Origin: a virus
Length of the DNA stretch: 64,000 nt
Virus record (IMG/VR): IMGVR_UViG_3300024299_000010
Location: 1-64,000 of that record
Reading direction: 5' to 3' (one strand)
Shown: positions 1-64,000 of the stretch, one piece after another
How the letters are laid out: the number at the start of each line of letters is the position of its first letter
Position numbering within the stretch: the stretch's first letter is position 1
Translations under genes and position numbers: made by a program
Notes under the pieces: generated by a model
Database searches by the model: none
Told to the model about the DNA's origin: nothing
The model's input: the letters and a program-made list of their open reading frames with translations, nothing else

Positions 1-2170
1 TTAGACCTAGATGCCCCCATGACACAAACCAGTCTTGTGCGGCACTTCTGTTTTTATAGATAATCAACTCTGGTTCAACACCGAGACCGTGACTAATAGT
101 AGCAGGATTTGTACCATCACCAGTATACGCCACCACATCGAAGAAGCCGGTGGCACGTTTCCACATCCAAGAGTAAAGAGAGGTGTTAAGTCCAGTATTA
201 CTATTCCATCCATCCATATAATCAAATGTTGACCCAGTCTCAGATCCCTCTGCCACTGTTGAATTAGTTTTTAAGGTTGTAATCCCTGTTATTCTACTAT
301 TAACTAACCGATTAACACCCCCACTTGTGATTGTACTAATAGATAAATCCAAAGGAAAGCCAGCAATAAAACTAGGTTCAGTAGCAAGCCTAGTATCAAT
401 AGCAAAAACCTCAGTCCCCACCTCTGGAGTCTTCATGGGTCTGCGGATAGCCATGTAGATGTAGGTTGAGCCTGACACTGATATATTACTACCTCTAACA
501 CTAAAGCCAGAAGCATGCGGATCAATACCGTAAGTGTCTGACTCTTCCAGTGCTGAGTCATTTGGCCTCAGCCTATTATCATTACCTCCTGGAACGTCAC
601 CACCAGTGGTATTAGCAGTCATCCCACGCATACTATCAAACACCATCCAATCTTGTGCGGAATCTGTACGTTTAATCATTACATATTGTGCTTCCCAACC
701 TAAGTCTATTTCTTGGTAAGTAAAAGCTCCGTTATAACTCCCACAAGCAATCATCCCATCATCCCCATTTTCACCCTCTGGATCGTGGGCGAATAGGTAG
801 GCTACGTATGTTCCTCCTGAGCCATTAGTCTCTCCAGAAGAGCCTACCGTAAACACACTACTTGTTGGTCTTATCAGGTTTGAGCCATCACCGAAACGTA
901 TCGGCGCATATCCTGCTAATACTGCGTCAGTTGTGTTAAGCCTTAATACCTCAACATCTTTATGTAAGACATCCCAATCATCTGCTATATCCGTTCTCTT
1001 AACAATCAGCATCCCAACATCACAACCCAAGTCATGTGCTATCTCTCTACCAGTAACACCATCACCAGTATAAGTAACCACATCAAAGAATCGTGGGGCT
1101 TTGCGGAATGTCCAAGAGGCGTAGGATTCTCCCACTCCGTTAGAGTTGCCGTTTCCTACTCCTAGTGAAAACCCATCACTATTAAAGCTGTCAAGGATCG
1201 ATGAAAGTGGTTCTGCTGCCCCAGTCTCATTTGAGCGAAGTTGTCTGTTAACGCCCTGTTCAGTATCCATTAGCATGTGATTGGACGCTTGAGTTCTATT
1301 CTTCAACCAAATCATGCCCCCTTGCCCAACACCATCACCGATATAAGGTCCACCTATTGATAATGCCTTTGGACTACCATTAACAGTAAAGTCACCACCA
1401 GTACCTAAGTTAGAACCGATACCATCTGTGTCATTTAAAGGCATATACATGATTGGGTTAAGAGCCTCAAGACCACTTTTACTTGCAGGTTGACCATCAG
1501 CAGTGATGAATAATCGTCTGTTAGATTCTATTGATAGGTCACGGTAGGTGTAGTCTAGGAATAGGTTTGAGAGTCTACCTTTAGTTTTTACGCTTAACGC
1601 CCATGATATTGCGCCAACTACTTGAGATGCGGAAGTGAAAACAACATTAGATCCAGTGGAAAATGTTGTAAAAGTCAATGGTACAGCTACATCGTCTACG
1701 TACAGCTTGCAGTTAGCCTGACTATCAGCATCGAAAGAAAATAAAACATGTTGCCAAGTGTTTAAGACCCCAACTGCTGATGTTGAATTTATATTCCACC
1801 GACTAGCAGAACTAACGCTATTGATGAATGAAAAATTCCCTCCGCTACTTAACTCAATGCCAATGTTGTTTGCTGATGACGAACTGTTGTAATAGAAGGG
1901 AGCGCGCGCATTTTTGGTATTAACCCAAGCACTAATAGTAAAAGTCTTCCCATCAGCATTACCCGTGAGATCAGAACTCCGACTCAAGTAATCACCAACC
2001 CCATCAAATTCGACACTTGCTCCATAATTGCTATCACCTAAAGCAATACCGTTCTCAATGGTTTGGGTAGCACCATTACCCGTATAAAGATAAGTCGAGA
2101 ACACATCCTCAACAGTCAAAGCATCACCACCACTAGGGCTTGTCCCTAATACTTTCCTTTCAATACTCAT
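1..2170 (-). CDS. Large tail adhesin with LamG-like domain and repeats (3' end outside window)
   Basis: Reading leftward from an ATG at 2170, the frame stays open to the window edge (at least 723 codons), so the C-terminus is missing. Residues of about 45-210 resemble a LamG/concanavalin-type jelly roll, with motifs EFDGVGDYL, FTISAWVNT, WQHVLFSFDA and KLYVDD. Further on, a unit recurs about three times, containing FFDVV(T/A)YTGDG followed by a segment like HDLGCDVGMLIVKRTD. This resembles repeats annotated in marine phage tail proteins (DUF7483, name from memory). It is the last gene of the minus-strand fibre block, 1 nt after the preceding gene. Host-surface glycan recognition is inferred from the fold. 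Confidence 0.85.
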   Translation of the reverse strand, partial: MSIERKVLGTSPSGGDALTVEDVFSTYLYTGNGATQTIENGIALGDSNYGASVEFDGVGDYLSRSSDLTGNADGKTFTISAWVNTKNARAPFYYNSSSSANNIGIELSSGGNFSFINSVSSASRWNINSTSAVGVLNTWQHVLFSFDADSQANCKLYVDDVAVPLTFTTFSTGSNVVFTSASQVVGAISWALSVKTKGRLSNLFLDYTYRDLSIESNRRLFITADGQPASKSGLEALNPIMYMPLNDTDGIGSNLGTGGDFTVNGSPKALSIGGPYIGDGVGQGGMIWLKNRTQASNHMLMDTEQGVNRQLRSNETGAAEPLSSILDSFNSDGFSLGVGNGNSNGVGESYASWTFRKAPRFFDVVTYTGDGVTGREIAHDLGCDVGMLIVKRTDIADDWDVLHKDVEVLRLNTTDAVLAGYAPIRFGDGSNLIRPTSSVFTVGSSGETNGSGGTYVAYLFAHDPEGENGDDGMIACGSYNGAFTYQEIDLGWEAQYVMIKRTDSAQDWMVFDSMRGMTANTTGGDVPGGNDNRLRPNDSALEESDTYGIDPHASGFSVRGSNISVSGSTYIYMAIRRPMKTPEVGTEVFAIDTRLATEPSFIAGFPLDLSISTITSGGVNRLVNSRITGITTLKTNSTVAEGSETGSTFDYMDGWNSNTGLNTSLYSWMWKRATGFFDVVAYTGDGTNPATISHGLGVEPELIIYKNRSAAQDWFVSWGHLGL

Positions 2171-2171
2171 A

Positions 2172-3086
2172 CTATGCCATCCCTATGCCAGCAGCAATAC
2201 CATACCAGTTTGTCCCACCATCTACTGTAGTAAAGGTCAATACATCAATACCTGCTGCTGTGAGTGTAGGTGCTGTTGCTGCTGCCCATTTAACACTAGC
2301 AGGAAATGTAATAACCGCTGCACCACCATTGGTTAAGATCAACGTAAATGCTGAGCCTTTACCCGATGCTGCTGGATTACTAATGGTTAGAGTAGTCCCT
2401 ACTGAGATTGTCTTGGTGAAGATGTTACCTAGTGATAGGTCTACATCATCTGCTGCCATTGCTACTTTGGTTTCAGCGTAGGTTAGTAAGTCAATGTTTG
2501 CTGTGCGAGTTTCTGCTACATCTAGCTTAGAGGTGTCTGCATCGTATGCTTGTACTGTAGAACCAATGTCTGCAACACCGACAACAGAAACACCAATGTC
2601 AGCATCTTTAAGAATAGTTGCATCCGCATCTTCTTTTAATGTTAATTCAGATTCAATCTTAGTTGAACTATACGCCTTATCTAAAGCTGGGGTAATGTCA
2701 TTTAGTGTACCTGCTGGTAACGCATTAACTGCATCAATAGCGGACTGAGCAGCAGCAGCTGCACTTGTTTGTGCAAGTGATAGTGCAGCATTTACATCAA
2801 TAGCAGTTTGATAAGCACTTACAGTGATATCAAGACCTGTTGCTGCATTAACCGTTAGTACAGTATTAACGGGGATATTAACTTTGTCTGGTAGTCTATA
2901 ACTAGTATTAGCATCAACACTTTCTGAAATTACAGATACGCCATCTATTAATAGGCTAAAACTTAAAGCACCTGCTGTAGAATTGTATGCAACAAGTCCT
3001 GTTGTCACACCTTCTAGTATACTTGTATTTGTTAGTACTGTTTGAGCAGTACCATTACCCACTATCTTTATATTTTTAAAAGCCAT
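2172..3086 (-). CDS. Putative tail-fibre protein
   Basis: 304 residues, rich in Ala, Thr and Val and without cysteine. The middle carries an alanine-rich stretch (around AAAAAQSAIDAV) and the phrases DADIGVSV and DIGSTVQAYDA. Near-identical phrases occur in the 131-residue protein at 9467-9862, so the two share a fibre module. The last 90 residues are beta-rich (TLTISNPAASG, GGTNWYGIAAG), like the tips of short phage fibres. It starts 3 nt after the stop of the 61-residue gene upstream and ends next to the large adhesin. A fibre or fibre-connector role is inferred from composition and position. Confidence 0.6.
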   Translation of the reverse strand: MAFKNIKIVGNGTAQTVLTNTSILEGVTTGLVAYNSTAGALSFSLLIDGVSVISESVDANTSYRLPDKVNIPVNTVLTVNAATGLDITVSAYQTAIDVNAALSLAQTSAAAAAQSAIDAVNALPAGTLNDITPALDKAYSSTKIESELTLKEDADATILKDADIGVSVVGVADIGSTVQAYDADTSKLDVAETRTANIDLLTYAETKVAMAADDVDLSLGNIFTKTISVGTTLTISNPAASGKGSAFTLILTNGGAAVITFPASVKWAAATAPTLTAAGIDVLTFTTVDGGTNWYGIAAGIGMA

Positions 3087-3089
3087 TTT

Positions 3090-3275
3090 CTATCCTCCGA
3101 ATATGATTGCTGCTGCTATAGGATCAATTATTCCTTGAATAGCCAATGATAAATCTACGTCTGTTACTATAGCAGTACCAGATGTAGGTAAAGTTAATAT
3201 TGTATTACCTGCAATATCAGGTGCTTGTATAGTTACTGTTCCAGATGTGTTTCCGGATACGATTATCGCAGACAT
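3090..3275 (-). CDS. Small tail-fibre-type protein
   Basis: 61 residues. The phrase TVTIQAPDIAGNTILTLP followed by TSGTAIVTD is typical of the beta segments in phage fibre stalks. The C-terminus is hydrophobic and ends in IIFGG. A T4-type late box lies about 60 bp upstream, so this gene probably opens the transcript that continues into the fibre genes to its left. No enzymatic motif is seen. Confidence 0.55.
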   Translation of the reverse strand: MSAIIVSGNTSGTVTIQAPDIAGNTILTLPTSGTAIVTDVDLSLAIQGIIDPIAAAIIFGG

Positions 3276-3336
3276 TATGCTACCTCTCTTAATTTACTAC
3301 ATTCCAATATAGAATATGTTTAGTTGTTGTTACTAT

Positions 3337-3344
3337 TATTTATA
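3337..3344 (-). promoter_or_regulatory. T4-type late promoter box
   Basis: TATAAATA on the minus strand, about 60 bp upstream of the start at 3275. This octamer is the T4 late promoter consensus read by host polymerase with gp55 and gp33. It overlaps the 3' end of the 141-residue gene upstream. Confidence 0.6.
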
Positions 3345-3765
3345 CTATAGTTTCTTCAACAATCCAAAACTTATCAGGAAACACTACATCAAAAGGGAAA
3401 CCCACTTGTTGAGGAACTGCTAATAAATCCAATCTATATTGATCCCAAGACAACTGATCCGCTTCTGATAATGCTTTATACCGCATAGGATTAATAGCAT
3501 CTACGATAGACGTTAATAACATATCACGTTCTTGACGTACACTTTCTGATTCAATATCAAAGACTATAACCGCTTTCTCTTCATCCGATAATTTTATACT
3601 GAAGTAATTAGGATTAGTATTAATAGTGGAAGCAAAAGCATTAACTTCTGCTTCTGAGGTAAAGGGTACTTGCGTTTCAGGGTTATAAGGAGGCAATATG
3701 CACTCCATTAGACCATCTTCTGAAACTACAAGTGATGATAAATCATCGTTAATGGTTATATTCAT
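3340..3765 (-). CDS. Tail fibre assembly chaperone-like protein
   Basis: 141 residues. The C-terminal half has the pattern R-x-x-LL...W-x-x-YR-x-x-L...P-x-Q-x-GFPF-x-V-x-P (RDMLLTSI, WDQYRLDLLAVP, GFPFDVVFP). This is the signature of the small tail-assembly proteins that accompany phage fibre genes. The N-terminal half is a short beta-rich segment. It sits among fibre genes, as expected for a fibre chaperone. The assignment rests on this motif and the location; the alternative is a minor fibre component. Confidence 0.5.
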   Translation of the reverse strand: MNITINDDLSSLVVSEDGLMECILPPYNPETQVPFTSEAEVNAFASTINTNPNYFSIKLSDEEKAVIVFDIESESVRQERDMLLTSIVDAINPMRYKALSEADQLSWDQYRLDLLAVPQQVGFPFDVVFPDKFWIVEETIV

Positions 3766-3774
3766 AATAATCCC

Positions 3775-4086
3775 CTATGCATCAGATTCAATACCGAAAA
3801 TGGAAGTAGTATTCACACTGTATCCTTCTTTAATTACAGTGCCGCCAAGAAAGGTGTATGTATTAAATCCTCCTGGACTTGCAACAGAAGTGCCCGACCC
3901 ACCAAAACAACGAAGAGGCACACCGTTAACATTAGGGGGGTTTGTAGACCCACAGTTTAATGTACCGACCCATTTTCTTCCAAAGGGTACAGTGTATATC
4001 ACTCCGTATTGAGCCACATTACCTCTGATAATTGTTTTATCGGTACTTGCAAATCCTAAACTTTTTGTTTCTTGAATTAATGACAT
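3775..4086 (-). CDS. Hypothetical tail-region protein
   Basis: 103 residues, glycine- and asparagine-rich (TNPPNVNGVP, GGSGTSVASPGG) with two cysteines. The phrase IYTVPFGRKWVGTLNC resembles the entry strand of small beta-sandwich virion proteins. It lies 1 nt after the stop of the 395-residue gene upstream, so they are probably translationally coupled. I do not recognise a family; a small structural protein is likely from context. Confidence 0.5.
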   Translation of the reverse strand: MSLIQETKSLGFASTDKTIIRGNVAQYGVIYTVPFGRKWVGTLNCGSTNPPNVNGVPLRCFGGSGTSVASPGGFNTYTFLGGTVIKEGYSVNTTSIFGIESDA

Positions 4087-4087
4087 A

Positions 4088-5275
4088 TTATGCGTCCTCT
4101 GTGATTAGAATTCCTGATGTGTAGGCATCGTAGTTAACCGCTTTTACTTCCCTAGTAAGTAATCCACATGCACTGAAACTGTCACTAAATGCGTCATTAA
4201 CAGCCATTTTTCTATCTGATGCACTTGAGATATGTAGCCGTGCTATATTATTCATGTCAATGATAGTAAGATCGTCCGAGTATTCACAGAAGATCATTGC
4301 AATACCAGGGGCAACCTCAACAGCACCATCACCATACTCTGTAGACGCATTAGAACCACCACTTACGTTTGTGAAAGTGGTTGATGTACCACCAATTTCA
4401 TACCAGTTCCAGTAGCTGGTACCTTGCTCTACTACATAAGATGTACCTGCCACTGTAGTCACGATACAACCACCGTCTGAATAGTTTCCAACAGACCCAC
4501 TGGTTATAGTAGTAACAGACCCATCAGAAATCTTGATGATCTCCATAGTATTAGCACTTGCAGTCGACTTAGTGTATAGATGACCATCGTGGTACTCCAA
4601 GAAAGACCCTTGGTTTCCAACTTGCCCGTTGACAGTTCCCGTTGATACATTGAAGTTCGTACTTACACCTGTTTCAATGTGTCGCCTGTATATAGTGGTA
4701 GTATTTCCAGCTGGAATATTGTACATATATGTACCATCTGTACATGATCCAAATCCAGAGCCAAAACTATAAGATGTTATAGGGCTAGCAGACGTTGCTT
4801 CATATTCGTAGATTGTATTGGAGTAATAACGGAAGAAGGTTAGAGTCCCATTTTTCATTGCAGCAAAGGAGCTGTAGGTATCAAGACCATAGGCACGGTT
4901 GTTTGTGATTTCCGTCATTGTGGTATTTAAACCATCCCCTACACCATCCCCTTCAATGTAGTTTACTCCATCGGCATAACCACTAAAAAACATACCTTTA
5001 AAACTATTAGGAACTGCAACATCTATATAAGGAAATTTCAATGATAACACAGAGCTAACATCCATGATAAGAGAACCACTTGCTACCATATCTTGGGTAC
5101 TTGTAAGTACAGTTCGACCATCTAGGTCTAGAGTTGCATTCAGAACCCCCCTGCAACTCACATCTTTAATCACTGCTCTTTCAGTTGCTCCAGTAGATGC
5201 GAGTGTTACTGAGTGTGCAGCACCTAAGGCAGTTTGGTTGATTACGTTTTTAAATACTTTTACTTGATCGGCCAT
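4088..5275 (-). CDS. Tail-associated protein, possibly propeller-like
   Basis: 395 residues. Residues 1-110 form a beta-rich domain (RAVIKDVSC, LDLDGRTVL) similar to small virion domains that precede receptor-binding parts. The remainder alternates short beta strands with glycine/serine/threonine turns (FFRYYSNTIYEYEATS, DGTYMYNIPAG, EYHDGHLYTKS, TSYVVEQGTSYWNWY), suggesting a propeller or similar repeat. It lies between fibre-type genes on the same strand. Receptor binding is an inference only. Confidence 0.5.
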   Translation of the reverse strand: MADQVKVFKNVINQTALGAAHSVTLASTGATERAVIKDVSCRGVLNATLDLDGRTVLTSTQDMVASGSLIMDVSSVLSLKFPYIDVAVPNSFKGMFFSGYADGVNYIEGDGVGDGLNTTMTEITNNRAYGLDTYSSFAAMKNGTLTFFRYYSNTIYEYEATSASPITSYSFGSGFGSCTDGTYMYNIPAGNTTTIYRRHIETGVSTNFNVSTGTVNGQVGNQGSFLEYHDGHLYTKSTASANTMEIIKISDGSVTTITSGSVGNYSDGGCIVTTVAGTSYVVEQGTSYWNWYEIGGTSTTFTNVSGGSNASTEYGDGAVEVAPGIAMIFCEYSDDLTIIDMNNIARLHISSASDRKMAVNDAFSDSFSACGLLTREVKAVNYDAYTSGILITEDA

Positions 5276-5299
5276 AATTTGTGATCCTTAATGTTTATA

Positions 5300-5650
5300 T
5301 TATGAGAATTTGAGTGTTGATGCATATGACCAACCAGGAGGCATGTTAGTTAATTGACTACCATCGCCTGTAGGAGAAAGTACTGTAGAACCTATATGTG
5401 ATGTCCTTAGTATGGTGGTGTCTGTGGCATTATCCGCTATATCTGTGATATTTTCCTGAACACCAGCATTTGCGGTTTTAACCCAAACACCTTTCACACT
5501 CAACTCAAACTCTTGACCTCTGGTATCAACAATAACAAGATCGTCATTACTAGCAATCGAGTTATCCATATCATCTTTAGTTGTTATACTTGTTTCTGAT
5601 CCACGAGCAGAAGTTTTTAATCTACGTTTAAATTTTGATTTTATACTCAT
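5300..5650 (-). CDS. Small tail-fibre-type protein
   Basis: 116 residues from the ATG at 5650, chosen because GGAG stands 6 nt upstream; an in-frame GTG further up would overlap the preceding gene. The N-terminus is basic (KSKFKRRLKTSARGS). The rest has the fibre-type phrases DNATDTTILRTSHIGSTVL and SPTGDGSQLTNMPPGW; the second is common in phage fibre tips. The start lies immediately after the stop of the 94-residue gene (5652). Confidence 0.5.
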   Translation of the reverse strand: MSIKSKFKRRLKTSARGSETSITTKDDMDNSIASNDDLVIVDTRGQEFELSVKGVWVKTANAGVQENITDIADNATDTTILRTSHIGSTVLSPTGDGSQLTNMPPGWSYASTLKFS

Positions 5651-5651
5651 C

Positions 5652-5936
5652 TTAGAACTCCACCCATATGTCAACACCGTTATCTATATTTAACATTGCT
5701 TTAACACCAGTATCAGTATCTAACCAAACACTACCCGATGGAACACCAGTGGGCATTGTTGCTTGTTCAAAATACATTATTCTATTTGCTACAATGTTGT
5801 CCGTTTCTGTCTTTGTGTAAAGTCCAGCTTGTGCTAAGGTAGACGCACCAATACCACCCGATGTTACTGGTAAAGGATCGGTTAGAGTAACACTCTTTGA
5901 ATTTATACCTAATGTTCCATCAATTACTACAGCCAT
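5652..5936 (-). CDS. Small tail-fibre-type protein
   Basis: 94 residues. It contains DPLPVTSGGIGASTL and GLYTKTETDN, classic fibre-stalk phrases also seen in the 131-residue protein at 9467-9862 (NPLPVASGGSG). The C-terminal part (PSGSVWLDTDTGVKAML) resembles the small domain that ends many phage fibre modules. A late box at 5966-5973 lies 30 bp upstream. Confidence 0.55.
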   Translation of the reverse strand: MAVVIDGTLGINSKSVTLTDPLPVTSGGIGASTLAQAGLYTKTETDNIVANRIMYFEQATMPTGVPSGSVWLDTDTGVKAMLNIDNGVDIWVEF

Positions 5937-5965
5937 TTATGACACCTTTATATTGTTATTTGTTA

Positions 5966-5973
5966 TATTTATA
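5966..5973 (-). promoter_or_regulatory. T4-type late promoter box
   Basis: TATAAATA on the minus strand, 30 bp upstream of the start at 5936 and overlapping the 3' end of the gene at 5969-6256. Position and sequence fit a T4-like late promoter. Confidence 0.65.
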
Positions 5974-6256
5974 CAGATTGTAAAGCATCTAACTCAGCAG
6001 TTAATCTTTCAATCTCTGCTAACTTAGGATCAGTCCAGTTAGGATTAAGAGTCCATGTTGCTCCATCAAATAGATACATTCCACCCTGCCAATCTGCTGG
6101 AGGTGTTACACCAGTGTGGATAGTTGCATTAGAAGTGTTCATGTCACCAATTACAAAATGAGGGCAAGTGATGTTTTCTGCTGTTGCCACTAGGTCGTGA
6201 GCATCGTCAAAAGTATAAGCAGAGATAGATGAATCGTTAAAAGTAATAGTTTGCAT
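5969..6256 (-). CDS. Small tail protein
   Basis: 95 residues from the ATG at 6256, which has AAGGAT 7 nt upstream; an earlier in-frame codon would overlap the 535-residue gene. The middle has GGMYLFDGATWTLNP, a surface-module phrase, and the C-terminus is a short helix (AEIERLTAELDALQ) suited to coiled-coil contacts. No known family was recognised. Its place directly behind the propeller-like adhesin suggests a fibre accessory or chaperone. Confidence 0.45.
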   Translation of the reverse strand: MQTITFNDSSISAYTFDDAHDLVATAENITCPHFVIGDMNTSNATIHTGVTPPADWQGGMYLFDGATWTLNPNWTDPKLAEIERLTAELDALQSV

Positions 6257-6260
6257 TGTG

Positions 6261-7868
6261 TTATCCTTCAATTAATAAGTTAGTAGAGGTTGTCGCTAAT
6301 CCTGCGTAAACGTCAGGGGTATCGGGTGTTGTAGCTATTGTACCATCGCCTTGTACATAGTATTTAAGTGCTGGCGTTAGCCCAGATTGTGCTACGTTTA
6401 CTGCACCTATGGTTTGGATAGTTGCTGTGGCTGTATCTAGGTATGCACCGTCCGAGATACCAATGAAGTTGGTGGTGGTTAGGTTGGTTGCTATTGTTGA
6501 TATTTGACCTACTATGGCTGTGCCATATAAAAAATTACCATCGTCCGTATAAGCCACCACAAACTTTCCTGCTGTATTTGGGTCGAAGGAGCAGGAGTTG
6601 TAGGTAGTACTCCCTGAATTAAACACATACTCAGCACTATATGAGATGGCAGTGCCACTAACTGTACCTACTACTGCTGTGCCATAACCAGCATTTCCAC
6701 TATCCTGATAAGCAACAACAAACTTACCTGATGTAGATGGGTCAAAGGAGCAGGAGATGTAGCTAGCAGTCCCTGAATTAAACACATACTCAGCACCGAA
6801 AGAAAGAGTAGTACCAGATACTGTCCCTACTATCGCTGTGCCATAGTAAGAATTACCGCCGTCCCTATAAGCAACTACAAACTTATTTGCTGTGTTAGGG
6901 TCAAACGAGAGGGAGCAGAAGGCAGTATCCCCCACAGAATTAAACAGATACTCAGCACTATATGAGATGGCAGTACCAGATACTGTACCTACTACTGCTG
7001 TGCCTTTGTCAGCATTGCCAGCATCATTATAAGCCACCACAAACTTACCTGCTGTATTTGGGTCAAAGGAGACGGAGATGTGGTCAGTAATCACGGGATT
7101 AAAAACGTACTCAGCACCAAAGGAGAGAGTAGTACCAGAAACAGTACCTACAACTGCCGTACCCCGGTTAATACTACCACCATCTCTATAAGCAACAACA
7201 AACTTACCAGCTGTGTTAGGGTCAAATGAGATGGAGTTGTAGCTAGTACCCGCTGAATTAAAAACATACTCAGCACCGAATGTGATAGCAGTACCAGATA
7301 CTGTACCTACAACGGCTGTACCATAGTAAGAATTACCCGCATCCGTATAAGCAACAACAAACTTACCCGCAGTGTTTGGGTCAAAGGAGACGGAGACCCA
7401 CTGAGAATCTCCTGAATTAAAGACATACTCAGAACCGAAACTTATAGTTGTACCAGATACAGTACCTACAACTGCTGTACCATAGAGTGAATTACCATGA
7501 TCCTGATAAGCAACAACAAACTTACCAGCAGTATTTGGGTCAAATGAGCAGGATATGGATTGAGTATACCCCCCTGAATTAAAGACATACTCAGCACCCG
7601 CTGGGATGCTTAAGGGGCTACCAGTCTCAGCAACAATACTAACAGTCCCATCGCTATTTAGAATGACCGTACTACCATTACTCAAAGCACCAGTAGCAAC
7701 TGCTTCTATACTGCCGCCAGCACCTGATACTACATTGCCCCCTGCTGTTGCCCCGTCACCGATATATAACTTCTTATCATCGGTCGTGTAAACAAACTCT
7801 CCCTCAGTGGGTGTTATCCCAACTCTATTGGCTTCTGTGCCTTGTTTAAATGATATTGTATTCGCCAT
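6261..7868 (-). CDS. Receptor-binding-type tail protein with seven 48-residue repeats (copy 1)
   Basis: 535 residues. Residues 1-55 are an N-terminal attachment module of the kind seen in marine phage tail proteins (RVGITPTEGEFVYTTDD, KKLYIGDGATAGG). Residues of about 85-435 hold seven repeats built on EYVFNSG, SFDPNTAGKFVVAY and GTAVVGTVSGT. The final 75 residues form a cap (FIGISDGAYL, GLTPALKYYVQGDG). Seven regular beta-rich repeats suggest a seven-bladed propeller; this is an inference. It is paralogous to the next gene upstream on the same strand, 3 nt away. A role in host recognition is likely but not shown. Confidence 0.7.
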   Translation of the reverse strand: MANTISFKQGTEANRVGITPTEGEFVYTTDDKKLYIGDGATAGGNVVSGAGGSIEAVATGALSNGSTVILNSDGTVSIVAETGSPLSIPAGAEYVFNSGGYTQSISCSFDPNTAGKFVVAYQDHGNSLYGTAVVGTVSGTTISFGSEYVFNSGDSQWVSVSFDPNTAGKFVVAYTDAGNSYYGTAVVGTVSGTAITFGAEYVFNSAGTSYNSISFDPNTAGKFVVAYRDGGSINRGTAVVGTVSGTTLSFGAEYVFNPVITDHISVSFDPNTAGKFVVAYNDAGNADKGTAVVGTVSGTAISYSAEYLFNSVGDTAFCSLSFDPNTANKFVVAYRDGGNSYYGTAIVGTVSGTTLSFGAEYVFNSGTASYISCSFDPSTSGKFVVAYQDSGNAGYGTAVVGTVSGTAISYSAEYVFNSGSTTYNSCSFDPNTAGKFVVAYTDDGNFLYGTAIVGQISTIATNLTTTNFIGISDGAYLDTATATIQTIGAVNVAQSGLTPALKYYVQGDGTIATTPDTPDVYAGLATTSTNLLIEG

Positions 7869-7871
7869 TGG

Positions 7872-9467
7872 TTAGCCTTTTATAATTAGGTTAGTTGCCG
7901 ATAACGCTTTACCAGCATAGACGGATGGAGTGTCTGGGGTAGTGCTTAGTGTACCGTCACCTTGTACATAGTATTTTAAAGCAGGAGTAAGACCTAACTG
8001 AGCGTAATTAGTCGCACCCACCACTTGGATAGTTGCTAGTTCAGTTGTTAGATATGCACCGTCCGAGATACCAATGAAGTTGTCTGAGGTTAGGTTGGTT
8101 GTGGTCAATTCTAGTACCCCTATGACTGCTGTGCCATAGAGAACACTAGATTCATCTAGATAAGAAATAACAAATTGTCCAGTAGTATTAGGGTCAAAGT
8201 CGATGGAAACCCAATTAGTATCCCCTGAATTAAAAGTATATTCAGACCCAAAGCTTATAGATGTACCGATAATTGTACCTACTATCGCACGGCCATAAGC
8301 AATAGGGTCAATATAATCCCGATAAGCGATCACAAACTTACCCGCTGTATTAGGGTCAAAGGCAATGTCAGGATACCACCCAAACAATGATTCGAACGTA
8401 TACTTAGTGCTATAAGCAATAGTAGTGCCACTTACGGTACCAACTATTGCAGTGCCTATTGTATAGTTCAAACAATAGGCAATAACAAATTGTCCAGCAG
8501 TATTAGGGTCAAACGAGCAGGAGATGAAGTTACCGTTCCCTGTGGATTCGAAAACATACTCAGCACCAAAGGATAATGTAGTACCACTTACTGTACCAAC
8601 TATTGCTGTACCATAATAAGAATTACCATTATCCCTATAAGAAACAACAAACTTACCTGCTGTATTAGGGTCAAAGGCTAAGGAGTTGTATTGACTATCC
8701 CCTGAATTAAAGACATACTCTGCCCCAAAACTTATTGTAGTGCCAGTTACTGTTCCTACTATTGCTCTACCAGAAGTAGAAAGATCCCTATAAGCAACAA
8801 CAAACATACCCGCGGTATTAGGATCAAAGGCGCAGGATACGTAGTGGGTCATCCCTGAATTAAAGACATACTCAGCACCATAAGAAATAGTAGTACCACT
8901 AACTGTACCTACGATTGCTGTGCCGTAGTTAGAATTAACAATATCATTATAAGAAATAACAAACTTGCCTGGAGTATTAGGGTCAAATGAGATGGAGTTG
9001 TATCGAGTATCACCTGAATTAAACACATATTCAGCACCAAAGGAAATAGTAGTACCCGATACAGTACCCACTATAGCTGTGCCAGATCCATTATTACCCT
9101 GATCCTTATAAGCAATAACAAACTTACCTGCGGTGTTTGGGTCAAAAGCACATGAGGTGTGTTGAGTATTCGCAGAATTAAATACACTTGCAGAACCCGC
9201 TGGAATAGCCTCAGGTATAACAGTCTGAGCAACAACCTCAACAGTCCCATCGCTATTTAGAATAACCTTACTACCATTACTCAAAGCACCCGTAGCAACT
9301 GCTTCAACCCCTGCGTTACCACCGCCTACAGGATTACCACCTGCTGTTACGCCATCACCTATATAGACTTTTTTATCATCCGTTGTATAAATAGCCTCAC
9401 CCGATGCAGGAGTAATCGAAAGCCGACTACTCTCTAACCCCTTTTTTAAAGTGATGATATTCGTCAT
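7872..9467 (-). CDS. Receptor-binding-type tail protein with seven 48-residue repeats (copy 2)
   Basis: 531 residues with the same architecture as the gene to its left: N-terminal LYIGDG-type module (KKVYIGDGVTAGG), seven repeats built on SFDPNTAGKFV(I/V)AY and GTAIVGTVSGT, and a C-terminal cap (GLTPALKYYVQGDG). Copies differ most in the loop following EYVFNSG, where binding diversity would be expected. Its start codon overlaps the stop of the 131-residue gene by 1 nt. The two genes look like a tandem duplication followed by divergence. Confidence 0.7.
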   Translation of the reverse strand: MTNIITLKKGLESSRLSITPASGEAIYTTDDKKVYIGDGVTAGGNPVGGGNAGVEAVATGALSNGSKVILNSDGTVEVVAQTVIPEAIPAGSASVFNSANTQHTSCAFDPNTAGKFVIAYKDQGNNGSGTAIVGTVSGTTISFGAEYVFNSGDTRYNSISFDPNTPGKFVISYNDIVNSNYGTAIVGTVSGTTISYGAEYVFNSGMTHYVSCAFDPNTAGMFVVAYRDLSTSGRAIVGTVTGTTISFGAEYVFNSGDSQYNSLAFDPNTAGKFVVSYRDNGNSYYGTAIVGTVSGTTLSFGAEYVFESTGNGNFISCSFDPNTAGQFVIAYCLNYTIGTAIVGTVSGTTIAYSTKYTFESLFGWYPDIAFDPNTAGKFVIAYRDYIDPIAYGRAIVGTIIGTSISFGSEYTFNSGDTNWVSIDFDPNTTGQFVISYLDESSVLYGTAVIGVLELTTTNLTSDNFIGISDGAYLTTELATIQVVGATNYAQLGLTPALKYYVQGDGTLSTTPDTPSVYAGKALSATNLIIKG

Positions 9468-9862
9468 TAGAATGTACCTCCAGAAATGGCAGTAGTGTTT
9501 GTAAGGATAGTAGCGTCAAATGCTTGTACAGAAACTCCAATATCAGCATCTACTACAATAGTAGCATCAAATGCTTGTACTGTTGTTCCTATATCAGCAA
9601 CAGCAACAATTGCTGCTTGTGCTAAAGTATTAGAAACCAAAGTAGTACCATCAGATACCATTATATTACCAGCAACACCGACAGAAGTTAATCCACTACC
9701 ACCCGAAGCAACCGGAAGAGGGTTTGTTAGAACTACATTCTGACTAGCATCAACAGTAAGGGCAGTAACACCATCAGTTTTTAGTTCTAGAACACCCGAA
9801 GCATCAGCAGAAGTTTCTATACCACCACCACTAGTGGTAATAGCATTTATAAATGAAGCCAT
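9467..9862 (-). CDS. Short tail-fibre protein
   Basis: 131 residues, with the fibre phrases ELKTDGVTALTVDASQNV and NPLPVASGGSGLTSVG. The last third repeats the unit ADIG(T/V)(T/S)VQAFDA, which also occurs in the protein at 2172-3086. No catalytic motif was seen. Likely a fibre stalk or joint protein. Confidence 0.6.
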   Translation of the reverse strand: MASFINAITTSGGGIETSADASGVLELKTDGVTALTVDASQNVVLTNPLPVASGGSGLTSVGVAGNIMVSDGTTLVSNTLAQAAIVAVADIGTTVQAFDATIVVDADIGVSVQAFDATILTNTTAISGGTF

Positions 9863-9888
9863 ATTAAATTTATCCTTTGATTAAATTA

Positions 9889-10347
9889 TTACAATACTAC
9901 CCAACGAGAACCCGATGGAACTGTTATAGTTGCACCTGTTGCAATAGTTATTGGTCCTGTACACATAGCATTTTTATCTGTTGTTATAGTATAAGATGAA
10001 GCAATATTTGTACTATTTTCAAAGAATACAGAATCACCAACACCACCAGTAGCACCACCACCGATAGCACCCCAAGCAGATCCATTATAACCTTCATATT
10101 GGTTTAACTCAGAGTTAAATCTCATTTGCCCGGTTGAAGGGGTTCCTGGTCTTTCACTCGTAATACCAACAGGAAGTTTTAATGCTGTTGTTGATGTATT
10201 TGAAACATCACCTTGAATTGTTAAATCGCCAGTGATAGTACCACCAGCAAGTTCTAGTTTATCAGTGTTAAGATTACTAAAGTTAGCATCAACTTCGGTA
10301 TTGGTTAAAGGCGTACCTTTTGTATTTCTAAGGACTAATGTTGACAT
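9889..10347 (-). CDS. Tail-fibre protein
   Basis: 152 residues. The start MSTLVLRNTKGTPLTNTEVD followed by ANFSNLN is a widespread N-terminal module of marine T4-like fibre proteins. It is followed by the stalk segment GGTITGDLTIQGDVSN and the tip-like segment RFNSELNQYEGYNGSAWG. The C-terminal 45 residues are beta-rich. A late box lies 27 bp upstream. Likely a short fibre. Confidence 0.7.
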   Translation of the reverse strand: MSTLVLRNTKGTPLTNTEVDANFSNLNTDKLELAGGTITGDLTIQGDVSNTSTTALKLPVGITSERPGTPSTGQMRFNSELNQYEGYNGSAWGAIGGGATGGVGDSVFFENSTNIASSYTITTDKNAMCTGPITIATGATITVPSGSRWVVL

Positions 10348-10372
10348 GAAATTTCCTATAAGTTATATACAG

Positions 10373-10627
10373 TTATTTATATAACAATTGCTGAAGTAAT
10401 GATTTAATATCAGTTACATCTTTGTTAATATTATTTATGCTCGTTTCTAATTCATTTAGCTTGAGAGAATTAGTTTCAGAATCTTCCGATAAAGAAACTA
10501 ATCTCTCTGCTTGTTTTTTATGTTGCATATATCTATTATAAGAATCAGACTTATCAACAATAATACTACCATTATCTTTCTTTATTAAACCATCAATAAT
10601 ATTATCAGATGCATCCTTTACTCTCAT
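10373..10627 (-). CDS. Small coiled-coil protein
   Basis: 84 residues from the ATG at 10627; an upstream TTG would overlap the 827-residue gene. Residues of about 45-84 have a heptad pattern (SLKLNELETSINNINKDV, DIKSLLQQLLYK), typical of a trimeric coiled coil or chaperone-like fibre accessory. Its start is 1 nt from the stop of the previous gene, so the two are likely translated together. Function unknown. Confidence 0.55.
   Translation of the reverse strand: MRVKDASDNIIDGLIKKDNGSIIVDKSDSYNRYMQHKKQAERLVSLSEDSETNSLKLNELETSINNINKDVTDIKSLLQQLLYK
10374..10381 (-). promoter_or_regulatory. T4-type late promoter box
   Basis: TATAAATA on the minus strand, 27 bp upstream of the fibre gene starting at 10347 and overlapping the end of the gene upstream. 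It probably starts a late fibre transcript. Confidence 0.65.
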
Positions 10628-10628
10628 A

Positions 10629-13112
10629 CTAAGATACCACAATAACTCTATAAGAATCTACAATAGGAGCAATTGCCGGATTAGATGTTGTTAATACACA
10701 TTTCAAATCATAATTATCAAATTGTGAGATACCATCAAGATAAAATAAATACTCAAGTCCTTCACCAACATAAGATGATTTGTCCCTTGGAGTATCACAA
10801 CTCAATCTTTGCCACCCCTCTAAACTATGATCAACACCTGCCGCTGATAATGAAGTTCTAACATACCAATCAACCGAAGAACTTGTTGTAGAACTAATAA
10901 CAGAATATAATCTTAAACCGGATGAAATGATTTGTAAAGAATTCTTTTTGGTTATATATCTTGATTTAGCAGTACCTCCAGTAGGTAACAATTCTGAATT
11001 GAATGGTGTTAAAACTGCTTGAGCAGCACCATTTATTCCAGTAGTATCACCAACAGCTCTTGTAATAACAATAGTAGGTGTAGAAGTATAACCAGAACCA
11101 GCAGCAGAGATAACAGAACCAGTAATTGCTCCACCAGTTAATACGGATGTTGCTGTTGCTTGAACACCATCTTCAAGATCAGGAGCAGATATTGTAATAA
11201 TAGGATCAATAGTATAAGCAGAACCAGCAGCTGAGATAACAATCGAATCGACTGTACCAGAAGAATTTAATGAAGTAAGAGTTTCACCCGTTTGATTATT
11301 AATTTTATTAGAAAATGCTTTAAGATATTGAGCAGAGTTTGTATCAATAATAGGAGAAATGTTTGGGTTATCTGACTTCAATTCTACCGTAAGTTTGGTA
11401 GAAATATTACCACTCATCAAAGAAGTTTCATTAAATGTTGATGCAATAACCGAATTCTGTTTCAAGTTTATATCAAGTGATCTATCAGCAATATCGAAAG
11501 TTTTACCAGAATTGTATGTTACAAGATTACCACCATCATAATTACCTAAAGTGGTTGATATTACACCAGTAGTAGTAGTAGAACCCACATTGTGCATATT
11601 AACTTTAGGAATAAATCCGGTCATTGGTTTATTCACATATATTCTAAATGCTGGTGTAACAGAAGCAACTATGGACAATCCAGTACCAGTTAATGTATTA
11701 ATCGTTATTGTGGGACGAGATGTATAACCTGTACCAGAATTAGTGATTGTGACAGATTTTACTTTACCATCAATAACATTTAAAGTAGCGGCGGCATCAA
11801 CTCCTCCTCCACCAGAAAATGTAATAGTATCTGCAACACTATAATTAATACCTTCAGATAATACTGTTATTACATTAACAATATTACAAGAGTCCATTAT
11901 ACCAGTACTGGTTGCTGGAGTAGTCACTTGAAATTTCAAAGTGTTTCTATCTATAATTTCGGTGATATTATGAATAGTACTCATTTCTGTATGAGGAATG
12001 CCATTGAAACTAGCATTAACATATAATGCATCAGGCCATAGCGAATCATTTCTTGTAAGTAGTTTAAATTTGGAACCAACTTCAAGACCATGTTCTTGGT
12101 CGTGTCTAAATGTAACAACATTAGAACCAGATACGGTTGAAAATTGATTACCAAATGCTGCCAAAGCAGGAACTTCTACTGCATATTCAAGGATACCGGA
12201 ACTACCTGTATCAAACACTGCTTTATTGATATTAAATTTAATATCTTCAAATTGTTCAGCAGTCCAAGTGATGTTATTTTCAGATTTAAATAAAGAACCA
12301 ACATAAGGGTTATCATAAATCTTAGCACCATCTTCTAAAGAGGATTCCCCAAGTTTAGAAGTGAATACATTATAATCCATAGAATTAGTTCTTAATACAA
12401 AGCAATTCTCCGAATTTTCCGCAATATATATAGGTGGATTAAATGAAAATTTAGTGGGCAGAGATGCATCAGATGAAGTAAAAACACTAGAAGGTGGTAA
12501 TATAGAAACTAGTTTTATATTACCTGCTTCTAATGGAGCTGGATATCCATTAACCATTGGTCGTATTTCACATGTTACTGGAAGTGTATCATCTTTGGTT
12601 TGAAAAAACACATCAATTGATGATAAAAACATTCCACCTTCAACACCAAAAGTAAAGAATGATTGTGCTAATGGATCTCTTTGAACTGTTTTAGCTCTTG
12701 CTATTTTCTTTATAGTTGTTTCGGTTCTTTGGAATATTTCTAATATCCCATTTGCTTGGAATGTTGTGGAAGCAGAACCATAAACAGAACCTGTACTATT
12801 AAGCAAATCTAAATTATCAGTATCGGATATTATAATTTCTGTGTTACCGACATTAAAAGTTCCACTCGGCAATTTAAATTCTATTACTGCTTGACCTATA
12901 GTATCCGTGACAAGATCTGTTCCTAATACATTACCCTCTAAATTACACAAATGTGTTACATCAGTATCACCAAACCAGACATACATTTTAGTATTAGGTC
13001 TAGTTTCGACTAAAGTTAAAGTTAGAGTTTGTGCTCGTATAAATTGTATAGATTCTTGACTAACAAGATCATTTTTTGAAACTACCTCTGTATCAAGATT
13101 TGGTGCTGCCAT
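10629..13112 (-). CDS. Large baseplate/tail structural protein
   Basis: 827 residues. The N-terminal 160 residues include MYVWFGDTDVT and an immunoglobulin-like beta region. The phrase RDPLAQSFFTFGVEGGMFL is characteristic of large tail proteins in marine T4-like phages. Two internal copies of a GSGYT(S)(R/T)PTI(V/T)I-type repeat are seen, also found in the gp8-like protein downstream. Length and position between fibre and wedge genes suggest a baseplate-periphery protein where T4 has gp9-gp12. Not confidently equated with any one T4 protein. Confidence 0.65.
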   Translation of the reverse strand: MAAPNLDTEVVSKNDLVSQESIQFIRAQTLTLTLVETRPNTKMYVWFGDTDVTHLCNLEGNVLGTDLVTDTIGQAVIEFKLPSGTFNVGNTEIIISDTDNLDLLNSTGSVYGSASTTFQANGILEIFQRTETTIKKIARAKTVQRDPLAQSFFTFGVEGGMFLSSIDVFFQTKDDTLPVTCEIRPMVNGYPAPLEAGNIKLVSILPPSSVFTSSDASLPTKFSFNPPIYIAENSENCFVLRTNSMDYNVFTSKLGESSLEDGAKIYDNPYVGSLFKSENNITWTAEQFEDIKFNINKAVFDTGSSGILEYAVEVPALAAFGNQFSTVSGSNVVTFRHDQEHGLEVGSKFKLLTRNDSLWPDALYVNASFNGIPHTEMSTIHNITEIIDRNTLKFQVTTPATSTGIMDSCNIVNVITVLSEGINYSVADTITFSGGGGVDAAATLNVIDGKVKSVTITNSGTGYTSRPTITINTLTGTGLSIVASVTPAFRIYVNKPMTGFIPKVNMHNVGSTTTTGVISTTLGNYDGGNLVTYNSGKTFDIADRSLDINLKQNSVIASTFNETSLMSGNISTKLTVELKSDNPNISPIIDTNSAQYLKAFSNKINNQTGETLTSLNSSGTVDSIVISAAGSAYTIDPIITISAPDLEDGVQATATSVLTGGAITGSVISAAGSGYTSTPTIVITRAVGDTTGINGAAQAVLTPFNSELLPTGGTAKSRYITKKNSLQIISSGLRLYSVISSTTSSSVDWYVRTSLSAAGVDHSLEGWQRLSCDTPRDKSSYVGEGLEYLFYLDGISQFDNYDLKCVLTTSNPAIAPIVDSYRVIVVS

Positions 13113-13122
13113 TAGTTATTCC

Positions 13123-16100
13123 TCATTTTATTTCAGTAAAGGTTGTGCCATCAAAATTAGTTCCTGTTCTAGTGGATATTAGTTTACCACCAGAACCATA
13201 TGAATATGATGTTGTTGATGTTAATACAGATTCTTGCATGAGTGTTTCAAGTGATATTGGATTAAAAACTCCACCAAGAGCTGCATTTGCTGCAATAGCA
13301 TCTGTATTTTCCTTCGAAGAAATAAAATGTTCTGCAATTTGCTGTTTTGATACCCCAAGATTAGTACTATCGTTCACCCACCAAGCAACTCCAGCAGCTT
13401 CTCCTGCACGATCGAACGCAGCGCCATAAAATCCGCCATAAGTTGTTGCAGGAAGTGGTGGAGGAGGTGGTGGAGGTGGAGGAGGTCCACCACCTCCATT
13501 AACAGGACAGTTGATATAGGTAATTATTTCAACATCTTCTGTTGTTTCTTCAAATATTGTAGCATTATCTCTAACTTCTGTCCAATCATCCGATGCAGGA
13601 ACACAAGAAAGTAAACCATCCCATTTTATCATTAAAAATGGATTTAAGTTAGTAGTTCTTGAACTTAATGTTTGTGAAGCAAATGCCGTTTCAGTGTAAG
13701 GTAACATCAAATACCCATTCCTGTTCACTAGGTCGCCTTGATCACTAATCACTAAGTCACATTGTAATTCCTCTATAGCACTATATAATACACCTTCAAC
13801 AAATGATGCTGAATAATCCGAAGCAGTAGTTCTTGCTATTGTTAATGGCGTATTAAAAGTTTCAACAAGATAACCAGTTTTAAACATATCAAGACCAGTT
13901 GCTGCATCTATAACATTTTCAGTGGTTACAGATAATTCTGAGGCAGTTAATGTGGCAAAATCTTCAACGTTTATCACTCTTCTAGATATCTTTTTAATAT
14001 CCTTCATAGTGAAACCTTCAACATCTAATCTTGCTACAATTGTGTCTTGACTAGATTTGGTGTATGCTGATATATATAATAGATTTAAAGCGAACTGTCC
14101 TGTTGGTATATTAATAGCAACTGGATTTTCTGAAGGAACTCCTGAAAATATCGTTAAAGTTCCTTGAGGATTCACACATAAAGTATCTATACGTGGCACA
14201 TAAAATTGTAATGAACTTGTAAAAGTTGTACCATTTACAATTAAGTCGTTCCTATTTGAAGCAGAAGATCTAAAATCGATACAAGTTGGTAAATCAAATA
14301 ATTGTCCTGTTGATAGTGAATTATAATTAATAACAGACTCTAAAGAACCTACAGGATAAGAATCAACACAAAAGAAATCACCCGCTATAGAATGTTGATA
14401 ATACTGATAAGTGATTGTGATAGCACCAACAGGAGCAGACTTACCAGATTTTAAAGTAAGTTTACCAAAATTATAGTTGGTGTCATCTTGACCATCCCAT
14501 AATTGATAACTAGAAGTAATATCACCAACAGTATCAATAACAGAAGTGATACGAATAATATCAGTCTTATCAAGAACCGTAACAGATGTAGGAGAAGAAA
14601 CTACTTGAGCATGTGAAGTTACCGTTTTAGTTTTAGGTGAAACACTATCCTTTTCGACATTAGCATAAACTTTAATTACTGTACTAATAGCAGCACCAGT
14701 AACGGTTAAAGTTGTACCATCTACGTTCAAAGAAAATAAAGTATTTTGTACTACACCAGAAACATCAATTGCTTGAAATGTACCAACCTCAATAGGTGAA
14801 ATGGTTTCACCGGATGATACGGATACAGATCCATCTCCACTGGCATTTGTTGTAATACTAAGTTCTTTCTGTACCGTATATCGTAAATCATAAGATGTTG
14901 ATACAGGATTCTTCAATGTATAAGGAACGGCTTTTGGCAATCTAAAAACTAAACCAGATTGTCCAACAGAAGTTAAGGTGCTTTTAGATTTTATTGTTGA
15001 AACAGTAGTTGAAACTGAACCCACAATACTATCACCAACACTCGGCGTTTCCTTTGTATGGTCATGCTTAAAAGCATAAAGTGTGGCACTAACTGGATTC
15101 CAATAAGCAACTGTTGCAGTTCTTCCAGATGTTGTATGAGTAATCAATTCCGCAACTTGGAATGTCCCTAATGAAACAGGAGCATTATATTCTGTTAATA
15201 CATGAGCAGAATAACTAGATCCATATCGAATCCCACCAGTAGAATTAAGTGTATAAGATCCAGACATTGCAACTTTGGATACCCATAATTTATAGATAGC
15301 ACCCGTGGCAATATCACCCGCAAGATAATCAATGCCAACAACAGTAGCAGTTCCTATTTGAGTAGCAGAAACATTAGCAGGATCATTATCATTATAAAGA
15401 TTAATTGTTGCTTGACTATGAATATCAAAATACCCAACAATATCCGAAATAATAATATATTGACCAAATTCAGGTCTTAGTGTAATATCGGTATCTTTAA
15501 TGTGAGAAGCAGTTCTTGCCTTATCAATAACAAGTTTAGTAGAAGCAATTTTATCTACTTCAAACCCACTGATATACGCTTTTCCTGGTGACACATCAAC
15601 TACTAATTTAGAAATGTCACCACTTGGATAAACACCACCATTATTATTAGATTTAAGATGTTCTTTAATTATTGGTTCTAAACCATCAACAACATAGTTC
15701 CCAGATTCGTCAAAGGTTCTACGAGCAAGAGATTTCTCTAATTCGGTATATTTTGGATTCAAAGCATGTTCTGTTAATATACCAGCAGCATATCTCATAA
15801 TCTCGACATAATCATCTGCAACGGTTACACCAGTTTCTAATGTTGTTAGAGTAAGAGTAATTTTTAATCTATCAGCACCAGGAGCATTATAATTATAAGA
15901 TCCATTAGCATTGTCTAATAAAGTTTCATCTGTATTAGTATTAACAACTTCTTCTGTAATTTTTAGTAATACTTTACAATCAGGAGAAGAATCATATTTG
16001 GATAATATTGTTGTTTGTGGTAATACTGAAACGAATGTACCATTTACATAATAAACCCCAGAGTTTATAAATGCAAGTGAACCCACACCAGTAGCACTAG

Positions 16101-16566
16101 ATGCTATTAAAGTTGCACCAATAGAAGTGGACGCGACAGTAACTTCTTCACCATCTATAAACGATACTGCACCAGTAGCAGAACCTGAAGTATACGAGAG
16201 GTATAGTGTATCAGAATCTGTTAGAGTAGCGGCTGCTGAATGTTTAACAATGGCAGTCAACCCCGAAGTTGTGCCTACAAGAGTTTTACCAATAAATGTG
16301 GTAAGATCAAGTGCCAACCCACCATAAGTAGGTAGTAGTTTGATATAAGGTACTGCCAAGTCGCTAAGGGAATTACCAGGAATTACCACAGAACCTTGTC
16401 TAAAAACATGATTACCAAACTTCTTTGTTTGATCTCTTAATATAGATTGAAGTTGATTTAGTTCTCTTGTTTGTACAGCAAAACCAGGTTTAAATAATAT
16501 TTGATGAAAGTTCTTATCTTCATCAAAATCATCGAAATATGGATCAGCATTTAAATTAATTGTCAT
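13123..16566 (-). CDS. DUF4815-type virion structural protein with polyproline linker and C-terminal domain
   Basis: 1147 residues. The N-terminus (YFDDFDEDKNFHQILFKPG then VQTRELNQLQS) matches DUF4815, a domain of large marine myovirus structural proteins. The long middle is beta-rich. Near residue 1025 a glycine stretch and an uninterrupted proline run act as a linker. The last 110 residues contain YGGFYGAAFDRAGEAAGVAW and IAEHFISSKEN, resembling DUF4214, a domain of secreted and surface proteins. A late box lies 34 bp upstream. Probably a baseplate-associated or fibre-anchoring protein; the linker suggests a mobile exposed tip. Confidence 0.7.
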   Translation of the reverse strand: MTINLNADPYFDDFDEDKNFHQILFKPGFAVQTRELNQLQSILRDQTKKFGNHVFRQGSVVIPGNSLSDLAVPYIKLLPTYGGLALDLTTFIGKTLVGTTSGLTAIVKHSAAATLTDSDTLYLSYTSGSATGAVSFIDGEEVTVASTSIGATLIASSATGVGSLAFINSGVYYVNGTFVSVLPQTTILSKYDSSPDCKVLLKITEEVVNTNTDETLLDNANGSYNYNAPGADRLKITLTLTTLETGVTVADDYVEIMRYAAGILTEHALNPKYTELEKSLARRTFDESGNYVVDGLEPIIKEHLKSNNNGGVYPSGDISKLVVDVSPGKAYISGFEVDKIASTKLVIDKARTASHIKDTDITLRPEFGQYIIISDIVGYFDIHSQATINLYNDNDPANVSATQIGTATVVGIDYLAGDIATGAIYKLWVSKVAMSGSYTLNSTGGIRYGSSYSAHVLTEYNAPVSLGTFQVAELITHTTSGRTATVAYWNPVSATLYAFKHDHTKETPSVGDSIVGSVSTTVSTIKSKSTLTSVGQSGLVFRLPKAVPYTLKNPVSTSYDLRYTVQKELSITTNASGDGSVSVSSGETISPIEVGTFQAIDVSGVVQNTLFSLNVDGTTLTVTGAAISTVIKVYANVEKDSVSPKTKTVTSHAQVVSSPTSVTVLDKTDIIRITSVIDTVGDITSSYQLWDGQDDTNYNFGKLTLKSGKSAPVGAITITYQYYQHSIAGDFFCVDSYPVGSLESVINYNSLSTGQLFDLPTCIDFRSSASNRNDLIVNGTTFTSSLQFYVPRIDTLCVNPQGTLTIFSGVPSENPVAINIPTGQFALNLLYISAYTKSSQDTIVARLDVEGFTMKDIKKISRRVINVEDFATLTASELSVTTENVIDAATGLDMFKTGYLVETFNTPLTIARTTASDYSASFVEGVLYSAIEELQCDLVISDQGDLVNRNGYLMLPYTETAFASQTLSSRTTNLNPFLMIKWDGLLSCVPASDDWTEVRDNATIFEETTEDVEIITYINCPVNGGGGPPPPPPPPPPLPATTYGGFYGAAFDRAGEAAGVAWWVNDSTNLGVSKQQIAEHFISSKENTDAIAANAALGGVFNPISLETLMQESVLTSTTSYSYGSGGKLISTRTGTNFDGTTFTEIK

Positions 16567-16599
16567 ATTGATAATTACTCTTTAAATTGATATTAACTA

Positions 16600-16607
16600 T
16601 ATTTATA
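16600..16607 (-). promoter_or_regulatory. T4-type late promoter box
   Basis: TATAAATA on the minus strand, 34 bp upstream of the 1147-residue gene. It lies between that gene and the gp8-like gene and fits a late promoter. Confidence 0.7.
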
Positions 16608-16609
16608 CC

Positions 16610-18172
16610 TTAAAATTTAATATAAGATCTAAATATAACTGCTTGTTGTTCGGATGAAGTGAAAGCAGATCTGTTATCCACGATTAACATATCACCAGAG
16701 AATTTATTAATACTAGGATCGATGACATCACTTATAGTACACACATCTTCACTTGACGGATTAACTAAAACATTTCCCACTGTAGGAACAGAACTATCCT
16801 TAGATTGTAATAATATTTGAGTGCTTGTAGATGTAATCACATTAAAGGTTTTAGTTCCTGATACAAGAACCATATCTTCTAATACATTAGTGACAGTTGG
16901 TGCGGTTACTAGGAAACATCCAGATCCAAGTAACACATTTAATTTGGATGATGAATCATAAGTTTCAACATCTTTAATTAAACCATATTGTCTATATTGA
17001 TTATCTACAAGCAATCCTTGATTACTTTCATTTTCAAGTGAACTATAAAAACACAATATGTCTGATAATAATTCTGATGGAGCATTACTTCCGTGACCAC
17101 CTATTGGTGATATAATTGCTCTTCCTGTACCACCAGTACCATCACCAGTGATAACAATATTAGCATAAGAATATCCAGTACCATAACTAGATAAGTTTAT
17201 ATTAGTAATAACACCATTCAAAATTTCAACAGTGCCAACAGCACCAGTCCCATCGCCAGAGATAGCAACACTAGCAGTAGTATAACCAGAACCACCATTT
17301 GAAACAACCGCATAACTTAAAGCACCTTTTACAGCAGATAATTCTACGGTAGATTGCTGGGTATCTAAGTTACCAAATGCTAGATCTAAAACAATATTAA
17401 CACCAGAACCAGCATCTGAAGGTCCTTTAGTAACAATTAAATTAGCGTAAGTATAACCATACCCAGCATCATTAATTATAATATCTGTGATCTGTCCCGA
17501 ATTGAATACAAGACTTATATCAGCACCATCACCATCACCATCAATTGAAACATAAGTTTCCTCTGGTAAATAACCTGATCCAGAATCTAGAATAGTATAA
17601 GCAGATATTGTGCCGTTACTATAATATTGATTCTTAACAGATTGTGTGATGGGAAAATACCCCGATCCTTGGAATTTATTTCTTAGAGTTAATGGTACAT
17701 ATGCCATAAATTTCCATACATAACCATCAGAAGTTTCTATATAACCAATAGAAGTTCCTGTTGGTTGTATAGTAGAAGCAACACCATTATTATTAAAGAT
17801 ACATTTATAGACATAATAATCATCGGTAAGTACATAATACTTAGCAGTATTCAATGAAGTAGCACCAGAAGTGCTTGGATTAATTACACTAATATTATCA
17901 TCATACATATCATAAATTGCGTTAAACGTCCACACATTTTCATTTACAACATAAGAAACATCTTGCAAAGAAGTTTGTTTAGTCGAAATGATATTATTTC
18001 TAACATCATTAGTGTAAGATATATTAGTTTCTACGGCAGGTGGATCTAGTTCACTTGTCCAAGGTAGAATTTGTCCCACAAAGGTATGATAGATAGATTT
18101 ACGACTTTGAATATCTTCATAAATCGTTCTTGCTATATTATGGTGGAATAATGGTGTAATTGATGCACTCAT
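16610..18172 (-). CDS. 8: Baseplate wedge protein gp8-like
   Basis: 520 residues, against 334 in T4 gp8. The start (FHHNIARTIYEDIQSRKSIY) and WTFNAIYDMYDDN, DGYVWKFMAYVP motifs match gp8 of marine T4-like phages. Between about residues 185 and 355 a GSGY(T/L)...(I/V)SGDGTGA-type repeat accounts for the extra length; T4 gp8 lacks it. gp8 is a subunit of the baseplate wedge that binds gp7 and gp10. It lies in T4-like order with gp6 and gp25 upstream. Confidence 0.7.
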   Translation of the reverse strand: MSASITPLFHHNIARTIYEDIQSRKSIYHTFVGQILPWTSELDPPAVETNISYTNDVRNNIISTKQTSLQDVSYVVNENVWTFNAIYDMYDDNISVINPSTSGATSLNTAKYYVLTDDYYVYKCIFNNNGVASTIQPTGTSIGYIETSDGYVWKFMAYVPLTLRNKFQGSGYFPITQSVKNQYYSNGTISAYTILDSGSGYLPEETYVSIDGDGDGADISLVFNSGQITDIIINDAGYGYTYANLIVTKGPSDAGSGVNIVLDLAFGNLDTQQSTVELSAVKGALSYAVVSNGGSGYTTASVAISGDGTGAVGTVEILNGVITNINLSSYGTGYSYANIVITGDGTGGTGRAIISPIGGHGSNAPSELLSDILCFYSSLENESNQGLLVDNQYRQYGLIKDVETYDSSSKLNVLLGSGCFLVTAPTVTNVLEDMVLVSGTKTFNVITSTSTQILLQSKDSSVPTVGNVLVNPSSEDVCTISDVIDPSINKFSGDMLIVDNRSAFTSSEQQAVIFRSYIKF

Positions 18173-18194
18173 AATTTCTCTCTATTCGTAATAA

Positions 18195-18638
18195 TTAAGA
18201 TACTGTAATAGTCCAAGAAATAGTCATAGTATCTGCCGCGTCTTTTGTTACAACACCAAATACTGTTCTACATAACATAGTTCCAGCAGTCACATCATTA
18301 AAGATACCAGCTTCTACAATAGAACCAGTACCAACTCCAGGCGCAAATGCGGAAGTATAAGTGATAGTGTTATCGACAACAACACTTGAACCTAATACTG
18401 TTCTACCCAATTCAGATATTAAAGTTGTTTGACTTGTGCTTGTTGCAGTAGCATCACTACCAATGGCCATATGACTCATTAATACTGGTGTATCAGAACC
18501 CATTCTAGAAACTATCCAATCTCTACCAGATTGCACGACTAGATTTGGTACAAATATTTTTTCTTTTAATTTACCAGCAGCATCAAATATTTTGATTGAT
18601 ACTTCACCCGTAGATTTTACAACTTCTTGCATATTCAT
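18195..18638 (-). CDS. Small tail structural protein
   Basis: 147 residues. It carries the pattern VPNLVVQSGRDWIVSRM, MSHMAIGSDATA, TTLISELGRTVL, found in small tail or fibre-base proteins of many myoviruses. The rest is beta-rich. It lies between the gp8-like gene and the 519-residue structural gene. Likely a virion component; no enzymatic motif was seen. Confidence 0.55.
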   Translation of the reverse strand: MNMQEVVKSTGEVSIKIFDAAGKLKEKIFVPNLVVQSGRDWIVSRMGSDTPVLMSHMAIGSDATATSTSQTTLISELGRTVLGSSVVVDNTITYTSAFAPGVGTGSIVEAGIFNDVTAGTMLCRTVFGVVTKDAADTMTISWTITVS

Positions 18639-18661
18639 TTATGTTATTCCTATTTTTGTAT

Positions 18662-20221
18662 TTAAAATGTTCCTACTCTAGAATCAGTATATTCTTCAGC
18701 AAAATAATCAAGAGCATAAGGATTTAAATCAATAAACCCATCTTCTATTGTATTTATATTATATATTTCTGATATAGATTTATCTTGTCCAAATGATACA
18801 CTATCTGTTGTAGATACATTATCGGATAAAGGTTTGAAATATAATACAACCATAATATCTGAAGTATCGACAGCATCATATAATCTATCATTAAAGTAAT
18901 TTAATAATAATTTGATAGAAGTAGAAGCATCAATTATATTATTAATATTAATCTCACCAAACATTATCATACCAGCGGGATGTACTGATTGTTTTACCAG
19001 ATTTTCATAAGTAGAGAAATCGATTGGTGATTTAATTACATAAGAATATGGTTGATAATAATATCCATCTTGTACATATATGCCATCCGATAAAAATCCT
19101 TTATTGGATGTATATGCCCCCTTATATTTTGATACAGGATTTGATGTAAATTCTATTATTGCTCTTGATGGATATGCTATAGCATCATTAACAGGATCTA
19201 CAGAAATCTCCATGTTAATGTTATTCACATCATTTTCATTAGGCACATATTCAGTACCAAAGGCAATTGGTGTATCAGAATTTAATTGAATATATCCATT
19301 ATCATGAGTATAGCAAGTTTCATATATATCTGTTATAGTTGCTATAAGAGGATCTGATGGATCAGGGTATGTATTATAATCATATCCTTTAGGTATTATT
19401 TGGATATTATAAGTATCTGGATAATCAGTACCAAATTCAATAAAATCTATATCTAAGATACCACTATTAGCATCAACTGCTGTTACTTTAATTCTTGTAT
19501 TAGTACCATCATGATCATTAATGGTAATAAATTGTCCAACCTTAAAGTTTCTACCCGATGATTTTATCTTAAACTTATTAAGTGCATTTTTAATGTTACC
19601 ACTAAAAGTGTTATATGATATTACAGAATTTGGAGATATATTACCAATATATTCTTTTGATATAATAATTTCATGAACAGTGGCACTAACTTTTTTAACA
19701 CGTTCAACATCAACTTTAATCTTTGTTCCTGTTGGTGTTGTAATTAATACAATATTACCAACGGAAATGAAAGGATCACCAGAAATAGTTTCAACAAATA
19801 AAGCATTCTGTTGATTCCATCTACCATCCGAAGCAATGAAAATTTGTTCTTTTGGTAGACCTATATCAATCTCTGTATTAAATAAAATTCTGAATAACAA
19901 TTTGAATGAAGCAAGTGAACCTTTTGCTTGATATAATTGTACAATGTTTTTATATACATTAACCTTATTTGCTACTAAACCTCTTGCTAAACCTTCACCA
20001 ATTTCTTTACGAACTAAATCAATAAAAGCATCTACAAGAAGATCAAGATCTTTATTTCGTAGCATATTATTAATAATGTCTGATGGATTTCCATCAACAT
20101 TCAGAAAGTTATAATACTCCTTTAGAAACTCTACAAGTTGTTGAGCATCGCCAAGGAGTTGTTGAGGTATTAACTGCTCAACCTTGGAATGCTCAATATT
20201 TAACTTTTTTAAATTATCCAT
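18662..20221 (-). CDS. Baseplate-associated structural protein
   Basis: 519 residues. The helical N-terminus (LIPQQLLGDAQQLVEFLKEY, YNFLNVDGN) and KGSLASFKLLFRILFNTEI match a conserved family in T4-like marine phage baseplate modules. The middle is beta-rich. It overlaps the stop of gp6 by 8 nt, so the two are coupled. It occupies the place of T4 gp7, but I cannot show homology to gp7. Confidence 0.6.
   Translation of the reverse strand: MDNLKKLNIEHSKVEQLIPQQLLGDAQQLVEFLKEYYNFLNVDGNPSDIINNMLRNKDLDLLVDAFIDLVRKEIGEGLARGLVANKVNVYKNIVQLYQAKGSLASFKLLFRILFNTEIDIGLPKEQIFIASDGRWNQQNALFVETISGDPFISVGNIVLITTPTGTKIKVDVERVKKVSATVHEIIISKEYIGNISPNSVISYNTFSGNIKNALNKFKIKSSGRNFKVGQFITINDHDGTNTRIKVTAVDANSGILDIDFIEFGTDYPDTYNIQIIPKGYDYNTYPDPSDPLIATITDIYETCYTHDNGYIQLNSDTPIAFGTEYVPNENDVNNINMEISVDPVNDAIAYPSRAIIEFTSNPVSKYKGAYTSNKGFLSDGIYVQDGYYYQPYSYVIKSPIDFSTYENLVKQSVHPAGMIMFGEININNIIDASTSIKLLLNYFNDRLYDAVDTSDIMVVLYFKPLSDNVSTTDSVSFGQDKSISEIYNINTIEDGFIDLNPYALDYFAEEYTDSRVGTF
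18751..18758 (-). promoter_or_regulatory. Possible late promoter box inside a gene
   Basis: TATAAATA on the minus strand, near the 3' end of the 519-residue gene and about 115 bp upstream of the 147-residue gene. Its coding location makes chance occurrence plausible in such AT-rich DNA. Confidence 0.3.
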
Positions 20222-22067
20222 GTCTTGGGAATGTATTGTATGTTGAGGATGCTGTAGATCCTAGAACTGATATACCATCTTCTTCTCCTGCAACGTTAAC
20301 ACCGGGCAAACCATCAAGTCCAGTTGTGAAATCGATAGAAACCAATTGATTAAACTTAGGAGCAATATCATTTGAATCTGGACTACAATATATTAAAATA
20401 TCATCCGTAGATTCTATGATAATCGAAACTATACTAACAAGTCCTGTTGCTGTATTAATAATACCAGCCTGATTATTCACAATATTGTTTGTGACAGTAT
20501 CCAATATTAATATCTTTCTAAAACCAACAGCCTCAGTTGCAATATCTGTGAACTTACAAGTAGTGCCTTCATAAGTAAAAGTACTTGATGTAATTACCTC
20601 TTCACTATTAATTGATGTGTATATTGGTGATGAAAATTTAAGATTATAATTAGATGTTAATCCTGTGATAGGAACTAAATGTTTATGCATTTTTAATCTG
20701 ATTGTACTATTCAATATACCAGCATCAGTATTATCAATAAGACTAAGTATATTAGAATGTCTCAACACCCCATCATATTTTTCTAGGATTGTATTATTAT
20801 AATCGTTTATTCCTTGTAAAACTAATGATTCTAGTTGCACTTTACTATTAGAACTTTCATTAGGATTAAATTTAAATAGCACATCCATTGTAACAAAAGT
20901 ATAATCAGGATCAAGAAATTCGGGTGTAACTGATCCAATGTTTTTCAATTTTAATGTTTTATAAATGGTACGTTTTAAACGTTGAGAAAGATATTCAGAA
21001 TCAATAGGTTTAATAGAGATATAAACTTTACCGTATACTGGAGGTTCCGCAGTTTCTCCACCCCATATAGAAATATCTTCAATAAAATCATATTCTGATA
21101 ATAATAAAGATCTATAATCTTGTGCTGTTACTGCTCTATTTTGTGTTGAAAATACCTTTGGGGCATTATACTTAATAGAATTTATAGATTCAACATTAGT
21201 GCCTGTAGAAGTTCTAATGAATCCTGTTGCGGGTTGTACTACTATAGAAGTATATCCACCAATACTAGAATTGATAGTAAATGCTTTTGCACCATTACCA
21301 TCCACACCATTAGTAGAAATATAAGACAGTTCGACTATTTGACCTATAGCAGGTTTATATCCAAGCACACCATCCCCAAAGTAAAACTCATATTCACCAT
21401 AAGAGTTTTCTTGGATAAAATATACAAAGGATGTTGCTGTAATATCATTAATATTCTGAAAGAAATTATATGTTTGATAATCAGCAGATGTCAAAGATGA
21501 TCTAACTCTAATACTTAAAGTTGAGGTGTCAATCTTCTTATCCGAAATTCTAAACTTTTGAAATTCATTACCAGTAACACGATATGTGATACTTTTTAAT
21601 GCACCTTCTTTAGCAATAACAGAATCGTATGTATATTGATTATTAACATCTTTAGATGCTTTATGTGATACATTAGTTACGAATGTAAATTGTTTAGATC
21701 CGATTGCACCATTAAAGGTTGTGCCTCTAGGTATTTGAAGTTCTGCTGGACCTTGTGAATCCCCTGTCACCACTAATTTCATATTAGCATCAGAACATCT
21801 AACGGATCTAGGAAGATATCCAAGGGATTTGGCATGAGAAACCACATTTTGTCTTAGTTGTGAAGAATCTAAGAAAGTTTCGTTTGCGGACATATGAGCT
21901 AATAATGCATTGTATTGTGTATTATATGCTAATACATCTAATAATACATTAAGACCCGAACCATCAAAATCATAGTCATTAAATTTATCTTGTGCTGATA
22001 AAAATATTTTTAGATTATCTTTTATCTGATCAAAGTCTAATTCTGTTACGTTCTTTATGGATGCCAT
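20214..22067 (-). CDS. 6: Baseplate wedge protein gp6-like (baseplate J family)
   Basis: 617 residues, close to 660 in T4 gp6. The N-terminus has LDFDQIKDNLKIFLSAQDKF, VLLDVLAYNTQYNALLAHM and NETFLDSSQLRQNVVSHAK, strongly characteristic of gp6/baseplate J proteins. The C-terminal half holds the J-like core (AVTAQDYRSLLLSEYDFIED). gp6 dimers join neighbouring wedges into the baseplate ring and drive its opening. The gene follows gp25 by 1 nt. Confidence 0.92.
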   Translation of the reverse strand: MASIKNVTELDFDQIKDNLKIFLSAQDKFNDYDFDGSGLNVLLDVLAYNTQYNALLAHMSANETFLDSSQLRQNVVSHAKSLGYLPRSVRCSDANMKLVVTGDSQGPAELQIPRGTTFNGAIGSKQFTFVTNVSHKASKDVNNQYTYDSVIAKEGALKSITYRVTGNEFQKFRISDKKIDTSTLSIRVRSSLTSADYQTYNFFQNINDITATSFVYFIQENSYGEYEFYFGDGVLGYKPAIGQIVELSYISTNGVDGNGAKAFTINSSIGGYTSIVVQPATGFIRTSTGTNVESINSIKYNAPKVFSTQNRAVTAQDYRSLLLSEYDFIEDISIWGGETAEPPVYGKVYISIKPIDSEYLSQRLKRTIYKTLKLKNIGSVTPEFLDPDYTFVTMDVLFKFNPNESSNSKVQLESLVLQGINDYNNTILEKYDGVLRHSNILSLIDNTDAGILNSTIRLKMHKHLVPITGLTSNYNLKFSSPIYTSINSEEVITSSTFTYEGTTCKFTDIATEAVGFRKILILDTVTNNIVNNQAGIINTATGLVSIVSIIIESTDDILIYCSPDSNDIAPKFNQLVSIDFTTGLDGLPGVNVAGEEDGISVLGSTASSTYNTFPRHG

Positions 22068-22068
22068 G

Positions 22069-22512
22069 TTATCTTGTTCTCTCTAAGTATAAAGATATAT
22101 CAACGATTTGTTGAGAATTAATTATCAATACTGTAACCGATATTGAAAGTGCATTTAAATCACTATCATCAGTAACAGTAACATCACGAACCACAACTCT
22201 AGGTTCATGATTTTTTATAGACCTTTTAATCTCTCCAACCATCAATGATATTGTAATAGGATTACTTGGTTCAAATAGAAACTGAGTAATGTTAGATCCA
22301 AAGTCTGGTTCGAAAGGTTTCTCGTTATAATTGGTTAATAATATATTACGAATAGAACTCTGGATTGCTGCAATATCCTTTATAGGAACAATATCACCAT
22401 AACTAGGATGGGGTTTAAATCGTAAATCAAGATCTGAATAAGACTTAACTCTTGATACAATTTGTGAATCTTTTGTTATGTCAGAATTATCTGATAAGTT
22501 TAATGTACTCAT
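22069..22512 (-). CDS. 25: Baseplate wedge protein gp25-like
   Basis: 147 residues, similar to 132 in T4. The conserved gp25 features are visible: DIAAIQSSIRNILLTNYNEK, PFEPDFGSNI and the EPR motif in NHEPRVVVRDV. gp25 forms the core bundle with gp6 and gp53 at the sheath-baseplate interface. AAGGA stands before the ATG. A TATAAATA octamer at 22518-22525 sits too close to the start codon to serve as its promoter with a normal leader. Confidence 0.92.
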   Translation of the reverse strand: MSTLNLSDNSDITKDSQIVSRVKSYSDLDLRFKPHPSYGDIVPIKDIAAIQSSIRNILLTNYNEKPFEPDFGSNITQFLFEPSNPITISLMVGEIKRSIKNHEPRVVVRDVTVTDDSDLNALSISVTVLIINSQQIVDISLYLERTR

Positions 22513-22535
22513 GTCTTTATTTATATTCCTTTTTA

Positions 22536-22919
22536 TTAACCAGCAAAAACATTTACCGAACCTGATGATATTTCATGATCAAAATGTTCATCAGAATTAT
22601 ACTTGTCACCTATTCTTCCAATGTTTTTACTATTTACAAATACAGTAGCACTATAGGTGCTAAGAGTGGGTGCGTGATTTACGGCGGCGACTACACAAGG
22701 ATCCCCATCAGGATGTGTAACCATTGCATCACCATTACGAACAGTGCCACTACTATTAACAAGAACATCAGAACTACCAGCAGCAGATTTTTGAGTTGTC
22801 TCTTTATCCCATTTATTCCCATAAACAGTTAGCGTCACACACTCAGTTGGCGGGTCTTTTAAAGCACCATCAGTGCATTTTACTTCACTCTCACCACCCA
22901 TCTTTGCTAAAGCAGCCAT
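22536..22919 (-). CDS. PAAR-type spike tip protein (gp5.4-like)
   Basis: 127 residues. The C-terminal segment (VNSKNIGRIGDKY, DHEISSGSVNVFAG) and GDAMVTHPDGDPC with histidine and cysteine ligands fit a PAAR domain. PAAR proteins cap the trimeric needle with a metal-bound cone. It is encoded directly behind the gp5 gene, matching T4 where gp5.4 caps gp5. Confidence 0.8.
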   Translation of the reverse strand: MAALAKMGGESEVKCTDGALKDPPTECVTLTVYGNKWDKETTQKSAAGSSDVLVNSSGTVRNGDAMVTHPDGDPCVVAAVNHAPTLSTYSATVFVNSKNIGRIGDKYNSDEHFDHEISSGSVNVFAG

Positions 22920-22924
22920 ATCGA

Positions 22925-24682
22925 TTACGCCTTAAAAATATTTACCAACCAAGTTGGTGTATTAGCAGATCTACCACCAGCACCCCAAAAAGAAGCTGCG
23001 GCAGGACTAACAGTATTACCTTTTGCAATATCAACATGAAGTCCAATGCCACCCATATAACCAGCCCCAGCACCCATTGAAGTTGCTCCAGCTTCTTTAC
23101 ATGCTTTAGCAAAATCTTGGAATAGTAAATCGTCTACTTTAAGTTTTTTACCACCAGAAAATAACCAAACATCACAACCAAATCCCCATAAATGTCTATC
23201 AGAACCAGTTCTCTTTTTATTAGTCATACCACCAGAAAATATCTGTACATCAAGTTGAATTTTCGTTGCGGCATCTATAATGATTTTTTCTAATTCTGCT
23301 GCAAGTGGTTTATTTCTTGTTGCATATTGGTTGATATAAACGACAGAACCAGCACCCCCTGTGTCTAGAATAACATTTTCTTCAACAGCAAGATTACCAC
23401 CACCCGCCTCGATCATATTCATAGATCCTCCAGTAAAAGCACTTGCACCAGATGATCCTGTTTCTTTATATCCAGAAGTTTGTGATGAATAAGAAGTCCA
23501 TCCATCAGGTTTCACCACCGAGAATTTTGGTGTAGGAAAATTGACATCAATATCATCTTCTTCTACTATTACAGGAAAAATTTCATCAAGTTCTTTTTCT
23601 GTAAATTCTACAACAGGTAAAGGTGACACATCTCCTACCACAAAACCAGTAGGATTAAAGTCAACAGTTAGACCATGTAATGCAACATTAGTTGTACCAT
23701 TTATAATAGTATTGTTTGATAATGTTGTTAATGTCTCCGTAGCACTCATAGTAATATTAGGGGCAATGAAGGACATATCACCACCAGATGTCATTGATAA
23801 TGTACCCGCAACATCCACCACCAGATTACCCAATGATTTTACTGTTACATCATCCAAAGCATTTAAAGTTGTTTTGCCAGTATTATATGCAGTGGTATCA
23901 CCATAATTCCTTGAAAGAACATCACCCCTAGCATCAATATTAGATTTACCCGCAACAGTAATAGTTGAATCTCCTTGTATTGTTGTTACCGCATTACCAC
24001 CAACATTAACAACAGAATCCCCCGCAACATTAACAATCCAAGTTTGCATTGCATCAAATCTTTCAGCGGATCTAGTTCTCATTTTATTATCAGGATGTAT
24101 TTCAATGAAAGCACCAGATCTATGTTGTATATTTATTCGTTCAGCACCAGGAGTATCATCAAACTCAATCATATGACCAGATTCGGTTATACGAACTTTA
24201 TTATAAGGATATTCTCCTCTATAAGGATCTTCTGGTTCAAATATTCCAACACGTGCTTTCTTAGTTGATTCGATACCTATTGCTCTATCAGAAGTATCAA
24301 TACCTTGTTCTCTTGGAAAGATTCCATTAGGATCATTAAATCCCATAGTAGATTCAGAACCAGCGGTGTTCTGTCCCATGATAGTTCCCATAATAACAGG
24401 ATCTTGTGCATCTGAACCATCTTTAAAGAAACCGAATACCCAAGAACCTTCCACTAATCCATGAATACCTTCACCTATAGCAGAAACACCAGAAACTGTG
24501 GTAGGCATTAATACTGTTGCCCAAGGCAAATCATTTGTGGGCAACTTTGCTTTATCTTCAGTATGGAAATCAAAGACTCTGGTTCTTACTCTATTTAAAA
24601 ATAAAGGGTCTGCTCTATCTTCAACGACACCCGTGAACCAGACAAACTGTTGTTGTCTGGTATCATTCATGTTTACATTCAT
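22925..24682 (-). CDS. 5: Baseplate hub spike gp5-like with C-terminal M15-type peptidase domain
   Basis: 585 residues. Residues 10-100 form the OB-fold (FVWFTGVVEDRADPLFLNRV, GSWVFGFFKDG). Residues of about 205-345 are valine/threonine/glycine repeats of a triple beta-helix (VNVAGDSVVNVGGN, TTIQGDSTITVAG). T4 gp5 has its lysozyme between these parts; here none is seen. Residues of about 450-585 instead hold RHLWGFGCDVWL (H-x3-G-x3-D type) and GIGLHVDI, fitting a zinc D-Ala or L-Ala-D-Glu peptidase of the M15 group. The enzyme would therefore sit beyond the helix and cut peptide cross-links during entry. Confidence 0.75.
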   Translation of the reverse strand: MNVNMNDTRQQQFVWFTGVVEDRADPLFLNRVRTRVFDFHTEDKAKLPTNDLPWATVLMPTTVSGVSAIGEGIHGLVEGSWVFGFFKDGSDAQDPVIMGTIMGQNTAGSESTMGFNDPNGIFPREQGIDTSDRAIGIESTKKARVGIFEPEDPYRGEYPYNKVRITESGHMIEFDDTPGAERINIQHRSGAFIEIHPDNKMRTRSAERFDAMQTWIVNVAGDSVVNVGGNAVTTIQGDSTITVAGKSNIDARGDVLSRNYGDTTAYNTGKTTLNALDDVTVKSLGNLVVDVAGTLSMTSGGDMSFIAPNITMSATETLTTLSNNTIINGTTNVALHGLTVDFNPTGFVVGDVSPLPVVEFTEKELDEIFPVIVEEDDIDVNFPTPKFSVVKPDGWTSYSSQTSGYKETGSSGASAFTGGSMNMIEAGGGNLAVEENVILDTGGAGSVVYINQYATRNKPLAAELEKIIIDAATKIQLDVQIFSGGMTNKKRTGSDRHLWGFGCDVWLFSGGKKLKVDDLLFQDFAKACKEAGATSMGAGAGYMGGIGLHVDIAKGNTVSPAAASFWGAGGRSANTPTWLVNIFKA

Positions 24683-24778
24683 AATTCTAAATCCTTATTT
24701 AAATAGGCAATACGTATAAATTCGACTGTGTTTATGTCTGATTATATTGTTGCATTTTCTCTTTGTAATTGTACTATA

Positions 24779-24808
24779 CTTATACCACATAATGACGTTC
24801 CTTGTCAA
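24779..24808 (-). promoter_or_regulatory. Sigma70-like promoter upstream of gp5
   Basis: On the minus strand TTGACA (24803-24808) is followed after 18 bp by TATAAG (24779-24784). It lies in the 141-bp gap between the hub gene and gp5, about 90 bp upstream of gp5. It could give gp5 and the PAAR gene transcripts independent of late factors. The -10 is imperfect. Confidence 0.4.
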
Positions 24809-24823
24809 GAGAGATATGAACTA

Positions 24824-26968
24824 TTACCTTCTGCTCGCAATATCATTCCAGTCAGGTTCTGGTGGATATTGTCCATTCTCATCCACAACACCACTATAGT
24901 AGTCTAGCTCTTCCTGTGTCATTATTGAGTACCAGTCGAATTGTCTATCAACAGCATCAAGACCGGGTGAAACATCAACAGCAGGTGGGTTTAACTTTGC
25001 TCTATTTACTAAATACTGATTAAATTGTGAGTCTGATAACTGACCGTTCATAACCGATAACGTACCTTCAAAGGTTACATAACCACTATCATCAATCAAT
25101 TGATCATAGTTCTTTATCTTTTCTAGATCAACGAGATTGTCGTTTATACCAATGAATCTATCAACCCAACTACCAACCCAATTCTTGGTTATACCATCAT
25201 CATATAAAGACTCATCCGGTGATAAAACGTTCTTTTTATTTACTATGAACTGCAAAAATTGCTCGTCTGATAAATAACCGCTCATGTCTGAATAGTTACC
25301 TTTAATAGTTACATATCCAGTATCATCATCAATCATACCAGTATATAAAGATAACTGTCCTATATCAACGAGATTGCCGTTTATACCAAGGTAAGTATCA
25401 ATCCAACCACCAATCTCATCCAAGAGATCTTCTTCTTCTTTGTTTGGATCTGTGGGATTAGTACCTGTTATAACAGAAGCGCCACCAAACTCTTCCACAA
25501 ACTCTTCTACATTATTCTGTAACATAATAGTTTCTATAGGTTTAGTCTCACCCAATAATCCACCATTAGGTCCGTCTGGGTTTTTGCCAACCAATTCCTT
25601 TGGTTCAGGAGAACTACCACCCTCAATAGGATTATATGCTAGTTTACCGCGATCAATAGAATCTTTACGAACTTTAATTCTTGTAAAATATCCACCCGAA
25701 ACAAATTCGTGTACAGATGATACAATTAAATATCTACCCGATAATAATAAATCAACGTGGTCTGTTTCTTCAATTTCAGCATGACCAGTTTTAGCAAATA
25801 TAATTTCAACCATAGTTCCTGGTGTTAATCTAACATCACCATATAATTTAACTGAATGTTCTAGTTGTGCCATATTAGACATAATAGATCTTCTTATATT
25901 ACCAGATAAAGCCATATGTTCATGTATCCCAACTTCACCCATATCTGCTCTTGCTAATGCATTTGTATTGTAATAAAGATTATGAGTACCCACTATATTA
26001 CTATAACTTAAACCATTAATATTAAAATCAGGATGCATAATAAGATCTTTATCCATCAAAGGTGGTTTATTATCCATAGCATTATAATCGGACAGTTTAT
26101 ATGATTTAGTACCCCAATCTAATATATGACTTCTAGTAGTATAAGCACCATCCTTTAATGCTTTATAAGGAGAGAATCCTAGGTTAGATGATACTTCAAG
26201 TATACTTCTTCTTTTATGTGAATATTGTCCGTCCGTAAAGGCTTCACCCTGTTCAAAAAAGTGTTGTTCGTATCTTTCATACGGTTCAGCCGTCACCATT
26301 TCATTATAAGAAGTCATAACAACCTTAGAACCGTTAGATGAACCATTGAAGATTTCATACGAGAAATAAGGAGAACCATTATCACTCATTGTCTTAGATA
26401 ATATTTGTGATATAGCATCCGAGTAAGATATCTTAGGTGGTATATAAGTCATAATACCAGCCGAGGATGTATCCTTTACATCTAACTTCTCACCCTCAAT
26501 ATTATTTTCACGATATAGTTCTTCTAATATTTCAACTGGAGTACCTTTAAGAACATGCTCTACTTTTTTTAATTTTGAGATAAACCCAAATGTAGATATA
26601 CATCTAATCTTATATACTTGAATATCAGGTTTAGGTCTACCATATAAAGGTATATCAAGGATATACCAATCCGATTGAAGATCTGCGGCTTCTTCACCTT
26701 CTTTAATTTGTTTTCTTAATACCATAGTAATCTTTTCATTACCAGTAATATTAAGGTCTTCCATCATATTGATACCATCCGTGATATCAAATTCTGCCAT
26801 CAGTGCTTGTTGGTATATGGATTCCGTTACAATAACCTTTGAAACTAATGCAGTAATATCTCTTTCTTTGCCATTAGAAGAAAATATTTTAATGCCTAGC
26901 TTATGCGAAGAAGGATCACCACCTTCACTTGTTGATGTGGTTTTATGTAAACCTGATGTATTAGCCAT
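24824..26968 (-). CDS. 27: Baseplate central hub protein gp27-like with duplicated C-terminal module
   Basis: 714 residues, against 391 in T4 gp27. Residues of about 20-450 match hub proteins of marine T4-like phages (IYQQALMAEFDITDGINMM, SDWYILDIPLYGRPKPDIQ, GSPYFSYEIFNG). After residue 500 comes an acidic tail with two copies of a 75-residue module (GWIDTYLGINGNLVDIGQL versus SWVDRFIGINDNLVDLEKI; SGYLSDEQFLQFIVN versus NGQLSDSQFNQYLVN). The hub trimer holds the gp5 spike; the extension has no T4 counterpart. It is upstream of gp5 and overlaps the gp53 gene by 8 nt. Confidence 0.75.
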   Translation of the reverse strand: MANTSGLHKTTSTSEGGDPSSHKLGIKIFSSNGKERDITALVSKVIVTESIYQQALMAEFDITDGINMMEDLNITGNEKITMVLRKQIKEGEEAADLQSDWYILDIPLYGRPKPDIQVYKIRCISTFGFISKLKKVEHVLKGTPVEILEELYRENNIEGEKLDVKDTSSAGIMTYIPPKISYSDAISQILSKTMSDNGSPYFSYEIFNGSSNGSKVVMTSYNEMVTAEPYERYEQHFFEQGEAFTDGQYSHKRRSILEVSSNLGFSPYKALKDGAYTTRSHILDWGTKSYKLSDYNAMDNKPPLMDKDLIMHPDFNINGLSYSNIVGTHNLYYNTNALARADMGEVGIHEHMALSGNIRRSIMSNMAQLEHSVKLYGDVRLTPGTMVEIIFAKTGHAEIEETDHVDLLLSGRYLIVSSVHEFVSGGYFTRIKVRKDSIDRGKLAYNPIEGGSSPEPKELVGKNPDGPNGGLLGETKPIETIMLQNNVEEFVEEFGGASVITGTNPTDPNKEEEDLLDEIGGWIDTYLGINGNLVDIGQLSLYTGMIDDDTGYVTIKGNYSDMSGYLSDEQFLQFIVNKKNVLSPDESLYDDGITKNWVGSWVDRFIGINDNLVDLEKIKNYDQLIDDSGYVTFEGTLSVMNGQLSDSQFNQYLVNRAKLNPPAVDVSPGLDAVDRQFDWYSIMTQEELDYYSGVVDENGQYPPEPDWNDIASRR

Positions 26969-27749
26969 TAATTAACTTCTTATATGTACGTGAAAAATCT
27001 TCGATATAATGTGATTTTAATACCTTTATATCCATGAATGAATCATTGACACCCACTTCATAATTATAATTAGTTATTTTATATAATGAGGGAATTGGAT
27101 ATATTTCGTCAACAGAATACGTTATACGAGGTACAACAACACCATCAATCGATTCATAATGATGTGCAGATTCGTTTTGATTTTGTAATGTGAATGTGTA
27201 ATTGCTAGATCCTTGAGAAACAACTTCACCCGAAGTCAATCCAGTAATTTCTTCAGTTGAATTAAAATTGCCCGATAATTCCCCTAATGTTAAACTATTC
27301 ATATCCAAATCAATATCAATAATCTTTGCGGTATATCCGGTTTCACTTCCCTGAATAGTTTCACCTTTAACAAAGGATTTGGTATAAAATAAATGATCCT
27401 CACCGGTACCACCGGAATTAACATAACCAGTTAAAGTATGATATGGATATTTCAATTCAATATAAGTTTGAAGTTCAGTATATCCTTTAGGCCAAGAATG
27501 CATACCATTTATAAGGTGATTATTAATCATAAAGAAAGTCCAATAATAATCTGGTGTATCGTATAACTCTTGTGATACCTGATCAGGTCTTGAACCATCT
27601 AATATCTGATAATATGTATATGAATTAGAATCATCAAGATTAATAGTTGCCTTGACATGTTTAAACAAATCAATGATAATATTTTTATTATTATTATTAT
27701 CACCAAAATCATAAGGTGATAATGGAAAGTTTTTAAAGAAATTTGACAT
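26961..27749 (-). CDS. 53: Baseplate wedge protein gp53-like
   Basis: 262 residues (T4: 196). The N-terminus FFKNFPLSPYDFG and the motif QELYDTPDYYWTFFMINN, HSWPKGYTELQ are the gp53 signature. A central insertion of about residues 115-190 explains the greater length. gp53 binds gp6 and gp25 at the inner baseplate. It overlaps the hub gene by 8 nt. Confidence 0.88.
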   Translation of the reverse strand: MSNFFKNFPLSPYDFGDNNNNKNIIIDLFKHVKATINLDDSNSYTYYQILDGSRPDQVSQELYDTPDYYWTFFMINNHLINGMHSWPKGYTELQTYIELKYPYHTLTGYVNSGGTGEDHLFYTKSFVKGETIQGSETGYTAKIIDIDLDMNSLTLGELSGNFNSTEEITGLTSGEVVSQGSSNYTFTLQNQNESAHHYESIDGVVVPRITYSVDEIYPIPSLYKITNYNYEVGVNDSFMDIKVLKSHYIEDFSRTYKKLING

Positions 27750-27768
27750 GTATTAACCCTTATATAGT

Positions 27769-28527
27769 TTAATATTGCATTAATAATTGAATATCACCCT
27801 GACTAAGAACTTTAGTTTCTTGGAATGATAAAGTCAGATCAACCTCAATAGGAGCACCATCAGAGAATGTTAAGTTTGTTGATGCATTAAACGTTGAGTT
27901 ACAACCAACAAGGAATGATTCATAGATTTGTGGAATAAATTTATTAACTTGACCATCATGCTTATGAAACTTTATTTCCCATTTGGGCGGGTATGATAAA
28001 ATAGTATTATTACCAGGTTGTGAAGCAGCATAGATATGTTTCCTGAAGAATTCATGTATATTTTTGATAAGAACAGAGTCTGCTTGACTATCCGCAACAA
28101 GTTTGAATTGAAAGGTGTTTGCTCTCATTGTCATATTCTGAAATGTTGTGACAGTATTAGGGTTTATAGCAATACCGTTTTCCTTTTTATAAACATCACC
28201 AATTTTATCTACACCAGGAACTCCCGATGATTTTAACATTTGACCCGCAAGTAATGCTTTTAGTTCTGGTGACTGTTCAAGTGCTGCCGTTTTCCCTTTA
28301 AGTTTCGATGCAAGTTGATCAGCATTTTTACCAGCCAAATCCCCCATATCACCGAACATCCCCATATCAAATGTGCCATAGGATGCACCCGCAGCACTAA
28401 CCAAACTTGAAGGACAATATAAAGTTACAGATCCAATCATATCACCCTTTGCTTTACCAAGGGCTTTAAATGTTACAAAGTTTGCTTTAGACTCTGATAA
28501 ATTTCTTGGATATGTTAAGTTTGCCAT
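27769..28527 (-). CDS. 48: Baseplate tail-tube junction protein gp48-like
   Basis: 252 residues (T4 gp48: 364). The region FQNMTMRANTFQFKLVADSQ, IHEFFRKHIYAASQP and SYPPKWEIKF matches the tube-like domain of tail-tube cap/junction proteins. Residues of about 35-110 are glycine- and alanine-rich. gp48 and gp54 start tail-tube polymerisation on the baseplate; a gp54-like gene lies on the plus strand 1.2 kb away. A late box lies about 32 bp upstream. Confidence 0.75.
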   Translation of the reverse strand: MANLTYPRNLSESKANFVTFKALGKAKGDMIGSVTLYCPSSLVSAAGASYGTFDMGMFGDMGDLAGKNADQLASKLKGKTAALEQSPELKALLAGQMLKSSGVPGVDKIGDVYKKENGIAINPNTVTTFQNMTMRANTFQFKLVADSQADSVLIKNIHEFFRKHIYAASQPGNNTILSYPPKWEIKFHKHDGQVNKFIPQIYESFLVGCNSTFNASTNLTFSDGAPIEVDLTLSFQETKVLSQGDIQLLMQY

Positions 28528-28540
28528 AAATTGAATCCGT

Positions 28541-28548
28541 TATAAATA
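28541..28548 (+). promoter_or_regulatory. T4-type late promoter box, plus strand
   Basis: TATAAATA on the plus strand, 43 bp upstream of the gp4 start at 28591. It is paired with a minus-strand box 11 bp away. Confidence 0.7.
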
Positions 28549-28558
28549 GTAATATAGT

Positions 28559-28566
28559 TATTTATA
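28559..28566 (-). promoter_or_regulatory. T4-type late promoter box, minus strand
   Basis: TATAAATA on the minus strand, 32 bp upstream of the gp48-like start at 28527. The two boxes face each other in the 63-bp gap, so each transcript would cross the other promoter before leaving. Confidence 0.7.
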
Positions 28567-28590
28567 TACAATGATTTAAGGGATATTATT

Positions 28591-29049
28591 ATGGCATTTA
28601 AAACTCACAAAGGTAAATATAAGGTTAAGAAACCAGAAAAATATCTTGGTGATTATAAATCTGTTACCTATAGATCACTTTGGGAAAGACAAGCATTTAA
28701 ATGGTGTGAGGGACGTGAAGATATTATTGGATGGCAATCAGAAGAAACTATAGTACCTTATAGATGTAAGACTGATAATAAGATGCATAGATACTTTATT
28801 GATTTAAAGATTAAGTTCTCTAATGGTAGAATATTACTTGTAGAGATTAAACCAAAGTGCCAGACAATACCACCAAAGAAACCAGCAAGACAAACTAAAC
28901 GATATATTAATGAATGTATGACTTATATCAAGAATGAGTGTAAATGGAAAGCAGCAACAAAGTATGCACAAGATAGAGGATATCACTTCGAAATATGGAC
29001 GGAAGATACTTTAACAGGTTTAGGTATAAAAATATTACTTAAAGGATAA
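28591..29049 (+). CDS. 4: Head completion protein gp4-like
   Basis: 152 residues, almost the length of T4 gp4 (150). It has YRSLWERQAFKWCE, RYFIDLKIKF and LLVEIKPK, matching the gp4 family, which shows a TnsA/PD-(D/E)xK-like nuclease fold (acidic residues in WER, IDL and VEIK). gp4 acts at a late step to complete DNA-filled heads before tail joining. AAGGGA lies 7 nt before the ATG, and a late box stands 43 bp upstream. First gene of the plus-strand block. Confidence 0.9.
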   Translation: MAFKTHKGKYKVKKPEKYLGDYKSVTYRSLWERQAFKWCEGREDIIGWQSEETIVPYRCKTDNKMHRYFIDLKIKFSNGRILLVEIKPKCQTIPPKKPARQTKRYINECMTYIKNECKWKAATKYAQDRGYHFEIWTEDTLTGLGIKILLKG

Positions 29050-29050
29050 T

Positions 29051-29115
29051 AGTATCCCCAATTTTCCCCGGTGACAGATCTATTATACTACACTTTATTA
29101 CAAATGTCAACCCCT
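29051..29115 (-). promoter_or_regulatory. Perfect sigma70 promoter within a 65-bp inverted-repeat element (left copy)
   Basis: On the minus strand TTGACA (29105-29110), 17 bp, TATAAT (29082-29087). The promoter and about 30 bp of transcribed sequence (AGATCTGTCAC, GGGAAAATTGGG) match, in opposite orientation, the element at 51982-52045. Transcription would run leftward, antisense to gp4, and then reach the gp48-like gene in sense. Confidence 0.8.
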
Positions 29116-29130
29116 ACTAGGAAATAAATT

Positions 29131-29724
29131 ATGGCAGATTCGTTATTTGATAAATATGAGAAAGAAGCATTTAGATCAGGTATTGCACCACGCACCGCAG
29201 AATCACGTAAATGGTTCATGGATAAATTAAAGAACATTAAAGATTTTAATAGAAGATCTATACTAAAAGATCCAAATTTAAAGAAGATGAATAGACCAAG
29301 AATTGGATCTATGTATATGTTCTTTTATGATCCAAAATTACGTAAGACATTACCTTACTATGATAATTTTCCATTAGTGGTTATGGTTGCACCCGCTGAT
29401 GGTGGTTTTTATGGTATCAACTTACATTATGTTCCACCAGTATTAAGGGCAAAGTTATTGGATAGTTTATTAATGACTGTTAATAATAAACGTTATGATG
29501 AATCTACTAAGATGAAACTGTCTTATGGATTATTATCCTCGGCCGCAAAGTTTAAGTATTTTAAACCTTGTTATAAAAGATATCTCTTCTCACATATAGA
29601 AGCATCAGTGGTACGAGTAGAACCCCCTGAATGGGAACTAGCGACCTTTTTGCCAGTAGCCATGTTTAAGAAAGCTAAGCAGTCAACAGTTTGGCGTGAC
29701 TCAAGAAAAACTATCCGAGGATAA
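29131..29724 (+). CDS. Conserved T4-like structural-module protein, unassigned
   Basis: 197 residues. PRIGSMYMFFYDPKLRKTLP, FPLVVMVAPADGGFYGINL and HYVPPVLRAKLLDSL are strongly conserved phrases of a family adjacent to tail and head completion genes in marine T4-like phages. No catalytic motif or membrane segment was seen. It lies between gp4 and the gp54-like gene and ends 2 nt before it. It might correspond to gp2 or another completion protein; I cannot decide from sequence alone. Confidence 0.7.
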   Translation: MADSLFDKYEKEAFRSGIAPRTAESRKWFMDKLKNIKDFNRRSILKDPNLKKMNRPRIGSMYMFFYDPKLRKTLPYYDNFPLVVMVAPADGGFYGINLHYVPPVLRAKLLDSLLMTVNNKRYDESTKMKLSYGLLSSAAKFKYFKPCYKRYLFSHIEASVVRVEPPEWELATFLPVAMFKKAKQSTVWRDSRKTIRG

Positions 29725-29726
29725 TA

Positions 29727-30653
29727 ATGAAATTCAAGAATCCTATAGCAGATTTATCTGCTCAGATTAATAAACATAAAGGTATAGCAAGAGCAAACTA
29801 TTTTGCTATAACCTTTTCAGGACCTGCTTCGGTTCAACCCGATACTGTATCAGTAAATGCTTTATGTGAAAGTGTAACACTTCCTGGAAGAAGTATATCA
29901 ACTAATGAGTTTGCTCCTGTTGGTGGTCAAATTAAACGACCTTATACATTTATCAATGATGATGTAACACTTACATTCTATGTCACAAATGATTTTTATA
30001 TATACCGTATCTTTGAAAAATGGATGAAACATGTTGTAAATGATGTATCCGGATTTGTTGGATATAGAGATCAATATGCTATGCCAATGACAATATCACA
30101 ACTTGATCTAAATAACAATGAAATCCATCAAGTGATGTTACATAAGGCATTTCCTATATCAATGGCTATAACACCATTAAGTGTTAGTGATGGTGCATTA
30201 TCTAAGTTAACCATTGTGATGACCTTTGATAATTTTACAACTAAGGGAAGTAACTTTGAGCAGGTTTCATCTACAGCAGATTTTGGGGATGCATTATCAA
30301 TACCGAATCCTAACATCGCATCATTACCATATAGTCCATTTGGTGATATCCCAAACCAAGTTGAATTTGATCTAGACTCCGTTAAACAGGGTATTCAAAC
30401 ATCATTGGATGATTCGTTGAATTCTACTATTAATGCCATCAAAGAAAATATAACTTCAACTGTCACATCTATAACATCACCTATCTCAGAAGGAGTAAAA
30501 GATATATTGGCGGGTGGTAATACTGGTCTTGGTGGTATCACAACACCATCAACAGGAGTTGGGTTTCTTGACGATATTATTGGTGAAGTTAACACAGGAA
30601 TTACGTCTATAACTAATAGAGCATCAACGGGTTTATCAAACTTGATTGGATAA
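29727..30653 (+). CDS. 54: Baseplate tail-tube initiator gp54-like
   Basis: 308 residues (T4 gp54: 320). The region RANYFAITFSGPA, VSVNALCESVTLPGRSI, RPYTFINDDVTLTFYVTNDF and IFEKWMKHV matches the tube-like domain of tail-tube initiators and tube proteins. The C-terminal 90 residues are serine-, threonine- and glycine-rich and low in complexity. gp54 binds the gp27 hub and nucleates tube assembly. It starts 2 nt after the preceding gene. Confidence 0.82.
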   Translation: MKFKNPIADLSAQINKHKGIARANYFAITFSGPASVQPDTVSVNALCESVTLPGRSISTNEFAPVGGQIKRPYTFINDDVTLTFYVTNDFYIYRIFEKWMKHVVNDVSGFVGYRDQYAMPMTISQLDLNNNEIHQVMLHKAFPISMAITPLSVSDGALSKLTIVMTFDNFTTKGSNFEQVSSTADFGDALSIPNPNIASLPYSPFGDIPNQVEFDLDSVKQGIQTSLDDSLNSTINAIKENITSTVTSITSPISEGVKDILAGGNTGLGGITTPSTGVGFLDDIIGEVNTGITSITNRASTGLSNLIG

Positions 30654-30688
30654 AGAATACAATATTATTATTATTACAGGAGAATATA

Positions 30689-31393
30689 ATGGCATTACCT
30701 AGAATTAATACACCAAAATATACATTGGTTATACCTAGTACACAAGAAGAAATTGAATACAGACCTTACCTAGTCAAAGAAGAAAAGATTCTTATGATGG
30801 GCATTGAAACTAACGATCAAAAGCAAATGATAACAGCATTACGTGATGTCATTTCTGGTTGCACTGACGGCAAAGTAAATGTTGATAAACTTCCTATGTT
30901 TGATATGGAATATATCTTCTTAAAGATTCGTGCTAAATCAGTTGGCGAAATTGCTAAGATTGGTGTCAAATGTACTTCATGCGAAACCAAGAATGAAATA
31001 GAAATCAATCTAGACAAAGTTAAAGTGTCGGGTGAAATGAAAGGATCTGAGAAGATTCAATTAACAGATGAAATTGGAATTGTATTAAAATATCCTACCG
31101 TGAAGGGTATCAAGCAACAATTATCATCTAAAAATGATGACAGAGATAATGCAATGGGAGCAGTAGTATCTTCTATTGAATCTATTTACGATAAAGAAAG
31201 TGTATATCTTGCTCAAGATGAAACTCCAGCAAATCTACTAGCATTTCTAGAATCATTAACTTCAACACAATTTGTGAAGATATCAGAGTATTTTGATGAT
31301 ATGCCAAAACTAAAACATGACATTGACTTCAAATGTGTATCGTGTGGTGAAGATAACTCTGTAGTGTTGGAAGGTCTACAAAGTTTTTTTTAG
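30689..31393 (+). CDS. 26: gp26-like baseplate hub/tail assembly protein with zinc ribbon; 5' part of a frameshift pair
   Basis: 234 residues (T4 gp26: 208). It matches the gp26/gp51-type T4 baseplate protein family: PKYTLVIPSTQEEIEYRPYL, KEEKILMMGIE, YIFLKIRAKSVGE. Two CxxC pairs (KCTSCE and KCVSCG) form a probable zinc ribbon. It has a strong AGGAG before the ATG. The last codons before TAG are AGT TTT TTT, a T-heptamer slippery site. A -1 shift would read through into the small ORF at 31399-31575, giving 295 residues. Lying directly before the tape measure gene, it resembles the G/GT chaperone arrangement of other tailed phages. Confidence 0.85.
   Translation: MALPRINTPKYTLVIPSTQEEIEYRPYLVKEEKILMMGIETNDQKQMITALRDVISGCTDGKVNVDKLPMFDMEYIFLKIRAKSVGEIAKIGVKCTSCETKNEIEINLDKVKVSGEMKGSEKIQLTDEIGIVLKYPTVKGIKQQLSSKNDDRDNAMGAVVSSIESIYDKESVYLAQDETPANLLAFLESLTSTQFVKISEYFDDMPKLKHDIDFKCVSCGEDNSVVLEGLQSFF
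31384..31390 (+). other. Candidate -1 programmed frameshift site
   Basis: Seven T in the pattern T TTT TTT, in zero frame of the gp26-like gene and immediately followed by its TAG stop at 31391-31393. After a -1 slip the frame reads TTA GTA TGC and enters the downstream ORF without a stop. The pattern fits the X XXY YYZ heptamer used in phage tail assembly genes. Confidence 0.7.
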
Positions 31394-31398
31394 TATGC

Positions 31399-31575
31399 AT
31401 GTCACATGATTCATTAGAGAATTATTATAAGACTAATTTTTCTCTAATGCAACATCATAAATATTCTTTATCTGAATTGGATTCAATGATCCCTTGGGAA
31501 AGGGAGATATATCTTATGTTATTAGTACAATATATTAAAGAAGAAAACGACCGAATTAAATCTCAAAACAGGTAA
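31399..31575 (+). CDS. Short ORF, probable frameshift extension of the gp26-like protein
   Basis: 58 residues if read alone from the ATG (begins MSHDSLENYY), in the -1 frame relative to the gene before. It contains LSELDSMIPWEREIY and LLVQYIKEEN, a helical pattern like the T-part of tail assembly chaperones (SLxELxxMxPxEREIY). No ribosome binding site precedes its ATG: the upstream bases are a T-run. Expression by -1 frameshift is the simplest reading. It ends 6 nt before the tape measure gene. Confidence 0.75.
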   Translation: MSHDSLENYYKTNFSLMQHHKYSLSELDSMIPWEREIYLMLLVQYIKEENDRIKSQNR

Positions 31576-31581
31576 AAAATA

Positions 31582-34515
31582 ATGGCAAAGGATAATGATA
31601 TAACAGATGCAATAGAACAACAAACTGAAGCGTTAAAAACTTCTTTGAATGTTGATGCTGTTACATCTGAACTTAAAAAACTAAATGATGTTTGGAAAGA
31701 GGGTGATTCTGAAGTAACAGAAGAAATTCAAGCATCTTCAGTTATGAATGTTAATGCTATGGGTGAATTTGCTAGAAGGAATGAGGCAGCACTTAAAAAG
31801 GCACAGAAGGAAGCAGAAAAAAACAGTCCAATAAATAAATTAACAGAATCTCTAAAGGCACAAAATAAAATATTAGACACCAATTTGGTTATGGATGGTT
31901 TAAGTAAACAACTTGAAGATCTAAATGCTAATACTACAGAGAATTCTAGACAACTTACCAGTCAATTTGCTGATGTTAGTTCAATATTAGAGAATCCTAG
32001 TTCATCTGATGAAGAAAAACAATCTGCTAGTGAAACACTTGCAGCACTTGGTAAATTAGCACAAGGTGAAAAACAACGTAGAGAATCTGAAAAGAAATTA
32101 AAATCTTTTGAAAATAAATCTTTAGAGAACTTAACTAAAACCCTAGAAGCACAAAATGAGGGATTACAGGTTTCGTTGTCTAAGGGAGATTTGGGTGCTA
32201 AACTTAAAAAACTAAACAAAGATTCAAATGAAAATTCACTTGAACTTGCCAGTCAATTTGCTGATGTTAGTTCAATATTAGAGAATCCTAGTTCATCTGA
32301 TGAAGAAAAGAAATCTGCGAGTGAAACACTAGAAGCACTTGGTAAATTAGCACAAGGTGAAGAACAACGTAGAGAATCTGAAAAGAAATTAAAATCACAA
32401 GCATCAATATGGAATAAGATTAAAGAAAATACCAAAGGAATGTCTGATGGTTTAAAATCACTTGGTGAAAGTTTAAAGTCTAAAGGTGGACTGCTTGCAG
32501 GTCTTGCTGGGATAGCACTTTTATTATTTAGCCCAGAAACATTCATTAAAATTATAAATGGTGCTATTGATTTTGTCGTTGATATGTTTAAAGCAATTAA
32601 TAAAATCGTTGAAGGCGATATTGGCGGTGCTTTAGAGTTGATTTGGAAACATGCAGGAATACTTTCTGGTATAATATTAGGAATTGGTTTGAAGTTTGGT
32701 GGTAAAATTATATCAGGATTTAAAGCGTTAAAGGTGGCTGTTACAGCAGTAAGAACTTTTATGCAGATGAAGTGGTTACCTGAAAGGATAGCAGACTTTA
32801 AAGGTTTCTTGAAAGGTCTTACGAAGTTTGCTGGTAAGGGGTGGAACCTTCTTAAAAATGCAATGTCTGCTGCTAAAGCTTTTATGATGACCAGTTTTAT
32901 TCCTGGTATGATGGGAATGTTCTCTTCTATAGGTGCTGCTCTTGCTCCTATATTAGCGGCTATTGCTCCAATGTTAGTACCAGCATTATTGATAGTAGGA
33001 GCAGCACTTGCTATTGGATTAGCAATAAAATCATTATATAATGCATTCAATGATGCCTTTAAGACCTTTGAAGAAACTGGTTCTATTATGGAAACATTCA
33101 AAGCATTTATATCAGGGCTTGGTGCTACAATGATAGGGTACCCAATGGATCTATTAAAAGATGCAATATCTTGGGTAGCAAGTGCTTTCGGTTTTGATGA
33201 TGTTTCTAAATCTCTTGATTCGTTTAGTTTTCAGGATATCATTAAAAATGGTATTGGCAACGCATTTGATTGGTTTGGTAATATATTTGCATCAATAGGA
33301 ACCTCTATATCGAACTTTTTTAGTCCTATAATAGAATCATTTTCAAATATATTTCAAAATATAGGAACACTGATAAGTGAACTTCCCGCTAAAATTTATG
33401 GGTTTATACCAGATTTAATTAAAGACTTGGTTTCTTGGGTTGCTAGTGCATTAGGTTTTGAGAAATTTTCTGAATTATTAGATTCGTTTAGTTTCACTGA
33501 TATATTCCAGAATGTTGTAGATACGATATTGGATACCATTAGTGGATTAATGGATAGTGTTGTATCATTTATCACATCGGTTTTTGATTTTGATTTTATT
33601 GGAGCATTAACAAAAGCCATACCAGGTTTTGGTAAACTTGCTAGTTTTCTAGGTTTCGGATCTACAGAAACTAAAGTAACAGAAAAAAAGAAAGAAGAAA
33701 AGAAAACTGAACCATTGTCAAAGGAGGAAAAACTATCTAATGACAGAGCTAATGGATTCAGAGGAGAAGGAAAGAGAAATTCTAACGATAGAAGGAAAGA
33801 GAGTAAACGTGTAAGAGACGATCAAGCAAAACAACTTAAAGATGCTGGTGTAAAAGACGGAAAATTCCTTGCTGGTCAACTGGTAATCGAAGGAAAGGAA
33901 TTAACTAAAAATCAAAAGATAGCAAAGGCTAGAAACGATGCACGTGATAAAGCAGAAGCAGAAAAGGTTGCATTATTAACACCAGAAGAAAAGGAATCCT
34001 ACGAATTTACTAAAGAAAATCCTTTTGATGGTGGGTTTACCATGCCTAAAGATATGGATTCTCGTGTTAAAGCTAAAAATGCTGCTGAGTTGGCTAAAAC
34101 TGAAAAATGGGGAAACAAACATTATAGGAAAGAAAACGCTAAAAAGGAACCGCTTGATTCTACAGTAACAGATAAATCAACCGAAAAATCTGCATCTTTA
34201 GTTAAAGAATCCCCTGAAAAGGAAAGTGGTGGTATCTTATCAAGTATCGGTAATTTCTTTAGTAGTAGTAGTAGTGATGAACCTGTGGTTGAAAAGTTAG
34301 AAACACCTGACTCTGGAGTATATACAAGAACCAATGAAAATATCAATGAAAAAGCAGAAGCAGATAAAGAAAGTAACAATATCGTTGTTGCTCCAGGTGG
34401 TTGGACTTCAAATAGTAATGCTACTACTAATGTGACAAATTCATCCACCGTTGTTTCTAGTGGAATTACTCCAGATGATATGGTGAAATTGTCGTTTATG
34501 AACACTGGATATTAG
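31582..34515 (+). CDS. 29: Tail length tape measure protein
   Basis: 977 residues, against 590 in T4 gp29. Residues 1-275 are charged coiled coil with an almost perfect duplication of about 49 residues (near 126-175 and 223-271). Hydrophobic segments near 303-345 (LLAGLAGIALLLF) and 435-490 (AALAPILAAIAPMLVPAL) could insert in the host membrane at ejection. A third repeated pair (SWVASAFGFDD/SWVASALGFEK) follows. The C-terminal 270 residues are lysine/glutamate-rich. Long length, position after the frameshift pair and membrane segments identify a tape measure protein; its length sets the tail length. Confidence 0.82.
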   Translation: MAKDNDITDAIEQQTEALKTSLNVDAVTSELKKLNDVWKEGDSEVTEEIQASSVMNVNAMGEFARRNEAALKKAQKEAEKNSPINKLTESLKAQNKILDTNLVMDGLSKQLEDLNANTTENSRQLTSQFADVSSILENPSSSDEEKQSASETLAALGKLAQGEKQRRESEKKLKSFENKSLENLTKTLEAQNEGLQVSLSKGDLGAKLKKLNKDSNENSLELASQFADVSSILENPSSSDEEKKSASETLEALGKLAQGEEQRRESEKKLKSQASIWNKIKENTKGMSDGLKSLGESLKSKGGLLAGLAGIALLLFSPETFIKIINGAIDFVVDMFKAINKIVEGDIGGALELIWKHAGILSGIILGIGLKFGGKIISGFKALKVAVTAVRTFMQMKWLPERIADFKGFLKGLTKFAGKGWNLLKNAMSAAKAFMMTSFIPGMMGMFSSIGAALAPILAAIAPMLVPALLIVGAALAIGLAIKSLYNAFNDAFKTFEETGSIMETFKAFISGLGATMIGYPMDLLKDAISWVASAFGFDDVSKSLDSFSFQDIIKNGIGNAFDWFGNIFASIGTSISNFFSPIIESFSNIFQNIGTLISELPAKIYGFIPDLIKDLVSWVASALGFEKFSELLDSFSFTDIFQNVVDTILDTISGLMDSVVSFITSVFDFDFIGALTKAIPGFGKLASFLGFGSTETKVTEKKKEEKKTEPLSKEEKLSNDRANGFRGEGKRNSNDRRKESKRVRDDQAKQLKDAGVKDGKFLAGQLVIEGKELTKNQKIAKARNDARDKAEAEKVALLTPEEKESYEFTKENPFDGGFTMPKDMDSRVKAKNAAELAKTEKWGNKHYRKENAKKEPLDSTVTDKSTEKSASLVKESPEKESGGILSSIGNFFSSSSSDEPVVEKLETPDSGVYTRTNENINEKAEADKESNNIVVAPGGWTSNSNATTNVTNSSTVVSSGITPDDMVKLSFMNTGY
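31958..32105 (+). repeat. Direct repeat inside the tape measure gene, copy 1
   Basis: About 148 bp nearly identical to 32249-32396. It encodes the segment from QFADVSSILENP to RRESEKKLK. The 291-bp offset is an exact multiple of three (97 codons), so frame is kept. Confidence 0.9.
32249..32396 (+). repeat. Direct repeat inside the tape measure gene, copy 2
   Basis: Second copy of the 148-bp unit at 31958-32105, with only a few base changes, which indicates a recent duplication or ongoing gene conversion. Confidence 0.9.
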
Positions 34516-34524
34516 AAAGAAAAA

Positions 34525-34548
34525 AAAGGGGACAATTAAGTCCCCTTT
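34525..34548. terminator. Bidirectional terminator between converging genes
   Basis: Perfect 9-bp stem AAAGGGGAC / GTCCCCTTT with a 6-nt loop (AATTAA). An A-run lies on the left and T-rich sequence on the right, so it ends in U-rich RNA on either strand. It lies 10 bp after the tape measure stop and 24 bp from the gp32 stop on the opposite strand. Confidence 0.88.
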
Positions 34549-34571
34549 CTACTATACCTTGTTATCTATCT

Positions 34572-35474
34572 CTAACTACCACCATCACCTGATGCTAGTT
34601 TTTGAAAGTAACTCATTGTTTCATCCTCTGCTTCCTCAGCAACAGATGCTGTTGGTTTAGCGAACTCTGTTTTGAAACTGGGTTGTGTTGCAGTTTCATC
34701 TAATGAAATAGATTCTGCTGTTGATCTTGTAGCACCCTCTTCACCCAAGACTCTTGCTAGTTTCGCTTTCAATTCATCATACGATTTATAGTTTGCTGGA
34801 TCTGTAAACTCTCCTAATTTATATAACCCATTATAGATTACTTCAAGTTTAGCATCATCTTCATTAAACACAGATGCTGCCGAAAACTCTGATTTATCAT
34901 AGTTACGATATCCCGCAACTTGTTGAATCTTCAACTTGAAATCTGCACCTTCCCAGAAATCGAATGGGTTTAGTGGTGTTTCATCCGCAAATTGTGGTTG
35001 CATAACATCCATAACTTTGTCGAAAATCTTTTTACCATATTTGTATAAGAATATTTTACCTTCGTTAGCGGGGTTACCTGGATCAGAAACAATCATGATA
35101 TTAGACATATAATGTAAACGTCTTTTACGATCACGAGCAATTGCTTTATCTTCATCACGACCAGTATTCCATAAGATTGTATTTGCTTCTGAAACTGGAT
35201 CTTGTTGACCAATTGATGTTAATGAATTCTCGATATACCATTGACCAGATGGACCTTTGAACCCATGATCAAAATAACTTACCCAAGGGAGATCTTCACC
35301 TTCAGGTGCTGGTAGAAATCTAAATACTGCATAACCATTACCAGCTTTATCAACTGTTGGTTTCCAAAGTCTATCATCCGCATAGTTTTTCTTTTCACCA
35401 CCACCAGCAGCTTCTGCTGCTTTAGTTAATGATGATATATTAGCACGGTTTCTTTTTAATGAATCAAACGACAT
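34572..35474 (-). CDS. 32: Single-stranded DNA-binding protein gp32-like
   Basis: 300 residues, as T4 gp32 (301). The N-terminus carries a basic cooperativity segment (SLKRNRANISSL), the core has DDRLWKPTVDKAGNGYAVFR and PWVSYFDHGFKGPSGQWYIE, and the C-terminus is acidic (AEEAEDETMSYFQKL). gp32 coats replication ssDNA and recruits replisome and recombination proteins through that tail. The T4 zinc-binding cysteines are absent: there is no cysteine in the protein, and IGQQDPVSEAN takes their place. Two tandem sigma70 promoters and a repeat-bearing leader lie upstream. Confidence 0.93.
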   Translation of the reverse strand: MSFDSLKRNRANISSLTKAAEAAGGGEKKNYADDRLWKPTVDKAGNGYAVFRFLPAPEGEDLPWVSYFDHGFKGPSGQWYIENSLTSIGQQDPVSEANTILWNTGRDEDKAIARDRKRRLHYMSNIMIVSDPGNPANEGKIFLYKYGKKIFDKVMDVMQPQFADETPLNPFDFWEGADFKLKIQQVAGYRNYDKSEFSAASVFNEDDAKLEVIYNGLYKLGEFTDPANYKSYDELKAKLARVLGEEGATRSTAESISLDETATQPSFKTEFAKPTASVAEEAEDETMSYFQKLASGDGGS

Positions 35475-35590
35475 ATTATTTTCCTTTTATATTTACTGAA
35501 TTATTTACTGAATTATTTACTGAATTATTTGTAACACTGAATTATTCACACATACTGCATCTAAATTTACCTCCTCTGTCTACTAACTAA
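35475..35590 (-). promoter_or_regulatory. gp32 mRNA leader with tandem A/U-rich repeats (candidate autogenous operator)
   Basis: The 115-nt leader holds three exact tandem copies of AATAATTCAGTA at about 35489-35524 and a fourth partial copy upstream, ending just before the ribosome site (AAAGGAAAAT). T4 gp32 represses its own translation by binding cooperatively to an unstructured repeated A/U-rich leader. The location and composition here fit the same mechanism. The leader also contains AGGAGG followed by a five-codon ORF. Confidence 0.55.
35546..35560 (-). other. Five-codon leader ORF (MQYV-stop) with strong ribosome site
   Basis: AGGAGG (35570-35575) lies 9 nt before an ATG that opens ATG CAG TAT GTG TGA. 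It is the strongest ribosome-binding sequence in the gp32 leader, stronger than that of gp32 itself. Whether it is translated is unknown. Confidence 0.35.
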
Positions 35591-35596
35591 AATACT

Positions 35597-35625
35597 ATTA
35601 TACTATACAGTAGTAAGATTGTCAA
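35597..35625 (-). promoter_or_regulatory. Sigma70 promoter for gp32 (proximal)
   Basis: TTGACA (35620-35625), 17 bp, TATAAT (35597-35602) on the minus strand. The upstream AATAAGTG is shared with other early promoters of this phage. Confidence 0.85.
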
Positions 35626-35663
35626 CACTTATTTTCACTTCTTTCTCTAAATTTCAATTTGTA

Positions 35664-35671
35664 TAAATAAC
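35664..35671 (+). promoter_or_regulatory. Late promoter box for homing endonuclease copy 1
   Basis: TATAAATA on the plus strand, 112 bp upstream of the HEG start at 35784. The same box, in the same context, stands upstream of the second HEG at 49864. Confidence 0.65.
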
Positions 35672-35687
35672 ACTATAGAAAGACTAT

Positions 35688-35716
35688 TATATAACAATAA
35701 TCACTTTTTGTCAAGC
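35688..35716 (-). promoter_or_regulatory. Sigma70 promoter for gp32 (distal), inside the HEG upstream segment
   Basis: TTGACA (35711-35716), 17 bp, TATAAT (35688-35693) on the minus strand. It lies in the segment that is also found upstream of the second HEG, so it may have arrived with the homing gene. The 309-bp gap between gp32 and the HEG (35475-35783) is filled by this, the proximal promoter, the late box and the gp32 leader. Confidence 0.75.
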
Positions 35717-35783
35717 AATAAAAATGCCAATCACGATGCTCGAACATCTATTGGCTCTAATCATTCTACAGTAAGGAACTACC

Positions 35784-36359
35784 ATGACCAGCACAACTAT
35801 TTATACACCAATCACTCCAACATTTCTTTATATCAAGCAACACTCCATAACTGGTAAGAAATACTTTGGTAAAACTACTAGAGATCCCTATACATATCCA
35901 GGATCAGGGTTACATTGGAAACGACATATCAAAAAGCATGGTAAAGAATTCGTTGAAACCCTTTGGGTATCTGAACCATATTACGACACCAACATCACAG
36001 AAATTGCACTACAGTTATCTATTGAAAACAACATAGTAGAATCCAATCTTTGGGCAAATCTCATTCTTGAAAATGGTCTTGATGGTGGATTTGGTAATAC
36101 AGGCAAGAAACATTCCGAAGAATCTAAAGCCAAGATATCTGATGCTAATACTGGCAGTAAACGCTCTGACGAAACCAAAGCAAAGATGTCTGCTGCTAAA
36201 AATCATATATCTGACGAAACTAGAGCAAAGTTGTCAGCTGCTAATAAAGGTGTTGCTCAAGAAATAGTCCATTGCCCACACTGTTCCAAAAGTGGGGGCC
36301 TTAGCCTTATGAAAAGATGGCATTTCGACAACTGCAAATCTAAGATTTCATCGCTATGA
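35784..36359 (+). CDS. GIY-YIG homing endonuclease (Seg-like) between genes 59 and 32
   Basis: 191 residues. The N-terminus has the GIY-YIG pattern as FLYIKQH ... KYFGKTT, then PGSGLHWKRHIKKHGKEF. Residues of about 105-160 carry three NUMOD3-type DNA-binding repeats (HSEESKAKISDA, RSDETKAKMSAA, ISDETRAKLSAA). The C-terminus is a Cys/His finger (CPHC ... HFDNC). It is read opposite to its neighbours and overlaps the end of gene 59 by 6 bp. T4 carries segG, also GIY-YIG, next to gene 32. A second close relative is at 49983-50636. Confidence 0.85.
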   Translation: MTSTTIYTPITPTFLYIKQHSITGKKYFGKTTRDPYTYPGSGLHWKRHIKKHGKEFVETLWVSEPYYDTNITEIALQLSIENNIVESNLWANLILENGLDGGFGNTGKKHSEESKAKISDANTGSKRSDETKAKMSAAKNHISDETRAKLSAANKGVAQEIVHCPHCSKSGGLSLMKRWHFDNCKSKISSL

Positions 36360-36941
36360 CGAGAAAACTTTAAGTATAATATTTTTAAATTTATTATTAT
36401 CAATATTGATGAATGATCCGTACTTACGAATCTTCCTTGATATATCTGGCCACACAATGGTTTCTGTAATCTCTTTATCTGCTTTAGATAAAAACTTTGT
36501 TATGTGATTTAGTATCACTACAGTTTCAATTGATATCTCTTCTGATATCAAAGATGTTATCACAACAGGATGTCCGTTAGAACAATCAAATAATTTATCA
36601 AATGATCCTGCCGTGCTTTCAAGTTTACATATATCCTGTTCAAAGTTATATGCTAATGATTGTGTTCTCCTTTGCCAATCTTTAAACACTGCTTCATCGT
36701 TTATCATATCACCTATCCATTTGTTATCAGCAACAAACTGTGAAGCATAATAACCAATCAAATCATCTGTATCATCAAATTGCTTTCCTATCTTAGCAAA
36801 GAAATATTTATCCTTCCTCTTCCAGAATGTTTCTGGTTTTGTTGAGGTCTTGAAGTGATACTTAATACAATCATACGAGTCAGAGTCGAAATGTAACTTT
36901 ATAGATTGATATAACCTGAACGATGTAAATGGTTCGATCAT
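36354..36941 (-). CDS. 59: Helicase loader gp59-like
   Basis: 195 residues (T4 gp59: 217). The conserved run KRKDKYFFAKIGK and ADNKWIGDMIND align with T4 gp59 KRRDKYFF and DAWIGDI. gp59 loads the gp41 replicative helicase onto gp32-coated forks. It overlaps gene 33 by 4 nt upstream. Downstream, gene 32 is separated from it by the HEG, so the T4 order 33-59-32 is kept. Confidence 0.85.
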   Translation of the reverse strand: MIEPFTSFRLYQSIKLHFDSDSYDCIKYHFKTSTKPETFWKRKDKYFFAKIGKQFDDTDDLIGYYASQFVADNKWIGDMINDEAVFKDWQRRTQSLAYNFEQDICKLESTAGSFDKLFDCSNGHPVVITSLISEEISIETVVILNHITKFLSKADKEITETIVWPDISRKIRKYGSFINIDNNKFKNIILKVFSS

Positions 36942-37213
36942 AAAGGTAGAATGTGAGAATTGGATCTAAGTAATCTATTAGAAACTGCTTCTGCTTCAAT
37001 CTTGTGTAATAAAGATGGTGTAATCAATTTAGAAATCTCTGTGATCTCATACTCTAACTCATCACAGATATAAACACACGCAGCAATATAATCATATCCT
37101 TTTAAGATTTTCTCTTCTACCATATAAGAGAATTCCTTTGGTGTTAATGGTATCAATTCTAAATCTTTTTCAATCTGCTCAACCATATTTGTAGACATAT
37201 TAAACATCATCAT
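36938..37213 (-). CDS. 33: Late transcription coactivator gp33-like
   Basis: 91 residues from the first ATG at 37213 (T4 gp33: 112). The core LTPKEFSYMVEEKI, KGYDYIAACVYICDELEYEI and LHKIEAEAVSNRLL matches gp33. gp33 bridges RNA polymerase to the gp45 sliding clamp for late transcription, in line with the TATAAATA boxes in this window. Several methionines lie near the start, so the exact start is uncertain. It overlaps gene 59 by 4 nt. Confidence 0.75.
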   Translation of the reverse strand: MMMFNMSTNMVEQIEKDLELIPLTPKEFSYMVEEKILKGYDYIAACVYICDELEYEITEISKLITPSLLHKIEAEAVSNRLLRSNSHILPL

Positions 37214-37214
37214 A

Positions 37215-38363
37215 TTATGCAAACACCCTTAAAATTATAGTATCGGAATTAATTCTACCATTTGGAACACTAACCTTTGTTGTCAATAATTTCCATGCAG
37301 TATCAATTTGTTTAATTGTTTTCTTTTGTGCAATTGTTAAGAACTCTTCCGGTTTCCTTAACTTAGTTTTCCTTGACACATCACTCACGTTCTGTAATGT
37401 TGTACCCTTAACTTCAAACCCCTTAGAGGACGTAGAAACATATTCTGATATTTCACGAGTCTTAGAGTTGAATACAAACAATCTCATTGCACCAATGATG
37501 GAACTAACTTGGATAGATGATATTTTAAATTCCAAACTCTCTTTTTGATATTTAAGTTTCTCCAATTGTTTGCTAACCGATTTAGGTTTTACCACTCTAG
37601 TTTTACGAACTGCCTTAGATGCTGATAATACTTTATCCAAATCCCCTAACATTACGTTAATAATATCAATTCTCTTTCTGATAATTCTTCTTATAATATG
37701 TGAATACCCTTCAACAGCTTGTTCACATGTATTATTAAAGGCATCTGAATATTCAGATAACCAAGTCATAAGTCTTGCTCTTACAGGAGGCACAGATGCT
37801 CCAGTTAAACCATGACCCTTAAATGCTGTATATAGATCTAGTTTAGATACATCCTTTTTATTATCAATCCAAGAATCTTCTATAGTGTCTAGATCAATCA
37901 TCACGGTTTTATTGATTTTATTCAATAGTCTTTCTTTAGGACTTATTACAATAATAGGTTTTGCATCAATAGTAGTTTCTTTGATAAGGGATTTACCTTT
38001 TATTATAGATGAGATTAAAAAGTTTGATATCGCTTTATCACCATCATAAAATATTTCAATATCCTTTGTGCCGTTTTTAACTGTTCTTGGTTTAAATGTA
38101 TTACTCAAAGCATATTTCCAATGGATACAAGCTGCAATATGAGTATTCATGGTGAATACATATTCGGGACATGCTGAAATATATTTTTGATCTTCCTTAG
38201 AACAGGTTTGATGGATATAATCTTTTATAATAGTTGATATCACTTTCTTATCAATATCGGTATGAATATACCTTTTAAATTTTTCAAAGGTATCGGTAGG
38301 AGCACCCGCTAAACCAGTTTTGATTCTGGTAACAACCTTTTTCTTCTTTTTAACAATAGCCAT
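37215..38363 (-). CDS. Conserved hypothetical protein upstream of gene 33
   Basis: 382 residues, lysine-rich. The start is very basic (AIVKKKKKVVTRIK). The middle has helical regions (SHIIRRIIRKRIDIINVML, KQLEKLKYQKESLEFKI). I do not recognise a domain. T4 has dsbA at this place, but this is four times longer. Its promoter and leader belong to a 78-bp segment repeated exactly 176 bp upstream. Early expression is likely; a DNA- or RNA-binding role is suggested only by the charge. Confidence 0.7.
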   Translation of the reverse strand: MAIVKKKKKVVTRIKTGLAGAPTDTFEKFKRYIHTDIDKKVISTIIKDYIHQTCSKEDQKYISACPEYVFTMNTHIAACIHWKYALSNTFKPRTVKNGTKDIEIFYDGDKAISNFLISSIIKGKSLIKETTIDAKPIIVISPKERLLNKINKTVMIDLDTIEDSWIDNKKDVSKLDLYTAFKGHGLTGASVPPVRARLMTWLSEYSDAFNNTCEQAVEGYSHIIRRIIRKRIDIINVMLGDLDKVLSASKAVRKTRVVKPKSVSKQLEKLKYQKESLEFKISSIQVSSIIGAMRLFVFNSKTREISEYVSTSSKGFEVKGTTLQNVSDVSRKTKLRKPEEFLTIAQKKTIKQIDTAWKLLTTKVSVPNGRINSDTIILRVFA

Positions 38364-38438
38364 AATATATTTCCTGTATTTCTCAATTAAGTAAGACTAA
38401 TTATACCTTATCTAGAACTAGATGTCAAGTTTTATTTT
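38361..38438. repeat. Early promoter/ribosome-site cassette, copy 1 (78 bp, exact)
   Basis: Identical over 78 bp to 38537-38614, including start codon, ribosome site (CAGGAAA), TATAAT, TTGACA and the upstream AT-rich tract. Confidence 0.92.
38400..38428 (-). promoter_or_regulatory. Sigma70 promoter for the 382-residue gene
   Basis: TTGACA (38423-38428), 17 bp, TATAAT (38400-38405), followed by TAGTCTTAC, the common start region of this promoter family. Confidence 0.88.
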
Positions 38439-38539
38439 TCATCATCTGATATATCATCATAATCTATAATCAAATCGATTTCGTCTTGATTAAATTCTTC
38501 ACGATAAACTTCGTATTCGTAATATTCATCTTCATTCAT
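38432..38539 (-). CDS. Small acidic protein
   Basis: 35 residues, begins MNEDEYYEYEVYREEF and ends DYDDISDDEK: about half acidic residues. CAGGAAA lies before the ATG and a perfect promoter precedes it. Its stop lies just upstream of the next promoter. Small acidic early proteins of phages often bind host enzymes or mimic DNA; no specific function can be given. Confidence 0.65.
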   Translation of the reverse strand: MNEDEYYEYEVYREEFNQDEIDLIIDYDDISDDEK

Positions 38540-38614
38540 AATATATTTCCTGTATTTCTCAATTAAGTAAGACTAATTATACCTTATCTAGAACTAGATG
38601 TCAAGTTTTATTTT
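38537..38614. repeat. Early promoter/ribosome-site cassette, copy 2 (78 bp, exact)
   Basis: Second exact copy of the segment at 38361-38438; the two flank the 35-residue acidic gene. Confidence 0.92.
38576..38604 (-). promoter_or_regulatory. Sigma70 promoter for the 35-residue gene
   Basis: TTGACA (38599-38604), 17 bp, TATAAT (38576-38581), in the repeated cassette. Confidence 0.88.
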
Positions 38615-38768
38615 AGTCAGGAATTGCTTCAGGGTTGTCCCAATAGAAATCGCTTAGTTGTTGTGGTGTAAATGCTTCAAGATCATAATCATCGTTGTCA
38701 TCTAATGGTAGATCTTTGTAACTACATTCAAAGGTCTTTGTTAAATCTTTTTTGTTTTCACTGTTCAT
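38613..38768 (-). CDS. Small acidic protein
   Basis: 51 residues, begins MNSENKKDLTKTFECSYK, with LDDNDDYDLEAF and LSDFYWDNPEAIPD. Strongly acidic in the middle. It has its own promoter at 38803-38831. No family recognised. Confidence 0.65.
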   Translation of the reverse strand: MNSENKKDLTKTFECSYKDLPLDDNDDYDLEAFTPQQLSDFYWDNPEAIPD

Positions 38769-38802
38769 AATATTTATTTCCTATCTTTTTAAAGTATAGG
38801 TA

Positions 38803-38831
38803 ATTATAACCTAAATCGACATCCATGTCAA
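38803..38831 (-). promoter_or_regulatory. Sigma70 promoter for the 51-residue gene
   Basis: TTGACA (38826-38831), 17 bp, TATAAT (38803-38808), with AATAAGTG upstream. Confidence 0.85.
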
Positions 38832-38843
38832 CACTTATTTTCC

Positions 38844-39086
38844 TTATTTTAGAACTTTAAACTCCGTCACAGAATCTATCCTGAATGATCTCCAATCTTC
38901 AGTAATAATGTCATAAACCGCAATGGTTTCGTCAGACATTTTTCTAGTTGATGTTCCTTTAGGTTTTTTATCTTCAGGGATTGCTTCTGCTTGAAGTGTA
39001 CAGGTCATTACCCTTGTATATCCATCAACTTTAGTAAAGGTTACCTCGCATATGTTAGATTTTAAAAGGTTTCTATAGTCATTCAT
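38844..39086 (-). CDS. WYL-like/SH3-fold small protein
   Basis: 80 residues from the ATG at 39086, one base after the stop of the gene upstream; a longer in-frame start would overlap that gene entirely. The end (DETIAVYDIITEDWRSFRID, SVTEFKVL) resembles the WYL_2-type Sm-like SH3 barrel common in T4-like phages. The first half is VTFTKVDGYTRVMTCTL. Such domains often bind nucleic acid or ligands; the role here is unknown. Confidence 0.6.
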   Translation of the reverse strand: MNDYRNLLKSNICEVTFTKVDGYTRVMTCTLQAEAIPEDKKPKGTSTRKMSDETIAVYDIITEDWRSFRIDSVTEFKVLK

Positions 39087-39087
39087 A

Positions 39088-39354
39088 TCAGTTCCACTCA
39101 TTGTCAATTTTAGTTGTTTCATTATATACATCACTATAATGGGTTTTTGCAAAAGATTCAGAATCTTTCCAAACATTATGGTTCACATCTAACTTCGCTA
39201 AGTTATTATTAATAGTCATTTCAGACTTTAGGAAGTTCTTATATGCCTTGGATGTTCTTGGAAGTTTATTCTTTGATGTTAGTTTAGTTTTAAACTCAGA
39301 TTTTGAATTTAGGTTATTCACTGCGTTTCTTATTAAGTCAATACGATTCTTCAT
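39088..39354 (-). CDS. Hypothetical small basic protein
   Basis: 88 residues, rich in Lys and Asn. KNRIDLIRNAVNNLNSKSEF and SKAYKNFLKSEM are helical. It overlaps the gene upstream by 17 nt and the next gene starts 1 nt after its stop, so the three form a translational unit. No family recognised. Confidence 0.6.
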   Translation of the reverse strand: MKNRIDLIRNAVNNLNSKSEFKTKLTSKNKLPRTSKAYKNFLKSEMTINNNLAKLDVNHNVWKDSESFAKTHYSDVYNETTKIDNEWN

Positions 39355-39517
39355 TATATAATTCTCTTGTTAGATCTCTAGTTGGTTTGCATTTTAACGA
39401 ACCCTTTGATGTTATTTCTAGTATACTATTTTTAGAATCTATAACATCGCTTTGTGTAAATTTTTGAATCTTTGAATTTACATCACTTTTAAAATTGTCG
39501 TCACATTTAAAATTCAT
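39338..39517 (-). CDS. Hypothetical small protein
   Basis: 59 residues, begins MNFKCDDNFKSDVNSKIQ and ends TRELYNEESY. A strong AGGAGA stands 4 nt before the ATG, and a promoter lies 30 bp upstream. First gene of a three-gene early unit with the two ORFs to its left. No family recognised. Confidence 0.65.
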   Translation of the reverse strand: MNFKCDDNFKSDVNSKIQKFTQSDVIDSKNSILEITSKGSLKCKPTRDLTRELYNEESY

Positions 39518-39545
39518 CGCTCTCCTAATTATTGATTATGTTATA

Positions 39546-39574
39546 ATTATAGCATATCATCCTTTAAAAGTCAA
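39546..39574 (-). promoter_or_regulatory. Sigma70 promoter
   Basis: TTGACT (39569-39574), 17 bp, TATAAT (39546-39551), 29 bp upstream of the 59-residue gene. Confidence 0.75.
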
Positions 39575-39756
39575 CTCTTATTTCCATTTTGTGAAACAGT
39601 AAGATTATCCTGTCCCTCTAGAAGAAGAACGGGTATTCTCATTTCTTGATATGCCTGTTGATTGTGGTGTGATCCGTATTTCTCAACGAACTCCACGTAT
39701 GATAGAACAAGTGAATCTTGCTCCATGTCAATGATATAATCTGTAATTTTACTCAT
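39571..39756 (-). CDS. Hypothetical small protein
   Basis: 61 residues from the ATG at 39756 (begins MSKITDYIIDMEQDSL). An in-frame TTG at 39780 is too close to the predicted transcription start to be used. The phrase SLVLSYVEFVEKYGSHHNQQ suggests an alpha-helical protein. No family recognised. Confidence 0.55.
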   Translation of the reverse strand: MSKITDYIIDMEQDSLVLSYVEFVEKYGSHHNQQAYQEMRIPVLLLEGQDNLTVSQNGNKS

Positions 39757-39786
39757 AAAATATATATATTCCCATTTCAAAATACT

Positions 39787-39815
39787 ATTATACTATAGTA
39801 TTGAGGTGATGTCAA
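39787..39815 (-). promoter_or_regulatory. Sigma70 promoter
   Basis: TTGACA (39810-39815), 17 bp, TATAAT (39787-39792), upstream of the 61-residue gene and just after the endolysin stop. Confidence 0.85.
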
Positions 39816-39830
39816 GCGAATAATTTTAAA

Positions 39831-40205
39831 TTAGTGTTTTATTTGAAAATGTGGTCCATCCGGAAAGTTTTTCCAATCGGCACCACATTCGATTTCAACA
39901 CCAAGTTCTGAAGCAGCAACCTTCATAGCATCTGCCAGTTTATGATATAAAGGCCAATCCCACCTAACCTCTGTTCCTATGTACGCAACAAGATCAACTG
40001 CCATTCCTGTTAAATGCCGACTTCTCATTGTCTTGCTTGCACCTCTATCAAATAACTTTTGCTGTCTTTCAAGTGACCTTACACCCTCAGTTACACCAAA
40101 GTCTATTTCAGTTATTTCTATTGCTCTTTTTACAACACTTTGTAATCCTTCATCTACCCCAATCAGTTTCTTCTTAGACCTTCTACTTAACTTGAATTTA
40201 CTCAT
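39831..40205 (-). CDS. Endolysin, M15-type L-alanyl-D-glutamate/D-Ala peptidase
   Basis: 124 residues. Motifs TEGVRSLERQQKLFDRGAS, RHLTGMAVDL (H-x3-G-x-A-x-D type) and GPHFQI supply the zinc ligands and catalytic acid of VanY/T5-endolysin-type M15 peptidases. It has no signal sequence or membrane segment, so it would need a holin. It overlaps the stop of the 48-residue gene upstream in ATGA. It cleaves the peptide part of peptidoglycan for host lysis. Spanins are encoded at 49.4-51.1 kb. Confidence 0.85.
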   Translation of the reverse strand: MSKFKLSRRSKKKLIGVDEGLQSVVKRAIEITEIDFGVTEGVRSLERQQKLFDRGASKTMRSRHLTGMAVDLVAYIGTEVRWDWPLYHKLADAMKVAASELGVEIECGADWKNFPDGPHFQIKH

Positions 40206-40348
40206 GATACATCATCCTCTATTTTAGATTCTTCAGGTTTAGGTTCTTCGGTTTTACCAAAGATTTTATCCCAATTGTCTTCGAATTGTTTTCGGTCACT
40301 TTGTTTTCTAGGGGAACTTCCTTTTCCCCCATGCCAACTTTTTGTCAT
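40202..40348 (-). CDS. Conserved small phage protein
   Basis: 48 residues, begins MTKSWHGGKGSSPRK and continues DRKQFEDNWDKIFGK. The pattern SWHGGKGS...NWDKIF is conserved among T4-like and other marine phages, but its function is unknown. Its TGA overlaps the endolysin ATG by the ATGA quartet. Confidence 0.75.
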   Translation of the reverse strand: MTKSWHGGKGSSPRKQSDRKQFEDNWDKIFGKTEEPKPEESKIEDDVS

Positions 40349-40350
40349 AA

Positions 40351-40614
40351 CTAACCTTTATAAATTTTTAGTAAATGTGTTTCAAATTGCTCTACCTTTT
40401 CTAAACGATTCGGCCATAGTATATATTCCTTTTCAGGGTTCTTTTTGAGATTATTAAGTAATGGCACCACAGCATTGTATAGTGCATCAATTTTAGTTTG
40501 TAGATCTAATGCTGTACTTTCGGTTTTAAGAACTTGATTAGTTGCTTGTTGCACAATATCAAGTTCTGCCTCATCTACAGCGGTAAATCCAAAATCGAAT
40601 ATATCATCTATCAT
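40351..40614 (-). CDS. Conserved T4-like hypothetical protein
   Basis: 87 residues: DDIFDFGFTAVDEAEL at the start, then a coiled helix, then YNAVVPLLNNLKKNPEKEYI and LWPNRLEKVEQFETHLLKIY. The two blocks are conserved in marine T4-like phages. Function unknown. It overlaps the ClpP stop by 11 nt and lies 2 nt before the 48-residue gene. Confidence 0.75.
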   Translation of the reverse strand: MIDDIFDFGFTAVDEAELDIVQQATNQVLKTESTALDLQTKIDALYNAVVPLLNNLKKNPEKEYILWPNRLEKVEQFETHLLKIYKG

Positions 40615-41284
40615 CTAGTTTCCCACAACATTTTTTAGGTTTAACTTCTTCTTCTTCTTCAATGAAATCATCATCAAAATCATCGAACATGTTATCACCT
40701 TCTTCTTCATTATCTTCACTATACAATTCATTGATTAAATTTAGTCTAGCAATAACTTCATCAGAATCCATCCAAATATCTTTATTATTTAGGATAGATT
40801 CGATTTCAACTTCAGTTAAGAAGTCTTCATATATCTCTCTTAATAGTTTTTCTGACCACTTCTTTTCGTGTATAATATTATCATACATTTCCCCACCCTT
40901 GCCAATAGTACCACCAGAATAATTGTGGAACATAAACATAGAATGATCTGATACTTCATAACTAGAACCTTGAAGAAATATCATTGTAGCAGCAGACATA
41001 CAAGCACCTTCAACAGAACAAATGACACTTGCTTCTGTTTCTTGAATAGATCTTATCATTTGAATAGCAGTGAATAAATCACCACCAAACGAATTGATAT
41101 GTATCCTAACGATATCACCCTTAACAGCATTTCTGATTGTATCAAACCAATCAATATACTCAGATGCTTCTGCTATTTCACCTAATAGATAAAACTCGTG
41201 AAGTGCTCCACCTAAAGGTCTATTTAAAAAACTATTGGACTTTTGATCAGATCCCAAAATCATCCCTATACTTTCACTTCCCAT
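40604..41284 (-). CDS. clpP: ClpP-like serine protease
   Basis: 226 residues from the ATG at 41284 (TAGGA 7 nt upstream). The ClpP/crotonase core is clear: IVRIHINSFGGDLFTAIQM, catalytic Ser in GACMSAATM (about residue 97), His in MFMFHNYSGG (about 120) and an Asp near 169-173 (NKDIWMDSDE). The C-terminal 35 residues are acidic and end in KPKKCCGKLDD, outside the usual ClpP length. No Clp ATPase is seen nearby, so it may pair with a host ATPase or process phage proteins by itself. It lies between FeoA-like and early hypothetical genes. Confidence 0.85.
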   Translation of the reverse strand: MGSESIGMILGSDQKSNSFLNRPLGGALHEFYLLGEIAEASEYIDWFDTIRNAVKGDIVRIHINSFGGDLFTAIQMIRSIQETEASVICSVEGACMSAATMIFLQGSSYEVSDHSMFMFHNYSGGTIGKGGEMYDNIIHEKKWSEKLLREIYEDFLTEVEIESILNNKDIWMDSDEVIARLNLINELYSEDNEEEGDNMFDDFDDDFIEEEEEVKPKKCCGKLDDR

Positions 41285-41303
41285 ATTATATCCTATCTTA
41301 TAA

Positions 41304-41498
41304 TTAAGTTTCTTCAACTGTTAATGTATCCCATTCACTTGCACGGATACTTATAAAACAACCACGAACCATCACCTCAATAGGATCTCCTAAAGGTGCT
41401 ACTCTTATAACCTCAACAATAGTATATGGTGTCATACCGAAAGCTAATAACTTCTTTCTGATATCACTCTTAGCAATCTTTAGTATTTTATATTTCAT
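41304..41498 (-). CDS. FeoA-domain protein
   Basis: 64 residues. LLAFGMTPYTIVEVIRVAPL and GDPIEVMVRGCFISIRASE follow the FeoA signature (LGMxPGxxVEVxxxAPLGDPxxxxxRGxxxSLR) over the whole length. In bacteria FeoA is a small SH3-like partner of the ferrous iron transporter FeoB. No FeoB is present. The gene precedes clpP by 19 nt and follows the GroES-like gene. Whether it modulates host iron uptake or was reused is unknown. Confidence 0.75.
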   Translation of the reverse strand: MKYKILKIAKSDIRKKLLAFGMTPYTIVEVIRVAPLGDPIEVMVRGCFISIRASEWDTLTVEET

Positions 41499-41564
41499 AA
41501 ATTAGGATATCTTCGACCAAGCATCCCCAGTCCTATCGACTTCAATCATTGCCGTATATTTAAT

Positions 41565-41831
41565 TTACCTTTGTATAACCGCTATGATAAACTCTTCAGA
41601 GATAACGACACGTTGTTCACCATCAACTTTCACTGGTGTACTCTTTGCCCAATCTAATAAGATTTCATCACCCACAGCAACCTCATTCACTTCTGATCCA
41701 ATCTCAAGCACTCTACCAGTTTCATTATCAGACATACCAGAAGTACCTTCAATAATAATTCCTGATGATGTTGTTTTTACACGTTCAATGTTTGCTACTA
41801 ATACATTCTTTTTCAATGGTGCAAATTTCAT
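41565..41831 (-). CDS. GroES-like co-chaperonin (functional analogue of gp31)
   Basis: 88 residues. KFAPLKKNVLVANIERVKTT, SGIIIEGT, ETGRVLEIGSEV and VAVGDEILLDWAKSTPVKVD are diagnostic of GroES. The mobile loop (KTTSSGIIIEG) is present. T4 uses gp31 to adapt GroEL to fold gp23; this protein would do that work here. It lies between the FeoA-like gene and the 191-residue gene. Confidence 0.9.
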   Translation of the reverse strand: MKFAPLKKNVLVANIERVKTTSSGIIIEGTSGMSDNETGRVLEIGSEVNEVAVGDEILLDWAKSTPVKVDGEQRVVISEEFIIAVIQR

Positions 41832-41846
41832 AATTTATCTCACTTT

Positions 41847-41879
41847 TTAGTTTTTATAAAAATCTTTAAATCCTAACAT
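41847..41879 (-). other. Ten-codon ORF duplicating an internal piece of the upstream gene
   Basis: ATG opens M-L-G-F-K-D-F-Y-K-N and a stop, with GAGG just upstream. The first 21 nt are identical to the codons for MLGFKDF inside the 191-residue gene 200 bp upstream. It is either a remnant of a duplicated gene start or a tiny ORF. Confidence 0.45.
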
Positions 41880-41882
41880 ACC

Positions 41883-42458
41883 TCAATCATCGACTGTCTT
41901 GACAGATTCCTTTAATTTGACAGGCATTCCCTTTACTAGTCGAATAACACTCTTGGCATTGTGTCCTTTACCAATGCGTTTAGCATCAGCATCATCTTTA
42001 GCAATGAACTTACGGACTTGTCCATTACGCATCATCATTTCGTATTGACCTTCTATTATAAAATCTTTAAATCCTAACATGCCTTCAACTGCTAATACTT
42101 TATCACCAGTTTTAAAACCTTTTTTTCTCATTACTGTTTTAGCAACAAGATTTACTTCTTTATTCTTTTTATCATATTCAATATGAACTGGGATGTTAAT
42201 ATCAGTACTCATTGATTTCACTAACTCTTCAACCTCTTTACCACCACCAACTTTAGATATTTTTTTACCAAACTTCTTATACAGATCTTTATATATGCCC
42301 ACCAATTCATCGGGTGTAATCTGTTTCTTATTTCTTGCATCATTTAATCTATCAAAGAAATGTTTAGTAAACACAACATCAACTCCAAGTTGGTCGAATA
42401 TTTTATCAAGAGATTTCTCTATGACATTAAGTTGTGACTTTGTGATTTTATCATCCAT
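41883..42458 (-). CDS. Conserved phage protein, probable two-module fusion
   Basis: 191 residues. The first 125 residues (VDVVFTKHFFDRLNDARNKK, ITPDELVGIYKDLYKK, INIPVHIEYDKKNKEVNLVA) match a conserved marine phage protein of unknown role. The last 66 start with MLGFKDFIIEGQYEMMMRNG, which looks like an independent gene start with a capsid-targeting-type peptide. The two parts are joined in one frame. A late box lies about 40 bp upstream. Confidence 0.65.
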   Translation of the reverse strand: MDDKITKSQLNVIEKSLDKIFDQLGVDVVFTKHFFDRLNDARNKKQITPDELVGIYKDLYKKFGKKISKVGGGKEVEELVKSMSTDINIPVHIEYDKKNKEVNLVAKTVMRKKGFKTGDKVLAVEGMLGFKDFIIEGQYEMMMRNGQVRKFIAKDDADAKRIGKGHNAKSVIRLVKGMPVKLKESVKTVDD

Positions 42459-42485
42459 ACTAGTTATCCTATTTATTATTTATTA

Positions 42486-43172
42486 TTAACTATTAGTATT
42501 TATACAATGTTCTTGGTTATACATTTCAATAGTGTCTAATAATTGGGGCGCCCAATTATCTCTATGTTCAATAAACACTTGTGCTGGTGCGTTATCTACT
42601 GCAATAATTGTTACTAGTTGTGTAATAGGTATCCCAGTTCTTTCTTCCCACATAATAGCATACGCGGCTTCTTGAATATAATAATTAGATATCCATGCTT
42701 CCTTTTTAGGTTTAGTTGATGTTTTATAATCTATAATAGACATAACACCATCGAATTCACCCACACAATCTACACGACCCGCTAACTTTAAATAGTCAGA
42801 GTATAGAGCAAACTCTTGACCATATATTTTACCCATTCTAGTATCAAGGATATCTTTCACTGCTAAGAAAGATTGTATTACATTAGGCATGAACCCTTTT
42901 CTATAATCAGGATTGTTCTTTACATATTGTTCTATAATAGAATGGACAGCAGTGCCACGAGTAGAAGCACGATAAGATATTTTATTTGCCTCTTCTTCTC
43001 CTACTCGTTTACGCCATGCCTCAATACTATCACGACCTAGTATTGATAATACAGTAGTGACAGAAGGATACAAAGTACCGTCAGGTGTCTTGTATTTTCT
43101 ACCACCACCATTATATACAACATCTAGATCTTGATAACCAAAATCTATATCAAGTTTTTCAAATAATTTCAT
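42486..43172 (-). CDS. RecB/Cas4-like PD-(D/E)xK exonuclease
   Basis: 228 residues. The start KYKTPDGTLYPSVTTVLS and TRGTAVHSIIEQYV, then AGRVDCVGEFDGVMSIIDYK (active-site D and D-x-K) and YYIQEAAYA (the Q-motif) fit the RecB-type nuclease family. Members are exonucleases for DNA recombination or breakdown and are common in marine T4-like phages. It overlaps the gene upstream by 14 nt. Confidence 0.85.
   Translation of the reverse strand: MKLFEKLDIDFGYQDLDVVYNGGGRKYKTPDGTLYPSVTTVLSILGRDSIEAWRKRVGEEEANKISYRASTRGTAVHSIIEQYVKNNPDYRKGFMPNVIQSFLAVKDILDTRMGKIYGQEFALYSDYLKLAGRVDCVGEFDGVMSIIDYKTSTKPKKEAWISNYYIQEAAYAIMWEERTGIPITQLVTIIAVDNAPAQVFIEHRDNWAPQLLDTIEMYNQEHCINTNS
42497..42504 (-). promoter_or_regulatory. 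T4-type late promoter box
   Basis: TATAAATA on the minus strand inside the 3' end of the exonuclease gene, 39 bp upstream of the 191-residue gene. Confidence 0.55.
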
Positions 43173-43308
43173 AATTTAATAAGGCACTTTGGTTATTATA
43201 CTTTTCCTTATTTTTATCAGAAGGATCCCGCATCTTCTTAGGAGTGTTGCGTTTTATTTCATCTTTAAATTTATTTTTAGAATCGTATTTTGCTAGTTTT
43301 TTTGACAT
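43159..43308 (-). CDS. Small basic protein
   Basis: 49 residues, lysine/asparagine-rich (MSKKLAKYDSKNKFKDEIKR, KKMRDPSDKNKEKY). It overlaps the exonuclease start by 14 nt and lies 6 nt after the PhoH stop. It may be a small DNA-binding or accessory protein; no family recognised. Confidence 0.6.
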   Translation of the reverse strand: MSKKLAKYDSKNKFKDEIKRNTPKKMRDPSDKNKEKYNNQSALLNYEII

Positions 43309-43314
43309 AATATT

Positions 43315-43998
43315 TTATTTAATTCCTAGGTGTTCTTTAGTCATAATATATTCACGTACAAGACCTGAACGAACAATGTCTTCCCATGTGAATTCCACAG
43401 TTTCAAAGTATTTCATGTTAGTAATAATAGACATGAACTTTAAAATTCCATCTCGATCTTTATCTTTAGAGAAGTCAGATTGATAATAATCGCCACACAT
43501 TATAAATCTACAGTTCTCCCCTATACGGGTAATAACAGAATCTAGTTCGTGAAAATTTAGGTTCTGCATTTCATCGACAATGATAATAGCATTGGTTAAT
43601 GTAATACCCCGTATGAATGATGTTGATGTGAACTCTATTGCCCCTTGATTTACAAGAGCATCCCAAGCATTAGGTTCTTCTATGAGTTCACTTACAATAC
43701 CTCTATAAGGTGCTGTATAAACCTCTTGCTTTTCTTCTTCTGTTCCTGGTAAGAAACCAATATCTCTAATCGGAACAACGGATCTGATAATAACCAATTT
43801 ATCATATGGTGTATCTTTATCCAGAATTTCTTCTAGTGCCAGATACATTGCAATAAAGGTTTTACCAGTACCAGCAGAACCATTCAAAGAAAGATTCATT
43901 CCACTATTATATGCTCGGAACACTTTCCCTTGATTCTCGGTAAGAGGTTCTAAAGATGTTAGATTTTCTAATCTTATTTTAGTTGATTTACTATTCAT
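43315..43998 (-). CDS. phoH: PhoH-like P-loop ATPase
   Basis: 227 residues. Walker A GSAGTGKT at about 40-47, Walker B IIIVDEMQN at 138-146, plus LTENQGKVFRAY and IRDIGFLPGTEEEK, all typical of PhoH. Its biochemical role in phages is not settled; ATPase with RNA-related function is likely. It is common in marine phages regardless of host. It starts 2 nt after the 80-residue gene. Confidence 0.92.
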   Translation of the reverse strand: MNSKSTKIRLENLTSLEPLTENQGKVFRAYNSGMNLSLNGSAGTGKTFIAMYLALEEILDKDTPYDKLVIIRSVVPIRDIGFLPGTEEEKQEVYTAPYRGIVSELIEEPNAWDALVNQGAIEFTSTSFIRGITLTNAIIIVDEMQNLNFHELDSVITRIGENCRFIMCGDYYQSDFSKDKDRDGILKFMSIITNMKYFETVEFTWEDIVRSGLVREYIMTKEHLGIK

Positions 43999-44000
43999 TA

Positions 44001-44243
44001 TTAGTTTTTTGTATGAATACTGTTGCCTTGTCCAGAACCTGATTTGATTTTCTTTAGAACATCATTCCAACCATCTGAAGTTTTTGATAATACACCCCCT
44101 AGTTCATGAACTATATGAGGTGAAACTGCAATATATGCTACTTGATCTTTATTGTCCTCTAGGTAAATCTCCCTTGCTGATATTTTCATAAACTTTTCTG
44201 TGATTTCTCCAGTGTTTATATTCTTAAACATATAGGTTGGCAT
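44001..44243 (-). CDS. Conserved small phage protein (FmdB-like start)
   Basis: 80 residues. MPTYMFKNINTGEITEKFMK followed by ISAREIYLEDN and SDGWNDVLKKIKSG is a family conserved in T4-like phages; the start resembles FmdB proteins but lacks their zinc-binding cysteines. Function unknown. It is followed by phoH. Confidence 0.7.
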   Translation of the reverse strand: MPTYMFKNINTGEITEKFMKISAREIYLEDNKDQVAYIAVSPHIVHELGGVLSKTSDGWNDVLKKIKSGSGQGNSIHTKN

Positions 44244-44289
44244 TCATATCCTCTATTAGGTTTTAAGACAATCTTACTACTGAAAATAT

Positions 44290-44318
44290 ATTATACTATA
44301 CAATAGCAAGATTGTCAA
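44290..44318 (-). promoter_or_regulatory. Sigma70 promoter for the 80-residue gene and phoH
   Basis: TTGACA (44313-44318), 17 bp, TATAAT (44290-44295), with AATAAGTC upstream. Confidence 0.88.
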
Positions 44319-44325
44319 GACTTAT

Positions 44326-44496
44326 TTACGCTCCTAGAAAGAAATCCTCCAAGTCTTCAATTCTAGAATCAAGGTACTCTCTCTTCTTTTGAAGATCGAA
44401 TGCCTTTTTGTTTTCACCACGTTTTTCTAATCTCCGCATAAAGTATCCTAGTTCCCTAGAATCCCTCTTTAATCTTTCTACTTGAGGTCCATACAT
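44326..44496 (-). CDS. Small charged coiled-coil protein
   Basis: 56 residues, begins MYGPQVERLKRDSREL, then RRLEKRGENKKAFDLQKKRE and DLEDFFLGA. Helical and highly charged. CAGGAAAC stands 6 nt upstream of the ATG. No family recognised. Confidence 0.6.
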   Translation of the reverse strand: MYGPQVERLKRDSRELGYFMRRLEKRGENKKAFDLQKKREYLDSRIEDLEDFFLGA

Positions 44497-44586
44497 ATTC
44501 AGTTTCCTGTATATATTTTTACTGTATTTAAAATGATTTAACTGAGAAAACTTTTACTCCTTGTTGCATGGGTTGGCATAATATAT

Positions 44587-45018
44587 TTACTGCTTAATCA
44601 ATTCTGGAAAGACTTCGTTAACTAAAGACTTTGTAATACCTTTATACACACTAGTCAGTTTCTTATCTTTCATTAGAATAACTAACTCTGCTTCCTTTAC
44701 ATGAACACCTTCAAGGATCTCAATAAACATTCTTTCAACTTTCGGTCTTTGTAAAGCATCACCTTTACCACCCTTAACAAAATAAGAAAATCTATTTGTC
44801 ACATGTTGTAGTGTGGTTCTAGAATATCCAACAGGAGCATCATCTTGATTAAATGGTGGTGATCCTTTAGGTAAAGTAAATACAATACCATCATCAAATG
44901 AACCTCTTAGAATGTCTCTTAATGCTAGTGTATTATTCTCTTTTAAAAATTTTATCTTTGCCTTTTTAGTCTTCAATAAGACTGCTTTCTCTAATACCTC
45001 GTGTATCATTAGTATCAC
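44587..45018 (-). CDS. Conserved T4-like protein downstream of rnh
   Basis: 143 residues from a GTG at 45018, chosen because AGGAG lies 7 nt upstream and the GTG overlaps the rnh stop (GTGA); an ATG 9 nt later is the alternative. HEVLEKAVLLKTKKAKIKFL, ALRDILRGSFDD and FTLPKGSPPF, then ERMFIEILEGVH are conserved in marine T4-like phages. Function unknown (family called DUF6433, from memory). Confidence 0.75.
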   Translation of the reverse strand: MILMIHEVLEKAVLLKTKKAKIKFLKENNTLALRDILRGSFDDGIVFTLPKGSPPFNQDDAPVGYSRTTLQHVTNRFSYFVKGGKGDALQRPKVERMFIEILEGVHVKEAELVILMKDKKLTSVYKGITKSLVNEVFPELIKQ

Positions 45019-45863
45019 GTAAATTCTCCTGCACATTCGATTAATAAACTACAACGGTTCTTTATAAGATAATTTAATACCTTTAACTTACTACTAACTT
45101 TCACATTAGCAACTTCTTCTTGGATATTTGACACAAGATCTTTAGGTATCTGTGTTAGATCAATCATCTTACGGTTTCTACAGAAGTTTCTATATGTTTC
45201 TGTTTCCATAATAGTATGCATATCATCAAGATTGTCAATTGTATACTTTGCAATCTTCTTTTGTGTCATTGGACTTTGACGGATACCTTCAGAAAATGTA
45301 TTATCAGGACTCAATACATTTGGCACACCATCACTTGAATCACCCTTTAATAAGTGTTCTAGTAGATATGCTTTAGGATCTGGGTTCTGTATAAATTTCT
45401 TTGTGATAGGACTATATTGTCTGATATTGTTGAATTGATGTAACTGAATGAAATCTTTATCACCGGATACAATCATCACTTTATCATGTTGTCCGAACTC
45501 TTGGGTATCTAATGCTAATACACCAATAATATCATCTGCCTCACATCTATCAACCTCTACAACCTTATAAGGAAAGTTCTCCTTTAATTCAAGTTTAATT
45601 TTATCAATAATCACAAAGATACTTTTCCAATCAATAGGTGATTCTTTTCTTGCCGAAGCCCGTTTAAATTTATATTCAGGATAAATCTCTTTACGCCATG
45701 AATAAGAATCTATAGCAATTACCATTTGACCATATTCGGTACGGAATCTTTTATTATACATTCTGAGTGAATTCAGAATTGTATGTCGGATATCGTCTTC
45801 CTTTGTTAGTTTTTGAGCAACAACATTGCCAATAGCAATTGCTGAGAAATCTATAATAATCAT
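45015..45863 (-). CDS. rnh: RNase H / 5'-3' exonuclease (T4 Rnh, FEN family)
   Basis: 282 residues (T4 Rnh: 305). The metal-binding acidic residues are in MIIIDFSA, CEADDIIGVLA, VSGDKDFIQL and LKGDSSDGVPN. The enzyme removes RNA primers from lagging-strand fragments. It has its own early promoter and starts an operon with the 143-residue gene. Confidence 0.92.
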   Translation of the reverse strand: MIIIDFSAIAIGNVVAQKLTKEDDIRHTILNSLRMYNKRFRTEYGQMVIAIDSYSWRKEIYPEYKFKRASARKESPIDWKSIFVIIDKIKLELKENFPYKVVEVDRCEADDIIGVLALDTQEFGQHDKVMIVSGDKDFIQLHQFNNIRQYSPITKKFIQNPDPKAYLLEHLLKGDSSDGVPNVLSPDNTFSEGIRQSPMTQKKIAKYTIDNLDDMHTIMETETYRNFCRNRKMIDLTQIPKDLVSNIQEEVANVKVSSKLKVLNYLIKNRCSLLIECAGEFT

Positions 45864-45894
45864 AATATGTTTCCATTTTTATTTTGTAAGACTT

Positions 45895-45923
45895 ATTATA
45901 ACTCACATTCAAGGCAAAGTCAA
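45895..45923 (-). promoter_or_regulatory. Sigma70 promoter for rnh
   Basis: TTGACT (45918-45923), 17 bp, TATAAT (45895-45900) on the minus strand, lying partly in the end of the GIY-YIG gene. Confidence 0.75.
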
Positions 45924-46373
45924 CTCTTTTACATGATTTCTATGGATCTTCGCTTGTACTATTCCATTATACCATAGATCAGGATGTAATAATACTTCAC
46001 GGAAAATCTGTTCCCTTAATTCTACATACGACAATGCACCCTTAGATTTGCAATAAAACAATATCTCTCTTGTAAAGTTTTCTGCTCCTAGTGAAACCAC
46101 ATCAGACGACAACTCTACACTGGAACCATAATAAGTTTTCCAATCAGATTCTACTTGACTCTTAATCTTCTTACGTTTCTTTGTTCCATCCTTTAAGGTC
46201 ACCATCTTGTACTTAGTCTTAGCAAACTTTGCAAGTTTCTTACCAATATATTTTCTATTATTGGTAAGATTCGTCACCATATAAACGAACCCGACACAAT
46301 CATCGGGTAATGTTTCTACTAAAGTATTCTGGTGATACCAATCATTATTCAAAATCTTCATCATCAGATTCAT
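45909..46373 (-). CDS. GIY-YIG-like nuclease
   Basis: 154 residues. The pattern GFVYMVTNLTNNRKYIGKK gives the GIY-YIG core; DWKTYYGSSVELSSDV, LGAENFTREILFYC and ELREQIFREVLLHPDLWYN follow. This differs from the two HEGs with NUMOD3 repeats: it has none, and it is read with its neighbours, so it may be a resident nuclease rather than a mobile gene. Its first 29 nt overlap the zinc-ribbon gene; a start slightly downstream is possible. Confidence 0.7.
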   Translation of the reverse strand: MNLMMKILNNDWYHQNTLVETLPDDCVGFVYMVTNLTNNRKYIGKKLAKFAKTKYKMVTLKDGTKKRKKIKSQVESDWKTYYGSSVELSSDVVSLGAENFTREILFYCKSKGALSYVELREQIFREVLLHPDLWYNGIVQAKIHRNHVKELTLP

Positions 46374-46542
46374 TCAAAGGAATTTCATAACCTTCTTCAA
46401 AATCTAAATCATCAATATTTTCAGTACCACAATAAGGACAGTATCTAGTTTGAACATTTTCTAGTACTGCCATAGTAGATCTTATTTTATATTCCATTTC
46501 ACATGCATTACATGTGTGTTCTATTTTATCCATATCACTCAT
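46345..46542 (-). CDS. Zinc-ribbon protein
   Basis: 65 residues with two CxxC pairs (CNACEMEY and YCPYCGTE) forming a zinc ribbon, then an acidic tail (DDLDFEEGYE, NESDDEDFE). Possibly a transcription or nucleic-acid interaction factor. It overlaps the GIY-YIG gene at its 3' end. Confidence 0.65.
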   Translation of the reverse strand: MSDMDKIEHTCNACEMEYKIRSTMAVLENVQTRYCPYCGTENIDDLDFEEGYEIPLNESDDEDFE

Positions 46543-46576
46543 TTCCTTTTTTACCTTTATTCGTTAGGTATATTAA

Positions 46577-46612
46577 TGGTCGCCTATTGTGGACCGGGCG
46601 ATAGCGGTCACC
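46577..46612 (-). ncRNA. GC-rich hairpin between nrdA and the zinc-ribbon gene
   Basis: TGGTCGCCTATTG pairs with CGATAGCGGTCACC around a 9-nt loop (TGGACCGGG), with one bulged C. The surrounding DNA is very AT-rich. It lacks a following T-run on the minus strand, so a simple terminator is unlikely; an RNA processing or stability element is possible. Confidence 0.4.
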
Positions 46613-46639
46613 TCTTTCTACTCAATAGTAGGTGAGATA

Positions 46640-48346
46640 TTATCCATGACACGAAATGCATTCATCTTTGTTAGTGGTTACACCACTTTCAGATCTAATA
46701 TAATATAAACTTTTTATATAAGGATCTAGAAACGCAGCCTTATGTACCGATGATATATATGCCTCCGATTCATCAGCAGAAAAGAACAGATTAATACTTT
46801 GTGCTTGATCTATAAATCGTTGTCTTCCAGATGCCAATGTGATTATTTGGAATTGAGAGATTTCAAAGGCAGTCTTAAAAACTTCTTTCTCTTCTTCCGA
46901 TAACCAATCAACATGCTGAACAGATCCACTATTCTTAATAATATCTTGGACAGTTTTAACAGAATATACATCACGGTCTTTCATCAACTTTAATAATGTC
47001 GAATTTACTCTATCAACCTTTCCAGCAGATGTGTTTTGAACATAAGCATTCTTGTATATAGGTTCAATACCTTGACTAACAGATCCACAAATAAGAGCAG
47101 AAGATAAGTTAGGAGCAATAGCAATACGATGAGTATTTCTAACACCATAACCAACACACCATTCTGGTTCACCAAATGATTCGGCCATCCACTTAGATGC
47201 CCTTAAAGATTCAGAATCAAGGTGTTTAAAGATTTCTGTATTTTTATAATATGCATCCATACTTTCGAATGAAATCATATTTTCTTGTAGATAAGTATGA
47301 AACCCTAATAAACCCAACCCTAATGCTCTACTCTTTTCAGCAAACTTAACAACCTTTTCCATACCCTGTGTTCTTTTACCGATTTCAATTAGATCTTGGT
47401 TAACACAATCAAGGAACACGGTAGCATTAAATACTGCATCTGTATCTTTCCATTCATCATACAAAGCACCATTCATTGAAGACAACACACAAGAAAATGT
47501 ATGATCATTATCAGAATACAAAGTAATTTCTGTACACAAATTTGATGCTTTTACTTCAAAACCTTTATCCTTATACATCCGAGGATTTTGTTTATTGACC
47601 TTATCAACAAAAAAGAAATATCCTTTGCCCGTGATCATTTTAAGTTTCATGGCTTTCTGATATCGTTCAATAGCATCAGGATCACCCGCTTCTAATCGTT
47701 CAATAAAATCATTTGAAACTATCCAACCAACATTAGCATCATCAGGGTATTTAGAAATATGATTAATCAATTCATGATAATCTGCATGATCAATCTCAAC
47801 GTATCCCGCCCAAGCACCGCGTCTTTGAGAACCCTGTGAGATATCTCTTGACATTTGAATAAAATCCTTAAGTACTGGTAATACCCCAGACGCACCACCT
47901 TTGATGCCATTGATATTTGATCCTCTTGCTCTAATCCCACCCAAGTACCCCGAAGTACCAAATCCATTCTTTGATAGTATTGCTGCTTCTTGTTGAGCAC
48001 CATAGAAATCATATACAGAATCTCCTACTACCCCACCAGAACAACTTACAGGACAACCAATACCAGTACCCATATTAGATAGAACGGGTGTAGATGCTGC
48101 TAGATGACCGCTCCATAGTAGGTTAAAGAAAGTATCTTCCCAATATGGTTTATCATTAGTATAAGTTGCTGCGTGTTTTGCTACTCTAGTATAAACTGAT
48201 TGTAGATCTGTATACTCTGGTGTTAGATATTTTTCTTTAAGCATTTGCCAAGCAGCAGTTGTACACCAAAGTGGCAATTTACCTTCTGCTTGTAATTGTT
48301 TACGTTCTTCACCAAGTTCTTCATAAATGCTACACTCTTTCACCAT
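46640..48346 (-). CDS. nrdA: Class I ribonucleotide reductase large subunit, short form without ATP cone
   Basis: 568 residues from the ATG at 48346 (AAGGAAAA upstream), against about 754 in T4. The catalytic set is visible: CPVSCSG (first redox Cys), SNLCTEI (radical Cys and Glu), FSCVLSSMN (second redox Cys), the Tyr pair in IKSLYYIRS and the C-terminal CISCHG. The N-terminus begins directly at the helical region, so the ATP-cone activity site is missing. It makes dNDPs with NrdB, encoded just upstream, overlapping by 7 nt. Confidence 0.9.
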   Translation of the reverse strand: MVKECSIYEELGEERKQLQAEGKLPLWCTTAAWQMLKEKYLTPEYTDLQSVYTRVAKHAATYTNDKPYWEDTFFNLLWSGHLAASTPVLSNMGTGIGCPVSCSGGVVGDSVYDFYGAQQEAAILSKNGFGTSGYLGGIRARGSNINGIKGGASGVLPVLKDFIQMSRDISQGSQRRGAWAGYVEIDHADYHELINHISKYPDDANVGWIVSNDFIERLEAGDPDAIERYQKAMKLKMITGKGYFFFVDKVNKQNPRMYKDKGFEVKASNLCTEITLYSDNDHTFSCVLSSMNGALYDEWKDTDAVFNATVFLDCVNQDLIEIGKRTQGMEKVVKFAEKSRALGLGLLGFHTYLQENMISFESMDAYYKNTEIFKHLDSESLRASKWMAESFGEPEWCVGYGVRNTHRIAIAPNLSSALICGSVSQGIEPIYKNAYVQNTSAGKVDRVNSTLLKLMKDRDVYSVKTVQDIIKNSGSVQHVDWLSEEEKEVFKTAFEISQFQIITLASGRQRFIDQAQSINLFFSADESEAYISSVHKAAFLDPYIKSLYYIRSESGVTTNKDECISCHG

Positions 48347-49332
48347 GCAAATTTTCCTTCTGTCCATGCTCTATTATAATCAGACCCCTGAGAACTAAAA
48401 AAATCATGTAGAGTACTACTCTCAAGATCTTTATAGAACCATGATGCTATAGGGTTATATGTAGGGTTAAAGATATGTTTATATCCCAAGTTAGATAAAC
48501 AAATGTCCAATCTCGATTCAACGAAATGAATCAACTGTTTATCACTAATACCTTTAATACTACCCTTTTCAAAAATCTTACCAATAATCACTGCTTCATG
48601 TTCTAGGATAATTCTTGTAGTATCTTCTAATTCTTGTCTAAGTTTTACTTGTTCTGCTTCAGTAATTACACCATCTTGAATTGCTTCATCTAACAATGTT
48701 CTGAATAACCATGCACCCGCTTCTGAGTGCAATGTTTCGTCAATAGCAGAAAAGTTAATACCGGCATTTACATTTACCAGTTTATTTTTACCGTTGTTAT
48801 TAAAGTGTTTCAAGAAAGCAAATGATGAATATAATATAGCACCTTCAATCATAGAGAAGATACCAACAGACTTCAGAATATTATAAACCGTATCACGTTT
48901 AGAAACTCTCTTAGAGATCCATTTCATACGATTATTTAATACTTCATCATCCATATAAGCAGTATAGAATTCATCATTATCTAATCCAAGGACTTCATTA
49001 ATTCTATTGTAGAATGGTGCATGTACCCCAATTTCCATAAAGGCAAATGTTGTTGCCATTCTTTGGATGTCTGGTCTAGGAAATACTTTACTAACATAAT
49101 TTTGCCAATAGTCATTACCAACCGATAACTCATAGATTGTAAATAATTTTAGTGTAGAAATAACACCATGATATTCTGCTTCGGTAAAGTTGGTTTTAAG
49201 ATCGTGTAAATCTTTTTCAACTTCAATTTCATCGGGCAACCAGAAGATTTCTGATTGTTGTTTGGCAAACTCTATTGCTGTTTTGTAATCTATCGTGTAA
49301 ATAGATTTCGGTTCTAATAATCTAATTCCCAT
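48340..49332 (-). CDS. nrdB: Class I ribonucleotide reductase small subunit
   Basis: 330 residues. It has the ferritin-like helices with metal ligands in IYELSVGNDYW, IEGAILYSSFAFL and DETLHSEAGAW (E-x2-H). The first motif reads FMEIGVHAPFYNRI: His and Tyr keep the H-x3-Y spacing of the radical tyrosine, but Glu stands four residues before His instead of three as in E. coli. The C-terminal EGKFAW is the tail that binds NrdA. It is followed by nrdA. Confidence 0.9.
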   Translation of the reverse strand: MGIRLLEPKSIYTIDYKTAIEFAKQQSEIFWLPDEIEVEKDLHDLKTNFTEAEYHGVISTLKLFTIYELSVGNDYWQNYVSKVFPRPDIQRMATTFAFMEIGVHAPFYNRINEVLGLDNDEFYTAYMDDEVLNNRMKWISKRVSKRDTVYNILKSVGIFSMIEGAILYSSFAFLKHFNNNGKNKLVNVNAGINFSAIDETLHSEAGAWLFRTLLDEAIQDGVITEAEQVKLRQELEDTTRIILEHEAVIIGKIFEKGSIKGISDKQLIHFVESRLDICLSNLGYKHIFNPTYNPIASWFYKDLESSTLHDFFSSQGSDYNRAWTEGKFAW

Positions 49333-49369
49333 TTCATTCCTTTATCAAGTTTCTTAAAGTCAATAACAT

Positions 49370-49398
49370 ATTGTATACTATATAGTAGGATTTGTCTA
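49370..49398 (-). promoter_or_regulatory. Sigma70-like promoter for nrdB-nrdA
   Basis: TAGACA (49393-49398), 17 bp, TACAAT (49370-49375) on the minus strand, 38 bp upstream of nrdB. Both boxes deviate from consensus by one base. Confidence 0.55.
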
Positions 49399-49407
49399 CT
49401 AATATTT

Positions 49408-49794
49408 TTATTTTAGTGACTTTTCATAATAAAGAATAATTGCTTTTTGTTGATCTATATATCTTTTCATGTCTTGCACATTTAGGGATATATTCTCATA
49501 TCCTCTTACTGATATTGCAATGAACACAACTTGACCATTCATCTTTCTGGATTTTTCTAGGAATGCTTCTAAGTTTTTATCTGACACCACTGACCATTCC
49601 ACTTTAGAAAGTTTAATGGGTTTGGGATGTTTTTGTGGAGTGATCACTGGTTTTATGAATTCAGTGACTGTCACAATTTTAGGTTGAAACAGTGAGCAAC
49701 TACTAAGGGACAGTAGTAGTATCGGCAGTAATATTCTTAAATAGTTCAATGGTTTCTTGGGTCGAATCGTAATAATATTAATATTTACCCCCAA
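49408..49794 (-). CDS. Outer-membrane spanin lipoprotein (o-spanin)
   Basis: The frame opens with a TTG at 49794, but the likely start is a TTG near 49749 giving MNYLRILLPILLLSLSSC, a lipoprotein signal with the lipobox LSSC. The mature protein (SLFQPKIVTVTEFIKP onward, about 95 residues) is proline- and lysine-rich near its start. An o-spanin joins with the i-spanin to fuse inner and outer membranes after wall breakdown. Its 5' part overlaps a decayed i-spanin copy; the intact i-spanin lies 0.9 kb away, beyond a homing gene. Confidence 0.65.
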   Translation of the reverse strand: MGVNINIITIRPKKPLNYLRILLPILLLSLSSCSLFQPKIVTVTEFIKPVITPQKHPKPIKLSKVEWSVVSDKNLEAFLEKSRKMNGQVVFIAISVRGYENISLNVQDMKRYIDQQKAIILYYEKSLK

Positions 49795-49838
49795 CCATCA
49801 ATACTAGTAACAGCAATTGCACCATATATTTTTATCAT
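49785..49838 (-). pseudogene. Decayed i-spanin copy
   Basis: ATG at 49838 opens MIKIYGAIAV..., matching the start of the intact i-spanin (MIRLYGAIAL) before a stop after 17 codons. Continuing alignment shows the next bases match the i-spanin 5' region, then jump from the TTGAACTATT near its codon 35 to its 3' end (ATACTACTACT). An internal deletion is the simplest explanation. Confidence 0.7.
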
Positions 49839-49863
49839 ACTATAACCCCTAAATTTAAATTTG

Positions 49864-49871
49864 TATAAATA
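49864..49871 (+). promoter_or_regulatory. Late promoter box for homing endonuclease copy 2
   Basis: TATAAATA on the plus strand, 111 bp upstream of the HEG start at 49983. The surrounding sequence duplicates that of copy 1 at 35664. Confidence 0.65.
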
Positions 49872-49885
49872 ACACTAGAAATACT

Positions 49886-49914
49886 ATTCTATAACATTAC
49901 TCACTTTTTGTCAA
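49886..49914 (-). promoter_or_regulatory. Sigma70 promoter in HEG upstream segment, toward the o-spanin
   Basis: TTGACA (49909-49914), 17 bp, TAGAAT (49886-49891) on the minus strand, in the segment shared with 35688-35716. It would transcribe the decayed i-spanin and o-spanin. Confidence 0.6.
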
Positions 49915-49982
49915 GCAATAAAGGTGTTACTCGCGGAACGACAATTCCCAGTAACTCTAATCATTCTACAATGGAAACCATT

Positions 49983-50636
49983 ATGACCAGCACAACTATA
50001 TATACACAAATTATCCCAACATTTCTTTATATCAAGCAACACTCCAAGACAGGTTTAAAATACTTCGGTAAAACCACTAAGAAAGATCCCTATAAGTATC
50101 AGGGTTCTGGTACTCGTTGGACAAATCACATCAAAAAGCATGGTAAAGAATTCATAGAGACCCTTTGGTTATCAGAACCATATTACGACACCAGTATAAC
50201 AGAAGTCGCACTACAGTTCTCCAATGAAAATGATATAGTAGAATCTAAAGATTGGGCAAATCTCATTCTTGAAAACGGTCTTGATGGTGGTGCTGCTGGA
50301 GGGAAACTATCAGTTGAACATAAAGCCAGGATTTCTGCCTCTAAACAAAATATATCTGATGAAACTAAAGCAAAGATGTCTGCTGCTCATAAAGGCAGGA
50401 AACATTCAGAAGAAACTAAAGAAAAGATGAGTGCCTCTAAAAAGAATATGTCACCCGAAACTAAAGCCAGGATTTCTGCTGCTCAAAAAGACAAGAAAAT
50501 ATCAGAAGAAACTAAAGCAAAGATTTCTGCTGCTCTAAAAGGCTTTGTTCAAGAAATAGTCCAGTGTCCTCACTGTCCTAAAAGTGGGGGCAATATTATG
50601 AAAAGATACCATTTCGATAACTGCAAATTTAAGTGA
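49983..50636 (+). CDS. GIY-YIG homing endonuclease (Seg-like), copy 2, in the spanin locus
   Basis: 217 residues from the ATG at 49983, which aligns with the start of copy 1 (both begin MTSTTIYT); a longer in-frame start exists at 49908. GIY-YIG pattern FLYIKQH ... KYFGKTT, then five NUMOD3-type repeats (SVEHKARISAS, ISDETKAKMSAA, HSEETKEKMSAS and two more), and a C-terminal CPHC ... HFDNC finger. It is read opposite to the flanking genes and splits the spanin pair. Two more repeats than copy 1 suggest expansion by internal duplication. Confidence 0.85.
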   Translation: MTSTTIYTQIIPTFLYIKQHSKTGLKYFGKTTKKDPYKYQGSGTRWTNHIKKHGKEFIETLWLSEPYYDTSITEVALQFSNENDIVESKDWANLILENGLDGGAAGGKLSVEHKARISASKQNISDETKAKMSAAHKGRKHSEETKEKMSASKKNMSPETKARISAAQKDKKISEETKAKISAALKGFVQEIVQCPHCPKSGGNIMKRYHFDNCKFK

Positions 50637-50745
50637 AACACTTATACCCCCCATTCGAATATCTTTGTCTAATTTCAATTTTAGGTAATGGTGTACAACT
50701 ACTACTGAGTAGTAGTATCAGCGGTGATGTTTTTAAACAGTTCTT
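50629..50745 (-). pseudogene. Truncated o-spanin copy
   Basis: In the +1 frame relative to the 3' end of the i-spanin gene, a lipoprotein-signal-like stretch LILLLSSSC is followed by TPLPKIEI and only 14 more residues before a stop inside the HEG 3' end. It matches the beginning of the intact o-spanin (LLLSLSSC, QPKI). It shows that the ancestral o-spanin was embedded in the i-spanin gene, as with lambda Rz/Rz1. Confidence 0.6.
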
Positions 50746-51082
50746 TGGTAGCAGAATTAATTCTATCCTCAAGTAAATTAGGTTTCTTAATGGCAATTTT
50801 AGTCAAATTATGGTTAGTGAGTTTGAGTCTAAGTGTATCTAACATTACCTCAGATTCCTGTAGTCGATCTTGTATTTCGGCAGAAGCCTCTTCTCTCAAT
50901 TCTATTGAACTATTAATTTCTGCTATAGTAGCTTCTTGGATTTCCACTGCAACACTTAGAGTGGCATTATCAGCGGTCAATAGTTCAATCGTTGCTTGGG
51001 TAGAGTCATAATAATATTTACAACCAAGACCCAAACCAAGGATAACCATAACTAAAGCAATTGCACCATATAGTCTTATCAT
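50702..51082 (-). CDS. Inner-membrane spanin (i-spanin)
   Basis: 126 residues. One N-terminal membrane segment (LYGAIALVMVILGLGLGC) and a long periplasmic coiled coil (ATIELLTADNATLSVAVEIQ, EEASAEIQDRLQESEVMLD). This is the architecture of phage Rz. Together with an o-spanin it spans the periplasm and finishes lysis. Its stop overlaps the remnant of a lipoprotein frame; the functional o-spanin is likely the gene at 49408. It overlaps the upstream gene by 4 nt. Confidence 0.7.
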   Translation of the reverse strand: MIRLYGAIALVMVILGLGLGCKYYYDSTQATIELLTADNATLSVAVEIQEATIAEINSSIELREEASAEIQDRLQESEVMLDTLRLKLTNHNLTKIAIKKPNLLEDRINSATKELFKNITADTTTQ

Positions 51083-51366
51083 AACCCGTTAGATGATCTT
51101 CGTCTAATTGCTCTTAGTGCACCTGTTTCTTCATTTCTTAGAATGATAGTATGACCTCTATTCTTAGCGGCGTACAATTTGATACTCATTTGATTATCAT
51201 CTTCTTCATCAAGGAACTTTGACCATCTTTCGAATTTCATTCTACCCGTTTCAAACTTACGAAACACATCAGCAGAAACATTAAACTCTTTATGTTTAGG
51301 TCTTCCATTAGGATTCATATCTACACCACCACCGGATACAGAATTTGAGGCAACTTCTTCTTTCAT
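51079..51366 (-). CDS. Conserved small virion-region protein
   Basis: 95 residues. NPNGRPKHKEFNVSADVFRK and KLYAAKNRGHTIILRNEETG, GALRAIRRRS are the recognisable parts; the second half is strongly basic. It overlaps the gene before and after by 4 nt (ATGA type). Function unknown. Confidence 0.65.
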   Translation of the reverse strand: MKEEVASNSVSGGGVDMNPNGRPKHKEFNVSADVFRKFETGRMKFERWSKFLDEEDDNQMSIKLYAAKNRGHTIILRNEETGALRAIRRRSSNGL

Positions 51367-51956
51367 TTGATTATTTCTCCAGAGTTGATAAAGATTTCTT
51401 GTTTAGTTTTTAGGTGATATACTTTATATATAGGTTCCCCAAGAGAATATCCAACAGGTTCTAGTGCTTCATTAACTTTAATGTTAGTACCCTTCGAGGC
51501 AATTACTTCACCAGTTTTAGGAGAAACCCCTTCAGTTTGCAAAGTATAGATTCCTGGTAGCAGTTGTTTGCTTTCATTAAGATACCAAGTGGAGGATTCT
51601 GTTAATTCCTTTTCATTAAAGGAAGCATCCATTTTCTTTAGAACTTTTAGGATTGCTTCTTCGGACATACCGGTTTCTTCTCTGATCAAGAAAATAGCAG
51701 TTGCCCATGATGCAATTTTAGTTCTACCGTATGGTAGTAATCCAATTAATCTTTTAATATTAAAGACTAGTCTATGGAATATTGTATATGAAGTTTTTTC
51801 TTCGGGGGTTTTTAAGGTAGATCCTTTTTTTAGTACTTTACCTTTTGCATCTATAACACCAAGTTCAAATGCTTCGGTTTTGTTCCAAGGTGTAACTAAT
51901 AGTTTTAAGAATCTAAAGGCATAAAATAAATCACCTGTTCTTGATATAATGCTCAT
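51363..51956 (-). CDS. Conserved marine phage protein, likely virion-associated
   Basis: 197 residues. DLFYAFRFLKLLVTPWNKTEAFELG in its first 35 residues, then KTPEEKTSYTIFHRLVFNIK and SWATAIFLIREETGM are conserved across marine phages of several types. No catalytic motif. First gene of an overlapping trio with the 95-residue gene and i-spanin. Role unknown; internal virion protein is plausible. Confidence 0.65.
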   Translation of the reverse strand: MSIISRTGDLFYAFRFLKLLVTPWNKTEAFELGVIDAKGKVLKKGSTLKTPEEKTSYTIFHRLVFNIKRLIGLLPYGRTKIASWATAIFLIREETGMSEEAILKVLKKMDASFNEKELTESSTWYLNESKQLLPGIYTLQTEGVSPKTGEVIASKGTNIKVNEALEPVGYSLGEPIYKVYHLKTKQEIFINSGEIIK

Positions 51957-51981
51957 AATAATTTACCTAATTGTTTTTTAA

Positions 51982-52050
51982 GGGTTGACATTTATTGAAA
52001 AGTGTAGTATAATAGATCTGTCACTAGGGAAAATTGGGATAGGGTTATTA
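51982..52050 (+). promoter_or_regulatory. Perfect sigma70 promoter within a 65-bp inverted-repeat element (right copy)
   Basis: TTGACA (51985-51990), 17 bp, TATAAT (52008-52013) on the plus strand. It points right, into a 140-bp gap without a plus-strand ORF and then antisense to the minus-strand gene at 52196. It matches the element at 29051-29115 in opposite orientation over about 58 of 64 bases. Confidence 0.8.
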
Positions 52051-52197
52051 ATCAACATGTTATATATTATAATCGTTTAAACTGCATTATAACTAGAACT
52101 AATAGGTATCAATGTACTAATAACGATATTAAGTGAAAATAGCACTATTATTCATGTTAGTAATCAGTATGTTATAAAGGTTAAAATCGTTTAAATC
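52043..52197. repeat. Imperfect direct repeats in a gene-free gap
   Basis: The segment TTATTAATCAACATGTTAT...ATCGTTTAAA at about 52043-52083 recurs as GTTAGTAATCAGTATGTTAT...ATCGTTTAAA at 52153-52193. The gap (51957-52195) has no ORF on either strand, and a strong rightward promoter precedes it. A small RNA or regulatory site is possible. Confidence 0.55.
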
Positions 52198-52564
52198 ATA
52201 TCTTTCTAAGTCTTTCAACTAGTGTTATATCCAGAGGTACTTCAACTTTATCCTTTTCATTTATATAGTTCAAGTAAACAAGAAGAGTCTTTATCACTGA
52301 CCAATGTTGTTCTTTAATTCTATACCATATCATTTTACTTGCTGCATCTATACCGAATACATTGAATAAGACAATGGTATGATTTAGTAACAATCTTTCT
52401 TGCAGGTCATCATTAACAGCATATCTAGTTAATAATTTATTAATATGTTTGAAGCGATTAAGGTCATCATAAAATTCATTAAGATCTATACATTTAGTAG
52501 AGTTATAATTCCTAGATGCATATAATAGAAAGTTCTCCTCATTCAACACTTCAAACATCTTCAT
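52196..52564 (-). CDS. Conserved T4-like hypothetical protein
   Basis: 122 residues, helical. LNEFYDDLNRFKHINKLLTRY, ERLLLNHTIVLFNVFGID and WSVIKTLLVYLNYI are conserved in marine T4-like phages. No known enzymatic motif. It follows the 99-residue gene by 7 nt. Confidence 0.7.
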   Translation of the reverse strand: MKMFEVLNEENFLLYASRNYNSTKCIDLNEFYDDLNRFKHINKLLTRYAVNDDLQERLLLNHTIVLFNVFGIDAASKMIWYRIKEQHWSVIKTLLVYLNYINEKDKVEVPLDITLVERLRKI

Positions 52565-52571
52565 AATAATA

Positions 52572-52871
52572 TTACACCAAAGTTTCTAGGATATAAATGA
52601 TATCTGCTTTTGTATCTTTTGGATTAACTTCTAAACCATGACGTTCAGCAATGCTAATCAATTCTGCTTTAGTCTTAGACTTTAAATAAATCTCTTCTAC
52701 AGGTTCTTTAACAACCACTACAGGTTCTTCAACAACAACAGTATCAACTTCATTCCACTCATTGATTTGCTCTTGAGTTAATCTGATGGACTTTAATAAT
52801 TCACCAGCTTTTGTTTCATATCCTCTGTGGGTTGCTACTGAACCCTTTAACCAACTTGGTACTTTTTTCAT
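52572..52871 (-). CDS. Small protein with C-terminal SAP/HeH-like domain
   Basis: 99 residues. A variable N-terminus and valine/glutamate-rich linker (VVVEEPVVVVKEPVEE), then SKTKAELISIAERHGLEVNP, KDTKADIIYIL, the helix-extension-helix pattern of SAP/HeH domains. Such domains bind DNA or RNA. Virion or DNA packaging link is possible from the position among structural genes. Confidence 0.6.
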   Translation of the reverse strand: MKKVPSWLKGSVATHRGYETKAGELLKSIRLTQEQINEWNEVDTVVVEEPVVVVKEPVEEIYLKSKTKAELISIAERHGLEVNPKDTKADIIYILETLV

Positions 52872-52892
52872 TTTTATATTCCTTATTTATTT

Positions 52893-53747
52893 TTAATTGT
52901 CTACTAATAAGATATCAAATACCGCAGTATATCTACCATTATTAGCTCTTGATATTGCTCTAATATCTATATCAGATTTTTCTGTGATTGGTGTAGGTAT
53001 ATGGAAATCGTACATATAATGTCCACCTTCACCACTTATCTCAAATGCATGTTTAATCAAAAAAACTTCATCCCCAAAGTCACGAACCATAACTTGACCT
53101 GAACCATCCCCATTAGTCTGAGTTGACATACAAACATTAATTAAGTAACCAGTCTTTCCTGCTGGTATGGTAAACACCGACATTAAAGTCTGACCTTTTA
53201 GTGCAGTTATCCTAGCAACTGTTACACCACCTTTAACCGCATTTATATGACCTAGATTTGCATTACCATCAGTAAGTAAATACATTCTATTAATTCTTGA
53301 AAACACTTGAGCAGAAGCATTACTAACATCAGTTAAGGTGATATCAACTGATACGAAGTTAAAACTAGCATCTAATCCCTCGACTCTAACTATATGATTA
53401 ATATCAGCAGCATTTGCTCTATCAAGAGTAATAGTTCCTGGTGTAGTCCAAGAATCCCAAGGATATAGAGTATCATTGATATCCCAAACAGTTCCAGTAG
53501 TATTGATAGACATTAAAGGAACAGCACCAAACTTATGGTTTCCTGAATACCCAGGAATTAATCCTTGAGCAACATTAAGATAGAATGGTTTATTAGAACC
53601 ATAAGATGCTGCTTGTGACATTGTAACCGGAAGTGGATTAATATCAGACACAACATTTCCGTCTTTAGTTCCTAGTAATCCTACCTCGAAAATATCATCA
53701 TTTTCATTTGGGTAAAACGAAGTCCTATTCTTTGAATATTGTGCCAT
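52893..53747 (-). CDS. Virion structural protein
   Basis: 284 residues, beta-rich, no catalytic motif. YSKNRTSFYPNENDDIFEVG, RINRMYLLTDGNANLGHIN and TLMSVFTIPAGKTGYLINVC are phrases typical of a conserved decoration or fibre-like structural protein of marine phages. NPLPVTMSQAASYGSNKPF at about residue 40 resembles a fibre joint. Neighbour genes are structural or internal. Confidence 0.6.
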   Translation of the reverse strand: MAQYSKNRTSFYPNENDDIFEVGLLGTKDGNVVSDINPLPVTMSQAASYGSNKPFYLNVAQGLIPGYSGNHKFGAVPLMSINTTGTVWDINDTLYPWDSWTTPGTITLDRANAADINHIVRVEGLDASFNFVSVDITLTDVSNASAQVFSRINRMYLLTDGNANLGHINAVKGGVTVARITALKGQTLMSVFTIPAGKTGYLINVCMSTQTNGDGSGQVMVRDFGDEVFLIKHAFEISGEGGHYMYDFHIPTPITEKSDIDIRAISRANNGRYTAVFDILLVDN

Positions 53748-53773
53748 TTTTTATTACCTTTTAGTTCTTTAAA

Positions 53774-54703
53774 TTATTTAACTATGATGTTATTCTTCTT
53801 ACGCCAGAACAGTACAATTGATGCATCATTTACTTCATCAGCATACTTACCAGCTTTCTTACCTTCTGGATTTGCTTTCATTGCGGCAGAGGCATCTTTC
53901 TGAATATACTTTAGAGAAGCATCAGGAAGATCCCAGAACTTTACATTTTCAATAGAAGAACCACCTTTAGGTTTACCATCACCTTGTTTCCAATTTGTTG
54001 CTTCTTCTAGTTCTTCTGAAATAAACTCTACAGGAGCCAGAACAGTTCCACCTGTTTTAGGACTAAGAACCATCATAGTTTCCTTACCCTTAGTACCACC
54101 CTTATAATCTTTATGAACCTTTGCAAAGTTTTTCTTAGTGATCTTTACGGTTCCGCTACCATCATAAGTATAGTTCTTTGCTTCTTCTAAATTAGATTCT
54201 TTTTTTTTCAGATCGTAATTCTCCTTGGCGTTTTTCAGATTTTGTCGTCCTCTTAATTTATCTTGAGCCTTTGTTGCACCATCAGTTCTCTTATTAAGTT
54301 TCTTTCCAACTTTATCTCGCTCGTCTGAACCTTCAGGTGATTTGTGGTAATCCTTCAATCCCTTATCCCTTGCACTCTTAGACTTACCGATATAAGAACT
54401 TAAAGTCTTTTTACTTAATTCATCTAACTGTTCAAAATCTTCAGACATCATAAACTCTTCCCAATCACCGACCGAATAATCTTCTAGGTTAAGTTCTTCA
54501 TTCTCTTCGTCCTCTGATGTATAATTCTTATCAACATAATCATAGAATTTCTTTTTCTCTGCATCAGTTTTAAGATCCGCAGGAGATGAAATCTTAAACT
54601 TCTTTAAAGCACCATTGAAGAATTTTTCATATTCTGCTTTAGTACCTTCTAGCATTTCTTTATATGTATCTGCTAGTGGATTTGGGACGTTATTATTAAA
54701 CAT
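53774..54703 (-). CDS. Probable internal virion protein with LDELSKKT motif
   Basis: 309 residues, very charged. FEQLDELSKKTLSSYIGKS and KDYHKSPEGSDERDKVG match a motif shared by many large-phage virion proteins. Candidate prohead-protease sites (L/I-x-E before a small residue) include NLEE-A and ELEE-A. The C-terminal 60 residues are lysine-rich. An internal or scaffold-associated role is inferred. Confidence 0.6.
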   Translation of the reverse strand: MFNNNVPNPLADTYKEMLEGTKAEYEKFFNGALKKFKISSPADLKTDAEKKKFYDYVDKNYTSEDEENEELNLEDYSVGDWEEFMMSEDFEQLDELSKKTLSSYIGKSKSARDKGLKDYHKSPEGSDERDKVGKKLNKRTDGATKAQDKLRGRQNLKNAKENYDLKKKESNLEEAKNYTYDGSGTVKITKKNFAKVHKDYKGGTKGKETMMVLSPKTGGTVLAPVEFISEELEEATNWKQGDGKPKGGSSIENVKFWDLPDASLKYIQKDASAAMKANPEGKKAGKYADEVNDASIVLFWRKKNNIIVK

Positions 54704-54737
54704 TTGTTTTCCTTTTTTTAATTTTAAATGTGGGTTT

Positions 54738-55028
54738 CTATAAACCTTTTTTAATGTATGTTAAGAGTCCAGCAGCCATTGCTGTTGCACCTAGCCACAT
54801 TACCTTATGAACCGAATTAACTGTTCGTTGATTTAAATCAACGATAGACTCTAATTCGTCTACACGTGCATCAAGATCATCCAAAGTTTTTGAGACTTCA
54901 GTTTTGTTGTACTCTAAAGTAATTAATCGTTCTTCTGCTCTTGCAAGTAATACCACAACATCAGACAATTTATCAATCTTTCCTTCAATGCGATCTAATC
55001 TTCTCTCATTGCTTGACATGGATTCCAT
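54738..55028 (-). CDS. Tail-anchored coiled-coil membrane protein (XhlA-like)
   Basis: 96 residues. Long coiled coil (RRLDRIEGKIDKLSDVVVLL, KTLDDLDARVDELESIVDL) and one C-terminal membrane segment (VMWLGATAMAAGLLTYI) followed by KKGL. This is the XhlA layout, a family often associated with phage lysis. It may help holin action or anchor to the membrane. Other small membrane proteins at 57772, 60055 and 60630 are rival holin candidates. Confidence 0.55.
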   Translation of the reverse strand: MESMSSNERRLDRIEGKIDKLSDVVVLLARAEERLITLEYNKTEVSKTLDDLDARVDELESIVDLNQRTVNSVHKVMWLGATAMAAGLLTYIKKGL

Positions 55029-55041
55029 AAAATGATTCCCT

Positions 55042-55419
55042 TTATTTTAGTTTTTTCTTTGCGGCAAGGAATGCGGCAATTGCCATATTGCGTATTTCTT
55101 CATCATCTTTTTCATCAAACTGAGGTGCATCAGAACCTTGAAATGCTTTAATCCATACATCCAAACCATCAGAAACTTTTAATTCTTCTTTTTGTGCATC
55201 ATCATCAACTTCTTCATTGTTCTTAAATTGTTTCTTTGTTGCTTTAACGATACCAGAAAATCTTTTATTGCCCTGTTTAAAGTCTCCTTTTTTATCAGCG
55301 GCAGAAGCATCTGCTCCTGCTTTAGTCTTATATCGACCAAGCAATTCGGTTGAGAGTTCATCTACCTTTTGAACTCTCTCTGATAATATTTTTTTCAACA
55401 TCTCAAATTGCGGTTTCAT
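55042..55419 (-). CDS. Small basic virion-type protein
   Basis: 125 residues. KVDELSTELLGRYKTKAGAD, KQGNKRFSGIVKATKKQFKN is a conserved block of internal proteins of T4-like and related phages; it shares the VDELS phrase with the 309-residue protein. The C-terminal ends AFLAAKKKLK. Late, virion-associated function is inferred. Confidence 0.55.
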   Translation of the reverse strand: MKPQFEMLKKILSERVQKVDELSTELLGRYKTKAGADASAADKKGDFKQGNKRFSGIVKATKKQFKNNEEVDDDAQKEELKVSDGLDVWIKAFQGSDAPQFDEKDDEEIRNMAIAAFLAAKKKLK

Positions 55420-55440
55420 TAGTTTGCCACTCTCTTATAT

Positions 55441-55638
55441 TTAGTTATCTTTAGATTTATATTGTGTTTCTTTTTCTTTTATGAACTCATTCATACTTTG
55501 CATACCAGCCCTTGCATCTTTTATATATGCTGCATAATCTATATGATCCATTAGCATGACATCGATATCAGGGTGTATCTCGTTTTCACTATCATTCATA
55601 TTATTATCCATTGTATTATTGAAAAGAATATTGGTCAT
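55441..55638 (-). CDS. Hypothetical small acidic protein
   Basis: 65 residues. NDSENEIHPDIDVMLMDHID and MQSMNEFIKEKETQYKS are all that can be noted. It overlaps the P-loop gene by 23 nt; an internal ATG at 55611 is an alternative start. No family recognised. Confidence 0.45.
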   Translation of the reverse strand: MTNILFNNTMDNNMNDSENEIHPDIDVMLMDHIDYAAYIKDARAGMQSMNEFIKEKETQYKSKDN

Positions 55639-56596
55639 CTGTCATTGTAGAAAGACCTTGTTTAAGGTCCGTTTCAGGGATATTATCGAGTATCCATCTA
55701 CGCAATTGTTCTAAGACTTCTTCATCAGATTTGATTGATTTGCCGCGTTCTTTCATAGTTAAGTATTTGAAGTCACGTATCATTCCAATCTTTTTACCTT
55801 TTTTATCTAAGGGTCGATTCTCAAGTCCTTTAGCAGTAACTTTCTGACCACCTTTAGCAACATCGCCTTCTGCCCAAGTGATGGTATTGACACGATTATT
55901 TAACACAACATGGATAGCACCATTGATTGCTAGTTTCTTACCTTTTTTTGCAATAAGGTTGAACATAGTAGATGCAGCACCTTCATGAGTATTCAATAAG
56001 ATATCACTTGGTACAACTCTGTCTCTTTCTGCATTATTTTTGATAGCAACTTCATAGTTTGTAAGAATCCAAATCATATGAATATTAGCAGGATTGTATC
56101 CAGCAGACAATAAATCAGGCATCATCTTAGCGACAGAGTTAATATCCTTTGCTGTGATATCAAACATGATATTTGGTAAAGTTGCTGGGTTTTTCATAGT
56201 AGATAATAAACCACGCATAGTATTATCTTTGATATTCAGTCCATCAATAAAGGTGTGTAATTTAAATACATCGGCAGATTTTTTTAAATTCAATCCTTTG
56301 ATTTCTTTATATTTGTCTGGATCAATCTTAGAACCAGCAGCAAGTCTCTTTGCATATTTTTCGGGATTAGATTTTAAATCCGCAATTTTCATAAACGAGG
56401 TTTTCCATTCATCCACATCACGGATCTTGAATAGTTCTGATTGCATGAAATTTGTTGCGGCAAACCCTTTACCTGAACCTGCACCACCCGCCAAGAAAAC
56501 AATTTGACCATATCGTTTACCATTGGATAGCATGATTAGTTTTTCGTTGAGTTCTTGTGGTTCTAAACTCTCTCTTAGTTGGTGGAATGTTTTCAT
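55616..56596 (-). CDS. P-loop kinase-like protein with capsid-targeting-type start
   Basis: 326 residues. The start MKTFHQLRESLEPQELNE resembles a capsid-targeting peptide. Then GQIVFLAGGAGSGKGFAATN holds a Walker A motif (GGAGSGKG), and KIRDVDEWK follows, as in zeta-toxin-like kinases of phages. NIHMIWILTNYEVAIKNN and RDRVVPSDILLNTHEGA fit the nucleotide/substrate region. The target is unknown. It overlaps the nucleotidyltransferase-like gene upstream by 4 nt. Confidence 0.65.
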   Translation of the reverse strand: MKTFHQLRESLEPQELNEKLIMLSNGKRYGQIVFLAGGAGSGKGFAATNFMQSELFKIRDVDEWKTSFMKIADLKSNPEKYAKRLAAGSKIDPDKYKEIKGLNLKKSADVFKLHTFIDGLNIKDNTMRGLLSTMKNPATLPNIMFDITAKDINSVAKMMPDLLSAGYNPANIHMIWILTNYEVAIKNNAERDRVVPSDILLNTHEGAASTMFNLIAKKGKKLAINGAIHVVLNNRVNTITWAEGDVAKGGQKVTAKGLENRPLDKKGKKIGMIRDFKYLTMKERGKSIKSDEEVLEQLRRWILDNIPETDLKQGLSTMTDDQYSFQ

Positions 56597-57234
56597 TTAG
56601 TTTCCTTTGTTTTATTGATATCTGATATCCATTTACGGAGTTTATTACCATCTTTAGTTTCTACTATAACATAGTTAGAACCTAACATAGTGATTTTAGC
56701 AGTTTCTTTGTTTTCTTTTATTATAACATTATCATTCAAACTATACAATAAACCTTTCACATAATTTTCACGTTCCTCTGATACCATATCTAATTTAATA
56801 TGTTTTCTTACAACATCATCAGGATCAGGCAAACCAGACGGTACTATATTTATATCAGTAAAGTTATATTTATTTATAATCAAATCAATTTCTGGAATTT
56901 TATCGGAGTCGATAACTAAGGTTACTTTGAAATAACCTTGATCTTTTAATTTAGAGAGGATATCAGATACAGAATGTATATCAGGATCATTCATTATGGC
57001 ACGTCCATACTTTGGAAACATCTTACGCATCAATTTAATCTTTGTGGTGATATCCAATTTAGGAGTTTCTTTTTGAGGTGATAAGACGAATATCTTGTAG
57101 TTGTTGCCAGTAGCAATAGAAGAAACCTTATCGATCAACTTCTCGTGTGCTACAGTAGTCGAATTGAACCTAGCAAAGGAAACTACAATTTCTTTAGTTT
57201 CTTCAACCAACAGATATTCAGAAAAACTTTTAAT
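56593..57234 (-). CDS. Nucleotidyltransferase-like protein, apparent AUU start
   Basis: 213 residues when started at ATT (57234). Evidence for that start: GAGGA stands 8 nt upstream, and the peptide from it reads (M)KSFSEYLLVEE, the same pattern as its neighbours. No ATG or GTG occurs nearby; a TTG at 57210 would cut off this peptide. The domain starts VVSFARFNSTTVAHEKLIDK, matching phage proteins with the nucleotidyltransferase pattern GRFNPPTxGHEKLI; the usual (T/H)xGH is TVAH here, so activity is uncertain. Confidence 0.65.
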   Translation of the reverse strand: MKSFSEYLLVEETKEIVVSFARFNSTTVAHEKLIDKVSSIATGNNYKIFVLSPQKETPKLDITTKIKLMRKMFPKYGRAIMNDPDIHSVSDILSKLKDQGYFKVTLVIDSDKIPEIDLIINKYNFTDINIVPSGLPDPDDVVRKHIKLDMVSEERENYVKGLLYSLNDNVIIKENKETAKITMLGSNYVIVETKDGNKLRKWISDINKTKETK

Positions 57235-57238
57235 CTGA

Positions 57239-57685
57239 CTATTCCTCAGTTGGTGCTGATTTTTTAAACTTTTCTTTATCTTTCGCTTTAGCGGCGGGAA
57301 GAAGTTTCTTTGCTAGTTTCTTTATAGCGGCAGACTTTTTTGCCATACGCTTTTCTAGTTGTCCTCTTTCAGCAAACGATAAATCTGCTTTAGATTTTCC
57401 ACCAGTAAGTTTTTTCTCAAGAGCACCCCGTGCTTGTTTCTCTGCACGTTTCTTTAGATGTTCTGGGTCTGCATGTTTCTTTGCTGCCTTTTTACGACCC
57501 ATCATTATTTTTGCTTTGTTTTTTTTGAATGACTTTTTCATTTTTAAACGTTGCGATAAACTCATTGCTTCATCAACTTCTTCTTCTTCGGTTGATTCTA
57601 ATTTACGTTTTTTCGATTGTAAGGCAAGGAGTTCTTCATCTGTTCCTGTATAATCTACAGTTAGAAAATCTTTAAATGAATACAT
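57239..57685 (-). CDS. Basic internal virion-type protein
   Basis: 148 residues, about one third lysine and arginine. Starts MYSFKDFLTVDYTG (capsid-targeting type); residues of about 37-41 EVDE-A are a plausible prohead protease site. The remaining segment (SLSQRLKMKKSFKKNKAKI, ADPEHLKKRAEKQARGALEK, LSFAERGQLEKRMAKK) is strongly conserved in T4-like marine phages. A DNA-condensing internal head protein fits well. Two late boxes lie upstream. Confidence 0.7.
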   Translation of the reverse strand: MYSFKDFLTVDYTGTDEELLALQSKKRKLESTEEEEVDEAMSLSQRLKMKKSFKKNKAKIMMGRKKAAKKHADPEHLKKRAEKQARGALEKKLTGGKSKADLSFAERGQLEKRMAKKSAAIKKLAKKLLPAAKAKDKEKFKKSAPTEE

Positions 57686-57720
57686 ATTTTTGTCCTATTA
57701 TTTACTAAAGGTTCAATATT

Positions 57721-57756
57721 TATTTATAATATTATGAATTTACAATAGTATTTATA
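57721..57756 (-). promoter_or_regulatory. Two T4-type late promoter boxes
   Basis: TATAAATA on the minus strand at 57721-57728 and again at 57749-57756, 36 and 64 bp upstream of the basic protein gene. Confidence 0.65.
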
Positions 57757-57771
57757 ATAAAAAATATGTTG

Positions 57772-58128
57772 TCATTTAATGATATAATCCTCGATAAAGG
57801 AAAATCCATCTTCCTCTGAAACAGAGATATAAGAAGTGTCTAATATGAGATGAAGATTTTGAAGTAATTCTATAGGATTTGTTGCTTGAGTTAGAAAAAG
57901 ATTATTGTCTACTCGGTATGCATAGAGAATGGAGTCCATCTCTTGTATTCTAATTGGGATTGGATGAATATGAGTGATTGGTTTTCTTTTGATGAATATA
58001 TTATCTATTTTATCTTCAAAAGTTTTAAGTTTATCATATAATTTACGTAAACATTTTATTCTGATAATACCTGCTTGATCTAATAGAAGTAATGTAAGCA
58101 AACAACAAAAAACCAATATCATATTCAT
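57772..58128 (-). CDS. Small membrane-anchored protein
   Basis: 118 residues. N-terminal membrane segment or signal anchor (MNMILVFCCLLTLLLLDQAG), then a basic helix (CLRKLYDKLKTFEDKIDNIF) and a beta-containing C-terminus (DSILYAYRVDNNLFL, GFSFIEDYIIK). It could be a membrane effector or a lysis accessory. No family recognised. Confidence 0.6.
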   Translation of the reverse strand: MNMILVFCCLLTLLLLDQAGIIRIKCLRKLYDKLKTFEDKIDNIFIKRKPITHIHPIPIRIQEMDSILYAYRVDNNLFLTQATNPIELLQNLHLILDTSYISVSEEDGFSFIEDYIIK

Positions 58129-58143
58129 ATTCCTAATCCTTTT

Positions 58144-58311
58144 TTATTTCTTTTCCTTTGCCAATTTATTTTCTAACAAAGTAATTCTTGTACGAATCTT
58201 GGATTTATCTTTTTTACGTCCAGAGGTTTCCTCAAGTTTTTTTAATCCTGCAAGAGATAATGTGCCAAGTCTAATTTTATCATTCTTAGTCTTTAGTGAA
58301 CTTTTCTTCAT
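58144..58311 (-). CDS. Small basic protein
   Basis: 55 residues, begins MKKSSLKTKNDKIRLGTLSL and contains KIRTRITLLENKLAKEK. Rich in Lys. A late box at 58314-58321 lies immediately upstream of the ATG, too near for a usual leader. No family recognised. Confidence 0.55.
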   Translation of the reverse strand: MKKSSLKTKNDKIRLGTLSLAGLKKLEETSGRKKDKSKIRTRITLLENKLAKEKK

Positions 58312-58313
58312 AT

Positions 58314-58321
58314 TATTTATA
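58314..58321 (-). promoter_or_regulatory. T4-type late promoter box next to a start codon
   Basis: TATAAATA on the minus strand, 3 bp before the ATG at 58311. A transcript from it would begin at or inside that start, so it may serve the 118-residue gene downstream or be leaderless. Confidence 0.35.
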
Positions 58322-58511
58322 TATCCAAATGTTTAGTTGGTTCGAGAGCATATTCTAGAATACCTCCCATAAATTGATCAGAGTGATTCCAAGTCAATAA
58401 TCCTGCTTGAATAGGATGATGTATATGACTCAATGGTGTTTCTGATGATGTTGTACGATATACAACAATGGTTTCTGGTGCAACTGGACAAGTTGTTCCG
58501 GTGTGTTTCAC
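58317..58511 (-). CDS. Hypothetical small protein
   Basis: 64 residues starting with GTG. KHTGTTCPVAPETIVVYRTT, SHIHHPIQAGLLTWNHSD. A possible histidine-rich metal-binding stretch (SHIHH). No ribosome site is clear. Low-confidence gene; no family recognised. Confidence 0.4.
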   Translation of the reverse strand: MKHTGTTCPVAPETIVVYRTTSSETPLSHIHHPIQAGLLTWNHSDQFMGGILEYALEPTKHLDI

Positions 58512-58539
58512 AAATTTATAATTTATAATTTTTTACCTT

Positions 58540-59043
58540 TTAGTGACTGTAAAAATAATATCCATTTTCACTGTAATAGTCTTCAGCGAAGTTATCGGCA
58601 GTTTGTTTCCAATCTATACAGACCCAAGAAGGAACCGTATCTTCAATTTCTTGAATAATATCTCCACCTAGATTATCAAACAATTCCTCATTATTAGGAT
58701 ATTCACCAACATAGTTATCAAGGATATTATCAGGTTGAATACCAAGTTCCATTGCTGCTTGAACCATATCAACATCTTCATCATCTAGTAATTCTTTATA
58801 ATCCCAATAAGTGTCATCAAGATCATATTCACCAACTAATGTTGATGGGACATCTTCAAAGTCTGCAACGATCCATTCTTCGCGAATATCACCATCATTA
58901 AGGTCTTCTGTGATGTCTTTTAATGCTTCGTTCATGGCAGTATAATACTCTTCTTTATCATTCACTTCAGAAAGATCAATAGTGAATGGAATTAAAGAAC
59001 CGTTATTGTAGTCTGATAGACTGTAAAAAGTGATTGCACTCAT
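58540..59043 (-). CDS. ardA: ArdA-like antirestriction protein
   Basis: 167 residues, extremely acidic. FYSLSDYNNGSLIPFTIDL, EEYYTAMNEALKDI, EEWIVADFEDVPSTLVGEYD and WKQTADNFAEDYYSENGYYF follow the ArdA layout (residues 1-60, 60-115, 115-167 as three domains). ArdA mimics bent B-DNA and blocks type I restriction-modification enzymes. It has a strong early promoter, as expected for an immediate-early anti-host function. Confidence 0.8.
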   Translation of the reverse strand: MSAITFYSLSDYNNGSLIPFTIDLSEVNDKEEYYTAMNEALKDITEDLNDGDIREEWIVADFEDVPSTLVGEYDLDDTYWDYKELLDDEDVDMVQAAMELGIQPDNILDNYVGEYPNNEELFDNLGGDIIQEIEDTVPSWVCIDWKQTADNFAEDYYSENGYYFYSH

Positions 59044-59079
59044 AATATATATTTCCTGTATTTCTCAAAAGTAAGACTA

Positions 59080-59108
59080 ATTATACCTTATCTAGTTCTC
59101 AATGTCAA
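59080..59108 (-). promoter_or_regulatory. Sigma70 promoter for ardA
   Basis: TTGACA (59103-59108), 17 bp, TATAAT (59080-59085). Its flanks closely resemble the repeated cassette at 38.4-38.6 kb, including the CAGGAAA ribosome site. Confidence 0.88.
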
Positions 59109-59165
59109 CACTTATTTTCATCATCCTATATAATAAATAAAATGATAATCAAGGAGATATTGAAA

Positions 59166-59468
59166 ATGTTTAGGTTTAAAACTGCTAAAGAATTGGAGAG
59201 AGATTGTGAACTTATTTTTGTAAATTACATTGACAAAAACCTTTCTCTTTATAAAATTTATACTCATATAGCTACAGACTTGGATGGTCGTGTTTATGGA
59301 TATACATCAGAACCCTTCGTGCATGATACTGCTCCTACAATATTTACAATGAAACACCAAGGAGTAGGTTACGACAATCTGGAAAAGTTTGTATTTTTAG
59401 GATTCTTTCCGTATACTGGAGATTGGACACAATCTAAACGTAGTATACAAGACTGTCGGGTAATTTAA
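59166..59468 (+). CDS. Lone plus-strand hypothetical protein
   Basis: 100 residues from the ATG at 59166, preceded by AAGGAG 9 nt upstream (an in-frame ATG at 59142 lacks one). MFRFKTAKELERDCELIFVN, DLDGRVYGYTSEPFV, KFVFLGFFPYTGDWTQ. It is the only plus-strand gene in the right block; TATAAT at 59129-59134 lacks a matching -35. No family recognised. Confidence 0.6.
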   Translation: MFRFKTAKELERDCELIFVNYIDKNLSLYKIYTHIATDLDGRVYGYTSEPFVHDTAPTIFTMKHQGVGYDNLEKFVFLGFFPYTGDWTQSKRSIQDCRVI

Positions 59469-59469
59469 G

Positions 59470-59643
59470 TTATTTTCCTAAACATTTAGATTTCCAAGTT
59501 GTGTCTTCCCCTACAACTAACATAGAAGCAATTTCTGTTGATGCTAACTCACACCTAGCATAAGTTGAGAAATCATGTTTTATTACAGTGGTTCCTACAT
59601 TAAATTTTGTGGTTGTTATAATAATAAAAATTAGGGTTGTCAT
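59470..59643 (-). CDS. Small protein with hydrophobic N-terminus
   Basis: 57 residues. MTTLIFIIITTTKFNVG could be a signal or anchor, followed by CELASTEIASMLVVGEDTTW and a C-terminal CLGK. AAAAGG lies before the ATG. It ends tail-to-tail, 1 bp from the plus-strand gene. Possibly secreted or periplasmic; no family recognised. Confidence 0.5.
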   Translation of the reverse strand: MTTLIFIIITTTKFNVGTTVIKHDFSTYARCELASTEIASMLVVGEDTTWKSKCLGK

Positions 59644-59664
59644 AGATTATACCTTTTGATCATT

Positions 59665-59829
59665 TTATCCGCAATATTTACAAAGATCCTCTTGAAGTTC
59701 TTTGTTGATTCCGATAATTGAATAGAGTTCATTAAATGATAACCCAGCAATCCCTTCACAATTCAACATTGCTTCTGCTATTTCATCTAATGGTGCGAAG
59801 TATTTCGTACATTGTTCTTGGTAATTCAT
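59665..59829 (-). CDS. Small protein with C-terminal cysteines
   Basis: 54 residues, begins MNYQEQCTKYFAPLDEIAE, with GIAGLSFNELYSIIGINKEL and ends CKYCG. Helical, acidic, with a CxxC terminus. It has its own promoter at 59862-59890. No family recognised. Confidence 0.6.
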   Translation of the reverse strand: MNYQEQCTKYFAPLDEIAEAMLNCEGIAGLSFNELYSIIGINKELQEDLCKYCG

Positions 59830-59858
59830 AATATATCCTCCATTTCTTCAAACTAAGA

Positions 59859-60020
59859 CTAATTATAACCTAAATCTACATCATTGTCAACTCTTATTTC
59901 CTCTAGTTTAGATTCTGCTGCCTTTCGAACTAACCAATCATCATCATTAATTAATAAATCTAGACCATACCCCAATTCTGCTATTGCGGCACGGACAAAA
60001 CGATCCTCACTATGAATCAT
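59859..60020 (-). CDS. Small HEAT-repeat-like protein
   Basis: 53 residues from the ATG at 60020: SEDRFVRAAIAELGYGLDLL and NDDDWLVRKAAESKLEEI are two HEAT-type helices. An ATT codon further up (near 60056) behind AAGGG could be a longer start. Its 3' end carries the promoter of the next gene. Confidence 0.5.
   Translation of the reverse strand: MIHSEDRFVRAAIAELGYGLDLLINDDDWLVRKAAESKLEEIRVDNDVDLGYN
59862..59890 (-). promoter_or_regulatory. Sigma70 promoter for the 54-residue gene
   Basis: TTGACA (59885-59890), 17 bp, TATAAT (59862-59867), inside the end of the HEAT-like ORF. Confidence 0.82.
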
Positions 60021-60054
60021 GGTTTTCAGTTCTTCTGTGGTGTAGTTTTTAATA

Positions 60055-60222
60055 TTAATTCCCTTGTTTGTTCATTGCCGCAACACCCGAAGACATTAAT
60101 ACTAATCCAAATACTGAGTAAGATAAGATTTCCCAAAGTTTAAGAACTGGTTCAATATCACAAGCACCGGCAGCACCTAAAACAATAATGAATCCAAGTA
60201 ATGTTCGTATAGTACCTTTCAT
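60055..60222 (-). CDS. Small two-segment membrane protein (holin candidate)
   Basis: 55 residues. Two hydrophobic segments (TIRTLLGFIIVLGAAGAC and ILSYSVFGLVLMSSGVAAM) joined by a short acidic loop. AAGGAAAT stands before the ATG. Its family is widespread in T4-like marine phages. Size and topology suit a class II holin, but no direct evidence supports it. Confidence 0.6.
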   Translation of the reverse strand: MKGTIRTLLGFIIVLGAAGACDIEPVLKLWEILSYSVFGLVLMSSGVAAMNKQGN

Positions 60223-60339
60223 TTTATTTCCTTTTTTTATTTGTGGTTCAATTTACCTAATTTTTTGATATGCCTTTAGAATCGGCATTGGAAGGTATTC
60301 ATTATCTGCCAGGAGCACCTCATCAATGTCAACACTTAT

Positions 60340-60501
60340 TTAATAATTATTTTCTTGCCATTCATTATCAATAGCATCTTCTACTGCTTCGTTCAATTCT
60401 TCAATGGTACTTACAGTATTAGACAATGCTTCTACTATTTCTATAGCAACACCATAGTCGAATGCAGTCAGTTTAATTTGGTCTTTTGTTAATTCGGTCA
60501 T
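60340..60501 (-). CDS. Small acidic helical protein
   Basis: 53 residues, begins MTELTKDQIKLTAFDYG, then EIVEALSNTVSTIEELNEAV, DAIDNEWQE. Strongly acidic, helical. Own promoter upstream. No family recognised. Confidence 0.6.
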   Translation of the reverse strand: MTELTKDQIKLTAFDYGVAIEIVEALSNTVSTIEELNEAVEDAIDNEWQENNY

Positions 60502-60535
60502 AATATAATCTCAATGTTTCTCAAAAGTAAGACTA

Positions 60536-60564
60536 ATTATATCATGTTTAGTGCTAGAGGTCAA
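60536..60564 (-). promoter_or_regulatory. Sigma70 promoter
   Basis: TTGACC (60559-60564), 17 bp, TATAAT (60536-60541), followed by TAGTCTTAC as in other members of the family; a terminator stands right upstream. Confidence 0.82.
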
Positions 60565-60578
60565 CACTTATTTTAAAT

Positions 60579-60602
60579 AAAAAACCCCCGTATAAAACGA
60601 GG
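60579..60602 (-). terminator. Intrinsic terminator
   Basis: On the minus strand CCTCG, loop TTTTATA, CGGGG, followed by six T (60584-60579). The stem is short with one wobble pair. It ends the transcript from the genes at 60.6-64 kb before the next promoter. Confidence 0.6.
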
Positions 60603-60629
60603 ATTAAATGGGAATATTGAAATTCAGTG

Positions 60630-60794
60630 TCAACCTTTATTTACATCTTTTTTTTTTTTGGTGTATTCCTTACTCCGCTCTGCCCTGTGCTCCTCAGCCT
60701 CTCGTTTCAATGTAGCGTTCATGTAGCGAAGCACAAATGCGACACCTGCTGACACGATGACTAGCACCATGAGTTGATCTAATATAGCAATCAT
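60630..60794 (-). CDS. Small single-pass membrane protein
   Basis: 54 residues. Hydrophobic segment (LDQLMVLVIVSAGVAFVL) near the N-terminus, then a charged tail (LKREAEEHRAERSKEY). Four lysines are coded by a run of 12 A (60648-60659), a slippage-prone site. It may be a membrane lysis or inhibitor protein; no family recognised. Confidence 0.55.
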   Translation of the reverse strand: MIAILDQLMVLVIVSAGVAFVLRYMNATLKREAEEHRAERSKEYTKKKKDVNKG

Positions 60795-60830
60795 ATGGGA
60801 TTATCCTATTCTTTGCATCTCTTAACCTAG

Positions 60831-61355
60831 TTATTTGAAAAACTTGTCAGAATATCTATCTCTTTGATAAAAATTCTCTTCGTTATCTTTAACCAATTTC
60901 TTTACTCTAGGAAACCATGTATTGAATGCTTTAACAATTTTGTCTGGTGAACCTTTAGATTTACGGAACTTAGTCTTTAAACCTTGCATTGCATAATGAG
61001 TTCCTTCCTCTGGTTTTAGATTAATTCTTCCTAGTGAGTTGGATGCTTCATATTTACCATCTTTATAATAAACGACAAACGAGTGGTACATCGGATCATT
61101 CTGTCGAATACCACTACCCCATTCAGATTTATCACCGATAAGACCTAAATCGAAACTGATAGCATCCAGACCTAGCATGTTTCTAATCTTGATTCTAATC
61201 CATCCATTAGGGAAAGACTTCTTGAATGCAGTTTCAATCGCTGCCATTACATCTTCAGGTGTTACTACACCTTCTGAAACTAATGTAAAATCTTCCTTGC
61301 CTTTTGCTTCTGATGTAACTGCTTCTTGGATGAAGTCTTTGTATGTTTTTGTCAT
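60831..61355 (-). CDS. Capsid-targeted-type protein
   Basis: 174 residues. MTKTYKDFIQE-A at the N-terminus closely resembles the capsid-targeting sequence of T4 internal proteins (MKTYQEFIAE-A), which the prohead protease cleaves after Glu. The body (VMAAIETAFKKSFPNGWIRI, FVVYYKDGKYEASNSLG, AFNTWFPRVKKLVKD) is unknown. Its ATG overlaps a promoter -10. Likely packed in the head and injected; an inference. Confidence 0.6.
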   Translation of the reverse strand: MTKTYKDFIQEAVTSEAKGKEDFTLVSEGVVTPEDVMAAIETAFKKSFPNGWIRIKIRNMLGLDAISFDLGLIGDKSEWGSGIRQNDPMYHSFVVYYKDGKYEASNSLGRINLKPEEGTHYAMQGLKTKFRKSKGSPDKIVKAFNTWFPRVKKLVKDNEENFYQRDRYSDKFFK

Positions 61356-61383
61356 TATAACCCGATTTATGTTATGTTGTCAA
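61354..61383 (-). repeat. 30-bp direct repeat with promoter boxes, copy 1
   Basis: Identical over 30 bp to 62013-62042. It holds TTGACA (61378-61383) and TATAAT (61354-61359) with 18-bp spacing. The -10 overlaps the start codon at 61355, so transcripts from it would miss that start. Confidence 0.85.
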
Positions 61384-61396
61384 CACTTATTTTCAA

Positions 61397-61945
61397 TTAT
61401 TTTATCTTTGCGTATAATTCAGTCTTAGCATATTTTTCGATAAAACTTAGAACGGTTGATCCAATTCCAGATACATCAGTTGTTGATAATGTTTTTGTTC
61501 CGACTGATACCATAATGAGACCCCTATCATAAAAGTGGACAGTGAAAGTTTTAAATAACTTGACCTTATCACCAAGCGAAAATCCATTCTTCGATTGTTT
61601 CTTAAATTCATTGTTGATCATATTTCTTAGAGATACTTCAAAGTCGTAATCTATAGAAACTTGAATGAAAGTATTACCGCCTTGTAATATTTCACCCTGC
61701 CCATCAGTAGTATACTTATCAAAATCATCAGCAATACCCTTTATTTTAGATATGAACGGCAATGCTTTTGTTGTTTTTAACTCCACCCACACCATACTTG
61801 ATGTTCCACCATATTGAGTTTTAACCGATACATCCCTTGATGATAATCTAAACTCTTTTACTAGTATGCTGCGTATAGCAATTGCTTCATCTTTGCCTTC
61901 TAGAAGAATTCTTGATGATTCTATTAGTGATTCTTGATGTGTCAT
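61397..61945 (-). CDS. Capsid-targeted-type protein
   Basis: 182 residues. MTHQESLIES-S start is a looser capsid-targeting pattern. The rest (ILLEGKDEAIAIRSILVKEF, STTDVSGIGSTVLSFIEKYA) has mixed alpha/beta structure and no known motif. It is flanked by exact 30-bp direct repeats, so it may be a duplicated or inserted cassette. Confidence 0.55.
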   Translation of the reverse strand: MTHQESLIESSRILLEGKDEAIAIRSILVKEFRLSSRDVSVKTQYGGTSSMVWVELKTTKALPFISKIKGIADDFDKYTTDGQGEILQGGNTFIQVSIDYDFEVSLRNMINNEFKKQSKNGFSLGDKVKLFKTFTVHFYDRGLIMVSVGTKTLSTTDVSGIGSTVLSFIEKYAKTELYAKIK

Positions 61946-61980
61946 TTTATTTTCTCTCTTATTTCTCTAAGGTATGGGTC

Positions 61981-62011
61981 ATTATAACCCGATTTAAAAT
62001 CGGGTTATAAT
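61981..62011. repeat. Perfect 15-bp inverted repeat with promoter -10 boxes
   Basis: ATTATAACCCGATTT, one A, then its exact reverse complement. Each arm contains TATAAT, one on each strand. The arm is the first half of the adjacent 30-bp promoter repeat. An operator for a dimeric regulator or a recombination scar is possible. Confidence 0.85.
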
Positions 62012-62012
62012 T

Positions 62013-62042
62013 ATTATAACCCGATTTATGTTATGTTGTCAA
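62013..62042 (-). promoter_or_regulatory. Promoter, 30-bp direct repeat copy 2
   Basis: TTGACA (62037-62042), 18 bp, TATAAT (62013-62018), 68 bp upstream of the 182-residue gene, with the perfect inverted repeat between promoter and gene. Confidence 0.75.
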
Positions 62043-62046
62043 GTAC

Positions 62047-62060
62047 TATTTATATTTATA
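62047..62060 (-). promoter_or_regulatory. Overlapping late promoter boxes
   Basis: TATAAATA on the minus strand at 62047-62054 and 62053-62060, overlapping the stop of the 96-residue gene and just upstream of the early promoter of the 182-residue gene. Confidence 0.55.
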
Positions 62061-62346
62061 ATGCTCTTCCCTTTTTGATCACGGCATCTTTGCCCCAGTC
62101 AAACGGTTTGAATATTAAGACATCCTTAACATCTACTAAGACTTTTCTTCCGCCTAATGGTGTGTAAGGTGTCTTATCGACATCATTGATGAATCCAAAC
62201 TCACCTTTAGAGTTCATAGCACCAACAGCACCAGCAGTCCCAGAACCACCCATAGCAGACGCGAACTTGCTGCCAGTGTTTGAGATTGCCACCGCAAACA
62301 CTTTACCTTCTCCACTTGCTTCTTGAATAAATTCTTTGTACGACAT
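62056..62346 (-). CDS. Small capsid-targeted-type protein
   Basis: 96 residues. MSYKEFIQE-A at the N-terminus is a strong match to capsid-targeting peptides. The body is glycine/alanine-rich (KFASAMGGSGTAGAVGAM), then KVLVDVKDVLIFKPFDWGKD. Function unknown; internal head protein inferred. Confidence 0.6.
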   Translation of the reverse strand: MSYKEFIQEASGEGKVFAVAISNTGSKFASAMGGSGTAGAVGAMNSKGEFGFINDVDKTPYTPLGGRKVLVDVKDVLIFKPFDWGKDAVIKKGRAL

Positions 62347-62361
62347 TAGATTTCCCTTTGA

Positions 62362-62625
62362 TTATTTGTGTGTCTTTAAAATGGTTTTAGATATACCAGA
62401 CCAAATGGATTCTACTGCTTCCATATGTTTGTTTATTTTAGCAAAATCCTTATCATATTTTGCACCTGCCAATCCTAAAAACGGTGAGTCCTTTTCAGAC
62501 ATAGTTGCCACATTCATCAATGCCGTGTGGAATGCTTCTACTTCATTCTTTAGATTTTTATTCTCTTCGTTAATACTTTGTGATAGTAGTGATTCAAGAA
62601 TTGTTTGCTTATATGATTTTGTCAT
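62362..62625 (-). CDS. Small capsid-targeted-type protein
   Basis: 87 residues, MTKSYKQTILE-S start of the same pattern. Helical (LKNEVEAFHTALMNVATMS, HMEAVESIWSGISKTIL). It has both an early promoter and a late box upstream. It starts 15 nt before the 96-residue gene. Confidence 0.6.
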   Translation of the reverse strand: MTKSYKQTILESLLSQSINEENKNLKNEVEAFHTALMNVATMSEKDSPFLGLAGAKYDKDFAKINKHMEAVESIWSGISKTILKTHK

Positions 62626-62660
62626 TGTGGTTTCCTTTGTTTATTTTTTAAGTATGCGTC

Positions 62661-62701
62661 ATTATAATACGAATACGTTAGGTTGTCAAGACTTATTTAT
62701 A
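62661..62701 (-). promoter_or_regulatory. Tandem sigma70 promoter and late box
   Basis: TTGACA (62684-62689), 17 bp, TATAAT (62661-62666), then TATAAATA at 62694-62701. Together they allow early and late expression of the 87-residue gene. Confidence 0.75.
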
Positions 62702-62705
62702 AAAT

Positions 62706-63992
62706 CTAGTATGTTACAGTAATTTCATTAACATCCATCTTAACACCTAGAATATCTTGAAATCCTTTCATGCTTGATGTTAATATAGGTTTCAGTTTCT
62801 TCCATATCTTAGTCATTAACTTTAACACCCACTTCTTCACTTTATTAATAAGTGCACTGCCTTTGTCCTTTATATTCCCAATGAAATCTGACCACCCCTC
62901 ATTCAATTCCATTTCAACTTCTTTGATAGCATTTTCTATAATAGAGTTTAATGTAACTTCTTCATATGCATTGGTATCTTCGCTAACTATACCTTTCAAA
63001 CCAATCCAAGCAGATCCACCCTCACCTGATGATTTAAATGATACATTAAAAGATGTTGCCCCAGTATAATCATCTATCAACGTCTTATCAATCTCTTGAA
63101 TCTTACCAAACCCACCATCATTAAACTTCATCATGTGTGTTGCACGTGGTTTAGTGTCTTTAAATTTAGATTGTCCTGTCATCGCTTCTTTCACAACTTC
63201 ATATTTAAGATCTCTGTTGTTGAACATATCACTTACTGCTTTGGTCAAAATTGTGTTACCTGTCATCTTCTCTTGTATTTGTTTTCCAAGGTCAGTATCA
63301 CCTTTCGACAATTTAGTAATTGACATTCCTGTAGGAAGACTCAGTGCCTTTTTATAGAAGTGTTCTGTTATATCTGATGTTAGTGATCCCCATGCTTTCT
63401 CTATGTCGGTATTGAAACTATCGGAACCTTTAAACTTATCAAAGGCAAATCCAAGTGTTGCAAGTGTTTCACCTTTACCACCAGACATTAGTTGAGAACC
63501 ACCTTGTTTTTTAAGAGAGATGTGTGTGTTTCCGATAAACATATCAGTCTTAGGTGTTTTCGTTGATGCCGATGCAGATTTATCAGTGGCAGATTTAAAG
63601 TAATCATTCCATTCCTTTGTTAATGCAGAAACACCAGATCCAAAGTGGTGCATTACTCCTTTAGGATTTGGAAAACTATTCTCTACAATTTCCAAACCCT
63701 TTTCAAGATAGTCATCATACTTGTCTTTCCATTTCATAGGAACATCATCACCACCACGGTTCTTAGTTCCTGCTAATTCGATTCCCTCTGCTTTATCAAC
63801 ACCTTTGCTTATCATATTATAAGCACAACATATAATAACTTCCCATTCAGCACCAGATGGTTCTTTTGACCCGTCACCAGTAGAGAATCCATTGCCATCT
63901 TTAGATAAATTTAAATCTTTTAACCCTTTAACTGAGTAAGAATTTTTTAGTATAGATTCCATCTCTTTAGTCTTAAAGAAATTATTTTCCAT
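62706..63992 (-). CDS. Large conserved marine phage protein, possible nuclease-like fold
   Basis: 428 residues from the ATG at 63992; the frame stays open to the window edge, so the start may lie beyond. GDGSKEPSGAEWEVIICCAY, TPKTDMFIGNTHISLKKQGG and SQLMSGKGETL are conserved in T4-like marine phages. The D-x9-SLK pattern is reminiscent of PD-(D/E)xK nucleases but is only a suggestion. The C-terminal tail (LINKVKKWVLKLMTKIWKKL) is basic and amphipathic. It heads a row of capsid-targeted-type genes. Confidence 0.65.
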   Translation of the reverse strand: MENNFFKTKEMESILKNSYSVKGLKDLNLSKDGNGFSTGDGSKEPSGAEWEVIICCAYNMISKGVDKAEGIELAGTKNRGGDDVPMKWKDKYDDYLEKGLEIVENSFPNPKGVMHHFGSGVSALTKEWNDYFKSATDKSASASTKTPKTDMFIGNTHISLKKQGGSQLMSGGKGETLATLGFAFDKFKGSDSFNTDIEKAWGSLTSDITEHFYKKALSLPTGMSITKLSKGDTDLGKQIQEKMTGNTILTKAVSDMFNNRDLKYEVVKEAMTGQSKFKDTKPRATHMMKFNDGGFGKIQEIDKTLIDDYTGATSFNVSFKSSGEGGSAWIGLKGIVSEDTNAYEEVTLNSIIENAIKEVEMELNEGWSDFIGNIKDKGSALINKVKKWVLKLMTKIWKKLKPILTSSMKGFQDILGVKMDVNEITVTY

Positions 63993-64000
63993 GTATTTGA

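Follow-up and report, generated by a model that had tools for sequence, protein, structure and literature searches.

Does the gp26-like gene of this uncultured T4-like phage encode a single protein, or do two products that differ at their C-termini arise from it? The window analysed here, 64,000 nt in length, lies within a 71-kb IMG/VR virus record. In it, the gp26-like open reading frame (ORF; 30689−31393, + strand) ends with CAA AGT TTT TTT TAG, the segment AGT TTT TTT TAG occupying 31382−31393 and containing a run of eight T's (31384−31391), of which the first seven form the heptamer T_TTT_TTT. A slip of one base backwards at this site leads from 31390 into 61 open codons, which begin LVCMSHDSLENYYK and run to a stop at 31573−31575, so that the long product would have 295 residues compared with 234 for the short one. 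This arrangement had been proposed in a sequence-only reading of the same DNA, and its coordinates, phase and both lengths proved right. We favour programmed −1 ribosomal frameshifting, by which a short and a long tail assembly chaperone (TAC-N and TAC-NC) would be produced, with a probability of about 0.9, on the basis of the heptamer, the −1 phase, their conservation together, the lack of start codons in the downstream ORF and a homologue in which the N and C parts are joined.

Two overlapping frames are found between a tube-family gene and the tape measure gene, a layout as in lambda G/GT. The upstream gene may encode a tube initiator instead of the main tube protein, and the earlier claim that the pair immediately precedes the tape measure gene was borne out by the profile matches of the neighbouring gene to phrog_58 and phrog_1535. 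Across the larger ORFs of the window (~17,500 codons), T_TTT_TTN occurs in frame five times, and only the gp26-like one is located directly at the stop codon of its gene.

Table. Features of the gp26-like locus and its neighbours in the window.
Feature	Position	Strand	Basis or remark
Tail tube / tube-initiator family gene, directly upstream	29727..30653	+	phrog_45, E=3.3e-33; PF23849, E=3.1e-7
Shine-Dalgarno AGGAG of the gp26-like gene	30678..30682	+	direct reading, 6 nt 5′ of ATG 30689
Putative short form TAC-N (gp26 homologue), 234 aa	30689..31393, including TAG 31391−31393	+	PF12322, phrog_150
Shine-Dalgarno-like GGAAGG, candidate 5′ stimulator	31369..31374	+	ends 9 nt 5′ of the heptamer
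Slippery heptamer T_TTT_TTT (putative)	31384..31390	+	T_TTT_TTN in 111/111 and 63/63 relatives
Putative TAC-C, gp51 C-terminal homologue	31390..31575 (61 codons, 31390−31572, and stop)	+	−1 frame; TAC-NC would be 295 aa
10-bp hairpin (CATTAGAGAA 31412−31421 / TTCTCTAATG 31440−31449), candidate 3′ stimulator	31412..31449	+	21 nt after the heptamer
Tape measure protein gene, 977 aa	31582..34515	+	phrog_58, phrog_1535, phrog_4197, E ~2e-8 to 3.5e-8

Profile searches placed the N part in the gp26 family, with a match to PF12322 (T4_baseplate) over residues 9−234 at 214.8 bits against a cut-off of 24.5 (E=1.5e-63) and a match over the full length to phrog_150 (231 bits, E=3.7e-68). Its fold was predicted with good confidence (pLDDT 88) and the named BFVD fold matches were mostly gp26-family proteins; among the solved structures of the PDB, neither sequence nor fold comparison gave a credible match. 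Cysteines 95, 98, 216 and 219 are invariant in 18 relatives, which suggests a zinc-binding (metal) site in a tail chaperone. Cysteine pairs are also found in T4 gp26. The C part, read in the −1 frame, belongs to the gp51 family, matching phrog_634 (“baseplate hub assembly catalyst”, gp51) over residues 2−60 of 61 with 102 bits (E=4.9e-29); it also matches the C-terminal positions 236−278 of phrog_150 (E=2.2e-6), a family that includes joined proteins with both N and C parts. The window thus carries the two features of a frameshifted T4-like TAC, namely a slippery heptamer at the TAC-N end and a C domain in the −1 frame.

Comparison with T4 showed how the two parts are related. In T4, gp26 (208 aa) and gp51 (249 aa) both belong to PF12322 and are homologues of the putative TAC-N and TAC-NC of the window (PF12322, phrog_150), and along phrog_150 (length 282) T4 gp51 reaches position 280 while T4 gp26 reaches only position 235. 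The C part of the window aligns with the gp51 C-terminus of T4, Aeromonas phage 25 and Krischvirus G2248; by these comparisons, T4 gp51 combines both parts, N and C, in a single gene. In contrast to the window, T4 encodes gp26 and gp51 in full genes that are separate and lie on opposite strands, with neither the T run nor a C domain in the −1 frame. Similarly, in T4, LH2, G2248 and Aeromonas phage 25, where the joined gene 51 is present, the T run is gone from gp26, which in T4 reads GAG TTC TTT GAG at the matching place, and no C domain was found in the −1 frame of gp26. Among the phages compared, the T run follows the frameshift layout and not the protein family. The earlier proposal that gp26-family proteins act as tail assembly chaperones in two forms gains support from the position of the gene and from the joining seen in T4 gp51, and the frameshift would account for the two forms. 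T4 gp51 is required yet absent from the particle (PMC3004832). Cyanophage gp51 has been described without its first ~200 residues (Sullivan et al., 2010; PMC3037559), which would be because gp26 supplies them through the frameshift.

In a first set of relatives, TTTTTT at the gp26 end and C homology in the −1 phase were found together at 158/158 loci. Because this set had partly been selected by the C part, the analysis was redone on loci picked by gp26 similarity alone. In 111/111 distinct loci, T_TTT_TTN lay no more than 12 codons from the gp26 stop (seventh base C in 67, T in 44), C homology was in the −1 frame in all 111, and the −1 frame was open for 60−71 codons, the +1 frame for a median of 6. 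The alignment of homologues that the sequence-only reading had proposed as a check therefore came out in its favour, with slippery site and downstream ORF conserved together; the T run and the −1 phase, whose absence from homologues it had named as telling against the idea, are co-conserved.

The pattern within the site was then resolved among 63 diverged representatives (<80% nucleotide identity), which kept the six T's in 63/63 cases. The codon preceding TTT is AGT, GAT, AAT or TCT, with no synonym ending in C, and TTT serves as the first Phe codon throughout, though approximately a quarter of the Phe codons in these genes are TTC, while the second slippery codon is free (TTC, TTT, TTA or TTG). 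Based on gene-wide codon use, T at both synonymous positions would be expected in ~56% of independent cases (~0.76 × 0.74) compared with 63/63 observed, the loci sharing descent and hence not being fully independent. Among 119 distinct loci, the seventh base was C, T, A and G in 71, 39, 8 and 1, respectively, and was free even where Phe is changed to Leu. In these alignments, the six invariant T's with a free seventh base constitute the X_XXY_YYZ rule for tandem slippage, with the free base as a built-in control. In 8/63 representatives, a −1-frame stop lies directly before the heptamer, and therefore the frame switch cannot occur farther upstream and must be at the heptamer; the 0-frame stop comes 0, 1, 2 or 8 codons after it.

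The length of the T run also bears on transcriptional slippage, by which RNA polymerase would add one U on the T8 and part of the mRNA would encode the fusion, with an identical protein as the result. The eight consecutive T's of the window suit such a process; nevertheless, we consider it unlikely because 42/63 diverged representatives carry only six T's, and a further 13/63 carry seven, which is short for polymerase slippage, and because tandem tRNA slippage better explains why six in-register T's are invariant while the seventh base is free. Homopolymers are likewise prone to indel errors, so that a sequencing or assembly indel might have split one fused gene, or two unrelated genes might merely adjoin; but the identical frame break recurs in distinct contigs from many samples and in independently sequenced isolates, with T runs of 6, 7 and 8, and the probability left to either is negligible, both being refuted by this conservation across independent sequences.

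The isolates that keep T_TTT_TTN and the −1 C domain comprise P-SSM2, S-SRM01, S-CAM1, MA01, HTVC008M, Mosig, Melnitz, KVP40, Cr30, RHph_I34, Yut2, ACP17, AS-zj and AsFcp_1, and T4-like isolates of other groups that have the heptamer and the −1 ORF include Rhizobium, Stenotrophomonas, Acidovorax and Aeromonas phages. The gp26 gene was also found, at 41−45% identity, on four contigs recorded as bacterial genomes (Rhodobacteraceae and Flavobacteria bins), which are probably phage contigs binned with their hosts.

Programmed frameshifting also has to be weighed against a downstream ORF that is a gene of its own. The 58-codon ORF would then be translated from ATG 31399 by reinitiation after TAG 31391, in line with public cyanophage “gp51” annotations. 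In the window, this ATG is only 5 nt beyond the stop codon, and public records annotate small, separate gp51 genes, some of which overlap the gp26 stop (KVP40 and Cr30). The absence of a ribosome site, asserted by the sequence-only reading, was confirmed by reading the sequence: no Shine-Dalgarno-like element was found at a usable distance from ATG 31399, whereas the gp26-like gene has AGGAG. A conserved start of the ORF's own, which that reading had said would contradict it, was not found either, since none of ATG, GTG and TTG occurs among the opening 8 codons of the −1 ORF in 102/119 distinct loci and the Met of the window is Leu in most relatives. This makes a separately initiated downstream gene very unlikely. 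Moreover, the conserved coding starts upstream of ATG 31399, T4 gp51 is a joined N+C protein, and a separate gene would leave the invariance of the T run without a reason.

A departure from the canonical site was observed in Ackermannviridae-type phages and related Vibrio phages (Vibrio phages K446, SUMAE and 1.255, Klebsiella phage KpS110 and Salmonella phage PMBT18). In these, the −1 frame still holds the C domain, which bears a PWH motif, but T_TTT_TTN is not present at their gp26 ends, which read ATT TTC ATT TAA or CTT TTY NNN TAA. Such ends would need a different kind of slip, and this layout without the canonical heptamer is a point against the frameshifted-TAC reading.

Candidate stimulators were evaluated on both sides of the heptamer. 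Downstream, the region 31396−31460 of the window folds with z=−3.78, and the 63 relatives showed excess folding 15−87 nt downstream of the heptamer relative to synonymous shuffles: −1-frame codons 5−29 had a mean z of −1.89 (SE 0.18) against synonymous versions, compared with −0.15 to −0.56 for control stretches, and dinucleotide shuffles agreed. RNAalifold found no consensus structure for the 63 sequences, average pairing profiles revealed no dominant shared helix, and no match to known RNA families was found in Rfam; the lack of one conserved downstream fold counts against the frameshifted-TAC reading. A fixed downstream pseudoknot or hairpin was rejected, the 10-bp hairpin of the window not being common to its closest relatives. 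Upstream, the GGAAGG site pairs with the anti-Shine-Dalgarno sequence at −6.7 kcal/mol compared with −4.4 kcal/mol for synonymous versions. In the 63 representatives, such elements mostly end 7−9 nt before the heptamer and the pairing is modestly stronger than the synonymous expectation (mean −6.05 vs −4.84 kcal/mol, Wilcoxon p ~9e-5), with a mean rank among simulations of only 0.46. We treat the downstream structure and the Shine-Dalgarno-like element as leads, not as findings. Tentatively, and less likely than not, gp26/gp51 frameshifting might be tuned by position-flexible stimulators, namely RNA structure 15−87 nt downstream that is under selection over and above the protein sequence but has no shared fold, and a Shine-Dalgarno-like element 7−9 nt upstream, and the Ackermannviridae-type branch might use a reduced NTTTTY with a single-tRNA slip.

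If programmed frameshifting operates here, the majority of ribosomes would terminate at TAG 31391 and yield the gp26-like TAC-N, whereas a minority would slip back one base at T_TTT_TTT, both tRNA-Phe re-pairing to UUU, and read on to 31575 to yield TAC-NC with its gp51-like C-terminal domain. If lambda gpG/gpGT is a guide, the tape measure protein of the neighbouring gene might be coated by many short and few long copies, and the C domain might recruit the tail tube subunit. The slippage itself, its rate, the binding to the tape measure protein and what each domain does are all inferred. The lambda slippery heptamer is G_GGA_AAG, unlike that of the window. Like the slip proposed for the window, that of lambda is in the −1 direction, falls near the end of the gene immediately preceding the tape measure gene and gives short and long products; these are made at a G:GT ratio of ~30:1, and the tape measure protein is bound through the G part and the tube protein through the T part (PMC5009743). 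The window differs in deriving from a contractile-tailed T4-like phage and in having an N part with a conserved Cys4 motif. Searches of Pfam, PHROGs and the PDB found no sequence or fold similarity to lambda-type G/T chaperones, a further point against the frameshifted-TAC reading; accordingly, on these matches, the likeness to G/GT is one of layout, with membership of the gp26 and gp51 families found and lambda-type G/T homology not. Also against it, U_UUU_UUU was reported to be less prone to shifting in E. coli than A_AAA_AAG (PMC5009743). The TAC of phage Adele in the Vandenendeviridae / Andersonviridae has a GTTTTT −1 site (PMC12846349), and resembles the window in layout, with a T-rich −1 site at the TAC-N end and the C part in the −1 frame, although it belongs to other phage families.

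The chaperone idea for gp26 put forward by the sequence-only reading was right but not new, as TAC frameshifting had been reported for T4-like phages by Vladimirov, Gautam & Davidson (Virology 2022, 566:9−15), as cited in PMC10885494 and PMC12846349. The former cites the 2022 study for T4-like phages in which a short gene is accompanied by a longer, fused one, and the latter for slippery poly-T sites within the TAC-N genes of T4-like phages. These independent publications agree with the reading favoured here. As far as those citations convey, the TAC-N and TAC-NC reported there concern the same gene pair and the same idea of a short and a long chaperone as in the window. Because the frameshift idea had already been published, this locus is a further example of a known system. 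To our knowledge, the uncultured phage of the window is not described in that study. Its abstract reportedly describes conservation of the frameshifting across several T4-like groups, with T4 itself using separate genes 26 and 51. Possible additions to what has been published are the excess downstream RNA structure, the weak Shine-Dalgarno-like element and the relatives without a canonical heptamer. The >100 environmental loci provide strong independent sequence support for the view of gp26 and gp51, the “baseplate hub” proteins of T4, as one chaperone in a short and a long form, respectively, and many T4-like genome annotations would need correcting accordingly.

Two further observations concern the neighbourhood of the locus. 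The tape measure gene contains, at 31885−32396, a 221-nt duplication with a spacing of 291 nt and 83% identity, which is possibly a recent change in tail length. Farther downstream, a NUMOD3-containing ORF (35784−36359) lies between a gp32-like gene (34572−35474, − strand) and a gp59-like gene (36354−36941, − strand), on the strand opposite to these flanking genes, and probably encodes a homing endonuclease.
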